64,000 nt of DNA. Origin: Fructobacillus parabroussonetiae (GTDB taxonomy: Bacteria; Bacillota; Bacilli; Lactobacillales; Lactobacillaceae). The first letter of the stretch is position 1. The number at the start of each line of letters is the position of its first letter. Position numbers and translations under genes: made by a program. The notes under the pieces are model-generated. The model saw nothing but the letters and a program-made list of their open reading frames with translations, did not search any database and was not told the origin of the DNA. Positions 1-64,000 of this stretch are shown piece by piece. The DNA is taken from positions 1 to 64,000 of the forward strand of contig NZ_JAAMFL010000008.1 of the NCBI RefSeq assembly GCF_018437265.1, written 5' to 3'.

Positions 1-42
1 AAGTTTTGTTCAGTTTTCAATGTGCGTACCCGATTGGGCAAC
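1..42 (-). promoter_or_regulatory. rRNA operon leader with boxA-like sequence
   Basis: Read on the minus strand, the first 22 bases give ATTGAAAACTGAACAAAACT, the boxA-type antitermination sequence found before 16S genes and in 16S-23S spacers of lactic acid bacteria. The rRNA gene itself would lie left of the window, so it is not annotated. The stretch 180-296 between P1 and the next gene holds nothing I can identify. Confidence 0.7.
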
Positions 43-48
43 TCATAT

Positions 49-77
49 ATCATAGCAGCTTATTACCTTACGGTCAA
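49..77 (-). promoter_or_regulatory. Promoter P2, probably of an rRNA operon
   Basis: The minus strand carries -35 TTGACC (72-77), a 17-bp spacer and -10 TATGAT (49-54), giving a start near position 42. Tandem consensus promoters ahead of a short leader are the usual layout of Firmicutes rrn operons. Confidence 0.75.
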
Positions 78-150
78 CTGTTATTTTGAGTTTTTATTGA
101 CGCTCGTGACTTAAGTCATTTGCACCAGTCCCTCGCAAGGAACAATAATT

Positions 151-179
151 AGTATACTGACTTTGCCGGGGCAGGTCAA
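151..179 (-). promoter_or_regulatory. Promoter P1, probably of an rRNA operon
   Basis: On the minus strand a -35 TTGACC (174-179) and a -10 TATACT (151-156) are separated by exactly 17 bp. It lies about 100 bp upstream of a second promoter of the same build and fires leftward out of the window. That the target is an rRNA operon is inferred from the boxA-like leader at 1-22. Confidence 0.75.
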
Positions 180-296
180 TGGGTTTTTAGAAGAAAATCA
201 ACGAATCTAGAAAAACCGAAGAAAGATTCATAATATGAACTGAATCGTCTGCCTTTTACCCGTTAATCGCCTCTTATTAATTAAAAGACCTTCGCC

Positions 297-668
297 CTAT
301 TCGTCAAAAGAGGTAAAGGTGGAAGGCTGAATGGTCATTAAGAGATCCCGGAGCTCATCCCCCGACTTAAAAGAGAGTGTTTTCGGAAGATCCTTTTCGA
401 CTTTTGCAAAGTCGGTCACGTGAAAGGAATAAAGCGGTGCCTGCTCTTCTCCCGGCAATTTAATCGTCGCCAGTTCTCCTAAGCGCCAAGAATCAAAGTC
501 TTTGACACCCAAAGCGGCAAAGGACTTCAAAATCATGCCCAGTGACGTTTCCTCATGGTGCTGGTGAACATTGACTGCTAGGAATTCATCCTTGCCCTTC
601 ACATCTTCCACCAAAAAATAAGGGATCTCATTCTGATAGGCAATCACCGTTGCTGCAACTACTGTCAT
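297..668 (-). CDS. Hypothetical protein, possibly a degenerate Nudix fold
   Basis: I do not recognise this 123-residue soluble protein. The N-terminal half (VVAATVIAYQNEIPYFLVED, then a His/Glu-rich segment EETSLGMILKSF) recalls the strand-and-helix order of Nudix proteins, but the catalytic REXXEE core is absent, so I would not call it a hydrolase. The ATG has a good AGGAG seven bases upstream. It starts 14 bp after the stop of the S1-domain gene and probably shares its transcript. It is the last gene before the divergent rrn promoter region, and no strong terminator is visible after it. Confidence 0.6.
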   Translation of the reverse strand: MTVVAATVIAYQNEIPYFLVEDVKGKDEFLAVNVHQHHEETSLGMILKSFAALGVKDFDSWRLGELATIKLPGEEQAPLYSFHVTDFAKVEKDLPKTLSFKSGDELRDLLMTIQPSTFTSFDE

Positions 669-681
669 CGTCTCACTCCTT

Positions 682-1071
682 TTAGTCCGAAATTCCCAAA
701 CGTTTCGTCGCTTCCTTCAACCAACTTGGCATTGCCAAGGCAATTGGTTCAAAGCCAAAGTCCAAATGGTAGTTCGTCCAAAAACGACGCTTCACATTCG
801 TGTTTTTGATAATTGGCGTATCCGCAAGGGGCATCAGGCTCAATTGACGAACTGAAAGCGAGATTTTCTGACTATACTGGTCAATGTCTAACACAATAGC
901 CGTCACCTTTTGACCAACCGACAGTTCGTCTGAAAGGTTTTTTACCACGCCAGACTTTAATTCTGAAATGTGAATTAACCCCTGGGTGTCGTCATCTAAT
1001 TTAACAAAAGCGCCGTATGGCTGAATACCCGTTACGGTTCCCGTGACTTGTTGACCGATTTGATATGTCAT
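682..1071 (-). CDS. cvfD: S1-domain RNA-binding protein, CvfD/YugI (GSP13) family
   Basis: This 129-residue protein carries one S1 RNA-binding domain at about residues 3-75 (IGQQVTGTVTGIQPYGAFVK, then GLIHISEL and GQKVTAIVLDID). A short basic tail ending KEATKRLGISD follows. Length and layout match the general stress protein 13 / CvfD family, which binds RNA and acts in post-transcriptional regulation and stress tolerance. An in-frame start 14 codons further upstream exists, but the ATG at 1071 has AGGAG at ideal distance and removes a non-conserved N-terminus. The gene is separated from the cyclophilin gene upstream by an intrinsic terminator, so it needs read-through or its own weak promoter. 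Confidence 0.85.
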   Translation of the reverse strand: MTYQIGQQVTGTVTGIQPYGAFVKLDDDTQGLIHISELKSGVVKNLSDELSVGQKVTAIVLDIDQYSQKISLSVRQLSLMPLADTPIIKNTNVKRRFWTNYHLDFGFEPIALAMPSWLKEATKRLGISD

Positions 1072-1095
1072 CACGCGACTCCTTTCTTTTTTAAA

Positions 1096-1125
1096 TAAAA
1101 AAGTCCTCGCCAAAGGCTAAAGGAC
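1096..1125 (-). terminator. Intrinsic terminator of the gmk-rpoZ-cyclophilin operon
   Basis: The minus strand has arms GTCCT..GCC (5') and GGC.AGGAC (3') at 1103-1125 around a TTT loop, followed by a run of six T. The stem overlaps the stop codon of the cyclophilin gene. Confidence 0.8.
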
Positions 1126-1692
1126 AACTTGTTCAATCACAATGTCTTTTACTGGTCGGTCGGCACGATCGGCTTTTGCTGCTGCAATCTTATCAACAAC
1201 GTCCATCCCTTCGACCACCTGGCCAAAGACGGTGTGCTTACCATCTAACCATGGCGTGCCACCCTCTTCTTGATAAACCTTCGCGATTTCGTCATCATAA
1301 CGGCCCAAATAAGGTTTCATCTGCTTTGGGAAGTGCTTGTTTTGAACAATGAAAAACTGGGAACCATTCGTATTGGGACCAGCGTTTGCCATCGACAAAG
1401 CACCGCGGATGTTAAAGAGTTCCTTTGAGAACTCATCCTTAAAAGGCTTCCCCCAAATACTTTGACCACCACGACCCGTTCCTTCTGGATCGCCGGTTTG
1501 AATCATAAAGTCATTAATCACACGGTGAAAAATCACTTGATCATAGTCGCCGTTTTTAGCATGGGTCAAAAAATTCTCAACAGCCTTTGGCGCTTGTTCG
1601 GGGAAAAGCGCTAAGGCAATATCACCAACGCTTGTTTTCAAGGTCGCTTTGATGTCATTTGGACCTAAGTCCAATTGTGGAAAGTCGCTCAT
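1117..1692 (-). CDS. Peptidyl-prolyl cis-trans isomerase, cyclophilin type
   Basis: Cyclophilin-type prolyl isomerase of 191 residues with no signal peptide, so cytoplasmic. The active-site motifs are present: FHRV with the catalytic Arg, then MIQTGDPEGTGRGG, MANAGPNTNGSQFFI and HTVFGQVVEGMDVV. A loop of about 25 residues (KQMKPYLGRYDDEIAKVY onward) between the QFFI and HTVFG motifs is typical of the lactobacillal members. The start at 1692 lies one base after the rpoZ stop, behind an AGGA, and is preferred over one eight codons upstream inside rpoZ. Translation is probably coupled to rpoZ. Confidence 0.92.
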   Translation of the reverse strand: MSDFPQLDLGPNDIKATLKTSVGDIALALFPEQAPKAVENFLTHAKNGDYDQVIFHRVINDFMIQTGDPEGTGRGGQSIWGKPFKDEFSKELFNIRGALSMANAGPNTNGSQFFIVQNKHFPKQMKPYLGRYDDEIAKVYQEEGGTPWLDGKHTVFGQVVEGMDVVDKIAAAKADRADRPVKDIVIEQVVL

Positions 1693-1693
1693 C

Positions 1694-1909
1694 TTAATCC
1701 TCAGTATCTTGCACAACGGGGTTAATCACCACGTCGCCGGCTTCGATTTCTTCAAGGGCTTGTCCGACCGTTTTAACGGAATCAAACTTCACTTGCGTTG
1801 CAGGCATTCCAGCGTCCAATTCGCGGGCACGCTTTGATGCCAAAGCGATTAACTTATAACGTGAATCGACTTTTTCAAGTAACTTATCAACTGATGGGTA
1901 AAGTAACAT
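1694..1909 (-). CDS. rpoZ: RNA polymerase omega subunit
   Basis: Omega is the small subunit that helps beta-prime fold and assemble into RNA polymerase. The 71-residue product has the family signature [20 protein letters not shown] followed by [11 protein letters not shown] chose the ATG at 1909, 13 bp after the gmk stop, because AGGAG lies five bases upstream; an in-frame start 11 codons earlier lies inside gmk. The gmk-rpoZ order is conserved in Firmicutes. Some acidic residues close the C-terminus (QDTED), as in relatives. Confidence 0.93.
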
Positions 1910-1922
1910 GGTTTTCTCCTTA

Positions 1923-2522
1923 TTATTCCGTAATTTGGTCAATCACGCGCGACACCCGAAGGCGTTCGGCTGTAATAATGGCCTTGATTCGATCAACCGC
2001 CTTTTCAACCACGTCGTTTTCAACAGCGTAATTGTAGTTAATCATTTTCTTCAACTCATCCTTGGCGGCTGCCACACGTTTTTCAATCACTTCAGCGGAA
2101 TCCGTTCCGCGACCTTCCAAACGCATGCGTAAGTTCTTAATATCTGGTGGCGTCAAGAAGATATAAACGCCCTCTGGCATCTTAGCCTTTACTTGCAAGG
2201 CCCCCTGAACATCGATTTCCAAGAAAACATCTCGACCGGATGCTAAGGTTTTTTCAATAAACGAACGGGGTGTGCCGTAGTAATTACCAACGTACTCGGC
2301 ATACTCTAACATGTCACCAGCTTGAATCTTTTCTTCAAATTCGTCACGGGAAACGAAGAAGTAATCCTTCCCATTCTCTTCGCCAGTACGAGGCTTTCGC
2401 GTCGTCGCTGAGATTGAGTAACGGAAATCAACCGCGTCATCCTCAAAAATCGCCTTTCGAACCGTCCCCTTACCAACACCAGATGGTCCTGATAAGACAA
2501 TTAGCAAGCCCCGTTCAGTCAT
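1923..2522 (-). CDS. gmk: Guanylate kinase
   Basis: Guanylate kinase converts GMP and ATP to GDP and ADP in nucleotide recycling. At 199 residues it has the family's normal length. The P-loop [10 protein letters not shown] is at about residues 11-20, and the GMP-binding region with [20 protein letters not shown] follows at about 35-54. The lid and the DIQGA-type motif ([11 protein letters not shown]) are present. GAGG precedes the ATG. It is the first gene of the gmk-rpoZ-cyclophilin operon. Between it and the divergent SOS-type gene (2523-2756) I see only a weak promoter-like pair (TTGCCT and TACTAT) and no gene. Confidence 0.95.
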
Positions 2523-2756
2523 GTTCGTCCTCTTTATCGTCTTTAGTATCTAATAGTAGTAGTCTACCAGGAAAAGGCAACAAATTCAATCAATCCTTCC
2601 CATAATCCCGTCCCTCAATCCGCCACTCGTCCCTCATAAAACGAGACGAACAAAATACGAAAAGAGAAAGGCTGTTCCCTTTTTCTGAATTGTGGATAAA
2701 TGACTGATATAGAAGCTTTTATCCACTCTTTAGATAAATTTAAGAAAGAAAAGCTC

Positions 2757-2785
2757 TTGCTTTTCCGAACAGTTGTTCGTATACT
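2757..2785 (+). promoter_or_regulatory. Promoter with LexA (SOS) box in the spacer
   Basis: The -35 TTGCTT (2757-2762) and -10 TATACT (2780-2785) are 17 bp apart. The spacer holds CGAACAGTTGTTCG at 2766-2779, a perfect 5+5 palindrome that matches the Gram-positive LexA/DinR consensus CGAACRNRYGTTYG at all but one position. Repression by LexA would block this promoter directly. Confidence 0.8.
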
Positions 2786-2812
2786 AAAGTCAACAGCTAA
2801 AGAGGAGGCGGC

Positions 2813-3136
2813 ATGATGCAAGTTAAGCTTTCAGCCCAACCACAAATCAATTTTTTCAACCAACTCAAAAACAGTTGGACAAAAATCAAGGAGCACTTTG
2901 AAGTGGTGCCATTAAAGGAACAACAGAACAGCACCGTTCTGATTAACCGGTTAGAAGCGGCCATTAACAATGGTCAGCCCGTGGCCGTCCAAATGAACTA
3001 CGGCTTTGATCAAGAGCGCATTCAAGACTTCTTTGGTATCGTCTTCCAAGACAAGGCAGGCGCCCTACTCATTGAAGATGAGATGACGAACCGCTGCCAT
3101 CAATTGGCCCCCGCTCTCCTTCGCCACATCGGCTAA
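2813..3136 (+). CDS. YolD-like small protein, probably SOS-inducible
   Basis: This 107-residue protein is not certain to be recognised. The C-terminal two thirds (LINRLEAAINNGQPVAVQMN, then a Gly-Phe-containing beta region and LIEDEMTNRCHQLAPALL) follow the pattern of YolD-like domains. Those are small proteins that in Bacillus and relatives accompany Y-family DNA polymerases of the UmuC type. A LexA box inside its promoter supports a role in the DNA-damage response. No polymerase gene is adjacent here. Two ATGs in tandem (2813 and 2816) follow AGGAGG; the second has the better spacing. A strong terminator follows directly, so this is a single-gene transcript. Confidence 0.6.
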   Translation: MMQVKLSAQPQINFFNQLKNSWTKIKEHFEVVPLKEQQNSTVLINRLEAAINNGQPVAVQMNYGFDQERIQDFFGIVFQDKAGALLIEDEMTNRCHQLAPALLRHIG

Positions 3137-3149
3137 ACCGAATCAAAAA

Positions 3150-3189
3150 GACGCAACGTCCCCTCTCTTGGGCGTTGCGTCTTTTTTTA
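3150..3189. terminator. Bidirectional intrinsic terminator
   Basis: Arms GACGCAACG and CGTTGCGTC with a C/G-extended inner stem (3150-3181) are flanked by A-runs on the left and T-runs on the right. It ends the plus-strand SOS-type gene and the converging minus-strand gene, whose stop codon lies in the T-run. Confidence 0.92.
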
Positions 3190-4284
3190 TTTCTCAGATC
3201 GCTTTGGTTCTTGTAAAAGTGCTTCAACACGCTGCATTGAAAGTTGTGCCAGCAGAGTGTTCACCGCCAAAATATCAACAAAGTGATCCAGACCTGAACT
3301 TTCTAAGGCTGCTAAGCGAACCGTGTCAACGGCCTTCTTTTGGTCAAGGAACTTCACGTAACGTGCAATTTCGCCCCCTAACCCATCAAGAGAATCCCAT
3401 TCTGGTTGCCAATAAGCCATCAAATCGTTCTTAGCAAAAGTGGTTAACAGATCATTTGTCCATTCGCGGTGCGTCACCTGGTACTTTTCAGCTAAGCCCT
3501 TATGGAAAGCCAATAACATCTGAACTTCCTGCTCAGAAACCACATCCTTGATGGCCGTCTTCTGGAAAGTCTCGACCATTCGTTTACCGAAGGCCACTTC
3601 GTCATCAATTGCTTCTGGCGAAAGCTTCTCTTCCTTGGGTTCGACAGTCTTACCAGACAACACTGGCTGCGTGACCGCCAAGCCCTTATAAACCTCTTCA
3701 ATTGTCGCCAAATCAAAGTCGTCATCTTCAGCGTTTTGGTTCAGGAACTTAAATTGCAGGTCATCAATGGCATTGCCTTCCGACATGACTTTGGCAACAT
3801 CTTGCCCTTGAAAACGGAAATAGTTAACCGCAAGCACTGTTCGGATGATCATTCGCCAGAAGTTTGGGTCGAAAGCAGTCGTCTGAACGGAAAAGCGATC
3901 CGAAACGGAAGCTTCCTTGGCGATAAAGGCCTGAATATCGTACAAAACGGGCATCAGCACGATAAAGTAGCGCCAATCGCGATCAGAAGACTGGACCAAT
4001 GCCGCCTCCATGACCTCATTGAGCTTAACAATCACGTGCTTATCCGAAGTGAAGTCCGAAAAGTTCTGCTGCACCATTGTCGCAATCAAATCATCCAAGA
4101 AGAATGAAGCCACTTCAAAGGTTTCCTTTTGATAACTGTGTTGCTTCGTCAAAAAGAATCGTGCACGTAGAAAGCCAGCAAAGTCATTGTAGTCAAATGG
4201 GGATAACTTTGCCTTTTGCTGAAACTTCTGCAAGCTTTTTTGCTTTTTGAATTTTTTAATTTGAGCTGATTTTCCTTGTTTCAT
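3187..4284 (-). CDS. Hypothetical protein, conserved-looking, unknown function
   Basis: I do not recognise this 365-residue soluble protein. It begins with a very basic segment (KKFKKQKSLQKFQQKAKL), followed by a mostly helical, acidic body with aromatic-rich stretches such as DPNFWRMIIRTVLAVNYFRF. An acidic linker (NQNAEDDDFD) sits near the middle. There is no signal peptide, membrane segment or clear catalytic motif. It lies 9 bp after a second unknown gene and downstream of mutS2, so the cvpA-mutS2 transcript probably continues through both. The basic head suggests nucleic-acid or ribosome contact, but that is only inference. Confidence 0.7.
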   Translation of the reverse strand: MKQGKSAQIKKFKKQKSLQKFQQKAKLSPFDYNDFAGFLRARFFLTKQHSYQKETFEVASFFLDDLIATMVQQNFSDFTSDKHVIVKLNEVMEAALVQSSDRDWRYFIVLMPVLYDIQAFIAKEASVSDRFSVQTTAFDPNFWRMIIRTVLAVNYFRFQGQDVAKVMSEGNAIDDLQFKFLNQNAEDDDFDLATIEEVYKGLAVTQPVLSGKTVEPKEEKLSPEAIDDEVAFGKRMVETFQKTAIKDVVSEQEVQMLLAFHKGLAEKYQVTHREWTNDLLTTFAKNDLMAYWQPEWDSLDGLGGEIARYVKFLDQKKAVDTVRLAALESSGLDHFVDILAVNTLLAQLSMQRVEALLQEPKRSEK

Positions 4285-4293
4285 GACAACTCC

Positions 4294-4644
4294 TTAAATA
4301 CTTAGGTCGAGAAGGTACTTTCCGTGACCAAATTCCTTCATTTTGAATTGGAAAATTTGGTCTTTACGTGTTAAGTCGGGTGTTTTCACCGTCGCTTGTC
4401 GGTCACCTTCCAATTCTGCAATCTCGATGGCTTGGTTAATCGCTGACAGTACTGGAGCAAAAGCCTTTGGTTCTGCCGATGAATAGAATAAATCGGCGTG
4501 TCCATAGGTGTTTGACCGGCGCTGCAAGGAAACGGACACCTTGAAGCGGTTCACTTCAAATACTAAGTGATTATAGTTAAAGTCACGGGCATAGCCAAAC
4601 AATGCGGATAGGTATTGTCCTGCTGGATACTTCTTTTCTGCCAT
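4294..4644 (-). CDS. Hypothetical protein, unknown function
   Basis: This 116-residue soluble protein of alternating strands and helices has no family I can name. It has a strand-rich centre (HLVFEVNRFKVSVSLQRRSN) and a helical stretch (APVLSAINQAIEIAELEGD). The ATG at 4644 follows AAGGAG; an upstream TTG in frame is less likely. It lies between mutS2 and the 365-residue unknown gene, with short gaps on both sides. A small hairpin (GGGC TTTT GCCC) precedes its Shine-Dalgarno sequence but has no T-tract. Confidence 0.65.
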   Translation of the reverse strand: MAEKKYPAGQYLSALFGYARDFNYNHLVFEVNRFKVSVSLQRRSNTYGHADLFYSSAEPKAFAPVLSAINQAIEIAELEGDRQATVKTPDLTRKDQIFQFKMKEFGHGKYLLDLSI

Positions 4645-4704
4645 ACGGCTCCTTTTGGGCAAAAGCCCCTCATTTCATTTAAAAGTTCATCACGTGACCT
4701 CGTC

Positions 4705-7098
4705 TTATTTCAAAGTCACAATCGTTGCGCCATCGCCACCGGCGTTTGCTGAGGCAAAGTGGAATTCCTTTACTCGGCGATCAGAACGTAAGAATTCGGT
4801 GACACCTTGACGTAGTGCACCAGAACCCTTTCCGTGAATAATTTCAACGGAGGAAAGGTTGGCCAGCACCACAGAATCCAAATAGCGGTCAAGGTCGTGC
4901 AAGGCGGCTTCATAACGAACACCACGAAGATCAAGCTTAGCCTGAACGCGACCGGTATTACCGGAACGAGCGGCGGTCTTTTTCACCTTTTGTCGCTGCT
5001 TCTTTTCCTTTTGCGCCTGAGCGGTTCCTTCGGTCTTCGTCAGGTCATCTTCATCGACCAGCATTTTCAAAATACCCATCTGAACTTCCCATTGGCCATT
5101 TTTGTGTTTTTTCACCAAAGTTCCCTGCTGATTGTAAGATGAAACCACGACTTCATCGCCAGCATTCAGTTCCTTGACGCGTTTGGCCTTTTGTAAGACC
5201 TTGTTCTTTTCAAGCTTATCCGATTGTTGCAAGGCAGCAATCGCTTGCTTTTGCTTCTGAAGATCTTGTTCGGACATCTTTTTCTGCTGCCCACCAGCCA
5301 AGCGTTCGGCCCGAATGGACTTAATTAATTGATCCGCTTCATCGCGGGTCTTTTTAACCAGCTCATTAGCCCTTTGCTTGGCATCGAGCATGACTTTGGC
5401 CTGCTCTTTTTCGATCTTCAGTTGTTTTTCTTCTAGTGTCTTTTGTAAGCGATCGGTTTGTTTTTGCTCTTCACTCAAGCGTGCCCGCTCACTCTTGACC
5501 GCTTGCCGTTGATCAACCAGGTCCTTAATCATGTCATTGAGCTGCTGGTCTTCTGGGTTCACCATTGTTTTGGCATCATCCAAAACATCCTTTGAAAAAC
5601 CGAGTCGAGCAGCAATGGCAAGGGCGTTCGACTGTCCTGGAACACCGATTAGCAATTGGTAAGTCGGCTGCAAAGTTGCCACATCGAAGACCATTGAGGC
5701 ATTTTCCGTTTCGGACCGCTCGTTTCCATACAGCTTTAATTCGGGATAGTGCGTGGTGGCAATGGTTTTTGCACCAAGCGCCTTCGTCTTATCCAAAATG
5801 GCCATGGCCAGGGCTGCCCCTTCGGCTGGATCCGTTCCGGCGCCTAATTCATCAAAGATCACGAGACTGTTTTCATTTGTTTGAGACAAAATGCCCTTGA
5901 TATTTTCCATATGTGATGAAAAAGTCGATAGATTCTGCTCAATTGACTGTTCATCCCCAATATCGGCAAAGATGTCTTCAAAAACGGTCACCGTTGATGG
6001 CCGAGCCACTGTGATAAAGAGACCGGATTGGGCCAACAGCTGCAGCAGGCCCAGTGTTTTAATCGTGATGGTTTTACCACCCGTGTTTGGCCCTGTAATA
6101 ATCAACGTTTCAAAGTCACCGCCAAGACGAATATCATTTTTAACGGCCTTTTCTTCGCCGATCAACGGATGCCAGGCCTGGACCAAAGACACTTCCTTTT
6201 TTTCAGACAGTTCGGGTGCCATCGCATTTTGAGCTTTGGCGAGACGGGCCTTGGCGTTAATAAAGTCTAGCTGCCCCAAAACAAAAGCGTTTTGGCGCAG
6301 GTCTTCTTCGTGTTCCGCCAATAAAACAGAAAGCTCGGCCAGCACGCGGTCTTCCTCGGCTAATGCCAAGACGCGAACTTCTGACAAGTCGTTTGCTAAT
6401 TCAACCACTGCCTGTGGTTCAATGTAGTAAGTTTGACCGGATTGACTCTGATCATGAACGATTCCGGGCACTTGATGTCGGTATTCGACTTTGACAGGTA
6501 AGACATAGCGATCAGCACGCTTCGTCACGATGGTTTCGGACAGATAGCGTGCGGATTTACCACGGGTATAGTTAGCTAAGCGATCTCTTATGGCTGCTTC
6601 CTTTCCAGCCATTTGCCGGCGGAAGGAGGCTAAGGCTGATGAGGCCGAATCGAGCACGCGGCCCTGTTCGTCAATCGTCTGGGCTACCTTCTTGGTTAGC
6701 TCTGGTAAGAGAATCAGTTGATCAACCTTTGCCTGCAACCGTGGCAACGATCCCTGTAGGTCGTCTGCCTCAATGCGTTCAAAGAAATGCGCAACCGCAG
6801 CGGTCGCCTGCAAGACTTTGGCTAGGGAGACGATTTCGCTACCACTAAGCGACGCTTCGATTTGCAAACGGCGCGCTTGCTCTTGAATGTCTTCCAAATT
6901 TGGTAAAGCCAAGCCACCGTGCAGCCGTTCAACCATTGTGGCTTCCGCTGTTTCTTGGAGCCACTCGGCCACTTCAGCATAGGAAGAAGATGGTTGCAAA
7001 GCCGCCACCATCTTTTCGCCCTGAGCCGTCTGGACATAGGGCAGAAGCATTTGTTTTACTTTTTCGTATTCAAGTGTTTGAAGAACTTTTTGATTCAT
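4705..7098 (-). CDS. mutS2: Endonuclease MutS2
   Basis: MutS2 is a MutS-like ATPase with a nicking nuclease domain. It suppresses homologous recombination and, in Bacillus, splits collided ribosomes. The 797-residue product has the core/lever region at about 1-300, the P-loop GPNTGGKT at 336-343, Walker B with IFDELGAGTDP, and the family motif ATTHYPELK. A long charged coiled coil spans about 515-640. The C-terminal Smr domain begins at about LDLRGVRYEAAL and contains HGKGSGALR. It starts 13 bp after the stop of cvpA, as in Bacillus. Confidence 0.95.
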   Translation of the reverse strand: MNQKVLQTLEYEKVKQMLLPYVQTAQGEKMVAALQPSSSYAEVAEWLQETAEATMVERLHGGLALPNLEDIQEQARRLQIEASLSGSEIVSLAKVLQATAAVAHFFERIEADDLQGSLPRLQAKVDQLILLPELTKKVAQTIDEQGRVLDSASSALASFRRQMAGKEAAIRDRLANYTRGKSARYLSETIVTKRADRYVLPVKVEYRHQVPGIVHDQSQSGQTYYIEPQAVVELANDLSEVRVLALAEEDRVLAELSVLLAEHEEDLRQNAFVLGQLDFINAKARLAKAQNAMAPELSEKKEVSLVQAWHPLIGEEKAVKNDIRLGGDFETLIITGPNTGGKTITIKTLGLLQLLAQSGLFITVARPSTVTVFEDIFADIGDEQSIEQNLSTFSSHMENIKGILSQTNENSLVIFDELGAGTDPAEGAALAMAILDKTKALGAKTIATTHYPELKLYGNERSETENASMVFDVATLQPTYQLLIGVPGQSNALAIAARLGFSKDVLDDAKTMVNPEDQQLNDMIKDLVDQRQAVKSERARLSEEQKQTDRLQKTLEEKQLKIEKEQAKVMLDAKQRANELVKKTRDEADQLIKSIRAERLAGGQQKKMSEQDLQKQKQAIAALQQSDKLEKNKVLQKAKRVKELNAGDEVVVSSYNQQGTLVKKHKNGQWEVQMGILKMLVDEDDLTKTEGTAQAQKEKKQRQKVKKTAARSGNTGRVQAKLDLRGVRYEAALHDLDRYLDSVVLANLSSVEIIHGKGSGALRQGVTEFLRSDRRVKEFHFASANAGGDGATIVTLK

Positions 7099-7111
7099 AA
7101 GACCTCAGTAA

Positions 7112-7633
7112 TTAAAGCCACCATTGATAAATTTGATTTGAAATGATGGGGAATTGATCCAAATAGTGATTTAAGAATTGGTTTTCCGCAAACTGGCCCT
7201 GCAACCAGGCGTTTGGAATAACCGACAAAATTTCAAGGCAAAAGAAAGAAAGGACCAGTCCCAAAACAAGGGACAGGGCTGCGCCTAGTAGGCCATCGAC
7301 TTTGCCTAAGAAAGGAATGCGGCGCACGAAATGCACCGACCGTAGCAAGAAATGGCCAACGAATGTCCCGAGCGCCATGATTAGTGCAAAGGCAAGGCCC
7401 GATGCGAGAAAAGTCGATCCTGAACTCGCCCAAGAACTTGGTACCGATGGCCGAGCAAACTGGCCCGAAATCCATCCAGAAAAAACAGTTGAGAGGGGCT
7501 TTGAAAGGACGGTTGCCACGTAAAGAATCAGTCCCCATAGGACAATCCGTGCCAGACTCGTCACAAATCCAGTCCGATAGCCCGAATGGACCATCAGAAT
7601 TAAAAAGATTATGCCAATCCACATGAGTACCAT
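7112..7633 (-). CDS. cvpA: CvpA-family membrane protein
   Basis: This 173-residue membrane protein has four predicted hydrophobic segments, starting with MWIGIIFLILMVHSGYRTGF, a typical CvpA opening with the small-residue/Gly pattern. The central region has a conserved LLG-type turn (FLGKVDGLLGAALSLVLGLV). CvpA proteins are implicated in secretion and biofilm-related traits; the exact role is unknown. The ATG at 7633 follows AGGAGG with a 6-base gap; starts further upstream lie in the leader. A terminator-like hairpin stands between its promoter and its ribosome-binding site. It forms an operon with mutS2. Confidence 0.87.
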   Translation of the reverse strand: MVLMWIGIIFLILMVHSGYRTGFVTSLARIVLWGLILYVATVLSKPLSTVFSGWISGQFARPSVPSSWASSGSTFLASGLAFALIMALGTFVGHFLLRSVHFVRRIPFLGKVDGLLGAALSLVLGLVLSFFCLEILSVIPNAWLQGQFAENQFLNHYLDQFPIISNQIYQWWL

Positions 7634-7653
7634 GGGCGTCCTCCTAAAAAATA

Positions 7654-7673
7654 GGCGAGCAAAAAGGCTCACC
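7654..7673 (-). promoter_or_regulatory. Terminator-like hairpin in the cvpA leader
   Basis: On the minus strand GGTGAGC pairs with GCTCGCC (one G-U pair) around a CTTTTT loop and is followed by TATTTTTTA, right before the AGGAGG of cvpA. It lies downstream of the cvpA promoter and upstream of the gene, so it could work as an attenuator. Confidence 0.6.
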
Positions 7674-7685
7674 TGAATCCTCTCA

Positions 7686-7691
7686 ATTATA
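7686..7691 (-). promoter_or_regulatory. Extended -10 promoter of cvpA-mutS2
   Basis: The minus strand reads TGGTATAAT, a consensus extended -10. No good -35 is visible. It overlaps the divergent rnhC promoter region. Confidence 0.65.
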
Positions 7692-7701
7692 CCATTAAAA
7701 C

Positions 7702-7710
7702 TGCTATAAT
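7702..7710 (+). promoter_or_regulatory. Extended -10 promoter of rnhC
   Basis: TGCTATAAT on the plus strand is a consensus extended -10 element. The usual 6-bp discriminator puts the transcription start at or next to the rnhC ATG at 7717, so the message would be leaderless. Confidence 0.65.
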
Positions 7711-7716
7711 TAAGGC

Positions 7717-8661
7717 ATGCAAACTGTGATTTTACTGACAAACGAAGGCCTAAAACAGGTCAAAGCGGCCTATTCGAAGGAACTCGTTCGGCCCGCACCG
7801 AAAAACAGCCTTTTTCAAGCAAAGAAAAACGGCCTGACAATCACTGGCTACTCTTCTGGCAAAGTGCTTTTTCAAGGAAAAGAAACGGATCACGAAGCGG
7901 CTCGCTTTCAGTCCCTCATTAAAAAAGGTGAAAAAATGACCCAACACAACCAACAGCGGTCTAAATCGACCAAGAGCAGTCGGCCAAAACTACCGGCCGG
8001 CTTCGCGGATTGGGGGGTCATTGGTTCGGATGAGGTGGGTGCTGGTGCTTACTTCGGTCCGCTAACCACCGCAGCGGTCTACGTTCCGGCAGATCAGGTC
8101 GAAAAGCTCCGTGAACTTGGTTTTGCCGACTCAAAAACCTTGACCGATGACAAAATTAAGAAGTTAGCCCCCTACATTCTGGAGCATTTACCCTATCACA
8201 TTGTCAATTTAATCCCTGACTTTTATAATCAAAAACAAGAAAGCGGTCAAAACGTTGTCGCGATGAAGGCCCTCTCCCACAACTTCACGCACAATCAGGT
8301 TCTAAAAAAGATTGGGCAAGAAAAAAGGCCCGATGCCATTCTGGTCGATCAATTTGTCCAGGGGTCCTCCTACTATCGCTACCTAGAAAAGAACCACCAA
8401 CCAAGGCCGGACCTGCCGACTTATTTCATTACAAAAGGGGAAACCGAGCACGTCGCCGTGGCGGCCGCCTCGGTCCTTGCCCGCTATGTCGAATTACGCA
8501 GTATGGCCGAACTGAGTCAAGAAGCCGGCGTCACCTTGCCCATTGGTGCCGGAAAAGAGGCTGATCGAATCGCTGCTTCCTTAATGAATCAAGGCAAAGA
8601 CTTACGACACTTTGCGAAGCTCCACTTTGCCAATACAAAAAAAGCCCAGGCCTTTCGTTAA
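7717..8661 (+). CDS. rnhC: Ribonuclease HIII
   Basis: RNase HIII cuts the RNA strand of RNA-DNA hybrids. The 314-residue product has the N-terminal TBP-like substrate-binding domain (about 1-65, with ITGYSSGKVLFQGKE) joined by a basic linker to the catalytic domain. The catalytic domain starts at about residue 102 with GSDEVGAGAYFGP and contains the D..SK motif (GFADSKTLTD). The N-terminus fits the family start. No Shine-Dalgarno sequence is seen at a usable distance, and the extended -10 lies only 6 bp upstream, so translation may begin on a leaderless mRNA. A strong terminator follows. Confidence 0.93.
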   Translation: MQTVILLTNEGLKQVKAAYSKELVRPAPKNSLFQAKKNGLTITGYSSGKVLFQGKETDHEAARFQSLIKKGEKMTQHNQQRSKSTKSSRPKLPAGFADWGVIGSDEVGAGAYFGPLTTAAVYVPADQVEKLRELGFADSKTLTDDKIKKLAPYILEHLPYHIVNLIPDFYNQKQESGQNVVAMKALSHNFTHNQVLKKIGQEKRPDAILVDQFVQGSSYYRYLEKNHQPRPDLPTYFITKGETEHVAVAAASVLARYVELRSMAELSQEAGVTLPIGAGKEADRIAASLMNQGKDLRHFAKLHFANTKKAQAFR

Positions 8662-8673
8662 ACGAAGCCAAAG

Positions 8674-8708
8674 AAAAACACCGCTTTCATCAAAAGTCGG
8701 TGTTTTTT
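8674..8708. terminator. Bidirectional intrinsic terminator
   Basis: AAAACACCG and CGGTGTTTT arms around a 14-base loop are followed by T-runs on both strands. It ends rnhC (plus) and the converging ytxH-like gene (minus). Confidence 0.88.
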
Positions 8709-8710
8709 CT

Positions 8711-9010
8711 TTACTTATTCAAATCAAGATCCGTTTCTTCAAGTTCGATGTCTTCTTGATTGTCATCTTCACTTGGAACAACGGAATCAGACAGTGCTTC
8801 TTTTGATGACACATACGAAGCCTTTGCCTGTTCGATGTATGGCTGAACTGCCGTTGATGCCTTGTCAACCATGTCAGCCAATTGGCTTTGAACGTCGTTT
8901 AACTTGGCTTTCAGGTTTTCTTGATCTTGTTCGGACTTAGATAGCTTATATGCGGCTGATGCGCCCATGGCAAAGAGAAAACCTGCCAGTACTTTAGTTG
9001 ATGCTTTCAT
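8711..9010 (-). CDS. YtxH-like small membrane-anchored protein
   Basis: This 99-residue protein starts with one hydrophobic segment (TKVLAGFLFAMGASAAYKL), which probably anchors it in the membrane. A coiled-coil stretch (NLKAKLNDVQSQLADMVDKA) follows, then a strongly acidic tail. This is the layout of the YtxH family. In Bacillus ytxG (DUF948) and ytxH form a general-stress pair; here too the DUF948 gene is directly upstream with 11 bp between them. The ATG at 9010 has AAGGA at good distance; a GTG five codons upstream would overlap the preceding gene. Confidence 0.78.
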   Translation of the reverse strand: MKASTKVLAGFLFAMGASAAYKLSKSEQDQENLKAKLNDVQSQLADMVDKASTAVQPYIEQAKASYVSSKEALSDSVVPSEDDNQEDIELEETDLDLNK

Positions 9011-9021
9011 GATTGATCCTT

Positions 9022-9393
9022 TCACTTTGCCTTCTTTGAGGACTTTTTGAAGAGTTTTGACAAGACGAGGGCAAAACCAGTCTTGGTTGCTGTCCCAAAT
9101 CCAGAAACTGACGTCGATGTCTTACGAACGGATTGGTTCAAATCAGAAATCGTTTCGGACAAGTCAGCTGCGGCCTGTACCGTCACGTTCAACGTCGCCA
9201 TTTTGTCATTGACATCATCAACCAACAGATTGGTATTGGCAATCAATTCGTTTGATGAACGGACCACCGTGTCCAAATCAGTCGTCAATACCGAAACGGA
9301 ACGCGTCAAGCGAAGCAAGAATACGGACAAGGCCAACACAAGTAGCAAGAAGGCCAAGGCGAAAATTAATAGTGAAATCTGTCCTACTGTCAT
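9022..9393 (-). CDS. DUF948-family (YtxG-like) membrane protein
   Basis: This 123-residue protein has an N-terminal membrane segment (ISLLIFALAFLLLVLALSVF), then a long amphipathic helix of the DUF948 type (DTVVRSSNELIANTNLLVDD through TVQAAADLSETISDLNQSV) and a basic tail. Proteins of this family are stress-related and of unknown biochemical role. I chose the ATG at 9393, which has GGAG five bases upstream; the longer open frame upstream crosses the terminator of rny. A minus-strand extended -10 (TGTTACAAT, around 9434-9442) is the probable promoter of this two-gene unit. Confidence 0.82.
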   Translation of the reverse strand: MTVGQISLLIFALAFLLLVLALSVFLLRLTRSVSVLTTDLDTVVRSSNELIANTNLLVDDVNDKMATLNVTVQAAADLSETISDLNQSVRKTSTSVSGFGTATKTGFALVLSKLFKKSSKKAK

Positions 9394-9512
9394 AATCTCT
9401 CCAATCAATAAATTTAATAAATAATCAAACCCATTGTAACAAAATATGAAGGAAATAACAGGAAAAAGGCGGTATTCGCCAGTTTGCAACCGCCGATTTG
9501 TTTTCAAAAAAG

Positions 9513-9537
9513 AAAAAAGCCCCGAGGGGCTTTTTTT
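9513..9537. terminator. Intrinsic terminator of rny
   Basis: AAAAAAGCCCC and GGGGCTTTTTT form a perfect stem with a two-base centre, flanked by A and T runs. It ends rny on the minus strand and could also work from the other side. Confidence 0.9.
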
Positions 9538-11092
9538 AACGGGCGTAATCAACTGCTCTTGTTTCACGGACAACCGTTACCTTCACGTGTCCTGGATACT
9601 CGAGCTGATCTTCAACTTCCGCTTTAATATCGTGGGCGAGAACCGTTGCCTGAATGTCAGAAATCTGATCAGGCTCAACCATCACGCGGACCTCACGGCC
9701 GGCTTGAATGGCATAGGCGGTTTTAACACCTTGATAGTCACTTGCGATGTGCTCCAAATCCGTCAATCGTTGAACGTAATTTTCAAGCGACTCGGAACGA
9801 GCCCCTGGACGAGCAGCTGATATGGCATCGGCCGCTGTGACCAGTTCAGCAAGTGGTGATGTTGCTTCCGTATCACCGTGGTGGGCGGCGATGGCATTAA
9901 CGACATTGGCCTTTTCATGATACTTTTCTGCAATTCGAACACCGAGTTCAACGTGAGAACCTTCAACTTCGGCATCGACGGCTTTTCCAATATCATGTAA
10001 AAGTCCGGCACGCTTTGCTTGTGCGACATCCATTTTAAATTCTGAAGCCATTAAACCAGTGAGTTTAGCGACTTCTAGAGAGTGTTGTAAGACATTTTGG
10101 CCATAAGAAGTACGGTAATTCATGCGACCAACCAACTTAATCAAGTCGGGGTGCAAACCGCGGATTCCCAATTCAAAGACTGCTTCTTCACCCTTTTGAC
10201 GAATGTTTTCATCCATCTGACGGCGAGCCTTTTCAACTGCTTCTTCAATCTTTGCAGGATTGATTCGGCCATCGGCAATCAGCGCCTCCAAGGCGTTTTT
10301 AGCAATCTGTCGGCGGAGTGGGTCAAAACCAGACAAAACGACGGATTCTGGCGTATCATCGATAATCAAGTCGATACCCGTCAGCGATTCAATCGTTCGA
10401 ATGTTTCGTCCTTCGCGACCAATAATCCGGCCCTTCATGTCCTCGCTAGGCAAGTTCACAACGGAAACCGTCACATCGGAAACCGTGTCGGCAGCAGAGC
10501 GTTGGATTGCCTCCACCACTAGGTTACGGGCACGCTTCTCCCCTTCGTTTTTAGCGTCTTGTTCATATTCTTGAATCAAGGCTGCCCGCTCTTTTTCGAG
10601 TTGGGCTTTGGAAGTCGACAAGATGACGTCTTTGGCTTGATCCCTGGTCATTTGACCAATTTCTTCAAGCTTACTCTCTTGTTCGGAAAGCTTTTGCTGT
10701 GCCGCTTCTTCCTTTTCAGTCGCCGCATCCAAACGGTTTTGCAACTTTGTTTCTTTCTTAATCAAAGAAGCATCGCGTTCATTTAACGTGGCGTCCTTCT
10801 TGTCCAGTGTATCAATCCGGTCTTGCAGACGTGTTTCCTGTCCTTCGACTCGCTTTTGGCGATCGGCAAGGGATTGTTCAACCTGGTGACGATACTCTTG
10901 GGCGTAGACCTTCGCATCGACTTCAGCGGATTTTTTAATGCTTTTTGCTTCGTCTTCTGCTTGTTTTAAAATGTTTGTTGCCATCTGCTTAGCGTTATTC
11001 AAACGAATCTGATCCAGAATCTTTTTCGTTAAATAACCACCAGCTAAGCCGATGAAAAGTGCAAAGAGTGCTGAGATAATGATAGTCAGCAT
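9536..11092 (-). CDS. rny: Ribonuclease Y
   Basis: RNase Y is the membrane-anchored endonuclease that starts mRNA decay in Firmicutes. The 518-residue product has an N-terminal membrane segment (about 4-23), a long Glu/Lys/Gln-rich coiled coil to about residue 205, a KH domain ([20 protein letters not shown]) and an HD domain with [10 protein letters not shown]. Its length matches the family. AAGGA precedes the ATG by 7 bases. It stands alone between a strong consensus promoter and a terminator. Confidence 0.95.
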
Positions 11093-11137
11093 ATTCTTTT
11101 CCTTTCAGTCATGAATTTTAATTCAATTCACATGTCT

Positions 11138-11166
11138 AGTATAGACAAAAGACAGCCGCCGGTCAA
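11138..11166 (-). promoter_or_regulatory. rny: Promoter of rny
   Basis: Minus strand -35 TTGACC (11161-11166), 17-bp spacer, -10 TATACT (11138-11143). Both hexamers and the spacing are identical to those of the first rrn promoter at 151-179, so rny should be strongly transcribed. Confidence 0.8.
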
Positions 11167-11280
11167 TTAGAGAAAGGATTAAAAAGCTCCTAGAATTCTT
11201 TTATTTAGACGATTAAACGGGACTTTTTAGCGCGAAGTAACCGATTAAAAATTTTATGAGCAGGCGGCTGAATTTTCTAA

Positions 11281-11321
11281 ATAAGAAAAAGGGACCATCA
11301 AATGATCGCCCTTTTTCTTAT
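11281..11321. terminator. Bidirectional intrinsic terminator after smpB
   Basis: ATAAGAAAAAGGG (11281-11293) pairs perfectly with CCCTTTTTCTTAT (11309-11321). The right arm contains the smpB stop codon. It ends the secG-rnr-smpB operon. Confidence 0.85.
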
Positions 11322-11782
11322 CGTTTAAATTGTCGGTTCAAATCACGCTCGACATCCCGTTTCTTAATCGATTGCCGCTTGTCATACTGCTTTTTTCCAC
11401 GGCCGACACCAATTAATACCTTAGCGAAGCCTTTTTTTAGGTAAACCTTTAACGGTACCACGGTCACACCGCTTTCCTTCACCAACACTTCGAGATGCTG
11501 AATCTGTTTTTTATGCAAAAGCAAAATGCGCGAACGTAAAGGATCAACATTAAATTGATTGCCTTGTTCATAAGTGGCAATGTGCACGTTCGTCAGGTAG
11601 GCCTGCCCGTCATGCACCGTCACAAAGCCATCCCCAATGGTAATTTGTCCGGCACGAACGGACTTGATTTCCGTCCCTGTTAAGACAATGCCGGCCTCAA
11701 AAGTCTCTTCAATCGCGTAGTTAAAACGAGCCTTTCGATTGGTTGCCAGAGCATCATTTTGAACTTGTTTTTTCTTTGCCAT
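11318..11782 (-). CDS. smpB: SsrA-binding protein SmpB
   Basis: SmpB binds tmRNA and brings it to stalled ribosomes for trans-translation. The 154-residue product shows the family motifs NRKARFNYAIEETFEAGIVL, TGTEIKSVR and the basic C-terminal tail (GRGKKQYDKRQSIKKRDVER) that enters the mRNA channel. It is 22 bp from the end of rnr, in the usual secG-rnr-smpB order. No tmRNA gene is seen downstream in the 225 bp before rny. Confidence 0.95.
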   Translation of the reverse strand: MAKKKQVQNDALATNRKARFNYAIEETFEAGIVLTGTEIKSVRAGQITIGDGFVTVHDGQAYLTNVHIATYEQGNQFNVDPLRSRILLLHKKQIQHLEVLVKESGVTVVPLKVYLKKGFAKVLIGVGRGKKQYDKRQSIKKRDVERDLNRQFKR

Positions 11783-11804
11783 GGCAGCTCCTTTCGCTAA
11801 CGAC

Positions 11805-14237
11805 TTACTTCTGCTTCATTTGGAAGGGGTGCTTGTGGTTTTGACCAGACTTGGCAGCCTGCTGGCCCCTCTTTTGATTGCCATTCGAACGGCCTTGGAC
11901 TGACTGACCCTGGCTCTTTCTCTGCCCATCTTGTTTGCCTTGACGGTCAGAGCGGCCACGGTTACGGTCATTACCGCCTTTCCGGTTGCCACCGTTTCCA
12001 CGCCCGCGGTTCTTGTCCCGCTTATCGCGACCGAATTGGCCACGGCTTGGCTGTGGGACTTTGATATCAGTCGTTGGTGCTTCTTCTGGATTGACCAGCA
12101 TAAAGTCGACGGTCGAATCCTTCTTAGAAGCACGGATGACCTTCACCTTGACCTTTTGACCAATCTGGAAGATGTGGTGCTTGGAACGGCCAATCAAAGC
12201 CGCGTGCTTTTCGTCGTAGTCATAGTGGTCATCCGTCAGGTTTGAGATGTGAACCAAGCCTTCAACGGTGTTATCCAAGGAGACAAAGAGGCCGAACTTC
12301 AAAGCCGCGTTGACCACACCTTCGTATTCGTTGCCGACTTTGTCTTCCATGTACTCGGCCTTCTTCATGGCATCGACCAAACGTTCCGCGTCGATTGCCC
12401 GGCGTTCACGAGTGGAAGTATCGACCCCGATTTCTGCCAGTGATGAGGCATACTTTTCCTGTGCTTCAACGCCGTAACCATTCTTTTCGTACCACTTAAT
12501 CAAGCGGTGAACCGTTAAGTCAGGGTAACGACGGATTGGCGAAGTAAAGTGCGTATAGTACTCAGCTCCCAGGCCAAAGTGGCCCAGTGGTTCTGGTGAA
12601 TACTTGGCCTGCTTCATGGCCCGCAGCATCATCGTTGAAATCATTTGTTCGGTTGGGTCGTCCTTGACCTTTTTCATCAAGGTCTGGAGCATCATTGGCG
12701 TCACGTTGGCTGGATCTCCCTTAACCGGGTGGCCCAATGCCTTAGCAAATTCAAAGAAGGACTGCGCCCGTTCCTCATCCGGCGTTTCGTGAATTCGGTA
12801 AAGGAATGGGACCTTCTTCTTATCAAAGTGTTCGGCGACCGTTTCGTTGGCAGCCAGCATGAAGGATTCAATCATCCGTTCTGCAGTGCCTCGTTCGCGG
12901 ACAACCACGTCAATCGCCTTCCCCTGATCATCGACGATAATGGAGCCTTCCGGTGCATCGAATTCGATGGCCCCGCGCTTTTCACGCTTCTTGGCCAAAA
13001 TTTGGTGCAAGTCGCCCATCGTGTCAAACATGTCGGCCAGACCGGCGTATTCTTTTCGAGCTTCTTCATTGCCAGCAAGAATCTGGTTGACTTTGTCATA
13101 GGTCATCCGGGCGTGGGATTCGATGACGGATTGCTCTAAGCGGTGCTTGACTACTTCACCCTGTGGGTTGATTTCCATCTCCACGGACATGGCCAAGCGG
13201 GTGACGTTGGGGTTCAAAGAAGCAATGCCGTTGGACAACTTCTGAGGCAGCATTGGAATCACGCGGTCAGTCAAGTAAACCGAAGTGCCACGGTTGTAGG
13301 CCTCTTCATCGATGGCCGTTCCCGGACGGACATAGTGGGAAACGTCGGCGATGTGGACCCCGAGGTGGTAGTTCCCGTTTTCTAATTTCCAGGCTACAAC
13401 GGCGTCATCAATATCCTTGGTATCAGCCCCATCAATGGTCACCAAAGGCTGATCCGTAATGTCTTGTCGGCCTTCCCATTCGGACTTCAGCACTTCGTTT
13501 GGAATGGCGTCAGCTTCCCTCATCACGGCGTCTGGGAAGCGGTTTGGCACCTTCTTGTTTTCAACGATCTGCATGATGTCCATGCCGGGTTCATTTTCAA
13601 AGCCAAGTACTTCCGTCACAGAAGCCACCAATTGCTTTGGATGAACGGCATCAGCGTATGATTCGACTTCGGCGACAACAACTTGGCCATCGTGTAAATC
13701 CGCATCGGCCGTTGATGATTCAACAATCACCTGAAAGGAGCCAACCTTTTTGTCGGAAAGTCGGATCTGGCCAAGCGTTCCCTCAAATGGGGAATCGGAC
13801 GTGTAAACGCCAACTACTCGAGTATAGGCATGCTCGAGAATCTCTTCGACTCGTCCTTCTGGGCCTCGGTCAGCTGATTGGGCTGGCTTTACCATCGAAA
13901 CACGAACCGTGTCCCCCTGCATGGCTTGCATGGTGTTATCGGGTCCAATAAAGTAGTCAGGAAGGTTTTCATCATAGCGAACAAAGCCAAAGCCCTTATC
14001 ATTGGCCTTGAACTCACCAACGATATCGCCCTTTTTGCCCTGGAATTGATAGCTATCCTTTTCGACTCTCTTAACAATCTGATTATCAGCCAAATTTTCG
14101 AGGACGGCAAGCACCTGACGGTAGCCCGCTGCCCCTTCTAAACGAAGCCCATCCGCCAAGTTTTGGGCGGAAAAGGCTTGTTTGGGGTTGGCTTTCAAGA
14201 AGCCTTCCAATTGTTCTTTTACTTGCTTTGTTTCCAT
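11805..14237 (-). CDS. rnr: Ribonuclease R
   Basis: RNase R is a processive 3'-5' exonuclease that degrades structured RNA and works with trans-translation. The 810-residue product has an N-terminal winged-helix and cold-shock-like region, the RNB catalytic domain with DTKDIDDAVVAWKL and the GVHIADVSHYV motif, and an S1 domain near 640-720 (GNEYEGVVNAALKFGLFVSL). The tail is very basic and rich in Gly, Arg, Asn and Gln from about residue 735 onward, probably disordered and RNA-binding. It lies between secG and smpB; a terminator separates it from secG. Confidence 0.95.
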   Translation of the reverse strand: METKQVKEQLEGFLKANPKQAFSAQNLADGLRLEGAAGYRQVLAVLENLADNQIVKRVEKDSYQFQGKKGDIVGEFKANDKGFGFVRYDENLPDYFIGPDNTMQAMQGDTVRVSMVKPAQSADRGPEGRVEEILEHAYTRVVGVYTSDSPFEGTLGQIRLSDKKVGSFQVIVESSTADADLHDGQVVVAEVESYADAVHPKQLVASVTEVLGFENEPGMDIMQIVENKKVPNRFPDAVMREADAIPNEVLKSEWEGRQDITDQPLVTIDGADTKDIDDAVVAWKLENGNYHLGVHIADVSHYVRPGTAIDEEAYNRGTSVYLTDRVIPMLPQKLSNGIASLNPNVTRLAMSVEMEINPQGEVVKHRLEQSVIESHARMTYDKVNQILAGNEEARKEYAGLADMFDTMGDLHQILAKKREKRGAIEFDAPEGSIIVDDQGKAIDVVVRERGTAERMIESFMLAANETVAEHFDKKKVPFLYRIHETPDEERAQSFFEFAKALGHPVKGDPANVTPMMLQTLMKKVKDDPTEQMISTMMLRAMKQAKYSPEPLGHFGLGAEYYTHFTSPIRRYPDLTVHRLIKWYEKNGYGVEAQEKYASSLAEIGVDTSTRERRAIDAERLVDAMKKAEYMEDKVGNEYEGVVNAALKFGLFVSLDNTVEGLVHISNLTDDHYDYDEKHAALIGRSKHHIFQIGQKVKVKVIRASKKDSTVDFMLVNPEEAPTTDIKVPQPSRGQFGRDKRDKNRGRGNGGNRKGGNDRNRGRSDRQGKQDGQRKSQGQSVQGRSNGNQKRGQQAAKSGQNHKHPFQMKQK

Positions 14238-14264
14238 CTTTGTTTCTTTCTAAAAAATGCTAAT

Positions 14265-14294
14265 AAAAAATCAGTCTACAAAAAAGTAAACTGA
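14265..14294 (-). terminator. Terminator between secG and rnr
   Basis: On the minus strand TCAGTTTAC pairs with GTAGACTGA (one G-U pair) around a T-rich loop and is followed by TTTTTT. It sits in the 66-bp gap between secG and rnr, so part of the transcripts would stop after secG. Confidence 0.7.
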
Positions 14295-14303
14295 CCTTAT
14301 TGA

Positions 14304-14540
14304 TTAATGAGCGGCTAAGTACATCAAAATAAGTGCAATGATGAACCAGAGAGCACCAAGAACCGTCGTAATTCGACGCATGATGGCCTCAAAGCCGCGA
14401 GACTTTCGTTCCGTAAATAAATCGGTTGCGCCACCAGACAAAGCTGACAGTGCATCTTGTTGCTTACTAGGCTGCATCATTACCGAAACAATCAGTAAGA
14501 AGCCAACGACTAGCAAGAGAATGGTTAAAATATTAGTCAC
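14304..14540 (-). CDS. secG: Preprotein translocase subunit SecG
   Basis: SecG is the small stimulating subunit of the SecYEG channel. This 78-residue protein has two membrane segments (about 4-22 and 58-76) joined by the conserved cytoplasmic loop with SGGATDLF. The start is a GTG at 14540 behind GGAGG with seven bases spacing. It heads the secG-rnr-smpB group and has its own consensus promoter. Confidence 0.93.
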   Translation of the reverse strand: MTNILTILLLVVGFLLIVSVMMQPSKQQDALSALSGGATDLFTERKSRGFEAIMRRITTVLGALWFIIALILMYLAAH

Positions 14541-14572
14541 AAGGACGCCTCCACTCGCAATTCATACTACTT

Positions 14573-14601
14573 AGTATAGCAAAGTTCCCTTTAATTTCCA
14601 A
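14573..14601 (-). promoter_or_regulatory. secG: Promoter of secG
   Basis: Minus strand -35 TTGGAA (14596-14601), 17-bp spacer and -10 TATACT (14573-14578). The -35 lies in the last codons of the upstream methylase gene. A short dyad ATACT-AAGT-AGTAT overlaps the -10 and start region. Confidence 0.72.
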
Positions 14602-15364
14602 GGGACAGGCGGAACATCAAAACGCCACCAGCAACGGCAACGTTCAATGATTCGGCTGAACCAATCAATGGGATATAGAGGTTGGCCGTTGTCTGCTTGG
14701 CCAATTCTGGATCCAAGCCCTGTCCTTCGTTTCCCACAATCAAAGCACCGGCTGAAAGACCGTGAATGTCTTGATATGGCTTGGCTTCTTCGTTTAATTC
14801 TGATCCGTAAACAGGCAAATCATTTTCCTTGAAAGCCGAAATCCAATCGGTCAAGTTACCTTGCAGCACTTCCAAGTGGAAGTTTGATCCCTGCATGGCA
14901 CGAACCACTTTTGGCGCGTACAAGTCGGCCGTTCCTTCACCCAAAACGACACCCTTAAAGCCAGCGGCATCAGCTGTTCGAACCAAAGTACCAACATTGC
15001 CAGGATCCTGAATGGCATCCAAGAAGAGCCAAAGACCATCGTGGACATAATTTGGATCAAAGGTCTTTTCTGGCAAGGTCACCTCAGCAAAAATGCCCTG
15101 GGGAGTCTTCGAACCAGCGATATGGGCCGCCACTTCCTTTGAAATTTCAAAAGCTGGCACACCGTGTGGAACATCGGGCAGGTGTTCGGCCATTTGCTCT
15201 TCCGTTGCCATAATGGCGTGGAATTTGGCGTTGGCGTTAATCGCTTCTTGCACCAGGTGCCACCCGTCCAAAAGATAAGTCTTTTGTTCGAGACGGCCCT
15301 TCTTCGTGGCCAACTTCGCCCAGGCTTTCACCTTATTATTCTGTTTTGATAAAATTCGTTCCAT
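14591..15364 (-). CDS. SpoU/TrmH-family RNA 2'-O-methyltransferase
   Basis: This 257-residue SAM-dependent RNA ribose methylase has an N-terminal substrate-binding domain (to about 100) and a C-terminal SPOUT knot. The knot motifs are visible: FLDAIQDPGNVGTLVRTADA (motif 1), IVGNEGQGL (motif 2) and IPLIGSAESLNVAVAGGVLM (motif 3). It resembles the TrmH-type rRNA methylases of Firmicutes (YsgA-like); the target nucleotide cannot be read from the sequence. It is followed by secG and preceded by yidC, 26 bp away. Confidence 0.9.
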   Translation of the reverse strand: MERILSKQNNKVKAWAKLATKKGRLEQKTYLLDGWHLVQEAINANAKFHAIMATEEQMAEHLPDVPHGVPAFEISKEVAAHIAGSKTPQGIFAEVTLPEKTFDPNYVHDGLWLFLDAIQDPGNVGTLVRTADAAGFKGVVLGEGTADLYAPKVVRAMQGSNFHLEVLQGNLTDWISAFKENDLPVYGSELNEEAKPYQDIHGLSAGALIVGNEGQGLDPELAKQTTANLYIPLIGSAESLNVAVAGGVLMFRLSLGN

Positions 15365-15390
15365 AATACTTCCTTTTTTTCTTGGACAAT

Positions 15391-16353
15391 TTAGTCGTTT
15401 TCACGGTGTTGCTTGCCAGCGTTACGGCCTTGTTCGGGCTTTTCATCCGTCACATCGCGTGGTCGAAGATCTTCTGGGCGAACACGGTTAACGGTTTCAT
15501 TTCCAAAAGATGGGCCAGCCTGACCGGCTGTTTGAGTGGCCGCTCCTTGCTGCAACAATTCATCCGCCGTCTTCAAAATCACAAAGTCATCTTCTACTTG
15601 CTTCTTCAAATTAGCGTGCATCAAGTGGGTGATAAATGCCTGCAAAACCACGAAGATTCCACCAACGATGAAATACAAGCCCAGCGCACCAGAGGAAACA
15701 AAGGTAAAGCCAGCAATCACAAGTGGCATCATCCACATCAAAGCGCCGGTTTGCTTCTTTTGTGCTTCTGGAACATGCAACTGTGTCAAATAGGCTTGCC
15801 AGAGGTAGATGACCAGCACCAAAACAGAGAACAGCACCTGTGGTGATGACAATTGGAAGCCAAAGAAGGTCGCACTCTTCAGCCCGTTGGCATGCATGAT
15901 GGCCAAATACAAGCCGGAAAAGATGGGCATCTGAATCGCCATCGTCAACCAGGAAACACCGCCAGTTAAGGAAATGTTGTTTTCCCGGTAAAGTGCCATG
16001 GAAGCCATTGAGGCGGCCTGTTGTTCGGCTGGTGTTTGCGCACTTTTAACAGCTGCTTGCACCTTTTCAAATTCACGACGCATCTTTTGCATCTTGAGTT
16101 GTGACACGGTCGTCTTCTTTGATTGGTTCACCATGATTGGCAACAAAATCAAGCGAATGATGGCGGTCAAAATAATAATCGCCCAACCAATGGCGTTCAC
16201 ACCACCAACGGCTTTGGCAATTTGCAAAAGGATTTCGGCAATTGGCTTGGAAACCAAGGCATAAATTCGCCCGTGGACACCGTATCCACCTGTGAAGAGG
16301 TAGATGTCAAAGAGAACCACCAAGATCGTGGCATAGCGTTTCAATAATTTCAT
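15391..16353 (-). CDS. yidC: Membrane protein insertase YidC/OxaA
   Basis: YidC inserts and folds membrane proteins, alone or with SecYEG. The 320-residue product has five hydrophobic segments and the family signature region NAIGWAIIILTAIIRLILLP, with the conserved arginine in the first core helix. A long charged tail (about residues 255-320) could bind ribosomes. Unlike most Firmicutes YidC proteins, no Cys of a lipobox is visible near the N-terminus (LFTGGYGVHG instead of a LxxC motif). AGGAG precedes the ATG. Confidence 0.9.
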   Translation of the reverse strand: MKLLKRYATILVVLFDIYLFTGGYGVHGRIYALVSKPIAEILLQIAKAVGGVNAIGWAIIILTAIIRLILLPIMVNQSKKTTVSQLKMQKMRREFEKVQAAVKSAQTPAEQQAASMASMALYRENNISLTGGVSWLTMAIQMPIFSGLYLAIMHANGLKSATFFGFQLSSPQVLFSVLVLVIYLWQAYLTQLHVPEAQKKQTGALMWMMPLVIAGFTFVSSGALGLYFIVGGIFVVLQAFITHLMHANLKKQVEDDFVILKTADELLQQGAATQTAGQAGPSFGNETVNRVRPEDLRPRDVTDEKPEQGRNAGKQHREND

Positions 16354-16404
16354 AGTTGCTCCTAAAAAGCTGATTTCAATTCGTTTTTTCAGTAATCCTC
16401 ACCA

Positions 16405-16413
16405 ATTATAGCA
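16405..16413 (-). promoter_or_regulatory. yidC: Extended -10 promoter of yidC
   Basis: The minus strand reads TGCTATAAT, with TATAAT at 16405-16410, about 50 bp upstream of the yidC start. No clear -35 is seen. Confidence 0.55.
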
Positions 16414-16432
16414 AGATTCGTCGATCACTGGG

Positions 16433-17548
16433 TTACTTTTCGTCTTCGTCGGATTCCGTCACGACCTGTTCAGTGGTTAAGGGAAAGCGCAAGCGGAAAG
16501 AAGAGCCCGAGCCAAGGGCCGACTCAACCTGAACCTGACCGCCGTATGCCGCCACCATCTTTTTGACGATGGAAAGGCCCAAGCCGTTACCACCCGGTTG
16601 GTAGACACGGGCCTTATCGACACGGTAAAAGCGATCAAAGATGCGGTCCAAGTCTTCGGCGGCAATCCCCTGGCCAAAGTCCTGCACGCCAATTTCAACC
16701 CAGGCGCCCGTCTTGGCTAAAGCCAAATGGACTTCCTTACGTTCGGTTGAATACTTCAGGGCGTTATCCAATAGAATAATCAGTAATTGCTCCAAATGGT
16801 CGGGCCGAATGGCAACGGAAGCCTTCTGGTCGAGACCGTTATCAAAGGTCCAAACAAACTCGGGATGCAGAATTTGAAAATCATGGTAGACCCGCTCCAC
16901 AACTGGCCAAACGGCCGTCTGGACTTGGTCAGCGTTGACCGTCAACTTTTCAGCACGGGTCAATTCAAGCATCTCGTTAACAAGGACTTCCATTCGCTTG
17001 ATTTCAGAAAGTGAGGAGGACAAAGAATCAGCCAACACCTCTGGGTCGTCCTTTCCCCAACGCTCCAAAAGATTCAAGTGTCCCTTCACAATGGCGACGG
17101 GCGTCCGAAGCTCATGGGAAACATCCGAGACAAAGTCCTGCTGTGAATGGACCAGGTTTTGCACCTGTGTCATCGTCACGTTCAACAGTTGGCCAAGGTT
17201 GTCGAGCTCTTGATTGTAGTGCACGGAGCGCACACGGTCGCTTGTCAGTGGATCTTCTTCGAAGGCCAGCATGACTTTGGTAATGGCCTTAACTGGCCAA
17301 ACAAACAACTGAGCCAAGAGAAAGGCGAGCAGCAAGATGCCCAAAATGGCAAAGGCCAAAAACGACCACCACCAATGGCCAATGGCGGAAAAGACCGCCT
17401 TAGTTAAATCGGGGCCCTGAACAACCATCAAGCCAAGAATAATCCCGCAGGCGATTAGTAAAAAACCCACCGTTAAACCAAGGGTCAAGATGGCTTGACT
17501 CGTTGTCAACGATGAGTGTTTTGAATTGTTATTCTTACCTTTAGCCAT
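16433..17548 (-). CDS. Sensor histidine kinase
   Basis: Membrane histidine kinase of 371 residues that pairs with the adjacent response regulator. Two membrane helices (about 17-42 and 62-88) enclose only about 20 external residues, so it probably senses the membrane or an intramembrane partner rather than a bound ligand. A HAMP-like region follows. The phosphoacceptor is His145 in SHELRTPV; the N-box (LLDNALKYS), G1 (DFGQGI) and G2 (GNGLGLSIVKKM) are intact. It follows the regulator gene after one base, so translation is coupled. The overall plan resembles ArlS/CsrS kinases. Confidence 0.9.
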   Translation of the reverse strand: MAKGKNNNSKHSSLTTSQAILTLGLTVGFLLIACGIILGLMVVQGPDLTKAVFSAIGHWWWSFLAFAILGILLLAFLLAQLFVWPVKAITKVMLAFEEDPLTSDRVRSVHYNQELDNLGQLLNVTMTQVQNLVHSQQDFVSDVSHELRTPVAIVKGHLNLLERWGKDDPEVLADSLSSSLSEIKRMEVLVNEMLELTRAEKLTVNADQVQTAVWPVVERVYHDFQILHPEFVWTFDNGLDQKASVAIRPDHLEQLLIILLDNALKYSTERKEVHLALAKTGAWVEIGVQDFGQGIAAEDLDRIFDRFYRVDKARVYQPGGNGLGLSIVKKMVAAYGGQVQVESALGSGSSFRLRFPLTTEQVVTESDEDEK

Positions 17549-17549
17549 C

Positions 17550-18239
17550 TCAGCTCCGCATCACATAGCCCGTTCCACGGACCGTTTGGATATATGAAGT
17601 CTTTGATTCGGGATCATCGAGCTTGTTTCGTAAGTATCGAATGTAGACGTCAACAACGTTTGTTTCAATCTTTGTGTCAAAGCCCCAGACTTTTTTCAAA
17701 AGCTTTTCGCGGGCTTGGACAACGTCGATATTTTCAAGCAAAATCAACAAGAGATCGTACTCACGTTTTGTTAATGAGATGATTTGATCATCCCGGCGAA
17801 CCGTCCGGTTTTCCTTTTCCAACTTCAAGTTTTTAAAGGCAATCACGTTTAATGAAGCAGCCGATGGCGCCTTTTCAATGTCAATACGACGCATCAGCGA
17901 GCGAACGCGGGCCAACAATTCTTCGATGGCAAAGGGCTTGACGACATAGTCATCAGCACCGTAATCCAAGCCGGAAACACGGTCGATGACTGAGTCACGG
18001 GCCGTCATCATAATGATTGGCGTCTTCTTGACTTCACGCAGGCGACGGGCCACTTCGAAACCGTTTAATTCGGGCAGCATTAAGTCCAAGAGAATCAAAT
18101 CAAAGTCTTCTGCAAGGGCACGGTCAAGGCCTTCACGACCATTCAAGACCGTCTCAATTTGATAGCCTTCATGCTCTAATTCCAACTTGACGAACTTTGC
18201 CAAATTTTCTTCATCTTCAACAATTAAAATACGACTCAT
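17550..18239 (-). CDS. OmpR-family response regulator (CsrR/ArlR-like)
   Basis: DNA-binding response regulator of 229 residues. The receiver domain has the acidic pair ED at 8-9, the phospho-acceptor Asp52 in LLDLMLPELNG and the conserved Thr/Ala-Arg and Lys motifs (MTARDSV, VVKPFAIEELLARVR). A winged-helix output domain (about 130-229, VVDVYIRYLRNKLDD) follows. The receiver is close to CsrR/CovR and ArlR. The ATG at 18239 has GGAG six bases upstream; the longer frame lacks a site. Nested inverted repeats lie over its promoter. Confidence 0.92.
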   Translation of the reverse strand: MSRILIVEDEENLAKFVKLELEHEGYQIETVLNGREGLDRALAEDFDLILLDLMLPELNGFEVARRLREVKKTPIIMMTARDSVIDRVSGLDYGADDYVVKPFAIEELLARVRSLMRRIDIEKAPSAASLNVIAFKNLKLEKENRTVRRDDQIISLTKREYDLLLILLENIDVVQAREKLLKKVWGFDTKIETNVVDVYIRYLRNKLDDPESKTSYIQTVRGTGYVMRS

Positions 18240-18295
18240 AATCTTCTCCGCTGGCGTTCTGTCACGAACAGACTCAAAGTCGTTCGTTGCCACTC

Positions 18296-18340
18296 ATAAA
18301 TGAATTTCTTTTAATGGTATTTTACCACAGGTTCATTTAT
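18296..18340. repeat. Nested inverted repeats over the regulator promoter
   Basis: ATAAATGAA (18296-18304) and TTCATTTAT (18332-18340) are perfect 9-bp inverted arms. Inside them lie TGGTA (18315-18319) and TACCA (18323-18327). The minus strand reads TGGTAAAAT here, an extended -10, so the repeats frame the regulator promoter and could be an operator for self-regulation. Confidence 0.6.
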
Positions 18341-18344
18341 TATC

Positions 18345-18917
18345 TCATTTTTTAAAGAATTCGTCTAATTTTGCTAACCGTGGATCAAGAACCGTTTCCG
18401 CTTCGGCTGCCTCGTCTCCTTCGGCGGCTTCCTTTGGATGTTCTTGTAAGAATTCCGCTTCGGAAATCACCTGCCAGTCCTTTCCTTCTGGAAGCGGCGC
18501 CCCCGCCTTTTCATCTTCCGTCAACACTTGAAAAGGTAGGGCAGACACCAGGTTATCCAGGACGGCCTGATCCAAATCAATGGCGTTTTCAACGAGCGGA
18601 AAGACCGCTGCATCCTCTTCGAATTGCTCAATTTTCTTCGGGTCTTCCACATAGGTTTCTTCAATGGTCAAATCAGCGGCCCAAGAAACGGGTGCAAGCG
18701 AACGGGAGGAAGGAAGTGTCAAATCCGCGTGAAAAGTCGCCTGTAACTGATAATCATCTTGATCATCCACCGCCACCGTTCCGCTCACCTTCACGGGTTC
18801 AGCCGTCAAAATCAAGTCGCTAAAGCGCTCTTGAATCAACGGATTCAGATCCAGCGTTTCTTCGAATTGCAGCGGCTCGTTGCGATGCTTTTTCAGTTGT
18901 TGTTTCAGAAATTTCAT
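18345..18917 (-). CDS. yceD: YceD/DUF177-family protein
   Basis: This 190-residue acidic protein belongs to the YceD (DUF177) family, which is linked to 23S rRNA accumulation and is often encoded before rpmF. Recognisable parts are the central strand-rich domain and the C-terminal DPRLAKLDEFFK motif. Here no rpmF follows; the next gene is the response regulator 105 bp away. It starts two bases after the tmcAL stop, so it is the last gene of the ribosome-assembly operon. An acidic insertion (EGDEAAEAET) lies near the end. Confidence 0.85.
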   Translation of the reverse strand: MKFLKQQLKKHRNEPLQFEETLDLNPLIQERFSDLILTAEPVKVSGTVAVDDQDDYQLQATFHADLTLPSSRSLAPVSWAADLTIEETYVEDPKKIEQFEEDAAVFPLVENAIDLDQAVLDNLVSALPFQVLTEDEKAGAPLPEGKDWQVISEAEFLQEHPKEAAEGDEAAEAETVLDPRLAKLDEFFKK

Positions 18918-18919
18918 GA

Positions 18920-20107
18920 CTACTCCTTCTCTTTAATGTAATGAATGGGACGGCGGGTCAAGTCTTGACTCTCTTGGCTTCCAGCCTGGTCGGCCAGCAG
19001 TTGCCAAATCAATCCGGCCTTATAGTCCAGACGGAGGTTTGCTTTGGCCAAGCCCTGGTCAACACGCGAAATGATTGGCAACCGTGCACGGCGTTTCACT
19101 TCCGAAAGATAAGCCTGCCCCTGGTAAGTAAAGCCTAAGAGCCGAATGTATGAATCGGCCATGGCGGCCTGCATCTGATCGACTTTGATATTTAAGAGCG
19201 TGTACAACATGGTCCGCTGCATGCGGGCAAAGGTGTAGCGCTTCGATTTCACCGCCTTGATGAAGGACTGGTAGGATTGTGGGGCTTCCTTTGCCGTCGC
19301 AACACCAACCAAACGGTGCTCCAGGCCTTCGGCCATCTGGTAAACCTGGCCAAGTTGGCCAACCGTATCCGTCAGCAAGCGATAACGCAGAAGCTGAATG
19401 AAAATCCCCTCAAAAGCCAAGGTGTTCGGCTTTTCTTTCAGGGCCTGCAGCGTATCTTTGGGGACAACTCGCTCGACTTTGTCCCATTTTCCCTTGTGAA
19501 GCGCGAGGCGGATGGACGAGGCTGAGGCAATTTCTTGATCAGCATCAATGGTTTGATCGTGATAGGCCGCCTGCTTTCGGGGAATTGGTCGAAGCGTCAT
19601 CGAAACGCCGAGTTTCAACACGGCTTTGGCGTAGGAAAAAGCCAAAATATCGTTGGGATCTTCCAACTTAAAGCCCGTCTGCGCTTCCAGCTCACTGGCA
19701 TAGGCAGCCGCATAGGTCTGTGTTCGATCGACTTTGCCATCCTGACCCTGAATCGCTTCTGCTTGTTTGGCCAAGTCTAAAAAGTCAATCTCAGGATGTT
19801 CGGAACCAAAAACCAACTCGTCAACACCGAGCGCCGCTAAAATCTGAACGGCCCCCTCGGCAAAAAGATGGCCGGGTTGCACAGCGGAAAAAACGGGCAA
19901 TTCAACCATCAGGTCCGCCCCGTTATGCAAGGCGAGCTTTGTCCGTTCCCACTTATCCAAAATGGCCGGTTCGCCCCGCTGCACGAAGTTTCCAGACATG
20001 ACAACAACGGCAACGTCTGCGCCCGTGACACGCTTAGCCTCCTGTAAGTGGTAGGCATGGCCATTATGAAAGGGATTGTATTCGGCAATGATGCCAACTG
20101 CTTTCAT
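18920..20107 (-). CDS. tmcAL: tRNA(Met) cytidine acetate ligase TmcAL
   Basis: TmcAL (formerly YlbM) makes N4-acetylcytidine at the wobble base of elongator tRNA-Met from acetate and ATP. The 395-residue product opens with GIIAEYNPFHNGHAYHL, the nucleotidyltransferase HxGH-type site, and continues with VVVMSGNFVQRGEPA. I use the ATG at 20107 behind AGGAG. It overlaps the methyltransferase stop as ATGA, which indicates translational coupling. Confidence 0.93.
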   Translation of the reverse strand: MKAVGIIAEYNPFHNGHAYHLQEAKRVTGADVAVVVMSGNFVQRGEPAILDKWERTKLALHNGADLMVELPVFSAVQPGHLFAEGAVQILAALGVDELVFGSEHPEIDFLDLAKQAEAIQGQDGKVDRTQTYAAAYASELEAQTGFKLEDPNDILAFSYAKAVLKLGVSMTLRPIPRKQAAYHDQTIDADQEIASASSIRLALHKGKWDKVERVVPKDTLQALKEKPNTLAFEGIFIQLLRYRLLTDTVGQLGQVYQMAEGLEHRLVGVATAKEAPQSYQSFIKAVKSKRYTFARMQRTMLYTLLNIKVDQMQAAMADSYIRLLGFTYQGQAYLSEVKRRARLPIISRVDQGLAKANLRLDYKAGLIWQLLADQAGSQESQDLTRRPIHYIKEKE

Positions 20108-20865
20108 TTTGTCGCTCCTTTTTGACAACGAATAAACCAACGGCTGTCGTTTTCATCGGCTTCTTTCTTAAAAAAGTCCGCGCCTAATTCAATCTTCGTA
20201 AAGCCGACTTCTTTTAGCATCGCTACATACTCAGCGAGTGGATAGGTCTGCTCATGGTGAACCTCTCGTACGATTTTAAAAGCGTCCAGCTTCTCATCGT
20301 AGAGGAAGAATTTCAAATCATGGTCCACTGAGTTTTCTTCTTCACCAAAAAAAGCCGTCCACATGAAAATCTTTTCTGGATCCTCATCATTGTTATAGTA
20401 AAAATCCTCATAATCGACATTAACCATCTTTGGTGTAATGACGTCAAAGAGGAAGGTTCCACCATCTTCCAAGTGTTCATAAACCTGGCGAATACCGGCG
20501 AGAAAGTCGTCTCGACTCGGCAAGTAATTCAGGGTATCAGCAAAGGAAACGATGGCTGGATAACGCTCTTCCCAGTCCGAAAAGTCACGGATGTCTGCCT
20601 GCAACAACCGGAGATCAACCGCTGCGTCAGCTGCGTGATCCTGGGCCAGACTGAGCATGGACGAAGACAGGTCTAACAAGTCCACTTGATACCCGGATTG
20701 GGCCAGCAAAACCGCTAAGCGACCGGCACCGCCACCCAAGTCGAGGATTTTACCAACTGGCACTTGTTCTTTAACCAGATCCGCCCAGTCATCGTATAAC
20801 TGTCCGTCAAAGAGCTCGTCGTAGAGCGAAGCAAAAGTTTGATAGGGCTGTTCTTCTTCGGCCAT
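20104..20865 (-). CDS. SAM-dependent methyltransferase (YqeM-like)
   Basis: Class I methyltransferase of 253 residues with motif I LDLGGGAGRLAVLLA, an acidic end of strand 2 (VDLLDLSSSML) and the DTLNYLP motif. In Bacillus the equivalent yqeM also follows rsfS; its substrate is unknown. Two hairpins precede the start: a 10-bp GC-rich stem and a 7-bp stem that covers part of the AAAGGAGG ribosome-binding site. Confidence 0.85.
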   Translation of the reverse strand: MAEEEQPYQTFASLYDELFDGQLYDDWADLVKEQVPVGKILDLGGGAGRLAVLLAQSGYQVDLLDLSSSMLSLAQDHAADAAVDLRLLQADIRDFSDWEERYPAIVSFADTLNYLPSRDDFLAGIRQVYEHLEDGGTFLFDVITPKMVNVDYEDFYYNNDEDPEKIFMWTAFFGEEENSVDHDLKFFLYDEKLDAFKIVREVHHEQTYPLAEYVAMLKEVGFTKIELGADFFKKEADENDSRWFIRCQKGATK

Positions 20866-20873
20866 GGCGGCCT

Positions 20874-20917
20874 CCTTTCACGTTGAAAGGGCCACTTGAG
20901 TAAAACCCAAATGGCCC
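20874..20917 (-). promoter_or_regulatory. Tandem hairpins before the methyltransferase gene
   Basis: The upstream hairpin pairs GGGCCATTTG with CAAGTGGCCC (20889-20917, one G-U pair). The second pairs CCTTTCA with TGAAAGG around ACG (20874-20890), and its 3' arm enters the Shine-Dalgarno sequence. The arms share bases 20889-20890, so the two compete at their border. The first could be a weak terminator of rsfS. Confidence 0.5.
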
Positions 20918-20924
20918 CATGGAC

Positions 20925-21287
20925 TTAATCGTTGATGTATTCTGACAGATCGATAGCCTTGGCATCGAACCAAAGCTTATCAAGGTGGTAAAAGTCACGT
21001 GATTCTTCATCAAAAACATGGACAATCACATCGCCTAAGTCAAGAACCACCCACTGGCCTTTTTCAAAGCCTTCAATGTGGTCAATTGGATAACCAGCAG
21101 CAACCACTTCCTCTTTGACCTCACGGGCAATCGCTTGCACTTGACGGGTTGAACCTGCCGAAGCCAAGACGAAGTAATCAGCTAAGAGCGAGACACCCGA
21201 CATGTCCAATGCCGTCAAATCTTCGCCACGCTTGTTGTCAATGGCTTGCAAAACGGTTTGCAAGAGTTCCTTACTTTCTGCGACCAT
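20925..21287 (-). CDS. rsfS: Ribosomal silencing factor RsfS
   Basis: RsfS binds L14 on the 50S subunit and blocks subunit joining in starvation. The 120-residue product has the family core LTALDMSGVSLLADYFVLAS, STRQVQAIAREV and DHIEGFEKGQWVVLDLGDVI followed by FDEESRDFYHLDKLW. It lies 12 bp after yqeK. Confidence 0.95.
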   Translation of the reverse strand: MVAESKELLQTVLQAIDNKRGEDLTALDMSGVSLLADYFVLASAGSTRQVQAIAREVKEEVVAAGYPIDHIEGFEKGQWVVLDLGDVIVHVFDEESRDFYHLDKLWFDAKAIDLSEYIND

Positions 21288-21299
21288 GTGATCTCCTTT

Positions 21300-21893
21300 T
21301 TACTGTTTCAAATACTGTGCCCAATCATTGTAGGCATCAAAAGTCTTCGGGTAAATAACCTGTTCTTTTGAAGCCAGATAAGACAGCGTGTGGGCCAATT
21401 GGTAAAAGACGCCCTGATTGAGGGATTCATCCGTCACCCGACGAGCTGTTTCAACGCCGGGAAAGTCACGCCCCTCTTCCAAGTAGTCAGCCATGAAGAC
21501 GACTTTGTCCAAAGTCGTCATTTCCAAGTGACCGCCACCCGTTGTATGGAGGCGGATTGCTTGTAAGATGGTTGGATCCTCAATGCCTAGTTCATCTTGA
21601 ACGAATGCTGCGCCAACGACGCCGTGCCAAATGGGATTGCCCCATTTTTTTAAATCAGCAGGGAGGCCAGTCGCATCGATTTTGGCTAAGAAATCGGCTT
21701 GGCTGCGTTCCTTGGCATAATCATGCACCAAGCCCGCCAATGCGGCCTCCTGTTGGTCAAGACCATTTTGCTTGGCTAACTTGACGGCGTAGTCTGAAAC
21801 GCGCAGGCAGTGCTCAAAACGATGTTTTGAGAGATGTTCAGCCATCACCTTTTTCAACTTTGCCATCTGTTTTTCATCCAATTCGACCGTCAT
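21300..21893 (-). CDS. yqeK: HD-domain hydrolase YqeK (probable Ap4A hydrolase)
   Basis: YqeK-type HD hydrolases split diadenosine tetraphosphate to ADP. The 197-residue product has the metal ligands in HRFEHCLRVSDYAVKLA, LAGLVHDYAKE and the later IRLHTTGGG and VVFMADYLEEGRDFPGVE motifs. The ATG at 21893 follows GGAGG; a TTG four codons upstream is less likely. In Bacillus the order is yhbY-nadD-yqeK-rsfS; here nadD is missing between yhbY and yqeK. Confidence 0.93.
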   Translation of the reverse strand: MTVELDEKQMAKLKKVMAEHLSKHRFEHCLRVSDYAVKLAKQNGLDQQEAALAGLVHDYAKERSQADFLAKIDATGLPADLKKWGNPIWHGVVGAAFVQDELGIEDPTILQAIRLHTTGGGHLEMTTLDKVVFMADYLEEGRDFPGVETARRVTDESLNQGVFYQLAHTLSYLASKEQVIYPKTFDAYNDWAQYLKQ

Positions 21894-21907
21894 ACTGCCC
21901 TCCAAAC

Positions 21908-22222
21908 TTATGCGAGTTTATTGACTTCTAAGGAGTACTTGACGTACTTGGCGTCCTTTGCTTCTTCATACAAAAGAACGGTTTTTCCAATGACTTGGGC
22001 AACTGTGATGGCGGATTTCGCCTCAATAAATGCTGCCAGATCCTTCGCCATTACATCGGCCCCCTGTTGCACGTTGACTTTGATTAGTTCTCGTTTTGCC
22101 AAGGCCTTTTCAACTTCAGCTAACCACTCTTCTGAAGCACCGGCCTTTCCGATTGAAAAGATTGGGCTCAAAGTATTTGCTTGCGAACGCAAGTATCGTT
22201 TTTGTTTACCTGTTAATTGCAT
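21908..22222 (-). CDS. yhbY: CRM-domain RNA-binding protein YhbY
   Basis: YhbY associates with pre-50S ribosomal particles. The 104-residue protein is a single CRM domain with LTGKQKRYLRSQANTLSPIF and the GKAGAS loop (GxxG-type). Its ATG overlaps the yqeH stop by one base (TAATG), so translation is coupled to yqeH. Confidence 0.93.
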   Translation of the reverse strand: MQLTGKQKRYLRSQANTLSPIFSIGKAGASEEWLAEVEKALAKRELIKVNVQQGADVMAKDLAAFIEAKSAITVAQVIGKTVLLYEEAKDAKYVKYSLEVNKLA

Positions 22223-23385
22223 TAAATCATGGCCTTTCTCAAAAATACGGCAACACCTTCTGGCGCGTACCCCTTGACTGTCACACCAGCTGGTAAGGTA
22301 ATGAAGCCAAGACCGGCAAAGACCAAATCAGCGGTCGTCTTCGTCTTGAATTCATGCCCAATCAGCTTCGCACCCTCTTTTTTAGGTACGGGAGCAAGGA
22401 GCCCACCATGGTGTTTCTCGTAAAAGTCGTCGGCACCAACCATTTTGGTCCGGTGCAAGTTCAAGTTGTTCTCAAAATAAAAAGTTGCCGAGGTCTTTTG
22501 ATCCGAGACCCCTGTTAGCAAATCAAAGCGAGCCAATCCACCAATGAAGATGGTCTGCTCCGGATTCAGTTGATAAGTACGCGCTTTGATCTCGTTTTTC
22601 GGCAGAACGTACTTCAAGTCCTTATCCGCCACTTGATGGGCGTATTGGTACGCCTTAATAATGCCCGGCGTATCAATCAGCGAACGGCCATCATCGAGCG
22701 GAATGGCAATCTGGTCCAGTGTGGTCCCTGGGAAGCGAGAAGTGGTAATCAACTCTTGCACCCCGGTCTTTGATTTAATAATCTGATTAATTAACGTGGA
22801 TTTCCCAACGTTCGTCGTCCCCACAACGTAAACGTCTCGTCCGGCGCGTAACTCATCGATACTTGCCAAAATAGCATCCAAATTAGCTGGATGGGCCGCT
22901 GAGGTCAAAGCCACATCAACCGGCTTAATGCCCTGTTCCTTTAGTTGACCACGAACCCAGTCTTTAATCTTGTTTGCCTTTAAGGACTTTGGTAGTAAAT
23001 CAACCTTGTTCCCGACAACAAAAATCGGGTTATCCGCCCCAACAAAACGTGGCAGGCCGGGAATGGTTGAGCCAGAAAAATCAAAGAGGTCCAAGACATA
23101 GACGATGAGTGCTCTGTCTTCTGAGACTTGATATAAGAGCCGGATAAAGTCATCATCCGTCAATGAGACCGGTTGAATCTCGTTGTAGTGACGCAGGCGA
23201 AAACAGCGTTGGCATAGAAGTTGCTCTGATTCTAGCTGTTTTTGCAAAGCCGACATTGGTAAATAACCCGCTTCTTCTTTGTCAGTGGTCTGCATTTTAG
23301 CGCCACAACCAATGCAATAAAGCCCTTCTTCAAGAGCAGCGGTTACTTCTTCTTTTGTTGCCACGTTCGGCTGTTCTTCTACCAT
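22222..23385 (-). CDS. yqeH: Ribosome biogenesis GTPase YqeH
   Basis: YqeH is a circularly permuted GTPase needed for 30S assembly. The 387-residue product has an N-terminal zinc finger (CIGCGAK then LCQRCFRL), followed by the G motifs in permuted order: NKVDLLPK (G4), then GTTNVGKSTL (G1) and DTPG (G3). The C-terminal part is the family RNA-binding region. It starts 6 bp after yqeG ends. Confidence 0.95.
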   Translation of the reverse strand: MVEEQPNVATKEEVTAALEEGLYCIGCGAKMQTTDKEEAGYLPMSALQKQLESEQLLCQRCFRLRHYNEIQPVSLTDDDFIRLLYQVSEDRALIVYVLDLFDFSGSTIPGLPRFVGADNPIFVVGNKVDLLPKSLKANKIKDWVRGQLKEQGIKPVDVALTSAAHPANLDAILASIDELRAGRDVYVVGTTNVGKSTLINQIIKSKTGVQELITTSRFPGTTLDQIAIPLDDGRSLIDTPGIIKAYQYAHQVADKDLKYVLPKNEIKARTYQLNPEQTIFIGGLARFDLLTGVSDQKTSATFYFENNLNLHRTKMVGADDFYEKHHGGLLAPVPKKEGAKLIGHEFKTKTTADLVFAGLGFITLPAGVTVKGYAPEGVAVFLRKAMI

Positions 23386-23391
23386 ATTGGC

Positions 23392-23943
23392 TTAGTCTTC
23401 CTTTGCTTGTACGGCTTCAGTGAGGGAATCGTAAAACACCAAGCCTTTCTTCTTATAAATGATTTTCTTAGCACCATTTTCCAAAAAACGATTGGCCCAA
23501 GTTTGCCACATGTCCGATTCAATCAAACGTTCAACCAGAACGGAGGGCACCCCAGCCAAATGAGCGGCCCAAACATCCGTCAGCATTTGATCACCGACCA
23601 TCAAGACCTCGTTTTTTTTCAAGTCACGTTCCTTTAAAACCTTTAAAATGCCGCGAGGCAGGGGCTTTAATGACCAGGCGGTGTAATCAACGTCTAAGTC
23701 GCCAACGGCCTTTTGGACACGTTCCCAAGTATTGTTGGAAACCACAATAACTTCAATCCCAGCGGCCTTCGTTTCCTTTAACCACGCATGCAGCTCAGGG
23801 GTTCCCTGTGGATTATTCCAAGCCAAAAGCGTGTTATCCAAGTCGGTCAACACGGCCTTGATGTGGTGCTTTTGCAATTCAGGAACGGATAAATCGTAAA
23901 CCGATTTGACACTGTAAGTTGGTTTTAAAAAGTTTAGGACCAT
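23392..23943 (-). CDS. yqeG: HAD-family phosphatase YqeG
   Basis: YqeG-type HAD phosphatase of 183 residues, first gene of the ribosome-assembly operon. Motif I is AVLTDLDNTLLAWN with the two catalytic Asp, motif II VVSNNT, and motif III/IV GDQMLTDVWAAHLAG. The substrate is uncertain; the Bacillus protein is linked to phosphatidylglycerophosphate-like chemistry and to the yqeH operon. I use the ATG at 23943. It has only a weak ribosome-binding site, but a -10 TATAAT lies about 25 bp upstream, and the longer open frame crosses the terminator of the neighbouring gene. Confidence 0.9.
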   Translation of the reverse strand: MVLNFLKPTYSVKSVYDLSVPELQKHHIKAVLTDLDNTLLAWNNPQGTPELHAWLKETKAAGIEVIVVSNNTWERVQKAVGDLDVDYTAWSLKPLPRGILKVLKERDLKKNEVLMVGDQMLTDVWAAHLAGVPSVLVERLIESDMWQTWANRFLENGAKKIIYKKKGLVFYDSLTEAVQAKED

Positions 23944-24002
23944 GGCGTTTCTCACTTTATTATTTAGTTCTATTATACACGAAAAGAGGGGTGTTCCGGA
24001 AC

Positions 24003-24027
24003 AAAAAAAGACCCCGAAAGGGGTCTT
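24003..24027 (-). terminator. Terminator of the Apf-like gene
   Basis: Minus strand AAGACCCC and GGGGTCTT form an 8-bp stem around TTTC, followed by seven T. It lies 20 bp after the stop of the secreted protein. Confidence 0.85.
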
Positions 24028-24046
24028 CCATCCGTCAACAATTGGT

Positions 24047-24646
24047 TTAGTACCAACCGTTTGATTGGAAATGCGCAATGGCATTGGCAACTGATCCATA
24101 GCGAGCAGCAATGTATCCTTGCATAGCTTGCAATTGAACCGCGTAGTTACCTTGATAGTCTTGACCAGCCGCATAAGTTGCGTAAGCTGATGCTGACAAC
24201 TGTCCGATTCCATAGAAAGAACCGTTTTGGGCATTGACGTTTCCGCCGGATTCACGTTGGATCAACCAGTTGATATCACCGGAAGCATCAGAAGTCGTCG
24301 TAGTCGTTGCGGCAGAAGATGCCGTAGAAGTCGTTGCAGTACTTGATTGGGTGCTTACCGCAGTCGCAGCAGCGGGTGCTGCTTGACTGGAAGTGTCATC
24401 TGCTGATGTATCTTGCGTTGATGCATCAGAATCAGAAGAAGCTTCTTGACTGACGGCTGCAGTTTCTAAGCTCTTAATGTTATCCAATGATGAAACAGCC
24501 GTCTTGACCGTCTTACCATTGACAGAGCCAGCAACCTTAGCAGCTTGGTCAGTCGTGGATTTAGAACTATTAAATTGTGAGTTGACAGCTGTCAGTGCAA
24601 GACCAACAACTGCAACACTCGTAAGTAAAATTTTATTAAACATCAT
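24047..24646 (-). CDS. Secreted Apf-like protein with transglycosylase-type C-terminal domain
   Basis: Exported protein of 199 residues. A signal peptide (about 1-24, ILLTSVAVVGLALTAVNS) is followed by a low-complexity Ser/Thr/Ala linker (about 65-125). The conserved C-terminal domain has NWLIQRESGGNVNAQNGSFY, YGIGQL and IAHFQSNGWY, as in aggregation-promoting factors of lactobacilli, which act on cell-surface shape and peptidoglycan. The Glu in RESGG is the likely catalytic residue. The message would have a leader of more than 100 bases, and I see no strong Shine-Dalgarno sequence before either of the two tandem ATGs. Confidence 0.82.
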   Translation of the reverse strand: MMFNKILLTSVAVVGLALTAVNSQFNSSKSTTDQAAKVAGSVNGKTVKTAVSSLDNIKSLETAAVSQEASSDSDASTQDTSADDTSSQAAPAAATAVSTQSSTATTSTASSAATTTTTSDASGDINWLIQRESGGNVNAQNGSFYGIGQLSASAYATYAAGQDYQGNYAVQLQAMQGYIAARYGSVANAIAHFQSNGWY

Positions 24647-24784
24647 GTCTTACATTATTCCCGATAAAGATTATCTGAAGATTAAAGCAAGGAAAGCCTT
24701 ATTTAATCAAGAGAATAAGTAATCAAACCTCCGTTGTCTATCTGTTAAAACAACCGCGTTGAGCGGGCGTTCGTGTGGTGTTTT

Positions 24785-26104
24785 TTATCTATTTTTCTTA
24801 TTCAACCAGTGGTATACTGGCCAACCCAATAGAACAATTATAACGGAAATCAACACTCCTTGCAAATCGTTGGTTAATTCTGACACTTCCACATAGATGG
24901 AACCAACGATGGCAATGATTGGAATCAGCGGATAAAGGGGCATGGAGAAGTCCCGGTTCTTTCCCTCTGGATCACGCCGGCGCAAGATGAAAGCACCGAT
25001 GAAGGCCAGAATGTAAAAAAGAAAAGTAATGAAGACGGCGTAGTCCGTCAGCTTATTGGGATCCGTGATCCACATCATCAAATAACCAATGCCAATCATG
25101 AACCAGATGGCCAAATTAGGTGTCTTGGACTTATCGTTCAACTTTGCAAAGGCTTTGGCAAAGGGAAAGTCCCCTTTCTTAGCCATGGCAAAGAGCACAC
25201 GAGGGAAGGACACGACTTTTCCATTCAAGGTCCCCATCAACGAAATGAGGATGGCCACGGACAAGAGCTTTCCACCAAATTGGCCAAAAGCCTGCTCGGC
25301 CACATGGACGGTCGCATTCGAACCAAGGGCGACAATCTTGTCAGCGGGCAAGGCCCGGTAGGTGCCGTAAGAAACACCAACAAAGGCGACAATCACAATC
25401 AAAATGCCGTAAATAATCGCTTTTGGCAAGGTCTTTTGTGGATTTTTAATCTCACCCGAAATGTTGGCCAGCGTCACCCAGCCATCGTAGGCAAAAAGGG
25501 TTGCCAAAACGGCCACACCAAAGCCACCACCGCTTGTCTGCATCGTTGCTGACAGCGTTTGTGACAAGGCGTCTTGCTTGCCGAAAAAGAGGCCGAAAAT
25601 GATCAAAGCAGCGATTGGCAAAAGCTTGATCGTTGTCGTCAACACCTGGAAAGAGGCGGAAGCACGGTTGGGAACCGAATTAATCAAGCCAATGATGCCA
25701 AGGCCCACCATCCCAACCGGAACCGACCAGCCGGTATGCCAGCCAAACAACGAGGTGAAAAGCAAGCCAAGGTAGGCAGCAATCGCCCCCATCATGGCTG
25801 GACCGTAGAAGACAACCTGCATCCAGCCTGCTAAATAACCAATCGTCTTCCCGTATAGTTTCGTCAGGTAAATATAGATACCACCTGTCTCGGTCATCTG
25901 TGAGCCGACTTCGGCAACCGTCATTCCAGCCGTCAAAGTCAAGACACCACCAGCCAACCAGGCCAGTAAGGCCGAGGAGGTCGAGCCAGCCGTTTGTAAG
26001 ACCGATCCTTGTTTAAAGAAAATACCTGAGCCGATGATAGTTCCAATCACCAAAGCGAGTGAGGACCAAAGACCAAACCCCCGGTTTAGTTCTTCTTTTT
26101 CCAT
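24785..26104 (-). CDS. APC-family amino-acid permease (LAT/SteT-like)
   Basis: Membrane transporter of 439 residues with 12 predicted helices. The opening LWSSLALVIGTIIGSGIFFK is the helix-1 substrate motif of the APC superfamily. The helix-2/3 pattern and the length place it near LAT-type exchangers such as the Bacillus serine/threonine exchanger SteT. The amino acid carried cannot be told. The ATG at 26104 has GGAGG at seven bases. No convincing terminator follows it, and the 138 bp to the Apf-like gene hold only its leader. Confidence 0.85.
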   Translation of the reverse strand: MEKEELNRGFGLWSSLALVIGTIIGSGIFFKQGSVLQTAGSTSSALLAWLAGGVLTLTAGMTVAEVGSQMTETGGIYIYLTKLYGKTIGYLAGWMQVVFYGPAMMGAIAAYLGLLFTSLFGWHTGWSVPVGMVGLGIIGLINSVPNRASASFQVLTTTIKLLPIAALIIFGLFFGKQDALSQTLSATMQTSGGGFGVAVLATLFAYDGWVTLANISGEIKNPQKTLPKAIIYGILIVIVAFVGVSYGTYRALPADKIVALGSNATVHVAEQAFGQFGGKLLSVAILISLMGTLNGKVVSFPRVLFAMAKKGDFPFAKAFAKLNDKSKTPNLAIWFMIGIGYLMMWITDPNKLTDYAVFITFLFYILAFIGAFILRRRDPEGKNRDFSMPLYPLIPIIAIVGSIYVEVSELTNDLQGVLISVIIVLLGWPVYHWLNKKNR

Positions 26105-26212
26105 TCTTCGACCTCCTTTTTTCACTGATTTCATTTATTTCAATACTAAATATTTTAACATGTTTTTAATTTAAGTGGATAAAAAGCTTTTGATAGAGAT
26201 TCAAAGCGAATA

Positions 26213-26244
26213 AAAACAGCCAATGACGAAACATTGGCTGTTTT
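26213..26244 (-). terminator. Strong terminator after the small unknown pair
   Basis: AAAACAGCCAATG and CATTGGCTGTTTT pair over 13 bp around a six-base loop, followed on the minus strand by TTTTT. It ends the two-gene unit at 26269-26802. Confidence 0.9.
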
Positions 26245-26268
26245 AAAGTAATCGAATATGATGACTCA

Positions 26269-26445
26269 TTAATCTTCTTTAGTTCCACGAATGGCATCAG
26301 AAATCGTTTGTGCATTTGATTCACTTTGCTTACGAACGTTTCGATCATCTTGGAAAGCTGCGATACGGCTGACAACTTCTTCTTCAAATTCATCAACGTG
26401 GTTCGCTTCGAAAAATGGGAATTCAATCCGCTTTTCAATGCCCAT
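26269..26445 (-). CDS. Small acidic hypothetical protein (58 aa)
   Basis: An open frame of 58 codons begins MGIEKRIEFPFFEANHVDEF and ends SDAIRGTKED. The composition is that of a real acidic soluble protein, unlike the longer overlapping frame in another register. It starts three bases after the stop of the preceding membrane-protein gene with no visible Shine-Dalgarno sequence, so translation probably depends on coupling. A strong terminator follows its stop. I recognise no family. Confidence 0.65.
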   Translation of the reverse strand: MGIEKRIEFPFFEANHVDEFEEEVVSRIAAFQDDRNVRKQSESNAQTISDAIRGTKED

Positions 26446-26448
26446 TCG

Positions 26449-26802
26449 TTAATAGGCAAAAGTCGTCTTAATACCAGAACCGATCAAGAGCACCCCGATC
26501 ACTGCCAAAATCAAACCAGTCATGAAGCTTGATCCAAGTGACATCACACCAAAAATAGCAAGCAACAAGCCAATAATAATGTTTGAGAGCTTGTATTCTT
26601 TTGAAGTGTAAACGTTTGACACACTAGACAATGGTGAATTATCCTTTGTCATTCCAGCAGGAATCAGACCAAAGAAAATCGTATTTTGCATCCGGACCTT
26701 TAAAATATCATCATCCGAAACAAACATGTTTCCCTTAACCCATGGGGTAATCAGACTTACCGCAAAGTCTTTGTTCTTTGATTTAGCAATTGATTCAACC
26801 AA
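26449..26802 (-). CDS. Hypothetical membrane protein, possibly PH-like
   Basis: This 117-residue protein has a polar N-terminal half and two adjacent hydrophobic segments at the C-terminus (about 73-92 and 94-112). The polar part (WVKGNMFVSDDDILKVRMQN then TIFFGLIPAG) recalls short bacterial PH-like domains, but I cannot assign it. The start is a TTG at 26802 preceded by AAGGAG; the next ATG is 26 codons later. A perfect dyad, GTAATG-CAA-CATTAC (26825-26839), lies just upstream of the ribosome-binding site. The rest of the upstream region to 27033 holds nothing I can identify. Confidence 0.65.
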   Translation of the reverse strand: MVESIAKSKNKDFAVSLITPWVKGNMFVSDDDILKVRMQNTIFFGLIPAGMTKDNSPLSSVSNVYTSKEYKLSNIIIGLLLAIFGVMSLGSSFMTGLILAVIGVLLIGSGIKTTFAY

Positions 26803-26824
26803 TTTTCCTTCTCCTTCTAAATAA

Positions 26825-26839
26825 GTAATGCAACATTAC
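26825..26839. repeat. Operator-like dyad GTAATG-CAA-CATTAC
   Basis: A perfect 6-bp inverted repeat with three central bases lies about 25 bp upstream of the TTG start of the small membrane-protein gene. It could be a repressor site or a small hairpin in the leader. Confidence 0.4.
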
Positions 26840-27033
26840 AGTTTTGCAAACGTTGTCCACAATTAAAATCGGATAATAGGGACGATTTAGTAAGATAGAA
26901 ATCAAATCAAATGGTTCAGTTTTTAAGTTGCTAAAAGGGTTCGTAAATATTCGAAAATAAATACAAGGCAGCACAAGCAAAGCTAAGTTTAGTCTATCAC
27001 TATTCTAGATAAATTCAAAAAAATGCTTAAAAA

Positions 27034-27068
27034 AGCAAAAAGTCCGGCTTTTAGCCAGACTTTTTGCT
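27034..27068 (-). terminator. Terminator of uvrB-uvrA
   Basis: AGCAAAAAGTC.GGC and GCC.GACTTTTTGCT pair over 14 bp with one mismatch around TTTTA, rich in T on the minus-strand exit side. It lies 7 bp beyond the uvrA stop. Confidence 0.85.
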
Positions 27069-27074
27069 TTTTCT

Positions 27075-29951
27075 TTACTTCTTTTCCGCCTTTTCCCGAG
27101 CGATATCACGATCCATGATTTCCTTCAGGTACTTGGCCGTATAAGATTCTTTACTCTTGGCGACTTTTTCAGGGGTCCCGGTGGCAATAATTTGGCCACC
27201 GCCAGCGCCTCCTTCGGGGCCAAGATCAATGATCCAGTCAGCGGACTTAATCACATCCAAGTTGTGTTCGATAACCGTCACCGTGTTCCCGTTGTCCACC
27301 AGACGGTTGAGAACCTGCAAAAGGCGCTCGATATCGTCGGTGTGCAAGCCAGTCGTTGGTTCGTCCAAAATGTAGATGGTCTTACCGTTCGTCCGACGGT
27401 GCAATTCGGAAGCCAGCTTCATTCGCTGCGCTTCCCCACCGGACAAAGTCGTGGCGGACTGCCCCAACTTCACGTAGCCAAGGCCAACATCCACAATCGT
27501 TTGCAAGCGACGGGCAATCTTTGGAATTGGTGCAAAGAAGTCCAAGGCATCCTCTGCCGTCATGTCTAAGACGTCCGAAATCGTCTTCCCCTTATAAGTC
27601 ACTTCCAAAGTCTCGGAATTGTAACGAGTGCCATGACAAACCTCACAGGCCACGTAAACATCCGGCAGGAAGTTCATTTCGATTTTAATGACACCATCAC
27701 CGCGACAGTTTTCACAGCGCCCCCCCTTCGTATTGAAGGAGAAGCGGCCCTTGGCATACCCACGCAGCTTGGCTTCGTTTGTTTGGGCAAAGAGTTCCCG
27801 AATATCGTCAAAGACGCCCGTATAGGTCGCCGGGTTCGAACGAGGCGTTCGTCCAATTGGCGACTGGTCAATGTCGACGACTTGTTCGACGTTTTCGACC
27901 CCTTCAATCTTCCGATAAGCACCAGGCTTGTTTGAATTCTTATTCAGCTTCTGCTTTAAGGCCCGCTTCAAAATCGTATTGACCAAGGTCGACTTTCCAG
28001 AACCGGAAACCCCGGTTACCGCAACGAATTTACCGAGTGGGAACTTGGCCGTCACGTTCTTCAGGTTGTTTTCCTTGGCACCGCGGATAATGATCTCTTC
28101 CCCATTACCCTTTCGACGAGACTTTGGCACGGGAATGAACTTCTTTCCAGACAGGTACTGCCCCGTCAAAGAATTTGGATTCGCCATGACCTCCTTTGGC
28201 GTTCCGGCGGCCATGATTTGACCACCGAGTGAACCGGCTCCAGGGCCAACATCGATCAGATAATCCGCCGCGTTCATCGTGTCCTCATCGTGTTCAACGA
28301 CAACCAGCGTGTTCCCCAAGTCGCGCATGGCCTGCATGGAAGCCAGCAACTTATCGTTATCCCGCTGGTGCAACCCAATCGAAGGCTCATCCAATACATA
28401 AAGCACACCGGACAAGTTGGCACCAATCTGCGTTGCTAAACGAATTCGCTGGGATTCCCCACCCGATAAGGTGGCAGCAGACCGGGACAAAGTCAAGTAG
28501 TCCAAACCAACGGATTGGAGGAAGCCCAAACGATCGCGGATTTCCTTCAAAATTGGTTGGGCAATTTCTTGGTCCTGCTGGCCGAGCGTTAAGCCGTTAA
28601 AGAAAGTCAATTCATCATTAACGGGCAAGTTCGCCACGTCCCCAATGTTTTGCCCAGCGACTTTGATTGACAAGGCCGCCTTATTCAAGCGATAACCATG
28701 ACAAGCTGGACAGGTTAGCTTCGTCATGTATTGGGCCATCACCTCACGGGTAAAGTCGGAATTCGTTTCCTTAAAGCGACGCGCAATGTTGTTCATCACA
28801 CCTTCGAAGGGTTGATCAACGTCACGCACCCCACCAAAGTCTGAATTGAAGTGGAAATGAAAGTTTTTTTCACCCGAACCATAGAGAACCATTTCCTGCT
28901 GATCCTTTGGTAAGTCCTTAAAGGGGGTGTTCAAGTCAATCTTGAATTGCTCACAGAACTGCTCCAGCAAGGCGGGGTAATAGTTCGATGAAATCGGGTT
29001 CCAAGGCGCAATCGCCCCTTCTTTCAAAGTCAGTGTATCGTCTGGAATGACCAAATCAATATCCACTTCCTGGTTTGAACCCAAGCCCTGACAAACAGGG
29101 CAGGCCCCATCGGGCGCATTGAATGAAAAGAGACGGGGCTCCAAACGTCCTGGGCGGAAATCCTTTAATTCCCCAAGGTAGTGATCCGACAGACGAAGGC
29201 TGTCTTGAACTTCTTCTCCCTCACGCGCAACGGGTTCCAAGACCACCAGCCCATTGGCCAAATTGGTCGCCGCTTCAATGGAATCAAACAGTCGTGAACG
29301 CGAACCATCCCGCAAGACCACACGGTCAACCATTACCGAAATGTCGTGGAACTTGTTTCGATCAAGCGTCAACTCATCTTGGTCATCCAGCTCGATGACT
29401 TGTCCATCGACTTTGGCACGGAGGTACCCCTGCTTTTGCATCTTTTCAAAAGTCTTTTGGTGCGTCCCCTTCTTGTGCTCGATGACGGGGGCAAAGACCT
29501 GCAGGCGCGTCCCTTCGGCCAACTGCTTTTGCACATAATCGACCATCTGATCGATGGTCTGCATGATCTTTGTGCCATCCGCCGGGTCGTCCGGCTTCCC
29601 AACGCGGGCAAAGAGCAAACGGAAGTAGTCGGCAATTTCAGTCACCGTTCCAACCGTTGAACGGGGGTTGTTCGACGTCGTCTTCTGGTCAATCGAGATG
29701 GCTGGCGATAAGCCGTCAATCGAATCAACGTCGGGTTTGTCCATCTGCCCCAAGAATTGGCGGGCATAGGCTGACAAAGATTCAACATAACGTCGCTGAC
29801 CTTCGGCATAGAGTGTGTCAAAGGCCAAGGAAGATTTACCGGAACCGGATAGCCCCGTCACAACGGTCAATGATTCCTTGGGAATATCAACATCAATATT
29901 TTTTAGATTGTGCGCACGTGCGCCTCGAATTTCAATTTTGTTCTTAGCCAT
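27075..29951 (-). CDS. uvrA: Excinuclease ABC subunit A
   Basis: UvrA is the damage-recognition ATPase of nucleotide excision repair. The 958-residue product holds two ABC modules: the first P-loop [10 protein letters not shown] with [20 protein letters not shown] and the second [12 protein letters not shown]. Both ABC signatures ([24 protein letters not shown]) and the zinc modules (CPVC with CPAC; CENC with CEVC) are intact. It follows uvrB after 62 bp, where a short weak stem with TTTTT could reduce read-through. Confidence 0.97.
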
Positions 29952-30013
29952 TTTATCCTCTACTTGTTAAAAAGTCCCTTTTAGACTTCATCGTTCGATC
30001 GGGCGAATCGCCT

Positions 30014-32026
30014 TTAACGACCCGCCTGCTTTTTCAATTTCATGATGTTATCACGAACCTTTGCCGCGGTTTCAAAGTCCAGCTCCTTCGCAGCAGCTCG
30101 CATTTGGGCGGCCAGGTTCTCCAAAATATCGGTCTGATCCGACTTTGGCAAGTCCGCAAAGTCGACCTCGGTCATATCAACGGATTCCGCCGCCTCGCTT
30201 GGTTTCGTCGAGGAGATTAAGTCACGAATATCCTTCTTGATCGTTTGTGGCGTAATGCCGTGTTCCTTGTTATAGGCCATTTGGATTTCACGACGACGGG
30301 CTGTTTCATCCATGGCCCACTTCATGGACTTGGTTACCTTATCGGCATACAAAATCACGTGTCCGTTAGCGTTACGAGCGGCACGCCCAATAGTCTGAAT
30401 CAGCGAGCGTGGGTTACGCAAGAAACCTTCCTTGTCAGCATCCAAGATGGCGACCAGAGAAGTCTCTGGCACATCGATTCCTTCACGAAGCAAGTTAATC
30501 CCAACGAGGACGTCGTACTTACCCAAGCGCAGTTCGCGGATGATTTTTGTTCGCTCCAACGTCTTAATATCCGAGTGCAGGTAGGCAACTTTGATTCCCA
30601 CATCCTTTAGATAATCCGTTAAGTCTTCGGACATGCGCTTTGTAAGCGTCGTGATAAAGACACGCTCGTCCTTTTCAATTCGCTTATTAATTTCACCAAC
30701 CAGATCATCAATCTGCCCCATTACTGGACGGACCTCAACTTCTGGGTCCAGCAGACCGGTTGGTCGAATGATTTGTTCGACGACATCCTTTTTAGGGACT
30801 CGTTCCAGTTCATAATCACCCGGGGTGGCCGACATATAAATAATCTGGTTAACGTGCTTTTCAAATTCCGGCAACTTAAGCGGCCGGTTATCCAAGGCTG
30901 ATGGCAGTCGGAAACCATAGTTCACCAAGGTTTCCTTGCGCGCCTTGTCACCGTTATACATACCGCGAACCTGTGGCATCGTCACGTGACTTTCATCCAC
31001 AACAATTAAAAAGTCATCCGGGAAAAAGTCGAGCAACGTGTAGGGCGCCTCGCCCTTTTCTCGGCCGTCCATCCACCGTGAATAGTTTTCAATTCCAGGT
31101 GTAAAGCCCATTTCCTGCAGCATGGCCAAGTCGTATTCCGTTCGTTGACGCAATCGTTGGGCTTCGAGCAACTTGCCCTCTTTTTCAAAGACCTTGAGCT
31201 GCTCCTCCATCTCTTCTCGAATGCCAATCAGAGCCTGTCGCATCCGCTCATCATCGGTCATAAAGTGCTTAGCTGGATAAACTGCGACGTAGTCCTTTTC
31301 AGCAACCACCTGTCCAGTAAGGGCATTAACTTGGCGAATTCGATCAATTTCATCACCAAAAAATTCGACACGGAGTGCCAACTCATCTTGCGATGATGGG
31401 AAAATTTCAATAACATCACCGCGTACCCGGAAGGTTCCACGTTGAAAGTCGATGTCATTACGTGCAAACTGAACGTCAATCAAGTCGTGCATTAGCTGGT
31501 TACGACCGTATTCATTGCCCACTCGCAACGAAATGACGTGATTCTTGTATTGATGGGGATCACCCAATCCAAAGATGGAGGAAACGGAGGCCACCACAAT
31601 GGTGTCGTTTCGTTCAAAGAGCGAAGCCGTCGCCGAGTTACGCAACTGATCGATTTCATCGTTAATCGCCGAATCCTTTTCGATAAAGGTATCAGAGGAT
31701 GGCACATAGGCCTCGGGCTGGTAGTAGTCATAATATGAAACGAAGTATTCGACCGCGTTATTCGGGAAAAACTCCTTCAATTCCGAATACAATTGGCCTG
31801 CCAAGGTTTTGTTGTGCGACAGCACAAGGGTTGGCTTGTTATTTTGCGCAATCACATTTGAAATCGTAAAAGTCTTTCCGGTTCCGGTTGCCCCCAGAAG
31901 GATTTGTTCTTTTTCGCCGTTTTTCAGGCCATTCACGAGGTGGTCAATCGCCTTTGGTTGATCACCGGTTGGTTGGTACTTTGAGACAACGTGAAACTGT
32001 TCGTCTGTTCGCTTTGGTTCAACCAT
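30014..32026 (-). CDS. uvrB: Excinuclease ABC subunit B
   Basis: UvrB is the helicase-like subunit that verifies damage and recruits UvrC. The 670-residue product has the P-loop [10 protein letters not shown], the beta-hairpin region [12 protein letters not shown], the DESHVT box, the helicase motif [11 protein letters not shown] and the C-terminal UVR motif ([17 protein letters not shown]). AGGAGG precedes the ATG. Its promoter carries a LexA box, as is typical for uvrB in Firmicutes. Confidence 0.97.
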
Positions 32027-32060
32027 TTTTGCCTCCTGAACGCAATTAACATTTAGCTTT

Positions 32061-32088
32061 AGTATAACAAAAAACGAACAGATGTTCT
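32061..32088 (-). promoter_or_regulatory. uvrB: uvrB promoter with LexA (SOS) box
   Basis: The -10 is TATACT on the minus strand (32061-32066). At 32075-32088 lies CGAACAGATGTTCT, which fits the Gram-positive LexA consensus CGAACRNRYGTTYG except for the last base and covers the -35 region. The box lies in one arm of the ltaS terminator. Confidence 0.8.
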
Positions 32089-32112
32089 ATATCTCACATC
32101 TGCTCGTTTTTT
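32069..32112. terminator. Terminator of ltaS, overlapping the uvrB operator
   Basis: ACGAACAGATGT (32074-32085) faces ACATCTGCTCGT (32096-32107). On the minus-strand RNA all 12 pairs form, one as G-U, and TTTTT follows. On the plus strand the same position is an A-C mismatch, so the minus direction, from ltaS, is favoured. Confidence 0.8.
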
Positions 32113-32129
32113 ATTTTGTATCGAACGCA

Positions 32130-34244
32130 CTACTTTAATTCTGGTGCGCTCGTCTGGTAATCGCCCGTTGTTGTCTGGTAGTTATTTCGTGCCAGAAGCG
32201 AGGTTGGGTTCGATTTTTGATTCTGCTTCAACGACTTTAACGCAGAAGCCTTTTGATAATCATAGGATGATTTATCGACCGTATAGGCGTTCAAACGATT
32301 CTTGTCGAATCGTAGTAGATCGCCGGTAATGACTTTGTCCGAGTAAGAAAGAGACTTATCCGCATAAGCCTGAACTCGTTTAGCCGTTGCCTTCAAAGCC
32401 GGATTCGACGCCATCGAGAGCTTCTGTCCCGTCTTCGTGTCGTAGTATTCTGTTCGATACTTAGTAAAGGTAGGCGTGACCCAATCACCGTTACGGAAGA
32501 CGACGGTTTGTGGATTTTGCTGTGAGAGCAAATCGTGTCCGAAAATCGTCAAGCCGTCAGTTGAGACACCAAGCAAGTGCAAAAGTGTTGGCATCATATC
32601 AATTTCGCCACCGTAGGTGTGGTTAATACCACCTTGCAAACCAGTACCATGAATCATGAATGGCACCTTTTGGAAGTTGGCCAAGTCATAGTTGTTCACG
32701 GAATCCTTACCCAGCAACTTAGCGATGGCTGGTTGGTGGTTTTCAGAGATACCATAGTGGTCCCCATACAAGACAAAGGTCGAGTTATCGTACAAGCCCG
32801 TCTTCTTCAAGTAGGCCATCAATTCCCCGAAGGCTTCATCCAAGTAATGGGCCGTTTGCACGTAGCCATCAACCGTCGAATCACCCGTCTGGGTAGCTGG
32901 GAAGTCCGTGTTTTCCTTATCCAAAGTATATGGATAGTGGTTCGTAACCGTAATCAACTTCGCATAGAAAGGCTGTGGCAACTGTTCAATGTATTGGGCA
33001 GTGTCCTTCAAGAAAATCTTATCCTTCAAGCCGTAACCAACGGAGTAGTTGGCCTTATCGGAATTTGGATAGTAATTCTTCGAGAAGAAGTAGTTGTAAC
33101 CAAAGGACTTGTAGGTATTATTTCGGTTCCAGAAGGTCGAAACATCCCCGTGGAAGGCAGCCGACGTATAGCCCTGCTGACCAAGAATACCAGGCATGGC
33201 CTCAAAGGTGTTTGAACTACCATACTTGGTCATTGCCGAGCCAGTGGACAAGCCATAGAGGGAGTTTTCTTGCATCATTTCGGCATCGGACGTCTTTCCC
33301 TGCCCAACCTGGTTATAGAAGTTGTCAAAAGAAAGCGTGTTTTGATCGTGATAGAAGGCGTTCAAGTTTGGCGTCACTTCTTGTCCATCGACTTTGTAGT
33401 CAATCAAGAACTGCTGGAAGGACTCCAAGTGAATAACGAAGACGTTCTTCCCCTTTTGCGAACCATAATAAGAGGTGTTGGCTGGAATGTTATTCTCGTT
33501 AATAAAGTTTTGAACCGTTTTGAGGTCCTTAGCCGTCGCTTCCTTACGAGAATCCGACTGCTTTTTTGTTTGAAAAGCATTAAAGGCAGCATATTCGTTT
33601 AAGCCCAAATACTTCACGATGTAGTTGTTGTCAAAAGAACGCGTCAGCAAACCGGAACGGTCGACCGAAGCAATCCCAAAGTCAACAAACATCAAGGCAA
33701 CCCCAAGGCAAGTTGTCAAGAAAGCATAGCGTTTGGCCAAGCCCTTCTTATCAATGGGCCAAAACTTAAAGAGTAAGCAAACCGCCAAAACAATCAAATC
33801 GACATAAACCAAAAAGTCGGTTGGCCGAATAATGGCCACAATCGATTTACCTAGGTTATTACCCGTCGATGAACCCGATCCAAGAATACCAAAGGACAAG
33901 AAGTCCGAAAATTCTCGGTAGTAAAGCATGTTGGAAAAGAGCCAGAGCGTTTGAATTAGGTTAAAAAGCCAAACTAAAAAGTAAGCCAAGCGACCACGGA
34001 AATAAAGGGCAATCCCAAGGAGAATAATCGCCGTTGGGATTGGATTCAATGCAAGCAGGAATAGCTGAACCGGACCCGAGGCCCCCAACGAAAAGTTAGC
34101 GAAGTAATTCAGGTAGGTCTTCAACCAAACCAAGATCAGGTTTAGAACAAAAAAGCCAGTTAGGCTGGTCCACCAAGGGCCAGAAGCTTTAATCGTTGAC
34201 CAGGTAAAACGCTTTTTAACGGCATCCATGAATTTGTGTAACAT
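32130..34244 (-). CDS. ltaS: Lipoteichoic acid synthase LtaS
   Basis: LtaS builds the polyglycerolphosphate chain of lipoteichoic acid from phosphatidylglycerol on the outer membrane face. The 704-residue product has five membrane helices in the first about 200 residues, then the extracellular sulfatase-like domain. The nucleophile Thr lies in VGQGKTSDAEMMQENSLYGL, and metal-site motifs (AAFHGD, YGDHYG) follow. The ATG at 34244 has GAGG upstream; a GTG five codons earlier would lie within that site. It is the last gene of the glycolipid/LTA cluster. Confidence 0.93.
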   Translation of the reverse strand: MLHKFMDAVKKRFTWSTIKASGPWWTSLTGFFVLNLILVWLKTYLNYFANFSLGASGPVQLFLLALNPIPTAIILLGIALYFRGRLAYFLVWLFNLIQTLWLFSNMLYYREFSDFLSFGILGSGSSTGNNLGKSIVAIIRPTDFLVYVDLIVLAVCLLFKFWPIDKKGLAKRYAFLTTCLGVALMFVDFGIASVDRSGLLTRSFDNNYIVKYLGLNEYAAFNAFQTKKQSDSRKEATAKDLKTVQNFINENNIPANTSYYGSQKGKNVFVIHLESFQQFLIDYKVDGQEVTPNLNAFYHDQNTLSFDNFYNQVGQGKTSDAEMMQENSLYGLSTGSAMTKYGSSNTFEAMPGILGQQGYTSAAFHGDVSTFWNRNNTYKSFGYNYFFSKNYYPNSDKANYSVGYGLKDKIFLKDTAQYIEQLPQPFYAKLITVTNHYPYTLDKENTDFPATQTGDSTVDGYVQTAHYLDEAFGELMAYLKKTGLYDNSTFVLYGDHYGISENHQPAIAKLLGKDSVNNYDLANFQKVPFMIHGTGLQGGINHTYGGEIDMMPTLLHLLGVSTDGLTIFGHDLLSQQNPQTVVFRNGDWVTPTFTKYRTEYYDTKTGQKLSMASNPALKATAKRVQAYADKSLSYSDKVITGDLLRFDKNRLNAYTVDKSSYDYQKASALKSLKQNQKSNPTSLLARNNYQTTTGDYQTSAPELK

Positions 34245-34269
34245 TTTTTTATTCCTCACAAAAACTGAC

Positions 34270-34524
34270 CTAGAAGGTCAGCTGTACATCACGAAGCAAA
34301 TCGTATATTTCAATGGCAACTAAATCGACGTCATCAAAATGATAATGCTTTTTCAAGCGGTGGTCCAAAATATCCCAATCCTGGTTTTCCTGATCATAGG
34401 TGACCTGAAGTAATTCGAGGCCGTAAAGATCGAAGCGCCGTTTTTGAAAGCGACCGTCCTTTGCCTTTTCCATGGCGAACAAACGCTTTAAAATATCTTG
34501 TAATTGACTCTTTTCTTCAGACAT
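34270..34524 (-). CDS. YkuJ-family (DUF1797) small protein
   Basis: An 84-residue protein that fits the YkuJ family of Firmicutes by its head (LQDILKRLFAMEKA), the RRFDLYGLELLQVTYD strand pair and the hallmark tail HFDDVDLVAIEIYDLL. Its function is unknown. The ATG at 34524 lies behind AAAGG and one base after the TGA of the flippase-like gene, so it is translated with the lipoteichoic-acid cluster. Confidence 0.85.
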   Translation of the reverse strand: MSEEKSQLQDILKRLFAMEKAKDGRFQKRRFDLYGLELLQVTYDQENQDWDILDHRLKKHYHFDDVDLVAIEIYDLLRDVQLTF

Positions 34525-34525
34525 A

Positions 34526-35554
34526 TCAACCTTTCTTTGCTTCCTTTGTCGGAATGACATAGGCCAAAATACCAGCAAAGAGACCGAAGTAATACGTAAT
34601 TAAACGCCAAATCAAAATCACGAGGACCAAGGTAGCCGGATTTTTAACAAAGGGTGTAAAGAGCAATTGGAAGGACAGCTCCGCACCACCAACGCCACCT
34701 GGAATTGGAAAGAGCGAGATGACCATGACAATCATAATGTTCATGGCAATAATCAGCCAAGGATTAACCGAGGCGTAACCAAAGGCTCGAATCACAAAGT
34801 ATGGCACTACGTAGAGTGCCATCAACTGCAAAGCCGTGTAGATCGTTGCCACGAACAAGGAGCGGCCGGAACGAAGCACTCGTTTCGACTCCTCATGAAA
34901 GCTCATAATCTTTTGCTTGGCGCCTTCCTTTACTTGCGGAATACTCTTTCCCTTGTAAAGTCCTGAGATTAATTTAGCACCAAGGTCAACGACTTTCAAG
35001 GACAAAGTTGGCCAAAACATCACTAATAAAATGCCAAGGATGACCACGGCGTGAATCGCGATGGCAAAGGGAATGAAGGTGGCAAAGGCCGGGTTAACGT
35101 TTTGATAGATAAAGTTCTCAGCGGCAAAGTAGCCAACAATAAAGAACAAAACGACGACAACTTGATACACTAGGAACTTCATCAAAATGACAGAAAGTGC
35201 TCGTGAAGCCGGCATCTTGCCCCGTGTCAGCCCGTACAATTGGGCCGGTTGACCACCAGTTGCAAAGGGCGTCAAACCCACCCCTAACTGATTCATCAAT
35301 GGCACACGAATAAGCGTCCCAAAAGAGGTTTCCGACCGGTCTTTTTGGCTAAGTAAGGCGTGCGTCGCAAAGGCTTCTAGCACTAAGGAGGCAACCATCA
35401 TAAAAAAGCCGACCAGCAAAAAGCGCCAGTCCAAAACCTTTAAGGCCGCTTCGAGTTGCTTTCCACGACCGGACAGCTCATTAACCAAGTAATAAATGAC
35501 CAAGCCCGTCGTCAGTAAGACAATGACGGCGGAAATTTGATTTCGACGTGACAT
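34526..35554 (-). CDS. LPG_synthase_TM / YbhN-family membrane protein (flippase-like)
   Basis: Integral membrane protein of 342 residues with about eight helices. It belongs to the family that shares the flippase domain of MprF (YbhN/AglD2 type). Typical features are LNQLGVGLTPFATGG-like loop 3 (here MNQLGVGLTPFATGGQPAQL) and FPIPGGVGGAE near the end. Its place between two glycolipid glycosyltransferase genes and ltaS suggests transport of the diglycosyl-diacylglycerol anchor across the membrane, a job done by LtaA in staphylococci; that is inference. Confidence 0.85.
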   Translation of the reverse strand: MSRRNQISAVIVLLTTGLVIYYLVNELSGRGKQLEAALKVLDWRFLLVGFFMMVASLVLEAFATHALLSQKDRSETSFGTLIRVPLMNQLGVGLTPFATGGQPAQLYGLTRGKMPASRALSVILMKFLVYQVVVVLFFIVGYFAAENFIYQNVNPAFATFIPFAIAIHAVVILGILLVMFWPTLSLKVVDLGAKLISGLYKGKSIPQVKEGAKQKIMSFHEESKRVLRSGRSLFVATIYTALQLMALYVVPYFVIRAFGYASVNPWLIIAMNIMIVMVISLFPIPGGVGGAELSFQLLFTPFVKNPATLVLVILIWRLITYYFGLFAGILAYVIPTKEAKKG

Positions 35555-35566
35555 AGGGTGAACTCC

Positions 35567-36634
35567 TTAAGCGTGGTGATCCGATAGTCCGAGATGAACC
35601 ATGCCGTTTTCGTTCAATGGCAGTGTTTTCTCGTCCAAAGTCGCCCGGTAAACCTGACCTAATACCTCACCAACTTGGTGAAGGTCACGCGCCTTGGCAA
35701 CTTGATAACCGGCTGCCGTCAAGTCTTCTTGTTGTCCCGAAAGAATGGCGACCATTTGCTTGTCAAAGTCATCCAAGTCACTTGCTTTATAGCAATTTTC
35801 TTGGTCGACCAGCCAACCATCATAGACCGGAATGTCCCGAACTAACAAGCGCTGCTTTGAGGCCAACGCTTCCAGCACAACGATACCTTCGGTTTCTTCA
35901 TATGACGGATAAAGAAAGAGATCAGCACCCGCATAGGCGCCTTTGATAATGTCACCCGTAATGTAGCCAGGGAAAATCAGGTTATCCGGATGATGTTCAA
36001 TGGCTTCCCGAACCTTGGCTGGCACAATGGCCAAGTTCGTGCTACCAAACCAAATAAAGGTAATTTCAGGATGGCGCTTGGCTAATTCGATAAAGTCAAA
36101 GAGACCCTTGCGTTCGAAGAAGAGCCCCACAGACATGACAACCTGCTGCCCTTCCTTGATATCAAAGTATTCCTTATAGGCTTGAATCCGTTTGTCATCG
36201 GGTTCGTATTTTGTTAAGTCAATCCCGTTTGACACGGGGTAAATGGGTTGCTTCAAACCGTAGTTTTCAAGTAATGACTTGGAATAAGGGGTTGGCGTCA
36301 CCAAAGCATCCGCTCGACTGTACAAGGCAACCAAATACTTCTTATATAGCGGTGCCAGCAGGTTCGAGCCAAAGAAGGAATTACGGAAATCCTCATAGGT
36401 CGAATGGGCGTGGTAAACCACCTTTTTCCCCATCTTATGCGCCTTTTTCACCATGTGCATGGAATTAACACCGTAGGTGTTAATGTGCAAAACATCATAG
36501 TCAACGCATTTCGGGTCAGTCGTCACCGTCACGTCAGCAACTGGTCCAAGGGCTGCTTGTTGCAAGCGCATGGCCCGTCCGATACCCGATTGGGCAATCC
36601 ATTTTTGATTTTCAAAGTATAAAAGGACTTTCAA
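35567..36634 (-). CDS. GT4 glycosyltransferase, probable second step of glycolipid anchor
   Basis: GT-B fold glycosyltransferase of family 4 type, 355 residues. It has the EX7E-like motif (PSYEETEGIVVLEALA) and a nucleotide-sugar loop region (VGLFFERKGLFDFIEL). Together with the gene upstream it matches the pair that makes mono- and diglycosyl-diacylglycerol in lactobacilli and enterococci (LafA/LafB, BgsA/BgsB). I place the start at the TTG at 36634, eight bases after AGGAG; another TTG two codons earlier is too close to that site. Confidence 0.82.
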   Translation of the reverse strand: MKVLLYFENQKWIAQSGIGRAMRLQQAALGPVADVTVTTDPKCVDYDVLHINTYGVNSMHMVKKAHKMGKKVVYHAHSTYEDFRNSFFGSNLLAPLYKKYLVALYSRADALVTPTPYSKSLLENYGLKQPIYPVSNGIDLTKYEPDDKRIQAYKEYFDIKEGQQVVMSVGLFFERKGLFDFIELAKRHPEITFIWFGSTNLAIVPAKVREAIEHHPDNLIFPGYITGDIIKGAYAGADLFLYPSYEETEGIVVLEALASKQRLLVRDIPVYDGWLVDQENCYKASDLDDFDKQMVAILSGQQEDLTAAGYQVAKARDLHQVGEVLGQVYRATLDEKTLPLNENGMVHLGLSDHHA

Positions 36635-36636
36635 AG

Positions 36637-37872
36637 TCAATTTCTCCTAAATGGGTTTCGTAACAATCGTTTGATATAGCCGATTTCGTCGTCATTCAAC
36701 TGATCGGAATCATCACTATTTTCATCTTGCTGATAGTTGTCGATAACCTCGCGGTAAAAGGCAAGGACGCGGTTTGCAAACGTCGTGGCATCCACGTTTT
36801 TAACAGCCGCCTGGCGGATCTGACGATCTGCTTCAGTGGCTGGCCGCTGCAGATAGGCCTGCATGGCATCGCGAAAGGCATCATAGTCGTCGACTAGCTG
36901 ACCAATGGCTGGGTCCGTTACCAACTGATCCAAATAAGGCGAATGAATGGCCACAAATGGTCGGTCCGAAGCTAAGGCCTCAATAAAAGTCAGCCCCTGT
37001 GTTTCAGAATCAGAAGACGAGACAAAGACCGTTGCCAAACGGTAATAGTCGGCCACTTGATCGTGGTCAATCATCCCAACAAAGGTAATCGAATCCTGTA
37101 AACCAAGATCTTCCACCTGCTCTTGCAAGGACTTTTTAGCAGGGCCATCCCCCGCAATAATGAGACGGGCATCTGGCAATTGTTCTAAAATTTCGGAAAA
37201 GGCCGAAATCGTCATGGCGATGTTTTTTTCAAAGGCCAAACGACCCAGCGACAAGGCAACTGGCGTGCCTGGCTTGATGCCATACTTGGCGTGCAAGTCT
37301 TCCTTACCAGCGCCCAGTTCCTTGACGGCAACACCCGTTGGAATCACGGGGATTGGAATATCATCCACACCATAGGAGAGCAAGCTTTCCTTTACCCGCT
37401 CCGATGGAGCGATGCAGCCATCCATGGATTTCAAATAGGCTTTGACCAAGTGTGAAACGGCTGATGGTTTTAAGAGCATTCCCCGGGCCACGTAATGGGT
37501 GTAGTCCTCATACATGGTGTGGTAAGTATGCACGGCCGGAATCTTTAATCGACGGGCCACGTATTTACCAATCAGGCCAAGTGAAAACTCCGTTTGGGTG
37601 TGGACAATGTCCAAATCGAGTTCGCGGGCGATCTCGACTGCCTGAATGAGGCCACGAAAAGTTAATCGACGGTCCTTGAAACCAAAGTATGGCAAAGAAG
37701 AGAAACGGTAAATCCCCTCCTCTGGCGTATGCTTATCAACTTTTGGATCCGTTGTTGTAAAAATATAGACGTCGTGTCCTTGTTCTTCCAAGGCATCTTT
37801 CAAAGTTTGAATGGACGTCGCTACTCCAGAAACCTGTGGGAAATAGGTATCCGTGAATAAGCCAATTTTCAT
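36637..37872 (-). CDS. GT4 glycosyltransferase, probable monoglucosyl-diacylglycerol synthase
   Basis: 411-residue GT4 enzyme opening with MKIGLFTDTYFPQVSGVATS, the pattern of 1,2-diacylglycerol 3-glucosyltransferases. The acceptor/donor motif SDSETQGLTFIEALASDRP (EX7E) is intact. It likely puts the first sugar on diacylglycerol for the LTA anchor. The ATG at 37872 follows GGGGG; one six codons upstream lacks a site. It heads the operon GT-GT-flippase-ykuJ-ltaS, and its TTG-starting partner lies directly behind it. Confidence 0.85.
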   Translation of the reverse strand: MKIGLFTDTYFPQVSGVATSIQTLKDALEEQGHDVYIFTTTDPKVDKHTPEEGIYRFSSLPYFGFKDRRLTFRGLIQAVEIARELDLDIVHTQTEFSLGLIGKYVARRLKIPAVHTYHTMYEDYTHYVARGMLLKPSAVSHLVKAYLKSMDGCIAPSERVKESLLSYGVDDIPIPVIPTGVAVKELGAGKEDLHAKYGIKPGTPVALSLGRLAFEKNIAMTISAFSEILEQLPDARLIIAGDGPAKKSLQEQVEDLGLQDSITFVGMIDHDQVADYYRLATVFVSSSDSETQGLTFIEALASDRPFVAIHSPYLDQLVTDPAIGQLVDDYDAFRDAMQAYLQRPATEADRQIRQAAVKNVDATTFANRVLAFYREVIDNYQQDENSDDSDQLNDDEIGYIKRLLRNPFRRN

Positions 37873-37914
37873 GGTTTGCCCCCATTGCATCGTGTCGCTA
37901 AGCGTAATGCTAAC

Positions 37915-37943
37915 ATTATACCATTTTTAAAGACCCCAGCCAA
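37915..37943 (-). promoter_or_regulatory. Promoter of the glycolipid/LTA operon
   Basis: Minus strand -35 TTGGCT (37938-37943), 17-bp spacer, and extended -10 TGGTATAAT with the hexamer at 37915-37920. The start lies about 35 bp before the first glycosyltransferase ATG. Confidence 0.75.
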
Positions 37944-37955
37944 AGCAGTCCCCGT

Positions 37956-39728
37956 TTAATCAAAGACCATTTGGTTATAGTAAAGCTCGGCATAGAAGCC
38001 TTTTTGCGCAATTAATTGATCATGCGATCCCTTTTCAATCACGCGACCGTCCTTCAGCACAACGATCTGATCGGCCGACAAAATCGTTTTCAAACGGTGG
38101 GCGATAACAAAGGACGTTCGGTCCTTCATCACGTTTTCCATCGCCCTTTGAATCTTTTCTTCGGTCACGGTATCAACGTTAGCCGTTGCTTCATCTAGGA
38201 TGAGCAAATCGGGATTGGTCAGAATCGTTCGGGCAATCGACAGCAGCTGCTTTTGACCGGTTGAAAAAAGGTTATCCGCGCCTGTCACCATCGTCTCGTA
38301 ACCCTGCGGCAGGGTCATGATAAAGTCGTGAATGTTGGCTTGCTTTGCCGCTTCCTCGACTTCTTCTTGGCTAGCATCCGGTTTCCCGTAGGCGATATTA
38401 TCGCGAATCGACTTTGAAAAGACGACGGATTCCTGCAGCACAATGCCGACGCGACTGCGAAGTGAGCGCAAATCAAAGTCGGCTAGCGACGTGCCATCAT
38501 AAGTGATCTCACCAGCAGTTAAATCATAAAAACGATTCAACAAATTCATCACCGTGGTCTTACCGGAACCCGTTGGCCCCACCAAAGCGACCATCTGTCC
38601 CTTCTTAACGTCAATGGAAACATCCTTTAGGATTGGCCGCTCCGGCTGGTAAGCAAAGTCAACGTGTGACAACACCACACCATCTTTCAATGGTCCGGCC
38701 ACTTTCTTGCCATCGTTGACTTCGTTTGGCTTTTGTTCAACATCCCGAATACGGTTCGCACCCGTGATGGCCAACTGAAGTGGGTTATAAATGGCAGTCA
38801 ATTGAGAAATGGGTTGGAAATACTGCTGTGAGTAGGTGACAAAGACAACGATTAAGGACAACCCCGCCGCCTTATCCATTCCATTATGCAAAACCAACCA
38901 GGATCCAAAGAAAATCACAATGGCTAAGTTCAAAAGCGAAAAGCCCTGCATCAATGGCGATAAAAGACCAGAATAGAACTGGCCCTTCTGGCTAGCCTGA
39001 CGGACTTTGTCATTATATGGGGCAAAGGCGTCAATGGAAGCCCGCTGCTGGCCTTCAGCTAAGAGAACCGCTTGGCCGGATAGTTGCTCGTTAATGTAAC
39101 CGTTCAAATCGCCAGTTGCTTGTTGCTGCTGCTCAATTTGCTTACGGGCCTTATTGACAATCAAAAGGGCAACCAAAATGGCCAATGGTGACAAGGCCAT
39201 GGTGACCAGAGCCATCGTCAACGACTTTTCCATCATCATCCAAATGATGCCAAGGAAGAGCACACCCTGGGAGAAAATCTGAAAAACCGCCGAGTTCATC
39301 GCGTTAAAAACATTATCCAAATCGGAGGTAAACAGCGACAAAATCTTACCATCCTGGTGAGAATCAAAATAACGAATAGTTTTCTTTTGTAAGTTTGAGA
39401 AAAGGCCCAAGCGCATCTGACCAACAGAATCAGAAGAAACGCGGGAAATCACAAGGCCCGAGAGGACTAAGCCGATTTCAGACAGTAGGTAAAACAGTAC
39501 CATGGCCAGCAAGGCCTGGTAAAAATCATTCAAGGAGGCATGACCACCTGGCGTGAGTGCCGCGGTCACATATTTCGTCAAGGCTGAAATCGCATCCCCC
39601 AGGTACAGCGGGGCCTTAATCTGTGCATAGGTACCAGCCAAAACAAAGACAGCAGCCACCAACAAGCCCTTCCAGTAGGGCTTCAGGTAGTTGATAAAAT
39701 AAGCAATCGCTTCTTTTAATTTATTCAT
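37956..39728 (-). CDS. ABC exporter, subunit with consensus Walker B
   Basis: Half-transporter of 590 residues: six membrane helices (to about 330) and a nucleotide-binding domain with GPTGSGKTTVMN, Walker B LLILDEATANVD and switch His in VIAHRLKT. The signature is degenerate: FSTGQKQLL in place of LSGGQ. Its partner upstream has the opposite defects, so the two form a heterodimeric exporter with one active and one degenerate ATP site (BmrCD/LmrCD type, multidrug). The ATG at 39728 overlaps the partner's end by 8 bases; the longer frame is not used. Confidence 0.92.
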   Translation of the reverse strand: MNKLKEAIAYFINYLKPYWKGLLVAAVFVLAGTYAQIKAPLYLGDAISALTKYVTAALTPGGHASLNDFYQALLAMVLFYLLSEIGLVLSGLVISRVSSDSVGQMRLGLFSNLQKKTIRYFDSHQDGKILSLFTSDLDNVFNAMNSAVFQIFSQGVLFLGIIWMMMEKSLTMALVTMALSPLAILVALLIVNKARKQIEQQQQATGDLNGYINEQLSGQAVLLAEGQQRASIDAFAPYNDKVRQASQKGQFYSGLLSPLMQGFSLLNLAIVIFFGSWLVLHNGMDKAAGLSLIVVFVTYSQQYFQPISQLTAIYNPLQLAITGANRIRDVEQKPNEVNDGKKVAGPLKDGVVLSHVDFAYQPERPILKDVSIDVKKGQMVALVGPTGSGKTTVMNLLNRFYDLTAGEITYDGTSLADFDLRSLRSRVGIVLQESVVFSKSIRDNIAYGKPDASQEEVEEAAKQANIHDFIMTLPQGYETMVTGADNLFSTGQKQLLSIARTILTNPDLLILDEATANVDTVTEEKIQRAMENVMKDRTSFVIAHRLKTILSADQIVVLKDGRVIEKGSHDQLIAQKGFYAELYYNQMVFD

Positions 39729-41460
39729 GGTCGGCCCCCTTCCCCTTTTGGCTTGCATAAATTTCTTGGTAAATCGGGCTTTGATCGAGCAGGTCCTGGT
39801 GAGAACCAACGCCCACAATCCGGCCCTCATCGAGAACTAAAATCTGATTGGCGTGGATAATCGAGGCAATCTTTTCGGCAATAATCACCTTTGTCGTCTT
39901 CGAAAAGTCCTTCTCTAAGACTTCTTGCACGCGCTTTTCGGACCGGGCATCCAGTGCCGAGGTCGCGTCGTCGAGGATTAAGAGCCGGGGCTTTTTGACC
40001 AGGGCACGAGCCAAGGACAGACGCTGTTTCTGACCACCAGACAGGTTAGCCGATCGTTCGGAAATCTCGTGAGCGAGGCCATCTGGGTAGGCCTGAACAA
40101 AGTCCTCGGCCTGCGCCGCCCGTACGGCAGCAGCTAATTCTTCTTGACTAGCATCAGGATTTCCCATCCGTAAGTTTTTTTCAATGCTTCCGGAGAAAAG
40201 AACGGGCTTTTGCATCACGATGCCCACGGCCTGATGCCAATCACTGGCCTGAATATTCTGAACATCCTCGCCGTCAATGGTCATCGTTCCAGCTGTCGGC
40301 TGGTAGAGCCGAGCTAACAACAAGGCCAAAGTCGACTTTCCAGAACCCGTTGAGCCAACGATACCAAGCGTTTGTCCGGCTGCGAGTTCGAAGGACAGGT
40401 CCTTTAGAACGGGTTCTTTTGCTTTTGGATAGGTAAAGGAAAGCTTTTCAACCCGCAACCCCTTGGTTAAAAAGGCCGCCTTGTCGATTGGCTGACCCGC
40501 CGCTTCTTTATCAAGACGGGCTGTTTCTTCTGCCATCACCGACCCGATACGCTTTAATGACACAAAGCCACGGGAGGCAAAAGTCGAAATCATCCCCAGC
40601 ATCAAAAGAGCCATCAGAATTTGGTTCAGATAGGTAATGAAGGGTGTGATTTTTGCTAACTGATCGGGGGCTTCTTTAATCGAAGTGGAAATAAACAGCA
40701 AAGCCGCCGCGATCGCTGCATAGGAAATCAACATAAAAATCGGGAACATCAGGTTAAAGAGGTAGCCGATCCGGCGGTTAACCGCCGTTAATTCATTGGT
40801 GTTATCGGCAAAGGACGCCTCTTCTTGCCCCTGTTGGTTAAAGGACTTGACCACCCGAACGCCGGCGAGGTTTTCTTGGGCCAGGGTGTTGTTTTGGTCA
40901 ATGAGTTGTTGAATCTTGCCAAAGTAACCACCCATCATAGAAAAGATGCGTTTTGAAGACAACACAATCAAGGCAATCATTAACAAAACCACCCACCAAA
41001 GGGAAGGCAGCGTCCAGATAGCTAAGATAATGGCACCCAAAAACATCATGGGCACTCGAAGAACCATTTGCAACATCTGCATCACCAGTTGCTGCACTTG
41101 GTTAATATCATTGGTCAATCGAACCACTAAATTAGCCGAACTGTATGACTGGACCTGTTGAAGCGAGAAAGCCTGGATTTTTTCGTACTCGGCTCGTCTG
41201 ATGTCGGCTGCGACACCTTGTGAAACCTGGGAGGCATAGTAGGTGCCCGTGATACCTGCGGCAATCCCCACAAAGGCTAAGGCCAATAGAAAAACACCAT
41301 TTTTCAAGATCACATCGGATTGATCTTGAATAATGGCCGTCATCATCTTTTCCAAAAACTGTGGCTGAGCCAAGGTTGAAGCGGCTAACAAAGTCACCGA
41401 AAGCACGGCAACAATGATTTTCTTCCAATAGGGTTTTGCGTATGTCAGGAGTAATCCCAT
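39721..41460 (-). CDS. ABC exporter, subunit with degenerate catalytic site
   Basis: Partner half-transporter of 579 residues with six helices and a nucleotide-binding domain. The P-loop GSTGSGKSTLA and signature NLSGGQKQRLSLARAL are canonical. In Walker B (LLILDDATSALD) the catalytic Glu is Asp, and the switch His is Glu (IIAEKIASI). This is the known pattern of asymmetric heterodimers. Start at ATG 41460 behind GGAAG. A terminator-like 12-bp hairpin lies 30 bases upstream, so expression may be controlled by attenuation, as in bmrCD. Confidence 0.92.
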   Translation of the reverse strand: MGLLLTYAKPYWKKIIVAVLSVTLLAASTLAQPQFLEKMMTAIIQDQSDVILKNGVFLLALAFVGIAAGITGTYYASQVSQGVAADIRRAEYEKIQAFSLQQVQSYSSANLVVRLTNDINQVQQLVMQMLQMVLRVPMMFLGAIILAIWTLPSLWWVVLLMIALIVLSSKRIFSMMGGYFGKIQQLIDQNNTLAQENLAGVRVVKSFNQQGQEEASFADNTNELTAVNRRIGYLFNLMFPIFMLISYAAIAAALLFISTSIKEAPDQLAKITPFITYLNQILMALLMLGMISTFASRGFVSLKRIGSVMAEETARLDKEAAGQPIDKAAFLTKGLRVEKLSFTYPKAKEPVLKDLSFELAAGQTLGIVGSTGSGKSTLALLLARLYQPTAGTMTIDGEDVQNIQASDWHQAVGIVMQKPVLFSGSIEKNLRMGNPDASQEELAAAVRAAQAEDFVQAYPDGLAHEISERSANLSGGQKQRLSLARALVKKPRLLILDDATSALDARSEKRVQEVLEKDFSKTTKVIIAEKIASIIHANQILVLDEGRIVGVGSHQDLLDQSPIYQEIYASQKGKGADHE

Positions 41461-41488
41461 CTTGATACTTCCAATCCGGCAATGTTTT

Positions 41489-41518
41489 AAAAAGGACTCT
41501 TCCACTGAAGAGTCCTTT
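41489..41518 (-). promoter_or_regulatory. Attenuator-like terminator in the ABC exporter leader
   Basis: A perfect 12-bp stem (AAAGGACTCTTC with GAAGAGTCCTTT) around a four-base loop is followed on the minus strand by five T, about 30 bases before the exporter start. Upstream lie smaller stems GACGG-TTTT-CCGTC and GGGC-AAA-GCCC. It may also simply end the small membrane-protein transcript. Confidence 0.65.
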
Positions 41519-41638
41519 TGACGGTTTTCCGTCGATTTTGGGCTTTGCCCACTGCCAATTTTCTTTCACTTAGCTTACCACCATTCAGGCAAAAGATAAA
41601 CGTCCTTCCATGGACAGAAAATGACTTTCGCACCATTT

Positions 41639-41827
41639 TTACAAGGAATCGTCATGTTGCCGACTGGAAAAAAGGGAGAAGATGAGTAGAAAGGCCCCTA
41701 ACAAGACCAGCAAAAGGGTCAAAAAGCCCGGGACCGTCTGACAAACGGCTGGATAAAAAAGGATGGTGAAAGCGGCCCCAATAATTAAAAAGCAAGCGAT
41801 CAGGGCACGAAGGTAAATAGCCGACAT
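41639..41827 (-). CDS. Small membrane protein (62 aa), unknown
   Basis: Two hydrophobic segments (about 5-24 and 32-51) fill most of this 62-residue protein, which ends SSRQHDDSL. I recognise no family. The ATG follows GGAG five bases upstream, and an extended -10 promoter lies about 60 bp upstream, which supports a real gene. It precedes the ABC exporter by 178 bp. Confidence 0.65.
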   Translation of the reverse strand: MSAIYLRALIACFLIIGAAFTILFYPAVCQTVPGFLTLLLVLLGAFLLIFSLFSSRQHDDSL

Positions 41828-41881
41828 AAAAGCTCCAATCCGTCATGACAAGGTGTTGCTCGAAAAGAATTCTTCGCCTGC

Positions 41882-41890
41882 ATTATAGCA
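41882..41890 (-). promoter_or_regulatory. Extended -10 promoter before the small membrane protein
   Basis: The minus strand reads TGCTATAAT with the hexamer at 41882-41887. No good -35 is seen. It would also transcribe the ABC exporter genes if the hairpin at 41489-41518 is passed. Confidence 0.6.
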
Positions 41891-41955
41891 TCTCCGTGAC
41901 CCTTTTGGCGGCCTTGAACCAATCTTATACAAAGTGTCTTTCTTTGTCTAAAATA

Positions 41956-41982
41956 CAAAAAAAGACCACCTTTTCGGTGGCC
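41956..41982 (-). terminator. Terminator of tgt-yajC
   Basis: Minus strand GGCCACC and GGTGGTC pair (one G-U) around GAAAA, followed by seven T. It lies 15 bp after the yajC stop. Confidence 0.88.
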
Positions 41983-41997
41983 TTCATCGAAAGACAA

Positions 41998-42324
41998 TTA
42001 GTCTTCCTTCTTATCATCAGCTGACTGAGCTTCTTCAGCAGGTTGAGCCGTTTCTTCAGTCTTTGCAGCTTCTGCGTTCTTAACGGAACGAATGGCTGTC
42101 AATTCAAAAGTCAAGATAACGCCTTCACAGTCCAAATCAACGGTCTTTTCGGCTTCGTTAACGCGGTCGACTTTGGCGTGCAAACCACCAATTGTCACAA
42201 CGTCGGAGCCCTTTACCATTTGGTTCTTCATTTCAGCTTGGCGTGCCTGTTGCTTCTTTTGTGAACGAGACATCCACCAGATCATCACAACGACAAGGAC
42301 AAGGGGTAGGATAAAGCTTTGCAT
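41998..42324 (-). CDS. yajC: Preprotein translocase accessory subunit YajC
   Basis: YajC is the small membrane partner of SecDF. The 108-residue product has one N-terminal helix (SFILPLVLVVVMIWWMSRSQ), the family motif KKQQARQAEMKNQMVKGSDV then VTIGGLHAKV, and an acidic, Glu/Ala-rich tail. It follows tgt after 45 bp, the common tgt-yajC order. Confidence 0.93.
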   Translation of the reverse strand: MQSFILPLVLVVVMIWWMSRSQKKQQARQAEMKNQMVKGSDVVTIGGLHAKVDRVNEAEKTVDLDCEGVILTFELTAIRSVKNAEAAKTEETAQPAEEAQSADDKKED

Positions 42325-42369
42325 AAAGTTACTTCCTTCTTTTAATTATTGAATACATTGTATCAGATT

Positions 42370-43587
42370 TTAGAAAAGGCGGGCGTTCTTTTTGTTATAG
42401 CCGTAGTCTTCTAAGACCTGTTCGCGGAATTCCAGCAGGCGATCTTCTTCGATCGCTGTTCGCATCTCTTCCATCAAGTGGAGGAGATAACGCAAGTTAT
42501 GTTCGGATGCGATTTGGGCACCCAAGCGTTCGTTTGCATTAAAGAGATGGTGCAAATAAGAACGTGATAGATTTTGATAAGGACTGTAATTTGGCAAGTC
42601 ATATTGCGCTAAATTACCAAACTGCTCTTTTCGGATGGGGTTGTCCGAATAGTAGGTTAGGTCTGGATCAATGGGGGAAAAGTCCTTTTTGTAACGGGCG
42701 TTTTTAATTACCACCCGTCCCTTTGAAGTCATCAAGGTTCCCTTTCGACCGATGCGTGTTGGCAGGACACAGTCAAACATATCGATCCCGCGAATCACGC
42801 CGTCAATCAAGGAATCCGGTGCTGCCACGCCCATCAAGTAACGGGGCTTGTCTTCTGGCAAAAGCGGCACCGTAAAGTCCAAGACCCGGTTCATTTCCTT
42901 TTTCGACTCCCCAACGGATAGGCCCCCAACCGCATAGCCCGGCAAGTCCATCTTCACCAATTCATTGGCTGATTCCGTTCGCAAGTCCTTGAATCCGGCA
43001 CCTTGCACAATCCCAAAGAGGGCCTGGCTGTCCGTTTTTTGATGGTACTGCTGAGCACGGTCGGCCCAACGCAGCGAACGTTGCATGGAATCCTTAATGT
43101 AATCATAGGTTTCAAAGTAAGGAATGGCTTCGTCCAACTGCATCATGACGTCAGAACCAAGGTTGTTTTGGATTCGCATGGCCACTTCAGGTGACAAAAA
43201 CATCTTGTCCCCGTTCACGTGGTTTTGAAAAGTCACGCCCTCTTCCTTCAGCTTACGCGCATCCGAAAGAGAAAAGACCTGAAAGCCGCCCGAATCAGTC
43301 AAAATGGCCTGGTCCCAGCCCATGTATTTGTGAAGGCCGCCTGCCTCGGCAATTAATTCATCACCTGGACGTACCCAAAGATGGTAGGTATTGGCCAAAA
43401 TGAATTGTGAGCCGATTTCCTTAAGTGTTCGTGTGTTAACACCCTTGACCGCTCCCTGTGTCCCAACGGGCATAAACATTGGGGTTTCATACACCCCGTG
43501 GGGGGTGTGCAGGCGCCCACGACGGGCACCGGTGTATTTTTCAGTATGGAGATGTTCATACCAAACAGCTGGTTTTTGCTCTTTCAT
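42370..43587 (-). CDS. tgt: Queuine tRNA-ribosyltransferase, zinc-ligand-less variant
   Basis: Tgt exchanges guanine-34 for preQ1 in tRNAs with GUN anticodons. The 405-residue product has the catalytic and substrate motifs [33 protein letters not shown] and [16 protein letters not shown]. At the zinc site, where bacterial enzymes have CxCxxC after DFSPIDP, this protein reads [20 protein letters not shown] and has an insertion of about 20 residues without any Cys; only the later His (SEHNLRYLL) remains. The reading frame is normal on both sides. I choose the second of two tandem ATGs (43587), which has better spacing from AGG. Confidence 0.92.
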
Positions 43588-43656
43588 CATGCACCTACTC
43601 GAATTATTTGCTAAAACCATTGTAACACGGTCTCCTTCAGGACAAAGCCCCCGCTG

Positions 43657-43685
43657 TTGTTTCTTCCTGCAATCCGCGTTATGAT
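43657..43685 (+). promoter_or_regulatory. Promoter of the Nudix gene
   Basis: -35 TTGTTT (43657-43662), 17-bp spacer, -10 TATGAT (43680-43685). A divergent extended -10 for tgt (TGTTACAAT on the minus strand, hexamer at about 43620-43625) lies 35 bp away. Confidence 0.65.
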
Positions 43686-43727
43686 AACCGCAGATTTAAA
43701 AGCATGGCAATCGAAAGGAACAACAGC

Positions 43728-44237
43728 ATGGAAGAAAATTACATCGCGCGCATGCGTGCAAAAGTCGGACACGAAGGCATGATTTTTAACTCGGCTTTCG
43801 GTGTCCTTTGGAATGAGAAACACGACGCCATTCTTTTGGAAAAACGTGGTGACAGCAAGGTCGGTTATGGCTTTCCGGGAGGTTTCCTGGAATACGGCGA
43901 ATCCCCAATGCAAGCTGTCGTGCGCGAATTCAAGGAAGAAACCAACCTCGATGTTGAAGTCGTGCGCATGCTTGGTATGGCCACACACGTCAATCCAAAG
44001 AATTCTTGGGGTGATGAACAAGAAACCATTTCAATGGGCTTTGAAGTGAAGCTTGTTGACGGAAAATCCGCCGATCAACTAAAGGCTGATGGCGACGAGA
44101 CATTAGCCGTTTCCTTCGTTCCAGTAAACCCTCGCCCAACCATGTTCGTACCGGCTGCCCAAAACACCTTAGAGCGAATCTTAACGATTAATGAAGAAAA
44201 CGAACAACCCTGGCTCCGTGAACCAGCCAAAAAATAA
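43728..44237 (+). CDS. Nudix hydrolase
   Basis: A 169-residue Nudix enzyme. The Nudix box reads GGFLEYGESPMQAVVREFKE followed by ETNL, so the metal-binding REXXEE core is intact; the Gly near the end of the box is Asn. Such enzymes hydrolyse nucleoside diphosphates linked to another group; the substrate is open. The ATG at 43728 lies eight bases after AAAGGA; the ATG eight codons upstream has no site. Single-gene unit with its own promoter and terminator. Confidence 0.88.
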   Translation: MEENYIARMRAKVGHEGMIFNSAFGVLWNEKHDAILLEKRGDSKVGYGFPGGFLEYGESPMQAVVREFKEETNLDVEVVRMLGMATHVNPKNSWGDEQETISMGFEVKLVDGKSADQLKADGDETLAVSFVPVNPRPTMFVPAAQNTLERILTINEENEQPWLREPAKK

Positions 44238-44249
44238 TGATCAAAAATA

Positions 44250-44271
44250 AACCAGCGCAAGCTGGTTTTTT
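44250..44271 (+). terminator. Terminator of the Nudix gene
   Basis: AACCAGC and GCTGGTT around GCAA, followed by a T-run, 12 bp after the stop. Confidence 0.9.
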
Positions 44272-44326
44272 GATTGCGGGAGTAATCGTACATTCTCCTT
44301 TATTTTGTATAACATTTTAAAATAAC

Positions 44327-44354
44327 TTGTCAACTTTTTAAAATATGTTAATAT
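44327..44354 (+). promoter_or_regulatory. Promoter of the 6S-like RNA
   Basis: -35 TTGTCA (44327-44332), 16-bp spacer, -10 TAATAT (44349-44354). The predicted start is 44361, the first base of the closing stem of the RNA. Confidence 0.65.
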
Positions 44355-44360
44355 GATGTT

Positions 44361-44577
44361 GTCGAAAACGTGACAGTACTTCCTAGTATTTCTGTCTACC
44401 AGTATCTCGATTTATTCTCTTTTCATCTGATTACAACGAAAACAACTGGACCCAACCGTTCAGCATAATTTGGCCCCCGGTCTCATCAACCTGGGACATG
44501 AAACAAGTGATATTCCTAAAACTTTACCTGTAGTCAACCGAAAAATGCTTTGATTTCAAGCTGTCACGAGAACCGAC
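44361..44577 (+). ncRNA. ssrS: Probable 6S RNA
   Basis: No protein is encoded here, yet a promoter, a folded segment and a terminator are in line. The 5' end GTCG-AAAA-CGTGACAG (44361-44376) pairs with the 3' end CTGTCACG-AGAAC-CGAC (44561-44577) to form a closing stem with an internal loop. Between them lies a long A/U-rich region and an apical hairpin (CCC.GGT with ACC.GGG near 44474-44494). A closing stem, a large central bubble and one long arm, at about 217 nt, is the architecture of 6S RNA, which binds the RNA polymerase housekeeping holoenzyme. No signatures of tmRNA, RNase P or SRP RNA are seen. It is not a T-box or other leader of the next gene, which has its own promoter. Confidence 0.65.
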
Positions 44578-44580
44578 TAG

Positions 44581-44607
44581 AAACGACCGAGCGGTCGTTT
44601 TTGTTTT
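44581..44607 (+). terminator. Terminator of the 6S-like RNA
   Basis: AAACGACC and GGTCGTTT around GAGC, followed by TTGTTTT. It lies directly behind the closing stem of the RNA. Confidence 0.85.
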
Positions 44608-44634
44608 GATGACAAAGAGCTGATAAAGTATAAG
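44606..44634 (+). promoter_or_regulatory. Promoter of the TauE-type gene
   Basis: -35 TTGATG (44606-44611), 17-bp spacer, -10 TATAAG (44629-44634), just after the RNA terminator. Confidence 0.6.
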
Positions 44635-44670
44635 TAGAAGTACTAATCTTTTAATGAATCGAGAAAAATA

Positions 44671-45411
44671 ATGATTACCATTCTTTACGGCTTTTTAATT
44701 GGTTGTTTTGTTACCCTCATTGGTGGTGGCGGAGCGACTTTTTATCTGGGCGTGCTGACGAGCACCCTGGCGATGTCAACGGAAATGGCCGTTCCAACCT
44801 CCCTTTTCATCGCCGTCTTTGCGCTTTTTTCAGGATTTTTAACGCAGCTAAAGCTCAAAAACGTTGATTTAACCATCGGCAATCGCCTCATCTTAGTGGC
44901 CATCCCCGGCATTATCATCGGGACGGCAATCGCCAAGTTCATACCAGTAACGGTTTATCGACCAGCTGTTGGTTCCTTGCTTACCTTTATGGGCTGCCTC
45001 GTGCTCTATAAGAATCTTTTCAAAAAGAAAAAGACCCAAGTGGTCAATGAACATTCCAAAGTCGCCCTGTTATTTGGTGCACTCGCTGGTTTGATGGTTG
45101 GTTTTGGCGGTCTTTCTGGCGGCTCAGCCGTCGTTGCTGGCTTGACCATCATCGGTCTGCCAGCCGTCCGGGCAACGGGGACGACCACCTACATTCTTTG
45201 GGTGCTCGCCATTGTTGGCTTGGCAAGCCACCTTCTCGCCGGATCGCCCATCTCCTGGACAGCTGGGCTTTTTCTCATGATAGGTGGCGTCTTGGGCTCC
45301 ATCCTAACGCCACTCGTTCTTCGCCTTTTTGACCAAAAGAAATTAAACAAAGCGCTTTCGCCCTTTATCGGGCTAGTCATTATTTATTTTGGCCTGAATT
45401 TATTCTTTTAA
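44671..45411 (+). CDS. TauE/SafE-family (sulfite exporter-like) permease
   Basis: Membrane protein of 246 residues with about eight helices and the two repeated family motifs: LIGCFVTLIGGGGATFYLGV near the start and GLMVGFGGLSGGSAVVAGL in the middle. The family moves sulfonates, sulfite and related organic anions; the substrate here is unknown. The ribosome-binding site is weak (GAG eight bases upstream). It is a single-gene unit between the 6S-like RNA and the aromatic operon. Confidence 0.88.
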   Translation: MITILYGFLIGCFVTLIGGGGATFYLGVLTSTLAMSTEMAVPTSLFIAVFALFSGFLTQLKLKNVDLTIGNRLILVAIPGIIIGTAIAKFIPVTVYRPAVGSLLTFMGCLVLYKNLFKKKKTQVVNEHSKVALLFGALAGLMVGFGGLSGGSAVVAGLTIIGLPAVRATGTTTYILWVLAIVGLASHLLAGSPISWTAGLFLMIGGVLGSILTPLVLRLFDQKKLNKALSPFIGLVIIYFGLNLFF

Positions 45412-45420
45412 TAAAAGTTC

Positions 45421-45446
45421 CGCTATCCCATTCGATAGCGTTTTTT
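45421..45446 (+). terminator. Terminator of the TauE-type gene
   Basis: CGCTATC and GATAGCG around a six-base loop, followed by TTTTTT. Confidence 0.9.
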
Positions 45447-45490
45447 ATTAGATAATCACTGATTTTTATGAGTAAAAAATTAAAAAGTGC

Positions 45491-45519
45491 TTGTCAAAAA
45501 TTCATTTCCGTGTTTTAAT
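45491..45519 (+). promoter_or_regulatory. Promoter of the aromatic amino-acid operon
   Basis: -35 TTGTCA (45491-45496), 17-bp spacer and an extended -10, TG-T-TTTAAT, with the hexamer at 45514-45519. Transcription should start near 45526, giving a leader of about 275 bases before the first large gene. Confidence 0.78.
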
Positions 45520-45549
45520 AAAAACAACTTCAGGAAAGGAATTCCGAAC

Positions 45550-45609
45550 ATGAAATCAATCAACGTTACTATGATGAACCGTTATTACGGCTTTTATTAC
45601 TTTAGATAG
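45550..45609 (+). CDS. Aromatic-rich leader peptide of the aromatic operon
   Basis: An open frame of 19 codons plus TAG encodes MKSINVTMMNRYYGFYYFR. The last eight residues are Tyr-Tyr-Gly-Phe-Tyr-Tyr-Phe-Arg, so six of eight are the end products of the operon that follows. AGGA stands nine bases before the ATG within AGGAAAGGA. The stop codon touches the first of three perfect hairpins, and the third of these is a terminator. This is the classical arrangement of a ribosome-mediated attenuator, as in E. coli pheA. A chance open frame of this composition at exactly this place is unlikely. Confidence 0.85.
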   Translation: MKSINVTMMNRYYGFYYFR

Positions 45610-45780
45610 CACGTCCGGATTCGATGCGGACGTGCCGACACGTTCGCATCTAGGTAGTAAGAGTCATTTTTAACTTGGCTGACTAGGTGCACATCCTAGT
45701 CAGCGATTGATCAATTTGTTCTGGAATTTTTTTCCACACAATTCATGAGCCGACTAGGGTTTCCCTAGTCGGCCTTTTTT
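45609..45780 (+). promoter_or_regulatory. Attenuator region: three hairpins ending in a terminator
   Basis: Stem 1: GCACGTCCG (45609-45617) with CGGACGTGC (45627-45635), starting at the last base of the leader stop codon. The 3' arm can instead pair with CACGTTC (45639-45645). Stem 2: GCTGACTAGG (45678-45687) with CCTAGTCAGC (45695-45704). Stem 3: GCCGACTAGGG (45749-45759) with CCCTAGTCGGC (45763-45773), followed by C and six T: an intrinsic terminator. The 3' arm of stem 2 can pair with the 5' arm of stem 3 at 9 of 10 positions, so an antiterminator form exists. Confidence 0.82.
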
Positions 45781-45802
45781 ATTCAATAAAACAGGAGTTC
45801 TT

Positions 45803-47245
45803 ATGCAAATTAGCAACTTTCGTCTAAAATTCAGCCTTTTCCTGAACTACTTTGTTCACGGTTGTGGGCTGATCATTTTGACACAAAACCTGACACAACT
45901 TGCCAGTAACTGGCATTCAACACTAGCGACCGCTTCCTTTGTTCTTTCCGGTATTGGCATCGGCCGGCTAGCCGCTTACCTTTCCATGGGCTTCCTCTCC
46001 GACAAAGTCGGCCGTAAGAAAATTCTTCTCTTTGGGATGTTGTCTTACCTCATCTTCTTTATCGCCAGTCCAGTTAATGAGAGCATCCCAATCGCCTATG
46101 GTCTTTCGATTCTAGCCGGGATTGCCAATTCCGCCCTAGATTCAGCCGCTTACCCAATTCTTTCCGAGTTAAGGGGCAATCAAAAGGCCAACTCGGTTAG
46201 CTTAAAGGCCTTCATGTCTTCCGCGGAATTCATTCTTCCAGTCATTGTCCTAACGGCCAATCAAGAAAATTGGTGGTTCGGACTTTCCTTCCTATTGCCA
46301 GCCGTTATTTTAATGGCCAACCTCATCAATGTGACCTTTTTGACTTTCCCAAAGTCGGTAACTAAAGAGAATGAAAATATTCAAAAAGTTCAGCTGAACA
46401 CTGGTAAGAAAGTGCTCGTCACGGCCGCCTTACTCCTATACGGTTATACATCCATGGCCGTCATGATCTGGTTTACCCAGTGGATTTCCATTTTTGCAAA
46501 AAACATCGACTTTGGTAATACCACGGCCCACCTTCTCCTTTCACTCTACAGTCTTGGTTCGATTTCAGGGGTTTTGTTAACCTTAATTCTCCTTCGAATC
46601 AAGGCCGTTGCTAACCGCCTATTTCTTTTCCAAAACATCCTTTCCTTGCTCAGCCTCATCATCATTGCCTTCTCAACGCAAGAAAGTCTTTCCATGGTCG
46701 CCTGCTTCACCTTTGGCTTTTCCGCAGCAGCCGGCTTGATGCAAATGGCCCTGGCCACCCTCCTTCGACTTTACCCGAAGAAAAAGGGACTCTTAACTGG
46801 CCTCTTCTTTTCCTTTGGTTCGCTGGCCTCCTTTACCGTCCCACTCATCACTGGTTGGCTGGTGGCCCAAGGAAAGGCTAACCTGATGGTGGGCGACGTA
46901 ATTGTGGCCCTTATTGGACTAGCCGCCGCACTCATTATCCAAGCTTTCTTTCCAAAAGAAGCACCATCGTTAAAAGAAGCCCGGAAAGTGATTGATCGAA
47001 TCGATCATCAGCTGCTCCGCTTAGTCGAAAAACGTTTTCAAGCCGTCGATGCAGTCATTGCCCTTAAGCAAAAACAGGAACTACCGGTCTTGGATGCTTC
47101 AAGAGAGGAAAAAGTGCTCGAAAAGATTGCCAAAAACAGTCACAACAAAGCACTCATTTCATATAACCAAGCCATCTGGCAGACAATGATGGCACAGTCC
47201 AGAGCCTATCAAAGAGCCAAAGCACACCATAACAACAAAGAATAA
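45803..47245 (+). CDS. MFS transporter fused to AroQ chorismate mutase
   Basis: The 480-residue product combines two modules. Residues 1 to about 385 are a 12-helix major-facilitator transporter with motif A GFLSDKVGRKKILLFG after helix 2. Residues about 386-480 are an AroQ-type chorismate mutase, which turns chorismate into prephenate. By alignment to the E. coli P-protein domain, all catalytic residues are kept: R394, R411, K422, D431, R434, E435 and Q470 (equivalent to R11, R28, K39, D48, R51, E52, Q88). The mutase domain should face the cytoplasm. AGGAG stands five bases before the ATG. It is the first gene of the aromatic operon and directly follows the attenuator. No separate chorismate mutase is seen in the operon. 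The transported compound is unknown; an aromatic amino acid or precursor is likely. Confidence 0.9.
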   Translation: MQISNFRLKFSLFLNYFVHGCGLIILTQNLTQLASNWHSTLATASFVLSGIGIGRLAAYLSMGFLSDKVGRKKILLFGMLSYLIFFIASPVNESIPIAYGLSILAGIANSALDSAAYPILSELRGNQKANSVSLKAFMSSAEFILPVIVLTANQENWWFGLSFLLPAVILMANLINVTFLTFPKSVTKENENIQKVQLNTGKKVLVTAALLLYGYTSMAVMIWFTQWISIFAKNIDFGNTTAHLLLSLYSLGSISGVLLTLILLRIKAVANRLFLFQNILSLLSLIIIAFSTQESLSMVACFTFGFSAAAGLMQMALATLLRLYPKKKGLLTGLFFSFGSLASFTVPLITGWLVAQGKANLMVGDVIVALIGLAAALIIQAFFPKEAPSLKEARKVIDRIDHQLLRLVEKRFQAVDAVIALKQKQELPVLDASREEKVLEKIAKNSHNKALISYNQAIWQTMMAQSRAYQRAKAHHNNKE

Positions 47246-47262
47246 AAACAAGAGGAAAAAAC

Positions 47263-48432
47263 ATGATCAATTACTTAACTGCAGGTGAATCACACGGTCC
47301 CGAATTATCCGGCATTTTGACTGGCATCCCCGCTGGTCTTCACTTAGACATCGATGAAATCAACGCCGCACTAGCCGCCCGCCAGGGTGGTTACGGTCGT
47401 GGTAACCGTCAAAAAATTGAACACGACCAAGTCATCATCACCGGCGGTGTTCGACACGGCGTGACTTTGGGCTCACCGATTGCATTAACCGTTAAAAACC
47501 GCGACCATGCCCAGTGGTCAAAAATCATGGATCCGGTTACTCCAGCCAATGCCGAGAACACCTTACGAGCCGTCTCCCGCCCCCGGCCTGGTCATGCCGA
47601 CCTAGTCGGTGGGATGAAGTACGGCCACCGGGACATGCGAAACGTCTTGGAACGTTCATCAGCCCGTGAAACGGCCATGCAAGTAGCAGTTGGTAACATC
47701 TGCAAACAGGTCTTAGAAGCCCTGGGTGTTAAGATTGTCGGCCACGTTGAATCGATTGGTGGCATCGAAGCTGCCGGTAATCTTTCAACAGACGTGACTA
47801 CCATTGAAAAAAGTATCGAAGCCAACGACTTGCGCATTTTGGACCAAGGGAAGGTCGCTGAAATTCACCAGCGAATCGACCAGGCCAAGCGCGATGGTGA
47901 CACCCTTGGTGGGGTCATTCGCGTCGTTGCCGAAAACCTTCCCGCCGGCTTGGGTTCCTACACCTCCTGGGATACCAAGCTCGATGCCAAAGTCGCCGGC
48001 GCAGTCGTTGGTGTCAACGCCATGAAAGGCTGTGAAATTGGCGACGGCTTTGAAAACGCCGTCCGACCAGGATCGCAGGTCATGAACGAAATCGACTGGG
48101 AAAAAGGCAAGGGCTTCACCCGTAACTCCGACCACTTGGGCGGCTTTGAAGGTGGCATGACAAACGGCATGCCCGTCATCGTCAAAGCAGCCATGAAACC
48201 AATTCCAACCCTATACAAGCCCCCCCAATCGGCTGACATCAACTCAAAGGAAATCAGGAAGGCAACGGTGGAGCGATCGGATACGACCGCCATCGTCCCC
48301 GCTTCCATTGTCATCGAAGCCGTTGTCGCCATCGAATTGGCCAAGGCCATCTGTGAGACTTTCGACGGTTCCCAGATGGACCGGTTAAAAAAGCAAGTTG
48401 CCGATTACCGAAACGAGTTGCTGAACTTCTAA
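47263..48432 (+). CDS. aroC: Chorismate synthase
   Basis: Makes chorismate from 5-enolpyruvylshikimate-3-phosphate with reduced FMN. The 389-residue product shows the three family signatures: GESHGPELSGILTGIPAG, GGMKYGHRDMRNVLERSSAR (with the conserved HRD) and RSDTTAIVPASIV. AGAGG precedes the ATG. It follows the fused transporter-mutase gene after 17 bp. Confidence 0.97.
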   Translation: MINYLTAGESHGPELSGILTGIPAGLHLDIDEINAALAARQGGYGRGNRQKIEHDQVIITGGVRHGVTLGSPIALTVKNRDHAQWSKIMDPVTPANAENTLRAVSRPRPGHADLVGGMKYGHRDMRNVLERSSARETAMQVAVGNICKQVLEALGVKIVGHVESIGGIEAAGNLSTDVTTIEKSIEANDLRILDQGKVAEIHQRIDQAKRDGDTLGGVIRVVAENLPAGLGSYTSWDTKLDAKVAGAVVGVNAMKGCEIGDGFENAVRPGSQVMNEIDWEKGKGFTRNSDHLGGFEGGMTNGMPVIVKAAMKPIPTLYKPPQSADINSKEIRKATVERSDTTAIVPASIVIEAVVAIELAKAICETFDGSQMDRLKKQVADYRNELLNF

Positions 48433-48441
48433 GGAGTACTT

Positions 48442-49713
48442 ATGACAATTCCGACTTTACAAGGAACCATTCAGGTTCCTGGTGATAAATCCATCTCCCA
48501 CCGAGCCATTATCTTCGGTGCGATTGCAGAAGGCAAGACGACCGTTTCGAACTTTCTTCGTTCAAACGACTGTCTGGCCACCCTTCAGGCCTTTCGTCAG
48601 ATGGGCGTCCACATTGAAGAAGAGGGCAAGCACCTGATCATCGACGGTGTCGGTATGCAGGGCTTAAAAGAAAGCCAAGAGCCGCTAAACATGCAAAACT
48701 CTGGGACATCCACCCGCTTGCTAGCCGGGCTCTTGGCCGGCCAGCTCTTCGACAGTCAACTATTGGGCGATGCCTCCTTGTCAAAGCGCCCGATGGGCCG
48801 TGTCATCACGCCACTTTCTCAAATGAACGGCAGGATGATGGCCACAGACGGCCACTTGCCAATGGTAATCAATGGCGAGGTTCTCCATGGCATCCACTAC
48901 CGCCTGCCAATCGCCTCGGCTCAGGTCAAGTCGGCCATCATTTTGGCAGCCCTGACCGCACAGTCGGACACGACAATTGAAGAACCCCTGCCCTCCCGCG
49001 ACCACAGCGAAAAGATGCTCAAGCTCTTCTCTCCTGAGTCCATCGATAAGAAGAACCATTTGATTACCATTCATCCCGGTCACCCACTCACTGGTCAGCA
49101 AATCGAAGTCCCCGCCGACATTTCCTCGGCCGCCTTCTTCCTGGTCGCTGCTGCCATTGTGCCGGGTTCTGAGGTCACCATCGAACGCGTTGGTCTCAAC
49201 CCAACCCGTGACGGCATCATTCGTGTCTTGCAAGAAATGGGGGCTGATTTAACAATCGAAGGCATCGACCAGCCTGGCGAACCCATGGCCAACTTAACCG
49301 TCAAAGCTGGGCCTCTCAAGCCTTTTCATATAAAAGAAGCAGACATCCCCGCCCTCGTTGATGAAATTCCGGTATTAGCCCTTCTAGCAACGGCGGCTGA
49401 CGGGGTTTCTACCATCTCTGGTGCACAAGAGCTTCGAGTTAAGGAATCGGACCGTCTGACCGCCATCCGCTCGGAATTAGGAAAGCTCGGCGCTGCCATC
49501 GAAGAAAAACCGGATGGCCTGATTATCACCGGTGGCCGACCATTGCAAGTTCAAAACGCAGCACTCGACTCCTTTGGTGATCACCGGATTGCCATGACCT
49601 TACAAGTCGCTTCCCTGCTGGTTGACCAAACCGTCACCATCAAAGATGCCGACTGCATGGCTGTCTCCTACCCGACTTTTACAAGCGATTTGCACACACT
49701 CATAAAGGAATAA
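48442..49713 (+). CDS. aroA: 3-phosphoshikimate 1-carboxyvinyltransferase (EPSP synthase)
   Basis: Joins shikimate-3-phosphate and phosphoenolpyruvate. The 423-residue product has the first family motif around PGDKSISHRA, the NSGTSTRLLAGLLAG motif and RVKESDRLTAI near residue 335. GGAG precedes the ATG, 9 bp after aroC. Length and motifs are normal. Confidence 0.97.
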   Translation: MTIPTLQGTIQVPGDKSISHRAIIFGAIAEGKTTVSNFLRSNDCLATLQAFRQMGVHIEEEGKHLIIDGVGMQGLKESQEPLNMQNSGTSTRLLAGLLAGQLFDSQLLGDASLSKRPMGRVITPLSQMNGRMMATDGHLPMVINGEVLHGIHYRLPIASAQVKSAIILAALTAQSDTTIEEPLPSRDHSEKMLKLFSPESIDKKNHLITIHPGHPLTGQQIEVPADISSAAFFLVAAAIVPGSEVTIERVGLNPTRDGIIRVLQEMGADLTIEGIDQPGEPMANLTVKAGPLKPFHIKEADIPALVDEIPVLALLATAADGVSTISGAQELRVKESDRLTAIRSELGKLGAAIEEKPDGLIITGGRPLQVQNAALDSFGDHRIAMTLQVASLLVDQTVTIKDADCMAVSYPTFTSDLHTLIKE

Positions 49714-49716
49714 CTC

Positions 49717-50571
49717 ATGACCACTGTCTTTATCGACGGGCTGGGGCTGATTGGCGCTAGCCTGGCAACTTTCATCAAGAAAAACCATCCAACGACACGC
49801 ATCATCGCCAACGATTTGAATCCCGAAAACTTGCTTTATATGAAAGAGCAGGGCGTATTGGATGCTGCCAGTTCCTTTGAAGACGGTGCGAAAAACGCGG
49901 ACATCATCCTCTTGGCTTCACCCGTCGCGGCCATCTGCCTGCGGCTAAAAGAACTGGCCGACCTTTCCTTAAAAGACAACGTGCTCGTCTCAGACGTCGG
50001 TTCGTCCAAAGTCCAAATCGAAGAAAGCGCCCAGGCCCTAATGGCAAAGGGCGTCGCCTTTTTGGCCGGTCACCCGATGGCCGGCTCGCACTTAACCGGC
50101 GCCAAAAACGTGGATACAAAACGATTGGTCAACCACACCTACTTCTTAATTCAAGAAAACAGCAGTCAAGAACAGCTGAGCAGCTTTCAAAATCTGCTGT
50201 CAGCGGCTAACTTTGACTTTCGCCTTGTGGATGCGGCCAGTCACGATCAAATCGTCGCCGCCTCCTCTCATTTGCCACACATGGTCGCCTTTGCGCTCGC
50301 TTCCACGGTTAACAAGGCCCGCGAAGCCTCAGCTGTTGACTGGGGCAAGCCGGCCGCCGGTTTTCTCGATGCCACCCGAATCGCCAAAGCCGACGCCACG
50401 ATGTGGACCAGCGTCTTCTTGTCCAACCCCCAACAGATCTTAGCCTCGCTCGACGACTTTGAAAAGGAAATTGGCCGGTTAAAGCAGGCCATTGCGGATC
50501 AAAACGCCGATGCATTATTCAAGGATTTAACGACGGCTCAGGCAGCCCGCCGCCAAATGGAAAAGGAGTAA
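49717..50571 (+). CDS. tyrA: Prephenate dehydrogenase, without ACT domain
   Basis: Converts prephenate to 4-hydroxyphenylpyruvate with NAD, the tyrosine branch. The 284-residue product has the Rossmann motif GLGLIGASLA, DVGSSK and the active-site HPMAGS motif with LTGAKNVD. It ends after the catalytic domain; the C-terminal ACT regulatory domain of Bacillus-type TyrA (about 370 residues) is missing, so tyrosine feedback through that domain is not expected. It starts 3 bp after aroA. Confidence 0.93.
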   Translation: MTTVFIDGLGLIGASLATFIKKNHPTTRIIANDLNPENLLYMKEQGVLDAASSFEDGAKNADIILLASPVAAICLRLKELADLSLKDNVLVSDVGSSKVQIEESAQALMAKGVAFLAGHPMAGSHLTGAKNVDTKRLVNHTYFLIQENSSQEQLSSFQNLLSAANFDFRLVDAASHDQIVAASSHLPHMVAFALASTVNKAREASAVDWGKPAAGFLDATRIAKADATMWTSVFLSNPQQILASLDDFEKEIGRLKQAIADQNADALFKDLTTAQAARRQMEKE

Positions 50572-50574
50572 CAG

Positions 50575-51087
50575 ATGAAAAATCCAATACTGATTGGCTT
50601 CATGGGCGCCGGAAAGACAACCGTCGGCACCACCCTTGCCAAAGTCTTAGGGCAACCCTTCTATGACCTAGACGATGCCATCGAAAAACACTTGGGTCAA
50701 AGCATCCCTTCTTACTTCAACGAAAAGGGGGAAAGCGCCTTTCGACAAGTGGAAAAGGAGTTGTTAGCCCGGCACTTATCCACGGATAATGTCTTAGCAA
50801 CTGGCGGGGGCACGGCCTGCCAAGTGGTCAATCAAGCACTCTTGCGGGCAGACAAGCGTCCGGTCGTTTGGCTACAGGCCTCTGACAAAACCACGCTAGA
50901 AAACCTCTCAGCCGAAGATTGGCAAAAACGCCCCATCCTAGCTGATAAGACAGCCGAAGACCTAAGCAAACTCAAGGCTTCCCGGGAAGTCTTCTACCGA
51001 AAAACCGCTGATATCATCGTCAACGTCGACCAAAAGACACCCGAAACCATCGCAGAAGAGATTATCGACCGTCTTCAAAACGCTTGA
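50575..51087 (+). CDS. aroK: Shikimate kinase
   Basis: Phosphorylates shikimate with ATP, two steps before chorismate. The 170-residue product has the P-loop GFMGAGKTTVGT, FYDLDDAIEKHLGQSIP with the shikimate-binding Asp, the ATGGGTA motif and a lid Arg region (WQKRPIL). It follows tyrA after 3 bp. Confidence 0.95.
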   Translation: MKNPILIGFMGAGKTTVGTTLAKVLGQPFYDLDDAIEKHLGQSIPSYFNEKGESAFRQVEKELLARHLSTDNVLATGGGTACQVVNQALLRADKRPVVWLQASDKTTLENLSAEDWQKRPILADKTAEDLSKLKASREVFYRKTADIIVNVDQKTPETIAEEIIDRLQNA

Positions 51088-51106
51088 TAAAGGAAAGGAC
51101 TCGCAT

Positions 51107-51652
51107 ATGGCCATACTCCACACACTGGGTCCAGCTGAAACCGATGCCAATTTAGTTGCTAACCATCTAAAGGATGAAGACCCCCACTATCAGAACGTAA
51201 CCATTCAGCTACACCCTGATTTTGCTTCGATTTATGCGCAGCTAACGCAGTACCGAGGTGACTACTTTCTGGTGCCGGTTGGCTATCAAGGACCTGCTGG
51301 TGACAGCTGGACCAGCCAGCACTACGCCCATTGGCAAGAACTAACCATTCAAAAGACCTGGGCGGCACCGACCATGGAAATGCTTTTAGTTGAAAACACC
51401 GAACAAAAAAATGGCAAAGCCGTCAGCCACAAAACAACCACGGCCCTTCTTCAAGACTTTGCCAAACAAGAACAGCGCAGCCTGACGATCGACTATGTCC
51501 CCGCCAAGCCACTGGCTGCTGATGCTTTTTTAAAAGGGCTGCACCAATACGCCATCTTCAGTCAAAACGCCGAACAAAAACTGCAGGCAAAACATCAAAT
51601 CATTGCCCGTTTCCAACCAGAAATGATTTGGTGCCTCTATCAAATCAAATAA
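51107..51652 (+). CDS. BacA/prephenate-dehydratase-like protein without ACT domain
   Basis: 181-residue soluble protein, last gene of the aromatic operon. The head (ILHTLGPAETDANLVANHL) fits the GP.GT-type opening of prephenate dehydratases and of BacA, the prephenate decarboxylase of bacilysin synthesis. The tail (IIARFQPEMIWCLYQIK) lines up with the BacA end and places ARF where dehydratases have the catalytic TRF, so the Thr is lost. At about 180 residues it is the size of BacA, not of PheA (about 280 with ACT). By context it should act on prephenate; whether it gives phenylpyruvate or a dihydro compound cannot be told. Confidence 0.75.
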   Translation: MAILHTLGPAETDANLVANHLKDEDPHYQNVTIQLHPDFASIYAQLTQYRGDYFLVPVGYQGPAGDSWTSQHYAHWQELTIQKTWAAPTMEMLLVENTEQKNGKAVSHKTTTALLQDFAKQEQRSLTIDYVPAKPLAADAFLKGLHQYAIFSQNAEQKLQAKHQIIARFQPEMIWCLYQIK

Positions 51653-51681
51653 AAAAGCGAACGCCAAGCGTTCGCTTTTTT
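51651..51681. terminator. Bidirectional terminator of the aromatic operon
   Basis: GCGAACGC and GCGTTCGC around CAA, extended by six A-T pairs on each side. It serves the operon (plus) and the converging small gene (minus). Confidence 0.92.
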
Positions 51682-51928
51682 ATCGTCTTCTTCTCACAAA
51701 CCAGAGAACCAGAATAATGATAATGATCAAACCAAAGAAGCCAAAGAAAGAGGCCAATTCGGCCCCAATGTGCCAACCCAAGCTCCAGAAGAGCCCGCGA
51801 GCGATCCAACGACCAAAGCCGCCACCAAAACCAGTGGAACGACGACGGTAAGAGCGGCTCGTTCGAGTTGGACGAACACGCGTGACACCGGCACCTCGTA
51901 ATAAAACATTTTTCATAACTGGAAACAT
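51680..51928 (-). CDS. Small basic membrane protein, unknown
   Basis: 82-residue protein with a strongly basic, Arg-rich N-terminal half (VTRVRPTRTSRSYRRRS), a Gly-rich stretch, and a long hydrophobic region (about 46-78) ending in RRRR. I recognise no family. The ATG at 51928 follows GAGGAG; an ATG four codons later has no site. Other open frames in this stretch lack these signs. It probably sits in the membrane with the basic part in the cytoplasm. Confidence 0.65.
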   Translation of the reverse strand: MFPVMKNVLLRGAGVTRVRPTRTSRSYRRRSTGFGGGFGRWIARGLFWSLGWHIGAELASFFGFFGLIIIIILVLWFVRRRR

Positions 51929-51967
51929 GCTGACTCCTCAATTGACTATTCTTATTGTCATCATAAC

Positions 51968-51995
51968 AAAAAAAGTCGTTCAAAGAACGACTTTT
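51968..51995 (-). terminator. Terminator of the EIIC-like gene
   Basis: AAAAGTCGTTC and GAACGACTTTT pair over 11 bp around AAA, with a T-run on the minus-strand side. Confidence 0.88.
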
Positions 51996-52009
51996 TCATT
52001 TGAAGCATT

Positions 52010-53188
52010 TTACAAATCTTGCTTAAAGTCAGCTGGCTGATAAAGCTTCAACATCTTTGAGAAGATGATTTGTGCCAGCACACCGGCGATCACTGGGACA
52101 ACGAACCAAGCAATCAAAGCAACAACGGGTGAAACAAAGTTATCCATCACCGTTGATGGGATCGCTGCATCCTTAATCATGGATTGCAATGGTGACACCA
52201 TACCGATGTAACCAAATCCAGCCGTAATGGCCGTTCCCTGTACGTTAAAGAGCGCAACAGGAATACCAGACAAAGCAGCGGCAAACATGAATGGCAAAAG
52301 CGTCACAGGCTTCTTGAAGACAGAAGGCATCATGCCCTTCATGGCACCCAAGAAGATGGCAACCGTCGTTCCCTTCTTGTTAACTGACCATGAGTTAATC
52401 AACAAGACAACCGTCGTTGCGACAACACCCATAGCAGCAGCACCAGAACCGATACCAGTCAAGTTAATGGCCAAGGCGATTCCAACCGTCGAGATTGGCG
52501 TCACAATGATGACAGCAAAGGCCATGGCAATCAAGATGGCCATTGGCACTGGGGCCAACTTCGTAAATGATTCAACGATATCACCAATCCAAGTCGTAAA
52601 CTTTCCGACCGTCGGGGCAATCTCCTTACCAAGCAAACCAACGCCACCACCAATCAAGATTGGGGACAAGATAATGGCAACAGAGCCAAAGCCGTTTAAG
52701 TAACGCGACACGGCCCAGATAACCAAAACGGCGATGGCCGCAACGATCATGGCGTTAATCACATCACCGGCACCCGATACCATGTAAAGGCGTGTTGGCG
52801 TTGCAAGGGCCTTATGGGTCACGGGGTTAACCGTTCCAGCCTTTGCCATTCCCCAAAGCACGGACTTTGAGGCAACCATTGTCGCCAAAGCCACAACACC
52901 CGTATCCAAGATCTTCATCTTAAAGTTCATGGCAACGGCCATACCAATCAAAAATGGAATCATTGACGTAAAGAGCGTCAAGATGGCTGAAAAGTCAGCC
53001 CCCCATTGTGTATTACCCATTCCAGAATACTGGATGATGTACTTCATCACGGCAGATGGCAAAACACCAATCAAAATTCCGTTAGCGGAACCTGACAAGA
53101 CCTTGAAGAAGAAATCCTTCAAGTGTAGGTTTTCCTTTCCAGAAAAGACAGGCAATGGCTTGCTTTCTGGCATTACGTTTTCAGACAT
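52010..53188 (-). CDS. PTS EIIC-like membrane protein (PTS_EIIC_2 type)
   Basis: Integral membrane protein of 392 residues with about ten helices and many Gly/Ala-rich segments. The region SGSANGILIGVLPSAVMKYI and the overall pattern fit the PTS_EIIC_2 family of EIIC-like permeases. No IIA or IIB gene is nearby, and the substrate is unknown, so it may be a transporter that does not depend on phosphotransfer. The ATG at 53188 follows GGAGA. The ldhD terminator ends about 10 bases before that site, so expression should depend on read-through from ldhD or an unseen promoter. Confidence 0.75.
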   Translation of the reverse strand: MSENVMPESKPLPVFSGKENLHLKDFFFKVLSGSANGILIGVLPSAVMKYIIQYSGMGNTQWGADFSAILTLFTSMIPFLIGMAVAMNFKMKILDTGVVALATMVASKSVLWGMAKAGTVNPVTHKALATPTRLYMVSGAGDVINAMIVAAIAVLVIWAVSRYLNGFGSVAIILSPILIGGGVGLLGKEIAPTVGKFTTWIGDIVESFTKLAPVPMAILIAMAFAVIIVTPISTVGIALAINLTGIGSGAAAMGVVATTVVLLINSWSVNKKGTTVAIFLGAMKGMMPSVFKKPVTLLPFMFAAALSGIPVALFNVQGTAITAGFGYIGMVSPLQSMIKDAAIPSTVMDNFVSPVVALIAWFVVPVIAGVLAQIIFSKMLKLYQPADFKQDL

Positions 53189-53201
53189 TATTCTCTCCTC
53201 T

Positions 53202-53233
53202 AAAAAAGGCCCCAAAGGCATGTGCCTGGGGCC
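53202..53233 (-). terminator. Terminator of ldhD
   Basis: Minus strand GGCCCC.GGC and GCC.GGGGCC form a GC-rich stem with a small bulge around ACAT, followed by six T. The next gene's ribosome-binding site begins three bases after the T-run. Confidence 0.85.
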
Positions 53234-53244
53234 TAGCCTAGCTA

Positions 53245-54261
<1,017 letters not shown>

Positions 54262-54310
54262 CTATATGTTCATTATACGTCAAACACAAGCCTGGTGCTA
54301 GGCCTCGTGC

Positions 54311-54919
54311 TTATTTCTTCAAGGTTACTGGCTTTTCACCAGCTTTTTCCATAATGCCGTCAATTAATCCGTAATTCAAGGTTTCTTCGGCTGACATCCA
54401 GTAGTCACGTTCGGTATCTCGTGCAATGGTCTTCAAATCCTTGCCCGAATTATCGGCCAAAATCTTGTTCAACTTGTTACGAGTCTTTGTTAATTGTTCG
54501 GCAATGATGGCCATGTCAGACTGTTGCGTACCACCGGCAGCCCCACCCATTGGTTGGTGAATCAAGTACTCGGCGTTTGGCAACATGAAACGGTGCCCTT
54601 TTTCACCGGATGAGGCGATAATCGTTCCCATCGAAGCGGCCAAGCCCATGACGATTGTCGTCACCGGTGCCTTAATAAAGTTCATGGCATCCGTGATCGA
54701 CAAACCAGCGGTAACTGAGCCACCCGGTGAGTTGATGTACATGGAAATTTCCTTGTCAGGGTCCTGTGCTTCCAAGAAGAGCAGTTGGGCAACGATGGAC
54801 GTTGCCATGCTATCTTCAACCTCACCTTGCACCAGAATAATCCGATCCTTTAAAAGTCGTGAGGGCAAGTCGTAAGACTCGCGTCCATTTGCAGTTTGTT
54901 CAATAACACCTGGCCACAT
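54311..54919 (-). CDS. clpP: ATP-dependent Clp protease proteolytic subunit
   Basis: ClpP forms the 14-mer protease chamber used by Clp ATPases. The 202-residue product has the catalytic triad Ser96 (GLAASMGT), His121 (YLIHQPMGG) and Asp172 (RDTERDYW). AAGGAG precedes the ATG. I see no CtsR operator (GGTCAAA repeats) upstream, only a -10-like TACAAT. A wobble-rich stem between clpP and ldhD (54272-54297) may end the transcript. Confidence 0.96.
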
Positions 54920-54983
54920 AGTAATCTCCTTTTATCTTCTTTAGTATTCTATTGTAACGCAAATCGCTTTCTTTCTAAAACAA

Positions 54984-55003
54984 AAAGAGGCTTTCGCCCC
55001 TTT
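54984..55003 (-). terminator. Terminator of yvcK-whiA
   Basis: Minus strand AAAGGGGC and GCCTCTTT (one G-U pair) close a GAAA tetraloop and are followed by TTTTGTTTT. It overlaps the whiA stop. Confidence 0.8.
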
Positions 55004-55947
55004 TATAACTGATCGATTTGAAAAGTTCCTTCATCAATCTGCTTCGCCAGTTCTTTTAATTTTCGCATCCGGTGGTTGGCGCCGGACTTTGAAATTTCGA
55101 GGTAATCCCCAATTTCTGTCAGCGAGGCATCCGGGTGTTCGAGACGTGCCCGGGCAAAGTCGGCTAACTTAGCGGGTAGTTCTTCCAGGTCCCCAATTTC
55201 CGATTGAATCGTCAAGATGGTTTGGACCTGGGCGTTTGCAGCGTTCGCGACCTTTTGCAAATTGGCCATGTCAGCATTCATCATCCGGTTCGCCGAATTT
55301 CGCATGTCTTTGGCCAAACGGACGTCTTCAAAACGAAGCATCGTGGCCGTTGCGCCAATCAGCTTCATGAATTCAACAATCTTATCGGAGCGTTTCATGT
55401 ACAAAACGTAGTGTTTGGACCGGTTAATCATCTTAACCGGCATGAGAAAGTCCTGAATTAAATCAAGTAACTGTTCGGCCAAGCCTTCCTGACCCGTCGA
55501 AATTTCCAAATGGTAATTGGACCTTTCGGGCGAATTAACGGAGCCGGCCGCAAGAAAGGCCCCGCGTAAAAAGGCCGCCCGTTTATCTTCCGTATTTAAG
55601 AGCCAGGCGGGTACCGATTGGTCAAGGCCAAAGGGATCGACCCCAAGGTCTTCTAGAATTTCTTCGACCTGTGAGTGCAAAACCACCGTCACGACTTTGT
55701 GCTCCGATAGGGCAAACTGTTGCTTTACGTTAAAGTCGACATCCGCCGCCGGGTATGATTGACGAATAAGACTAAAAATCCGCCGAGCAATCGCCGGATT
55801 ATCCGTTTGCACGCGAATCTCCTGCTCAAATCCCAAAGTCGTGACACCGTTCATTTGAAGAAGAGCGGCTAACTCAGGTTTAGCGGCATCGTCCGAAACG
55901 ATTCGACCGGTCAATTCTTTTTTCACTTCCGCAGCAAAAGACATCAT
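55003..55947 (-). CDS. whiA: DNA-binding protein WhiA
   Basis: WhiA is a conserved Gram-positive protein with a LAGLIDADG-like N-terminal domain and a C-terminal helix-turn-helix; in Bacillus it influences division and chromosome segregation. The 314-residue product begins MSFAAEVKKELTGR and has RGAFLAAGSVNSPERSNYHLEI and the HTH region HPDASLTEIGDYLEISKSGA followed by NHRMRKL. Its start overlaps the yvcK stop as ATGA, so the two are coupled. Confidence 0.95.
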   Translation of the reverse strand: MMSFAAEVKKELTGRIVSDDAAKPELAALLQMNGVTTLGFEQEIRVQTDNPAIARRIFSLIRQSYPAADVDFNVKQQFALSEHKVVTVVLHSQVEEILEDLGVDPFGLDQSVPAWLLNTEDKRAAFLRGAFLAAGSVNSPERSNYHLEISTGQEGLAEQLLDLIQDFLMPVKMINRSKHYVLYMKRSDKIVEFMKLIGATATMLRFEDVRLAKDMRNSANRMMNADMANLQKVANAANAQVQTILTIQSEIGDLEELPAKLADFARARLEHPDASLTEIGDYLEISKSGANHRMRKLKELAKQIDEGTFQIDQL

Positions 55948-56912
55948 GGGCGCTCCAATAGCGACAGCAAAACATCCGCCACTTTTTGCCCATCGTGAAA
56001 GGCACCGGCGTCTCGAAGCAGCAAGAAATCACGGGAAACCACGCTGGCCCCCTCGTCTTCAATGCCCTCTGGATCTTGTTTTACCTGCGTGGCGATTTCA
56101 CCCCAGCGCTGGTAATCGACAAAGTCATCGGGCACTTCGCTTTGGTTCGTCAAAACAGCATCGACCATTGGCTTTCCCAAATGACGGTTCAAAACTGCCA
56201 GGTGTTGGGCATCCGTATAGGCGTCCGTTTCCCCCTTTTGGGTCATGATATTGGCAATGTAAACCTGTTTTGCAGGCGTTGCCTGCAAGGCTTCCTTAAT
56301 CCCAGGAACCACAATGTTTGGCAAAATCGACGTGAAGAGCGAACCCGGACCATAAACAATCATGTCAGCGGACAAAATGGCATCGACGGCCTCCGGATTG
56401 GCTTGAATCTTCTGATCCTTGGTCGATGGGCCCACCCAAACATGGTCCAGTGCCTGATGCGCAGCTGTAATGGCGGCTTCACCGGATAATTCTTGTCCCG
56501 TTGTGGTTTCGGCCTTTAGAACTAAGGCCTCCTTTGAAACAGGATAGACCTGGCCTTTAATCTTTAGATAATTGGCCAATCGGGCAATGGCTTCTGAAAC
56601 ATCCCCCGTCATTTCCGTCAGGGCTGCTATCAGCAAATTGCCCACCGCATGTTTTGCTAAGAAATCATCCTGTGTTTGAAAACGATATTGGAACAAATCG
56701 AGCAATTCCTGGTCGGCTGTGGACATAGCCACTAAAATATTTCGGATATCCCCAGGTGGAATAATGTTCACGTAATCGCGCAGCAAACCGGATGAACCAC
56801 CATCGTCTGCAACGGTGACAATCGCGGTTAAATCGACATCTGCTTTGACCAATGGTTGAATGATGACCGGTAGACCGGAGCCACCACCAATCATGACGAC
56901 TTTTGAAGGCAT
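55944..56912 (-). CDS. yvcK: YvcK/CofD-like gluconeogenesis factor
   Basis: YvcK binds UDP-sugars and affects cell-wall and carbon metabolism. The 322-residue product opens with VVMIGGGSGLPVIIQPL and has TVADDGGSSGLLRDYVNIIP and IVYGPGSLFTSILPNI, the family signatures. In most Firmicutes rapZ precedes yvcK; here the upstream neighbour is radC, so rapZ has moved or is lost. Confidence 0.94.
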   Translation of the reverse strand: MPSKVVMIGGGSGLPVIIQPLVKADVDLTAIVTVADDGGSSGLLRDYVNIIPPGDIRNILVAMSTADQELLDLFQYRFQTQDDFLAKHAVGNLLIAALTEMTGDVSEAIARLANYLKIKGQVYPVSKEALVLKAETTTGQELSGEAAITAAHQALDHVWVGPSTKDQKIQANPEAVDAILSADMIVYGPGSLFTSILPNIVVPGIKEALQATPAKQVYIANIMTQKGETDAYTDAQHLAVLNRHLGKPMVDAVLTNQSEVPDDFVDYQRWGEIATQVKQDPEGIEDEGASVVSRDFLLLRDAGAFHDGQKVADVLLSLLERP

Positions 56913-56975
56913 CGTATCGCCCCTTTCGTTTGAATCTTCCTTTCTAGTTTACCATTTTCCTTGAAAGGACGGCTC

Positions 56976-57006
56976 AAAAAGTCAGGCTTTCATGCAAAGT
57001 CTGACT
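56976..57006 (-). terminator. Terminator of radC
   Basis: Minus strand AGTCAG.CTTT and AAAG.CTGACT pair with one mismatch, followed by TTTTT. It overlaps the radC stop. Confidence 0.82.
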
Positions 57007-57604
57007 CCTCAAAGGGCCCCTCCTCTTCCACCCGCGACCAGTAGGCATCCTTGGTCACAATGAAAGCATCCAGCAAGGGCAAGCCCAGTAGCTGCCCGAG
57101 TTCATGCAAGCGCCGAGTAAAGAGACGGTCGGCAGCCGACGGCTGCACTTTGCCAGAGGGATGGTTGTGGGCAATGATCATTGCATAGGCGTTTTTATGT
57201 AGCGCTCGCTGAAAAATCTCCCGTGGTGAAGCCGATACCTCCGTTAACGTCCCGACAAAGACCACCTCCCAGCTAATAAGCTCTAACTGGGTGTTCAAAA
57301 GCGCCAAAAAGACCTGTTCCTGCTTTAACGTTCCAAGTTCCGCCTGGGCAAAGTGGCCAAAGGCCTCGGAATGCTTGGCAGAAATCAGTCGTTTTTGGGC
57401 GTGTTTGCTCATCATTTGCCCAGCAAAGAGCGCGTGTAAGAGCGCCCGATTGACCCGTGGATTCTCCGACACAAAGTCGGCCTCCGTCTCCGCATCCATC
57501 GACAACATATCGTAACCCTCTGGAAAATAGAGGTTAAAACGAGCGCTTTCAGCGGCCGCGTCTTCCCCCAGGGCCTTGTAAAAAGAAAAAACCTGTTTTT
57601 TCAT
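56990..57604 (-). CDS. radC: RadC-family JAMM-domain protein
   Basis: A 204-residue protein with the RadC/MPN metal-binding motif HNHPSGKVQPSAAD and the upstream Glu region (TEVSASPREIFQRAL). The N-terminal helix-hairpin-helix part of classic RadC is shortened or diverged. The biological role of RadC is unclear in spite of its name. GGAGG precedes the ATG by five bases. Confidence 0.88.
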   Translation of the reverse strand: MKKQVFSFYKALGEDAAAESARFNLYFPEGYDMLSMDAETEADFVSENPRVNRALLHALFAGQMMSKHAQKRLISAKHSEAFGHFAQAELGTLKQEQVFLALLNTQLELISWEVVFVGTLTEVSASPREIFQRALHKNAYAMIIAHNHPSGKVQPSAADRLFTRRLHELGQLLGLPLLDAFIVTKDAYWSRVEEEGPFEESDFA

Positions 57605-57652
57605 GTCAACCTCCTTTATAAGGTAATACGAAAAAACAGGAATTTTTACTCA

Positions 57653-59110
57653 TTATTTCTTGTTCGAGCGGGTAACTTGGCTCACCTTTGCTTGAATTCG
57701 TGCAACGACACGGCCATCGTTGGCACGGGGATTGGTCATCTTCATAACCTTTAAGGACATCATCATCGCGATGACAACCAAAATCAAATCCATGATATAG
57801 GTCCACATAATACCAAGCGACGTCCCTTTCGCCATGTCTGCCGAATGACTGTTTTGGAAGACCGAAACAATCGAAGCAGCCAAAGCAATTCCAACCGCTG
57901 CCGAATAATTGTTAACAGCAGCAAAGATTGAGTTACCGGCATTGTGGAATTCGCGATCCATGTTCGAAATGGCATTGGTCATGTTGTTTCCATTCCAGAA
58001 GCCAACACCCAACTGCATCAAGATAAAGCCAAGGGTCGCCGTTAGTACCGTGAATGGCAGGACCGTCATAAAGAGCACACCAGCAAAGATCAAAGCCAAC
58101 CCGATGTTGTTTGGTAAACGGGCTCCGAAACGATCATAGAGATTACCAGAAAGAACAGCCATAAAGGCCAGGCCGAGGGCACCCGGGAAAAGGGCCAAAC
58201 CGGCCACAGAGGAGTTTTGATGCAAAATCAACTGCAGGCCCATTGGAATGGCATAGTTAAAGGTCAAGTTCACCATCTGCAAGATAAAGGCCGAGAAAAC
58301 GGCTAAACGAAACATTGGCTTTGCAAACATCTTTGGCGAGAGCAAAGGTTCCTTTTCATTACGGGCATAGAAGTAGTAACCCAAAATACCAAAGACAAAG
58401 GCAGCAAGGGCAATCATGCTAGGCAAGTTCCAGAGACCGTCGGCAGAAAAGCGGTCGATCGTGATCAAACCGCCAATGAAGAAGGCCGAAAGGAGCAGCC
58501 AACCGATAAGGTCAAAGCGGACTTTTTTCGTGCTAACCGTCTGCTCAATGGTCAACCAACCAAGAATGAGCGAGAAGAGTTGGATTGGAATCACAACCCA
58601 AAAGATCATGTGCCAGCCGAAGGCATCCGTCAAAAAGCCACCGAAGGCAGGGCCTAAGGCAGGTGAGAAGGAAACAATCAACGAGGCGAGGCCAACCATG
58701 GTTCCCCGGCGATTAACGGGAACCTGCTCGAAAATCACGTTATTCATCAAAGGGAGACCAACACCGGCGCCAACACCTTGTAAAAGCCGTCCGAACAGGA
58801 TCAAAGGGAATTGGTTCGAGATGGCATCAATTAAGATTCCAACCAAGGAAATGATTCCGGCAGCCAAGAACTGTGATCGGTTCTTAAACCGATCCTTTAA
58901 CCATGAGGACATGATAATGACCATCGACGTCAGCAAAATGACCCCTGAGGTCAACCACTGAACGGTCGCGGCATCCACGTGTAGATTCTTCATCAATACT
59001 GGGAAAGAAACGTTCAAAGCCGTTTCCAACATAATATCGGTGAAGGCAATCAACGCAATCGATAAGATACTTAGAATCAGCTTTGGGCTGAGGACTTTTT
59101 CATCTGACAT
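57653..59110 (-). CDS. MFS drug exporter, DHA2 (EmrB/QacA) type
   Basis: 485-residue membrane protein with 12-14 helices and the family motif GRLLQGVGAGVGLPLMNNVI. Motif A appears in weak form (SSWLKDRFKNR). The next motif, FGGFLTDAFGWHMIFWVVIP, is typical of DHA2 drug transporters. The substrate is unknown. AGGAGG precedes the ATG at 59110, which lies 34 bases inside the end of folC, so the two are probably expressed together. Confidence 0.88.
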   Translation of the reverse strand: MSDEKVLSPKLILSILSIALIAFTDIMLETALNVSFPVLMKNLHVDAATVQWLTSGVILLTSMVIIMSSWLKDRFKNRSQFLAAGIISLVGILIDAISNQFPLILFGRLLQGVGAGVGLPLMNNVIFEQVPVNRRGTMVGLASLIVSFSPALGPAFGGFLTDAFGWHMIFWVVIPIQLFSLILGWLTIEQTVSTKKVRFDLIGWLLLSAFFIGGLITIDRFSADGLWNLPSMIALAAFVFGILGYYFYARNEKEPLLSPKMFAKPMFRLAVFSAFILQMVNLTFNYAIPMGLQLILHQNSSVAGLALFPGALGLAFMAVLSGNLYDRFGARLPNNIGLALIFAGVLFMTVLPFTVLTATLGFILMQLGVGFWNGNNMTNAISNMDREFHNAGNSIFAAVNNYSAAVGIALAASIVSVFQNSHSADMAKGTSLGIMWTYIMDLILVVIAMMMSLKVMKMTNPRANDGRVVARIQAKVSQVTRSNKK

Positions 59111-60306
59111 AACTGCCTCCTAACATCAGCAATAAAATAAAGTGAACCCGTAAAAATTAAGGGTCTTTTTGATTTTCTCTTTAAAGCAAGCGCTTCATCA
59201 ACCGTTTGGATGACGGAAGCTTCTTGACTCGGCATGAACAAGGACAAGTCCATCCCCGCTCTTCCAGGTAAACCATCATAAGCAAAGAGGTGCAAGCGAA
59301 TTCGCGGGTCTTCGACAAGACGTTGTAAGGACCCTTCCAAATGCTTATCAGCCAAGGCACCCACAACAAAGTCAACGGGCCCGTCGAAACGTTCCTGCAC
59401 CGTTTTCTGGAGGGCCGCTAATCCGGCTGGATTATGGGCTCCGTCAAGGAAGACGCCAGAAATTATTTCTTCAAAACGGCCAGGTAACTGGGCATGTAGA
59501 AGACCCTCTTGAATCAGCGCAGCCCTGCTATTCGGTCGAAAGGCCCGGTAGGCGGCAATCGCCGTCTGGGCGTTTTCTCTTTGAAAGCTACCGACTAACG
59601 CCGTTTTGTACTCGGGGCCGTTTGCTCCAGCCACGGTGACGGGACTTTTCTTTGAATCGGCGACCTGTCGAATAACGGATTCGGCCTCTTTTGGAAGATG
59701 AGCACCCAGAACCGTTGGCTTGCCCGCCTTGATAATGCCGGCCTTTTGACTGGCAATATCCGACAAACAATCACCCAGCAGCTTTTGGTGATCTAGTGCA
59801 ATCGAGGTGACAACCGCCACGGCCGTTGTCGTTAACACATTGGTCGAATCATAGTGACCGCCGATGCCGACCTCGATGATGGCCAGGTCTAAGTCTTGGT
59901 CTGCGAAGTAGCAGAGCATGATCGCCGTGACCACCTCAAATTCCGTCACGATGAGTCGGCCATCAGATTGCTCTTCAACTTCATCCGCGGCGACTCGGAC
60001 ACGGTCGGTATAGCGAGCCAATTCGTCATCTGAGATGTTTTGCCCATTAATTTGAAAGCGGTCATTAAAAACGACCAAATACGGGGAGGTAAAGAGCCCA
60101 ACCTTCAAACCATCTGCTTGAGCAATCGCCGATAACATGGTCGAAACAGAACCCTTCCCATTTGTACCCGTTACGTGAATTGCTTCTGGAAGACGCTTCT
60201 CCGGGTGATCTAACGTGGCAAGAAGGGCCTGCATCCGTTCCTGACTATCTTTTTTTCCAGCCTTTGGCCGCGAATGAATATAGGTCAGTGCTTGATCAAT
60301 CCGCAT
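59077..60306 (-). CDS. folC: Folylpolyglutamate/dihydrofolate synthase
   Basis: Adds glutamate to dihydropteroate and folates with ATP. The 409-residue product has the P-loop AIHVTGTNGKGSVSTML, the Mg-site IIEVGIGGHYDSTNV and VVTSIALDH. The last 34 bases overlap the MFS gene in another frame, so the C-terminus (QMKKSSAQS) is shared DNA. AGGAGG precedes the ATG. Confidence 0.93.
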   Translation of the reverse strand: MRIDQALTYIHSRPKAGKKDSQERMQALLATLDHPEKRLPEAIHVTGTNGKGSVSTMLSAIAQADGLKVGLFTSPYLVVFNDRFQINGQNISDDELARYTDRVRVAADEVEEQSDGRLIVTEFEVVTAIMLCYFADQDLDLAIIEVGIGGHYDSTNVLTTTAVAVVTSIALDHQKLLGDCLSDIASQKAGIIKAGKPTVLGAHLPKEAESVIRQVADSKKSPVTVAGANGPEYKTALVGSFQRENAQTAIAAYRAFRPNSRAALIQEGLLHAQLPGRFEEIISGVFLDGAHNPAGLAALQKTVQERFDGPVDFVVGALADKHLEGSLQRLVEDPRIRLHLFAYDGLPGRAGMDLSLFMPSQEASVIQTVDEALALKRKSKRPLIFTGSLYFIADVRRQLCQMKKSSAQS

Positions 60307-60344
60307 GGCGCCTCCTTTCCTTCTTACTCTTCATTATAAACACA

Positions 60345-60370
60345 AAGACCGTCTGATAACAGACGGTCTT
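60345..60370 (-). terminator. Terminator-like hairpin after cshA
   Basis: AAGACCGTCTG and CAGACGGTCTT pair over 11 bp around four bases. The T-tract on the minus strand is poor (TTGTGTTTA), so it may be leaky. The folC -10 (TATAAT on the minus strand, 60333-60338) lies directly behind it. Confidence 0.7.
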
Positions 60371-60396
60371 GTTGATTTTATCCAGTAATTTAAACT

Positions 60397-61995
60397 TTAG
60401 CCCTTTTCACGGACGGTAAAGTCGCGCTTGCGACCTTGGCCATTACCACGACGTTCGCCGCCATGGTTGTTGCCCTTATAACCACCGCCATGACCGTTGC
60501 CACGACGTTCGCCATCACGACGGCCACGGTAGCCACCGCCACCATTACCACGGCGTTCACCATCGCGATGTCCACGGTAGCCACCGCCACCGTTTCCACG
60601 ACGGTTACCACCACGATAGCCGCCACGTGAGCCACCCTTACCACCCTTACGGCGTGGCAAAGGACGTTCGCGAGACAAGGTAACAGGTGCGTTTTGCTTT
60701 TCCAAACCAGCAGCCGAAGCCAAGAGGCCAGCGGCCAATTGTTCCGGTGTGAATTGGCTAACCAATTGAGCAACCTGTGAAGGCATTTCTTCTGGCTTAA
60801 CCAAGTTCATCAACTTAGCGGCAGAATCAATGGCCCCGTTAATGCGGCCAATTCGTGCTTCTTGCAAAGTAGCAGGTTGCAAAGGCGTCATCCGCTTCTT
60901 CGTCAAGTCTTCAATGGCACGCAAGTAGTCCATTTCGTTTGGCGCAACAATGGTTACAGATGTTCCTTCTGCACCGGCACGACCCGTACGTCCAATACGG
61001 TGGACGTACGATTCGGGATCCTGTGGAATATCGAAGTTATAAACGTGGGAAACATCCTTCACGTCCAACCCACGGGCAGCCACATCCGTTGCCACCAGGA
61101 GGTTGATTTCGTGGGCCTTAAATTGGTCCAAGACACGGGAACGCATCTGCTGGGTCAAGTCACCGTGCAAGCCGGCAGCCTTATATCCACGAGCTTCCAA
61201 CCCACGGGCCAATTCTTCAACGCGACGCTTCGTACGACCAAAGACGATGCCCAAGAAAGGTTCTTGGATATCGATTGTCCGTGTCAAAGCGTCAAACTTT
61301 TCTTCGTGACGGCAGCGGATGAAGAACTGTTCAACCAAATCCGTCGTCAATTGCTTGGCTTCAATCTTCACCATTTCAGGGTTGGTCATGAACTTCACCC
61401 CAATACGACGAATGGATTCTGGCATTGTTGCTGAGAAGAGCAACGTTTGACGTGCGTCAGGCACTTGGGCAATAATCGCTTCGATATCGTCCAAGAAGCC
61501 CATGTTCAACATTTCGTCGGCTTCATCCAAGACCAAGGTTTGAACATGACCCAACTTAGCCGTCTTACGGTTAATGTGATCAAGCAAACGGCCAGGCGTT
61601 CCGACCAAAATTTGTGGGTGTGACTTTAGGCCTTGAATCTGACGGCGAATGTCAGATCCACCAAAGACAACTTGCACGTTCACGTGCTTGTCTGAACCCA
61701 ACTTCTTTAATTCTTCAGCTGTTTGAATGGCCAATTCACGCGTTGGGGAAATGATCACCGCTTGGATGTTTGGGTTATCCAAGTCGATGTGTTCCAAGAT
61801 TGGCAAACCAAAGGCGGCCGTCTTACCAGTTCCCGTTTGGGCCTGGCCAATGACGTCCTTACCCGCCAAAGTCAGCGGGATCGTCTTTTCTTGGATTGGT
61901 GTTGCGTCCACATAACCGTGGGCTGCGATGGACTGCAAAATGGCTTGTGACAAGCCGAGTTCTTCAAACTTCAAAATTTTCTCCTTTGAAAGCAC
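60397..61995 (-). CDS. cshA: DEAD-box RNA helicase, CshA type
   Basis: DEAD-box helicase of 532 residues acting in cold adaptation, ribosome assembly and mRNA decay. The motifs are complete: Q-motif with [44 protein letters not shown] and [10 protein letters not shown]. From about residue 445 the tail is an RGG-type, Gly/Arg/Asn-rich repeat that should bind RNA. GGAG precedes the ATG. The leader and promoter hold three palindromes. Confidence 0.95.
60508..60603 (-). repeat. 48-bp tandem repeat in cshA (RGG tail)
   Basis: Two imperfect 48-bp units (60508-60555 and 60556-60603) encode [16 protein letters not shown] twice. A further, diverged unit ([18 protein letters not shown]) lies at about 60454-60507. 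Such repeats can change in number by slippage. Confidence 0.75.
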
Positions 61996-61997
61996 AC

Positions 61998-62060
61998 AAA
62001 GCGCGCTTTAAGACCAAATTGGTCTACTTCTATAATAACGCGCTCCCTGCGCGTTGGAAA
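61998..62060 (-). promoter_or_regulatory. cshA: cshA promoter and leader with three palindromes
   Basis: Minus strand -35 TTTCCA (62055-62060), 17-bp spacer, -10 TATTAT (62032-62037). The spacer is filled by the inverted repeat AACGCGC-tccct-GCGCGTT (62037-62055 on the plus strand). Downstream are AGACCAA-A-TTGGTCT (62011-62025) and AAAGCGCGCTTT (61998-62009). All arms are perfect. Confidence 0.6.
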
Positions 62061-62119
62061 GGCCAAGCAGTTTATAGTCTAACTGGACTGACTAGTGTTA
62101 TCAAATGATTCAATTTCTC

Positions 62120-63280
62120 TTAGGGGGCAGCCTGACCGGTTAGTTCCGTAAAGAACTGCTGACCAAGTTTTTCGAAGGAATGATCGCCATCATACTGATT
62201 CGAAAGAAGAATAATGGCATTTTTCCCCTTGTTTGAAACGACGGTATTCGATTCATAACCCGAAAAGATGCCATGCCCTTCATAGACCGATCCATAACCA
62301 TACAAACCGGAAACATAGTGTGCCGGCAAGTGTTGGCTAAGGAGCTGTTGAGGATTTTTATCCAATTTGTTCGTGAAAAATAAACGGTAGAGTTGATAGA
62401 GTTGGCCGGTCGTCATCGACACGTTACCGGTTCCCGTTTCCCGCTGGTATTCCACCGGCAAAACATCCCGCTCACTCTCGCTTCCAAACTGATAGGCCTT
62501 AGCAAAGTTTGCCGCCTTTTTAAAAGTCGGATAGAAAAAAATGCCTAATTTCGCCTTCTGATTAAAGGCCTGATTGGCCAGCGTCTGGAAGGGCTTGCCC
62601 GTGACTTTCATCAAAATGCCGGCGAGCAAGCGGTAGTTAATGGGCTGGTAAGTCCAACCGGACCCCGTGCCAATCACACCACCTGAACTCTCCGCATTAG
62701 CAGCTGAAAAGTCCACGTTGTCCGCATCGGAAGTAAAACTATCCGGCTGCTTGCTCTGCTTCAAACCAGAGGTCATGGTCAACAGATCCCGCACCGTAAT
62801 TTGGTCAGCGTTTAAAACGTTTGGGTAATAATCCGATAGCTTACTCTCGTAAGACAGCTTACCGGCATCCACCGCCTGGCTCACCAAAATGGCCGTTAAG
62901 ATCTTGGCCGTTGAAGCAACTGGAAAAGTCGTTTTCGGCCCGTTCGCCTCGTTTTTTTCAACGTTTGCTTTTCCATAGCCCTGATGAAGCACGATATGCC
63001 CGTTTTTCACCAGCAAAGCCGTACCAGAAAAATGGTTATCCTGTAAGGCCTGGTCAAGTTTCTTTGCGACTTGGCCATCGGCGTGGACCGTTTGGTCGAG
63101 TCGTTCCGTCGTTGTTGCGGATGCCTTTTTGGCAACCGCTCGATCCGGTCTGGAAGCCCCAACAATGGTCAAAGCCAAAATGAGGGCAAAGAGGAAAAGA
63201 ACCGATGCAAAGTAAAAGATCGGGCGATGATACCAAGGAAGCTTGGCCTTAGCGGGAAAAATATCCGTACGCTTAAGCAT
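62120..63280 (-). CDS. Membrane-anchored serine hydrolase, beta-lactamase/PBP4* family
   Basis: 386-residue protein with an N-terminal membrane anchor (about 21-43) and an extracellular class-C beta-lactamase-like domain. The SxxK motif is STAK in FPVASTAKILTAIL. The second motif reads WTYQPINY, so the Tyr is kept but the usual YxN Asn is Pro. GHGIFSG takes the place of the KTG/HxG motif. Such proteins act as peptidases or esterases on cell-wall or other substrates. It overlaps the murF end by 8 bases. Confidence 0.85.
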   Translation of the reverse strand: MLKRTDIFPAKAKLPWYHRPIFYFASVLFLFALILALTIVGASRPDRAVAKKASATTTERLDQTVHADGQVAKKLDQALQDNHFSGTALLVKNGHIVLHQGYGKANVEKNEANGPKTTFPVASTAKILTAILVSQAVDAGKLSYESKLSDYYPNVLNADQITVRDLLTMTSGLKQSKQPDSFTSDADNVDFSAANAESSGGVIGTGSGWTYQPINYRLLAGILMKVTGKPFQTLANQAFNQKAKLGIFFYPTFKKAANFAKAYQFGSESERDVLPVEYQRETGTGNVSMTTGQLYQLYRLFFTNKLDKNPQQLLSQHLPAHYVSGLYGYGSVYEGHGIFSGYESNTVVSNKGKNAIILLSNQYDGDHSFEKLGQQFFTELTGQAAP

Positions 63281-64000
63281 GCTTCCCCCATCCTGTTGTC
63301 AACTCGTCAACCAATTGCTCGAGATGAATCCCGTGCGAGGCCTTTAAGAAGACAAAATCCCTTGCTGTCAAAGACTTTTTCAAATCCGTGGTCAACTGTT
63401 CCAACTGGTCGGCTTGATAGCCCCTGACGTCAAGATCAGCTGCTCGTTCTTTTAATGCTGGCAACAAATTTTCGACCATTAAAGGCCCAACGAGCGCGAC
63501 CTTTTTAGGCTTGGCTGCCAAAACAGCGTCAGCCAAATCAGCGTGCAGGGCTGGGCCTTGCTCGCCCAATTCCAACATATCGCCAAGTACCAGCACTAAG
63601 TTGTCGACAGCATCCTTTGAAAGCGCCTGCAGCACTTCTTTAGTTGCGGTCGGATTAGCATTATAGACATCCGAAAGTAAAGTCGCCCCGTTGGCAGCCT
63701 TTAACATCTCCGTCCGGTTCTTCGTGAGATCAAAATGTGCCAAAGCACTTGCCATGGTTTTGAGGTCTAAGCCGAGGGCCTGACCAACCATAATCGCTGC
63801 TTCTGCATTCTTAACATTATAGCGGCCCAGCATGGGAATTGCAAACCGCTGACCGTTTTCGGTCCAGGCCGTGGTCGTTAAACTTTCGTCGACATCGGCT
63901 GGAACCGGCCCAAAGGTCTTCGTGTTTTCCGGTAGGGTCGTTGCCTCGACAAGCAACGGTTCGTCTGCCGGAATCAAGAACAAACCGCCCGGCTTAAGGC
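63273..64000 (-). CDS. murF: UDP-MurNAc-tripeptide--D-alanyl-D-alanine ligase, C-terminal part
   Basis: C-terminal about 242 residues of MurF, which adds D-Ala-D-Ala to the peptidoglycan precursor. The frame is open to the window edge, so the N-terminal part with the P-loop lies outside. Recognisable are MLGRYNVKNAEAAIMVGQAL, the SDVYNANPTATKEVLQAL motif and VLGDMLELGEQG. It runs 8 bases into the serine hydrolase gene. Confidence 0.93.
   Translation of the reverse strand, partial: LKPGGLFLIPADEPLLVEATTLPENTKTFGPVPADVDESLTTTAWTENGQRFAIPMLGRYNVKNAEAAIMVGQALGLDLKTMASALAHFDLTKNRTEMLKAANGATLLSDVYNANPTATKEVLQALSKDAVDNLVLVLGDMLELGEQGPALHADLADAVLAAKPKKVALVGPLMVENLLPALKERAADLDVRGYQADQLEQLTTDLKKSLTARDFVFLKASHGIHLEQLVDELTTGWGKHA

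Follow-up and report, generated by a model that had tools for sequence, protein, structure and literature searches.

A predicted Tyr/Phe leader-peptide attenuator before an aromatic operon of Fructobacillus, and its putative codon-box exchange across Lactobacillales

The aromatic operon of Fructobacillus parabroussonetiae is preceded by a leader that combines a short open reading frame (ORF) rich in Tyr and Phe codons with mutually exclusive stems, which raises the question of whether transcription into the operon is governed by a ribosome that reads the supply of these amino acids. The enterobacterial trp, phe and his leaders carry codons for the end product, mutually exclusive stems and an intrinsic terminator, and display superattenuation. 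Firmicutes are known for T-boxes and TRAP, and aromatic regulation in low-GC Gram-positives was reportedly treated by Panina et al. in 2003. The DNA analysed, referred to here as the window, comprises positions 1-64,000 of the forward strand of contig NZ_JAAMFL010000008.1 (assembly GCF_018437265.1), and the 1.2-Mb draft genome holds one copy of the leader. On the evidence of its sequence, the leader is very probably an attenuator of transcription in which a ribosome reads how well the tRNAs for Tyr and Phe are charged.

All features of the locus lie on the + strand. The promoter (45491-45519), read directly, consists of a -35 element TTGTCA (45491-45496), a 17-nt spacer and an extended -10 element TGTTTTAAT (45511-45519). 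It is missing from the list of a simple sigma-70 scan because its -10 lacks an A at position 2; TGTTTTAAT is present in the 80 nt before the ORF in 95 of the 124 distinct leaders described below, against a shuffled mean of 0.26. The ribosome-binding site AAAGGA (45535-45540), with comparable sites in relatives, precedes a 19-codon ORF, MKSINVTMMNRYYGFYYFR (45550-45609), whose six Tyr/Phe codons (Tyr12, Tyr13, Phe15, Tyr16, Tyr17 and Phe18) cluster towards its end. Stem 1 opens on the G of the stop codon with arm 1, GCACGTCCG (45609-45617), and its 3' strand, CGGACGTGC (45627-45635), lies within arm 2 (45623-45635). Stem 2, of ten perfect base pairs, joins arm 4 (45678-45687) to arm 5 (45695-45704). 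The intrinsic terminator is a perfect 11-bp stem of arm 6 (45749-45759) and arm 7 (45763-45773), followed by a C and a run of six T (45775-45780). Direct reading thus bears out the promoter, ORF, ribosome-binding site, stop-codon stem, second stem and terminator of the original prediction. The leader folds at -107.3 kcal/mol, compared with -60.3 (sd 4.9) in 200 shuffles (z -9.7).

Downstream, the first gene (45803-47245) encodes an MFS transporter fused to a chorismate mutase (Pfam MFS_1 and CM_2, above cut-offs), for which the closest named MFS-mutase is that of F. papyriferae (72%). It is followed by aroC, aroA, tyrA and aroK (47263-51087; Pfam), and the aromatic operon is closed by an orphan gene for a 181-aa protein (51107-51652). 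The locus holds the sequence features of an attenuator of this type, namely pathway codons in a putative leader ORF, exclusive stems, an intrinsic terminator and genes of the cognate pathway downstream. The MFS and mutase genes can also stand apart, as in one locus (L083) where each has its own leader.

T-boxes commonly regulate amino acid genes of Firmicutes (PMC2494555, in part), which would favour a T-box or another tRNA-binding riboswitch here, as would the 16 T-box matches elsewhere in this genome, three of them over the family cut-off. At the locus itself Rfam gives no T-box match at either gathering or permissive thresholds, in agreement with the earlier statement that no such sequence is visible there, and the conserved feature is an ORF, which makes this explanation exceedingly improbable. 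For Rfam families in general, the window contains no over-threshold matches and its permissive matches are weak.

The conservation of the leader was examined through successive models. When named genomes were scanned, 25 MFS-mutase loci were recovered, 13 of which have an ORF and a terminator directly upstream of the gene. These 13 leaders and the window form the alignment of model R2, which recovers the leader in 11 of the remaining 12 loci, where in most cases it heads a longer aro operon; L018, on a short contig, is the only one of the 25 without a leader. An earlier model, R1, was discarded after its automatic consensus structure missed helices A:B and 4:5. R2 matches 135 of 397 Lactobacillaceae genomes in 23 of 40 genera, a subset of these matches having been read, and 12 of the 13 genomes of the window's genus, its own included (G228 has no match). 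Fetched loci gave 135 rows, reduced to the 124 distinct Lactobacillaceae leaders, in which ORFs were picked by start codon and ribosome-binding site irrespective of residues. Alignment A2, of 92 leaders, is the basis of model R3, which matches 176 of 395 Lactobacillales genomes (48 of 81 genera); on genomes of the class it matches 28 of 398, three of them outside the order. Since both models contain the ORF, their matches favour similar ORFs, and since the sequences are related, the counts are not independent events. The leader is confined neither to MFS-mutase genes nor to Leuconostocaceae, for which its comparison had first been proposed. One match outside Lactobacillales (L200) is a Tyr/Phe/Trp leader before what looks by eye like a transketolase-like gene, which would supply erythrose 4-phosphate.

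The original prediction depended on homologous leaders keeping a Tyr/Phe-rich peptide, and an aromatic-rich ORF is kept in the 124 distinct leaders. Over their last ten codons, the aromatic share averages 5.65 in frame, compared with 0.47 and 1.12 in the other two frames, and at least five of the ten codons are aromatic in 107 leaders in frame and in none in either other frame. The peptides end in a run of the type YYxGFAYFR, with Gly at -6 in 62 and Ala at -4 in 67 of the 124. This invites the reading of an arrest peptide, in which a Y/F-rich nascent chain would stall the ribosome by its sequence or by binding the free amino acid, with charging unread; TnaC is the precedent for nascent-chain arrest. 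The last nine residues, including Gly -6 and Ala -4, are indeed more conserved than a charging sensor needs. Against such an arrest, Tyr, Phe and Trp interchange at -3, -7 and -9 across the 124 leaders, the conserved Gly and Ala codons fall in segment A, where base pairs of the RNA change on both sides, and the box shifts to Ile/Leu/Val or to Phe only in step with the gene downstream (below). An arrest peptide is accordingly improbable, although it is the least improbable of the rivals considered.

The RNA downstream of the ORF forms a complete chain of alternative stems, 1:2, 2:3, 3:4, 4:5, 5:6 and 6:7. The alternative partner for the 3' arm of stem 1 that had been noticed just downstream is arm 3 (45639-45650), which pairs with arm 2 over 12 bp with one G-U, and arm 5 fits arm 6 at nine of ten positions, as claimed. 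In addition, the Phe-Tyr-Tyr-Phe codons themselves form segment A (45591-45605), which pairs in the minimum-free-energy fold with segment B (45650-45663), a segment that overlaps the end of arm 3'; this helix on the Tyr/Phe codons goes beyond the earlier reading. Over the 92 leaders of A2, 2:3 is paired in 96.9% of cells, 4:5 in 88.8% and A:B in 79-91% depending on the helix, and all three show two-sided changes. These figures lean towards the model, because the pairs were part of it. Arm 3 carries the motif CGTTY in 91 of 124 leaders, short of all of them.

The connection between stem 1 and stem 2, which the original prediction had left open, was found as helix 3:4, in which arm 3', GCATCTAG (45646-45653), pairs with arm 4', CTAGGTGC (45683-45690). 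The model by which the leaders were aligned does not contain this helix. The window's register of 1:2 misfits most relatives (51.8% paired), and for this reason 3:4 was recounted alone and stem 1 was judged by length. Over seven pairs and 92 leaders, 3:4 is paired in 93.4% of cells, compared with 84.9% in shuffled alignments (0 of 500 as high), and partners slid along the sequence reach at most 58%. Two-sided changes occur at three pairs, in 34, 30 and 15 sequences, and the variants GCAUC, GUGUC, GCGUC and GCACC each come with their own partner. The covariation score of 0.434 is reached by 0 of 500 shuffles, which give 0.277; measures of pair count and pair type do not go beyond the shuffles (126 and 157 of 500). 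In 87 later places, taken from among the best-scoring matches listed, 82 heptamers could be anchored and five could not, and of the 82, 49 pair over at least 6 bp, compared with 10 when tails are shuffled. A helix B:4 was also considered as a direct link between A:B and stem 2; it is visible in some leaders when own and swapped energies are compared, and 3:4 was retained as the general link.

The remaining elements are similarly widespread. A stem of at least 8 bp whose start lies 0-4 nt past the first base of the stop codon is present in 104 of 124 leaders and in 5.7% of shuffles; with the minimum lowered to 6 bp, the figures are 115 of 124 and 34%, respectively. A count of stem length untied from the stop codon (123 of 124 at 6 bp or more) was set aside, as the best stem starts within those 0-4 nt in only 90 of 124. 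A terminator follows 16-67 nt beyond arm 5 in 92 of 92 leaders by a plain rule that is permissive, 26 of 40 shuffled tails passing it as well; at -13 kcal/mol or better, a terminator is found in 90 of 92 leaders compared with five of 40 shuffled tails. A terminator rule, here without a shuffle control, is also passed at 84 of the 87 later places from among the best-scoring matches listed.

The behaviour of the chain was followed by masked folding, in which the window RNA up to arm 7 is folded after removal of the part covered by a ribosome. Within the chain, helices 2:3, 4:5 and 6:7 terminate, and 1:2, 3:4 and 5:6 read through. When the A site holds Tyr12, Tyr13, Phe15 or Tyr16, P(3:4) reaches 0.99-1.00 and P(5:6) 0.87; P(5:6) falls to 0.16 at Tyr17, 0.01 at Phe18 and 0.08 at the stop codon, and to 0.00 without a ribosome, when A:B forms. 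With ribosome edges of 9 to 15 nt, P(5:6) keeps within 0.75-0.90 for Tyr12-Tyr16 and does not exceed 0.10 for the stop codon, while an edge of 17 nt speaks against the switch, the stop state then reading through as well (0.86). Read-through in the window is also obtained with the neighbouring codons Arg11 (0.85) and Gly14 (0.90) in the A site at edge 13; specificity for Tyr and Phe must accordingly come from the choice of codons and not just from the fold. Over 91 leaders, the second aromatic codon in the A site, compared with the stop codon, gives a mean P(1:2) of 0.53 versus 0.00 and a mean P(3:4) of 0.52 versus 0.09; the last step is weak, with a mean P(5:6) of 0.61 versus 0.50. For the first aromatic codon, P(5:6) exceeds that at the stop codon by more than 0.1 in 25 of the 91 leaders and is lower in 15. 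In these folding models, the early part of the switch holds across the 91 leaders and the antiterminator step is mixed outside the window. Before arm 6 is synthesised, equilibrium favours 4:5 even under a stalled ribosome, and the switch would therefore need a co-transcriptional order of folding.

The ORF, the alternative stems, the terminator and the aromatic operon are read in the sequence itself; from these we infer the following order of events. When the aminoacyl-tRNAs are scarce, the ribosome would halt on Tyr12-Tyr16 and cover segment A while leaving 1:2 free; A:B would be blocked because A is covered. Arm 3' could then take arm 4', arm 5 would be left for arm 6, and with the terminator blocked, transcription would read through. 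With enough Tyr and Phe, the ribosome would reach the last codons and the stop codon and cover arm 1, whereupon 2:3, 4:5 and 6:7 would form and transcription would terminate. In an untranslated leader, or once the ribosome has departed, A:B would prevail over 1:2 and block arm 3', again leading to termination, a form of superattenuation. The Tyr/Phe attenuator reading of the original prediction is thus supported by the conserved aromatic ORF, the covarying alternative stems and the masked folding of the window.

If the codons set the specificity, their identity may be expected to follow the genes downstream. The 87 later places were chosen for genus spread from the best-scoring matches listed; five are in Lactobacillaceae, and many are similar sequences of a single genus (g43). 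Automatic labelling of their codon boxes gave 69 aromatic, 15 aliphatic and three other; the frames of L218, L221, L258 and L265 were re-read by hand, and L261 (a Phe box) and L170 (a broken frame) were relabelled by hand. After correction, 73 boxes among these best-scoring listed places are aromatic, L170 included, and 14 are of the Ile/Leu/Val type. In L170 the aromatic frame is broken near its start, which counts against the attenuator reading. Aliphatic boxes stand before branched-chain genes in 14 of 14 of these listed places and aromatic boxes in 0 of the 72 with a gene call, one aromatic box (L223) being without a call.

Of those 72, 50 precede a single group of genes, whose examined members are ABC_sub_bind or TrpX-like binding proteins, and a further five precede a group that looks by eye like binding proteins; the others are aroE (eight), a CitMHS-like transporter (three) and six singles, for example a DAHP synthase. 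The 14 aliphatic boxes of the listed places are followed by LivJ-like binding proteins (seven), ilvE (three), ilvA (two) and ilvB (two). These groups were formed by BLAST, one member of each of seven groups and two singles being named by Pfam and one member of each of five groups by NCBIfam. In the latter, scores for ilvE, ilvA and ilvB exceed the cut-off, whereas those for TrpX (324 of 390 bits) and for LivJ (166 of 477) fall short of it. In one genome (G606), an Ile and a Tyr/Phe leader are up to 77% alike in the scaffold and 54% in the ORF part, and other within-genome pairs are less alike, down to 63% and 65%, all of these being raw values without a baseline. Two tandem leaders in one locus (L267:312-1812) each precede their own binding protein of the TrpX-like group. 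Thirteen Tyr-rich leaders (L031, L040 and L057 among them) were also seen before an NhaC-type antiporter group, of which Pfam named one member; this suggests that this group is an aromatic amino acid carrier.

Taken together with the Phe-only boxes described below, we infer a single scaffold whose codon box has been exchanged across Lactobacillales between Tyr/Phe, Phe only and Ile/Leu/Val; the Ile/Leu/Val scaffolds before branched-chain genes were not part of the earlier reading. It appears rather likely that this portable scaffold is older than the families of Lactobacillales, and that it has spread over amino acid genes and been retuned through its codon box to Tyr/Phe, Phe, Ile/Leu/Val and perhaps, via the trpB motif, Trp. 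Protein-mediated attenuation, by TRAP or an antiterminator protein for instance, is known for the trp genes of Bacillus (PMC4027176, in part), but would leave both the in-frame codon box and its exchange unexplained and is very improbable here.

Relatives of the leader may already be filed under other names. A small-molecule riboswitch or a trans-acting small RNA is conceivable, given that Rfam lists the Enterococcus version as sRNA_2410 (RF02863), an E. faecium RNA of 195 nt by RNA-seq with two transcripts on Northern blots (PMC5593968, in part), and that the trpB motif (RF04312) is listed as a strong riboswitch candidate, its authors keeping a classic attenuator possible (PMC11109978, in part). 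The window is unmatched by RF02863 (gathering score 61 bits). Where the family overlaps the leader before aroE, three places exceed its threshold (L166, L168 and L187) and three fall short (L167, L194 and L195). Its consensus starts on the last codons of the ORF and holds A:B and 1:2; the overlap and this start argue against a riboswitch or a trans-acting small RNA. In the accessible part of its description the RNA is filed as a small RNA, with no ORF, terminator switch, aroE or function named (PMC5593968). For RF04312, with its gathering score of 59, the window reaches 29.3 bits; the motif is thus below its family threshold here and is a distinct covariance model, which shares the layout of a leader with a terminator. 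All 23 places over the cut-off in 98 genomes and three below it were read, and in 26 of 26 (L202-L207 and L228-L247, L239 by hand) a short ORF ending with one or two Trp codons, e.g. ..TWQNWRR, lies just upstream of the motif. These observations suggest that sRNA_2410 and the trpB motif are leader-peptide attenuators, and a riboswitch or small RNA is improbable for the leader, ranking just behind the arrest peptide. Downstream of the motif in L202 lies what looks by eye like a group II intron with a reverse transcriptase.

The codon box also bears on the orphan gene that closes the operon. All four leaders that stand before this gene have Phe and lack Tyr in their last nine residues, and none of the other 120 leaders lacks Tyr there (Fisher 1e-7, a value that overstates the case because the four fall in two genera). 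Phe-only boxes in this position predict an enzyme of the Phe branch. The 181-aa protein has no Pfam or NCBIfam family over the cut-off, and a PDB profile search found nothing. Its structure model (pLDDT 93.4) has prephenate dehydratases as its best Foldseek matches (E 5.6e-9, TM-scores 0.54-0.60), and the first three structural Z values, of 10.9, 10.4 and 10.3, are also prephenate dehydratases. Other two-lobed binding folds follow at Z 9.9 and below, and so the fold alone is no proof. Box and model together make it probable that the orphan encodes a prephenate dehydratase that lacks an ACT domain.

The principle of attenuation is already known, and the apparently new part, as far as the papers searched go, is the Tyr/Phe class and the putative exchange of boxes. 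The his leader of enterobacteria likewise has a long chain of alternating stems. Compared by description with enterobacterial leaders, the leader described here has its stop codon on stem 1, seven arms plus A:B, and one scaffold for several amino acids. Among Firmicutes, leader-peptide attenuation of branched-chain genes has been shown with mutants for Rli60 of Listeria (PMC5864092, in part) and, with a Leu leader, for ilv of S. aureus (PMC5794164, in part), the latter paper also citing predicted branched-chain leaders in Lactococcus lactis and Streptococcus; the accessible parts of both describe branched-chain genes and no Tyr/Phe box. The uORFC-13-1 motif, from Acholeplasma and environmental sequences only, has a short ORF with at least one Phe codon and a terminator stem and is likened by its authors to E. 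coli aroF (PMC8632094, in part); that part describes no chain of stems, and the motif is set apart from the present leader by description only. Predicted His leader peptides replace T-boxes in bacilli and clostridia (PMC2965389 and PMC9413887, in part) and, unlike the Tyr/Phe scaffold with its several boxes, are described in those parts for His only. They are reported from the Bacillus cereus group, Eubacteriales and Erysipelotrichales, with T-boxes given for Lactobacillales (PMC9413887, in part), and trpX of S. suis is under T-box control (PMC9382623, in part). In the searched literature, made up mostly of papers outside subscription and consulted in part, no account of a Tyr/Phe class or of codon-box exchange on one scaffold was found. 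In the text of a pneumococcal genome annotation with 29 RNA switches, neither 'leader peptide' nor 'aromatic' occurs by term search (PMC6212727).

RNA polymerase of Bacillus subtilis reportedly runs ahead of the leading ribosome (PMC9226507, in part), and ribosome-read attenuators should therefore be hard to run in such bacteria. A class that extends through Lactobacillales allows a direct test of whether transcription and translation are coupled there, or whether time is bought by pausing and by the 16-67 nt that separate arm 5 from the terminator. A scaffold on which codon boxes have been exchanged would amount to a natural experiment on the evolution of attenuators. The codons can also serve as annotation, in that they link to Tyr and Phe the orphan enzyme, TrpX-like binding proteins and permeases of the NhaC and amino acid types. 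If the portable scaffold is true, it would be the ribosome-read counterpart of the specifier codon of the T-box, and the codons of a leader would predict the cargo of unknown transporters.
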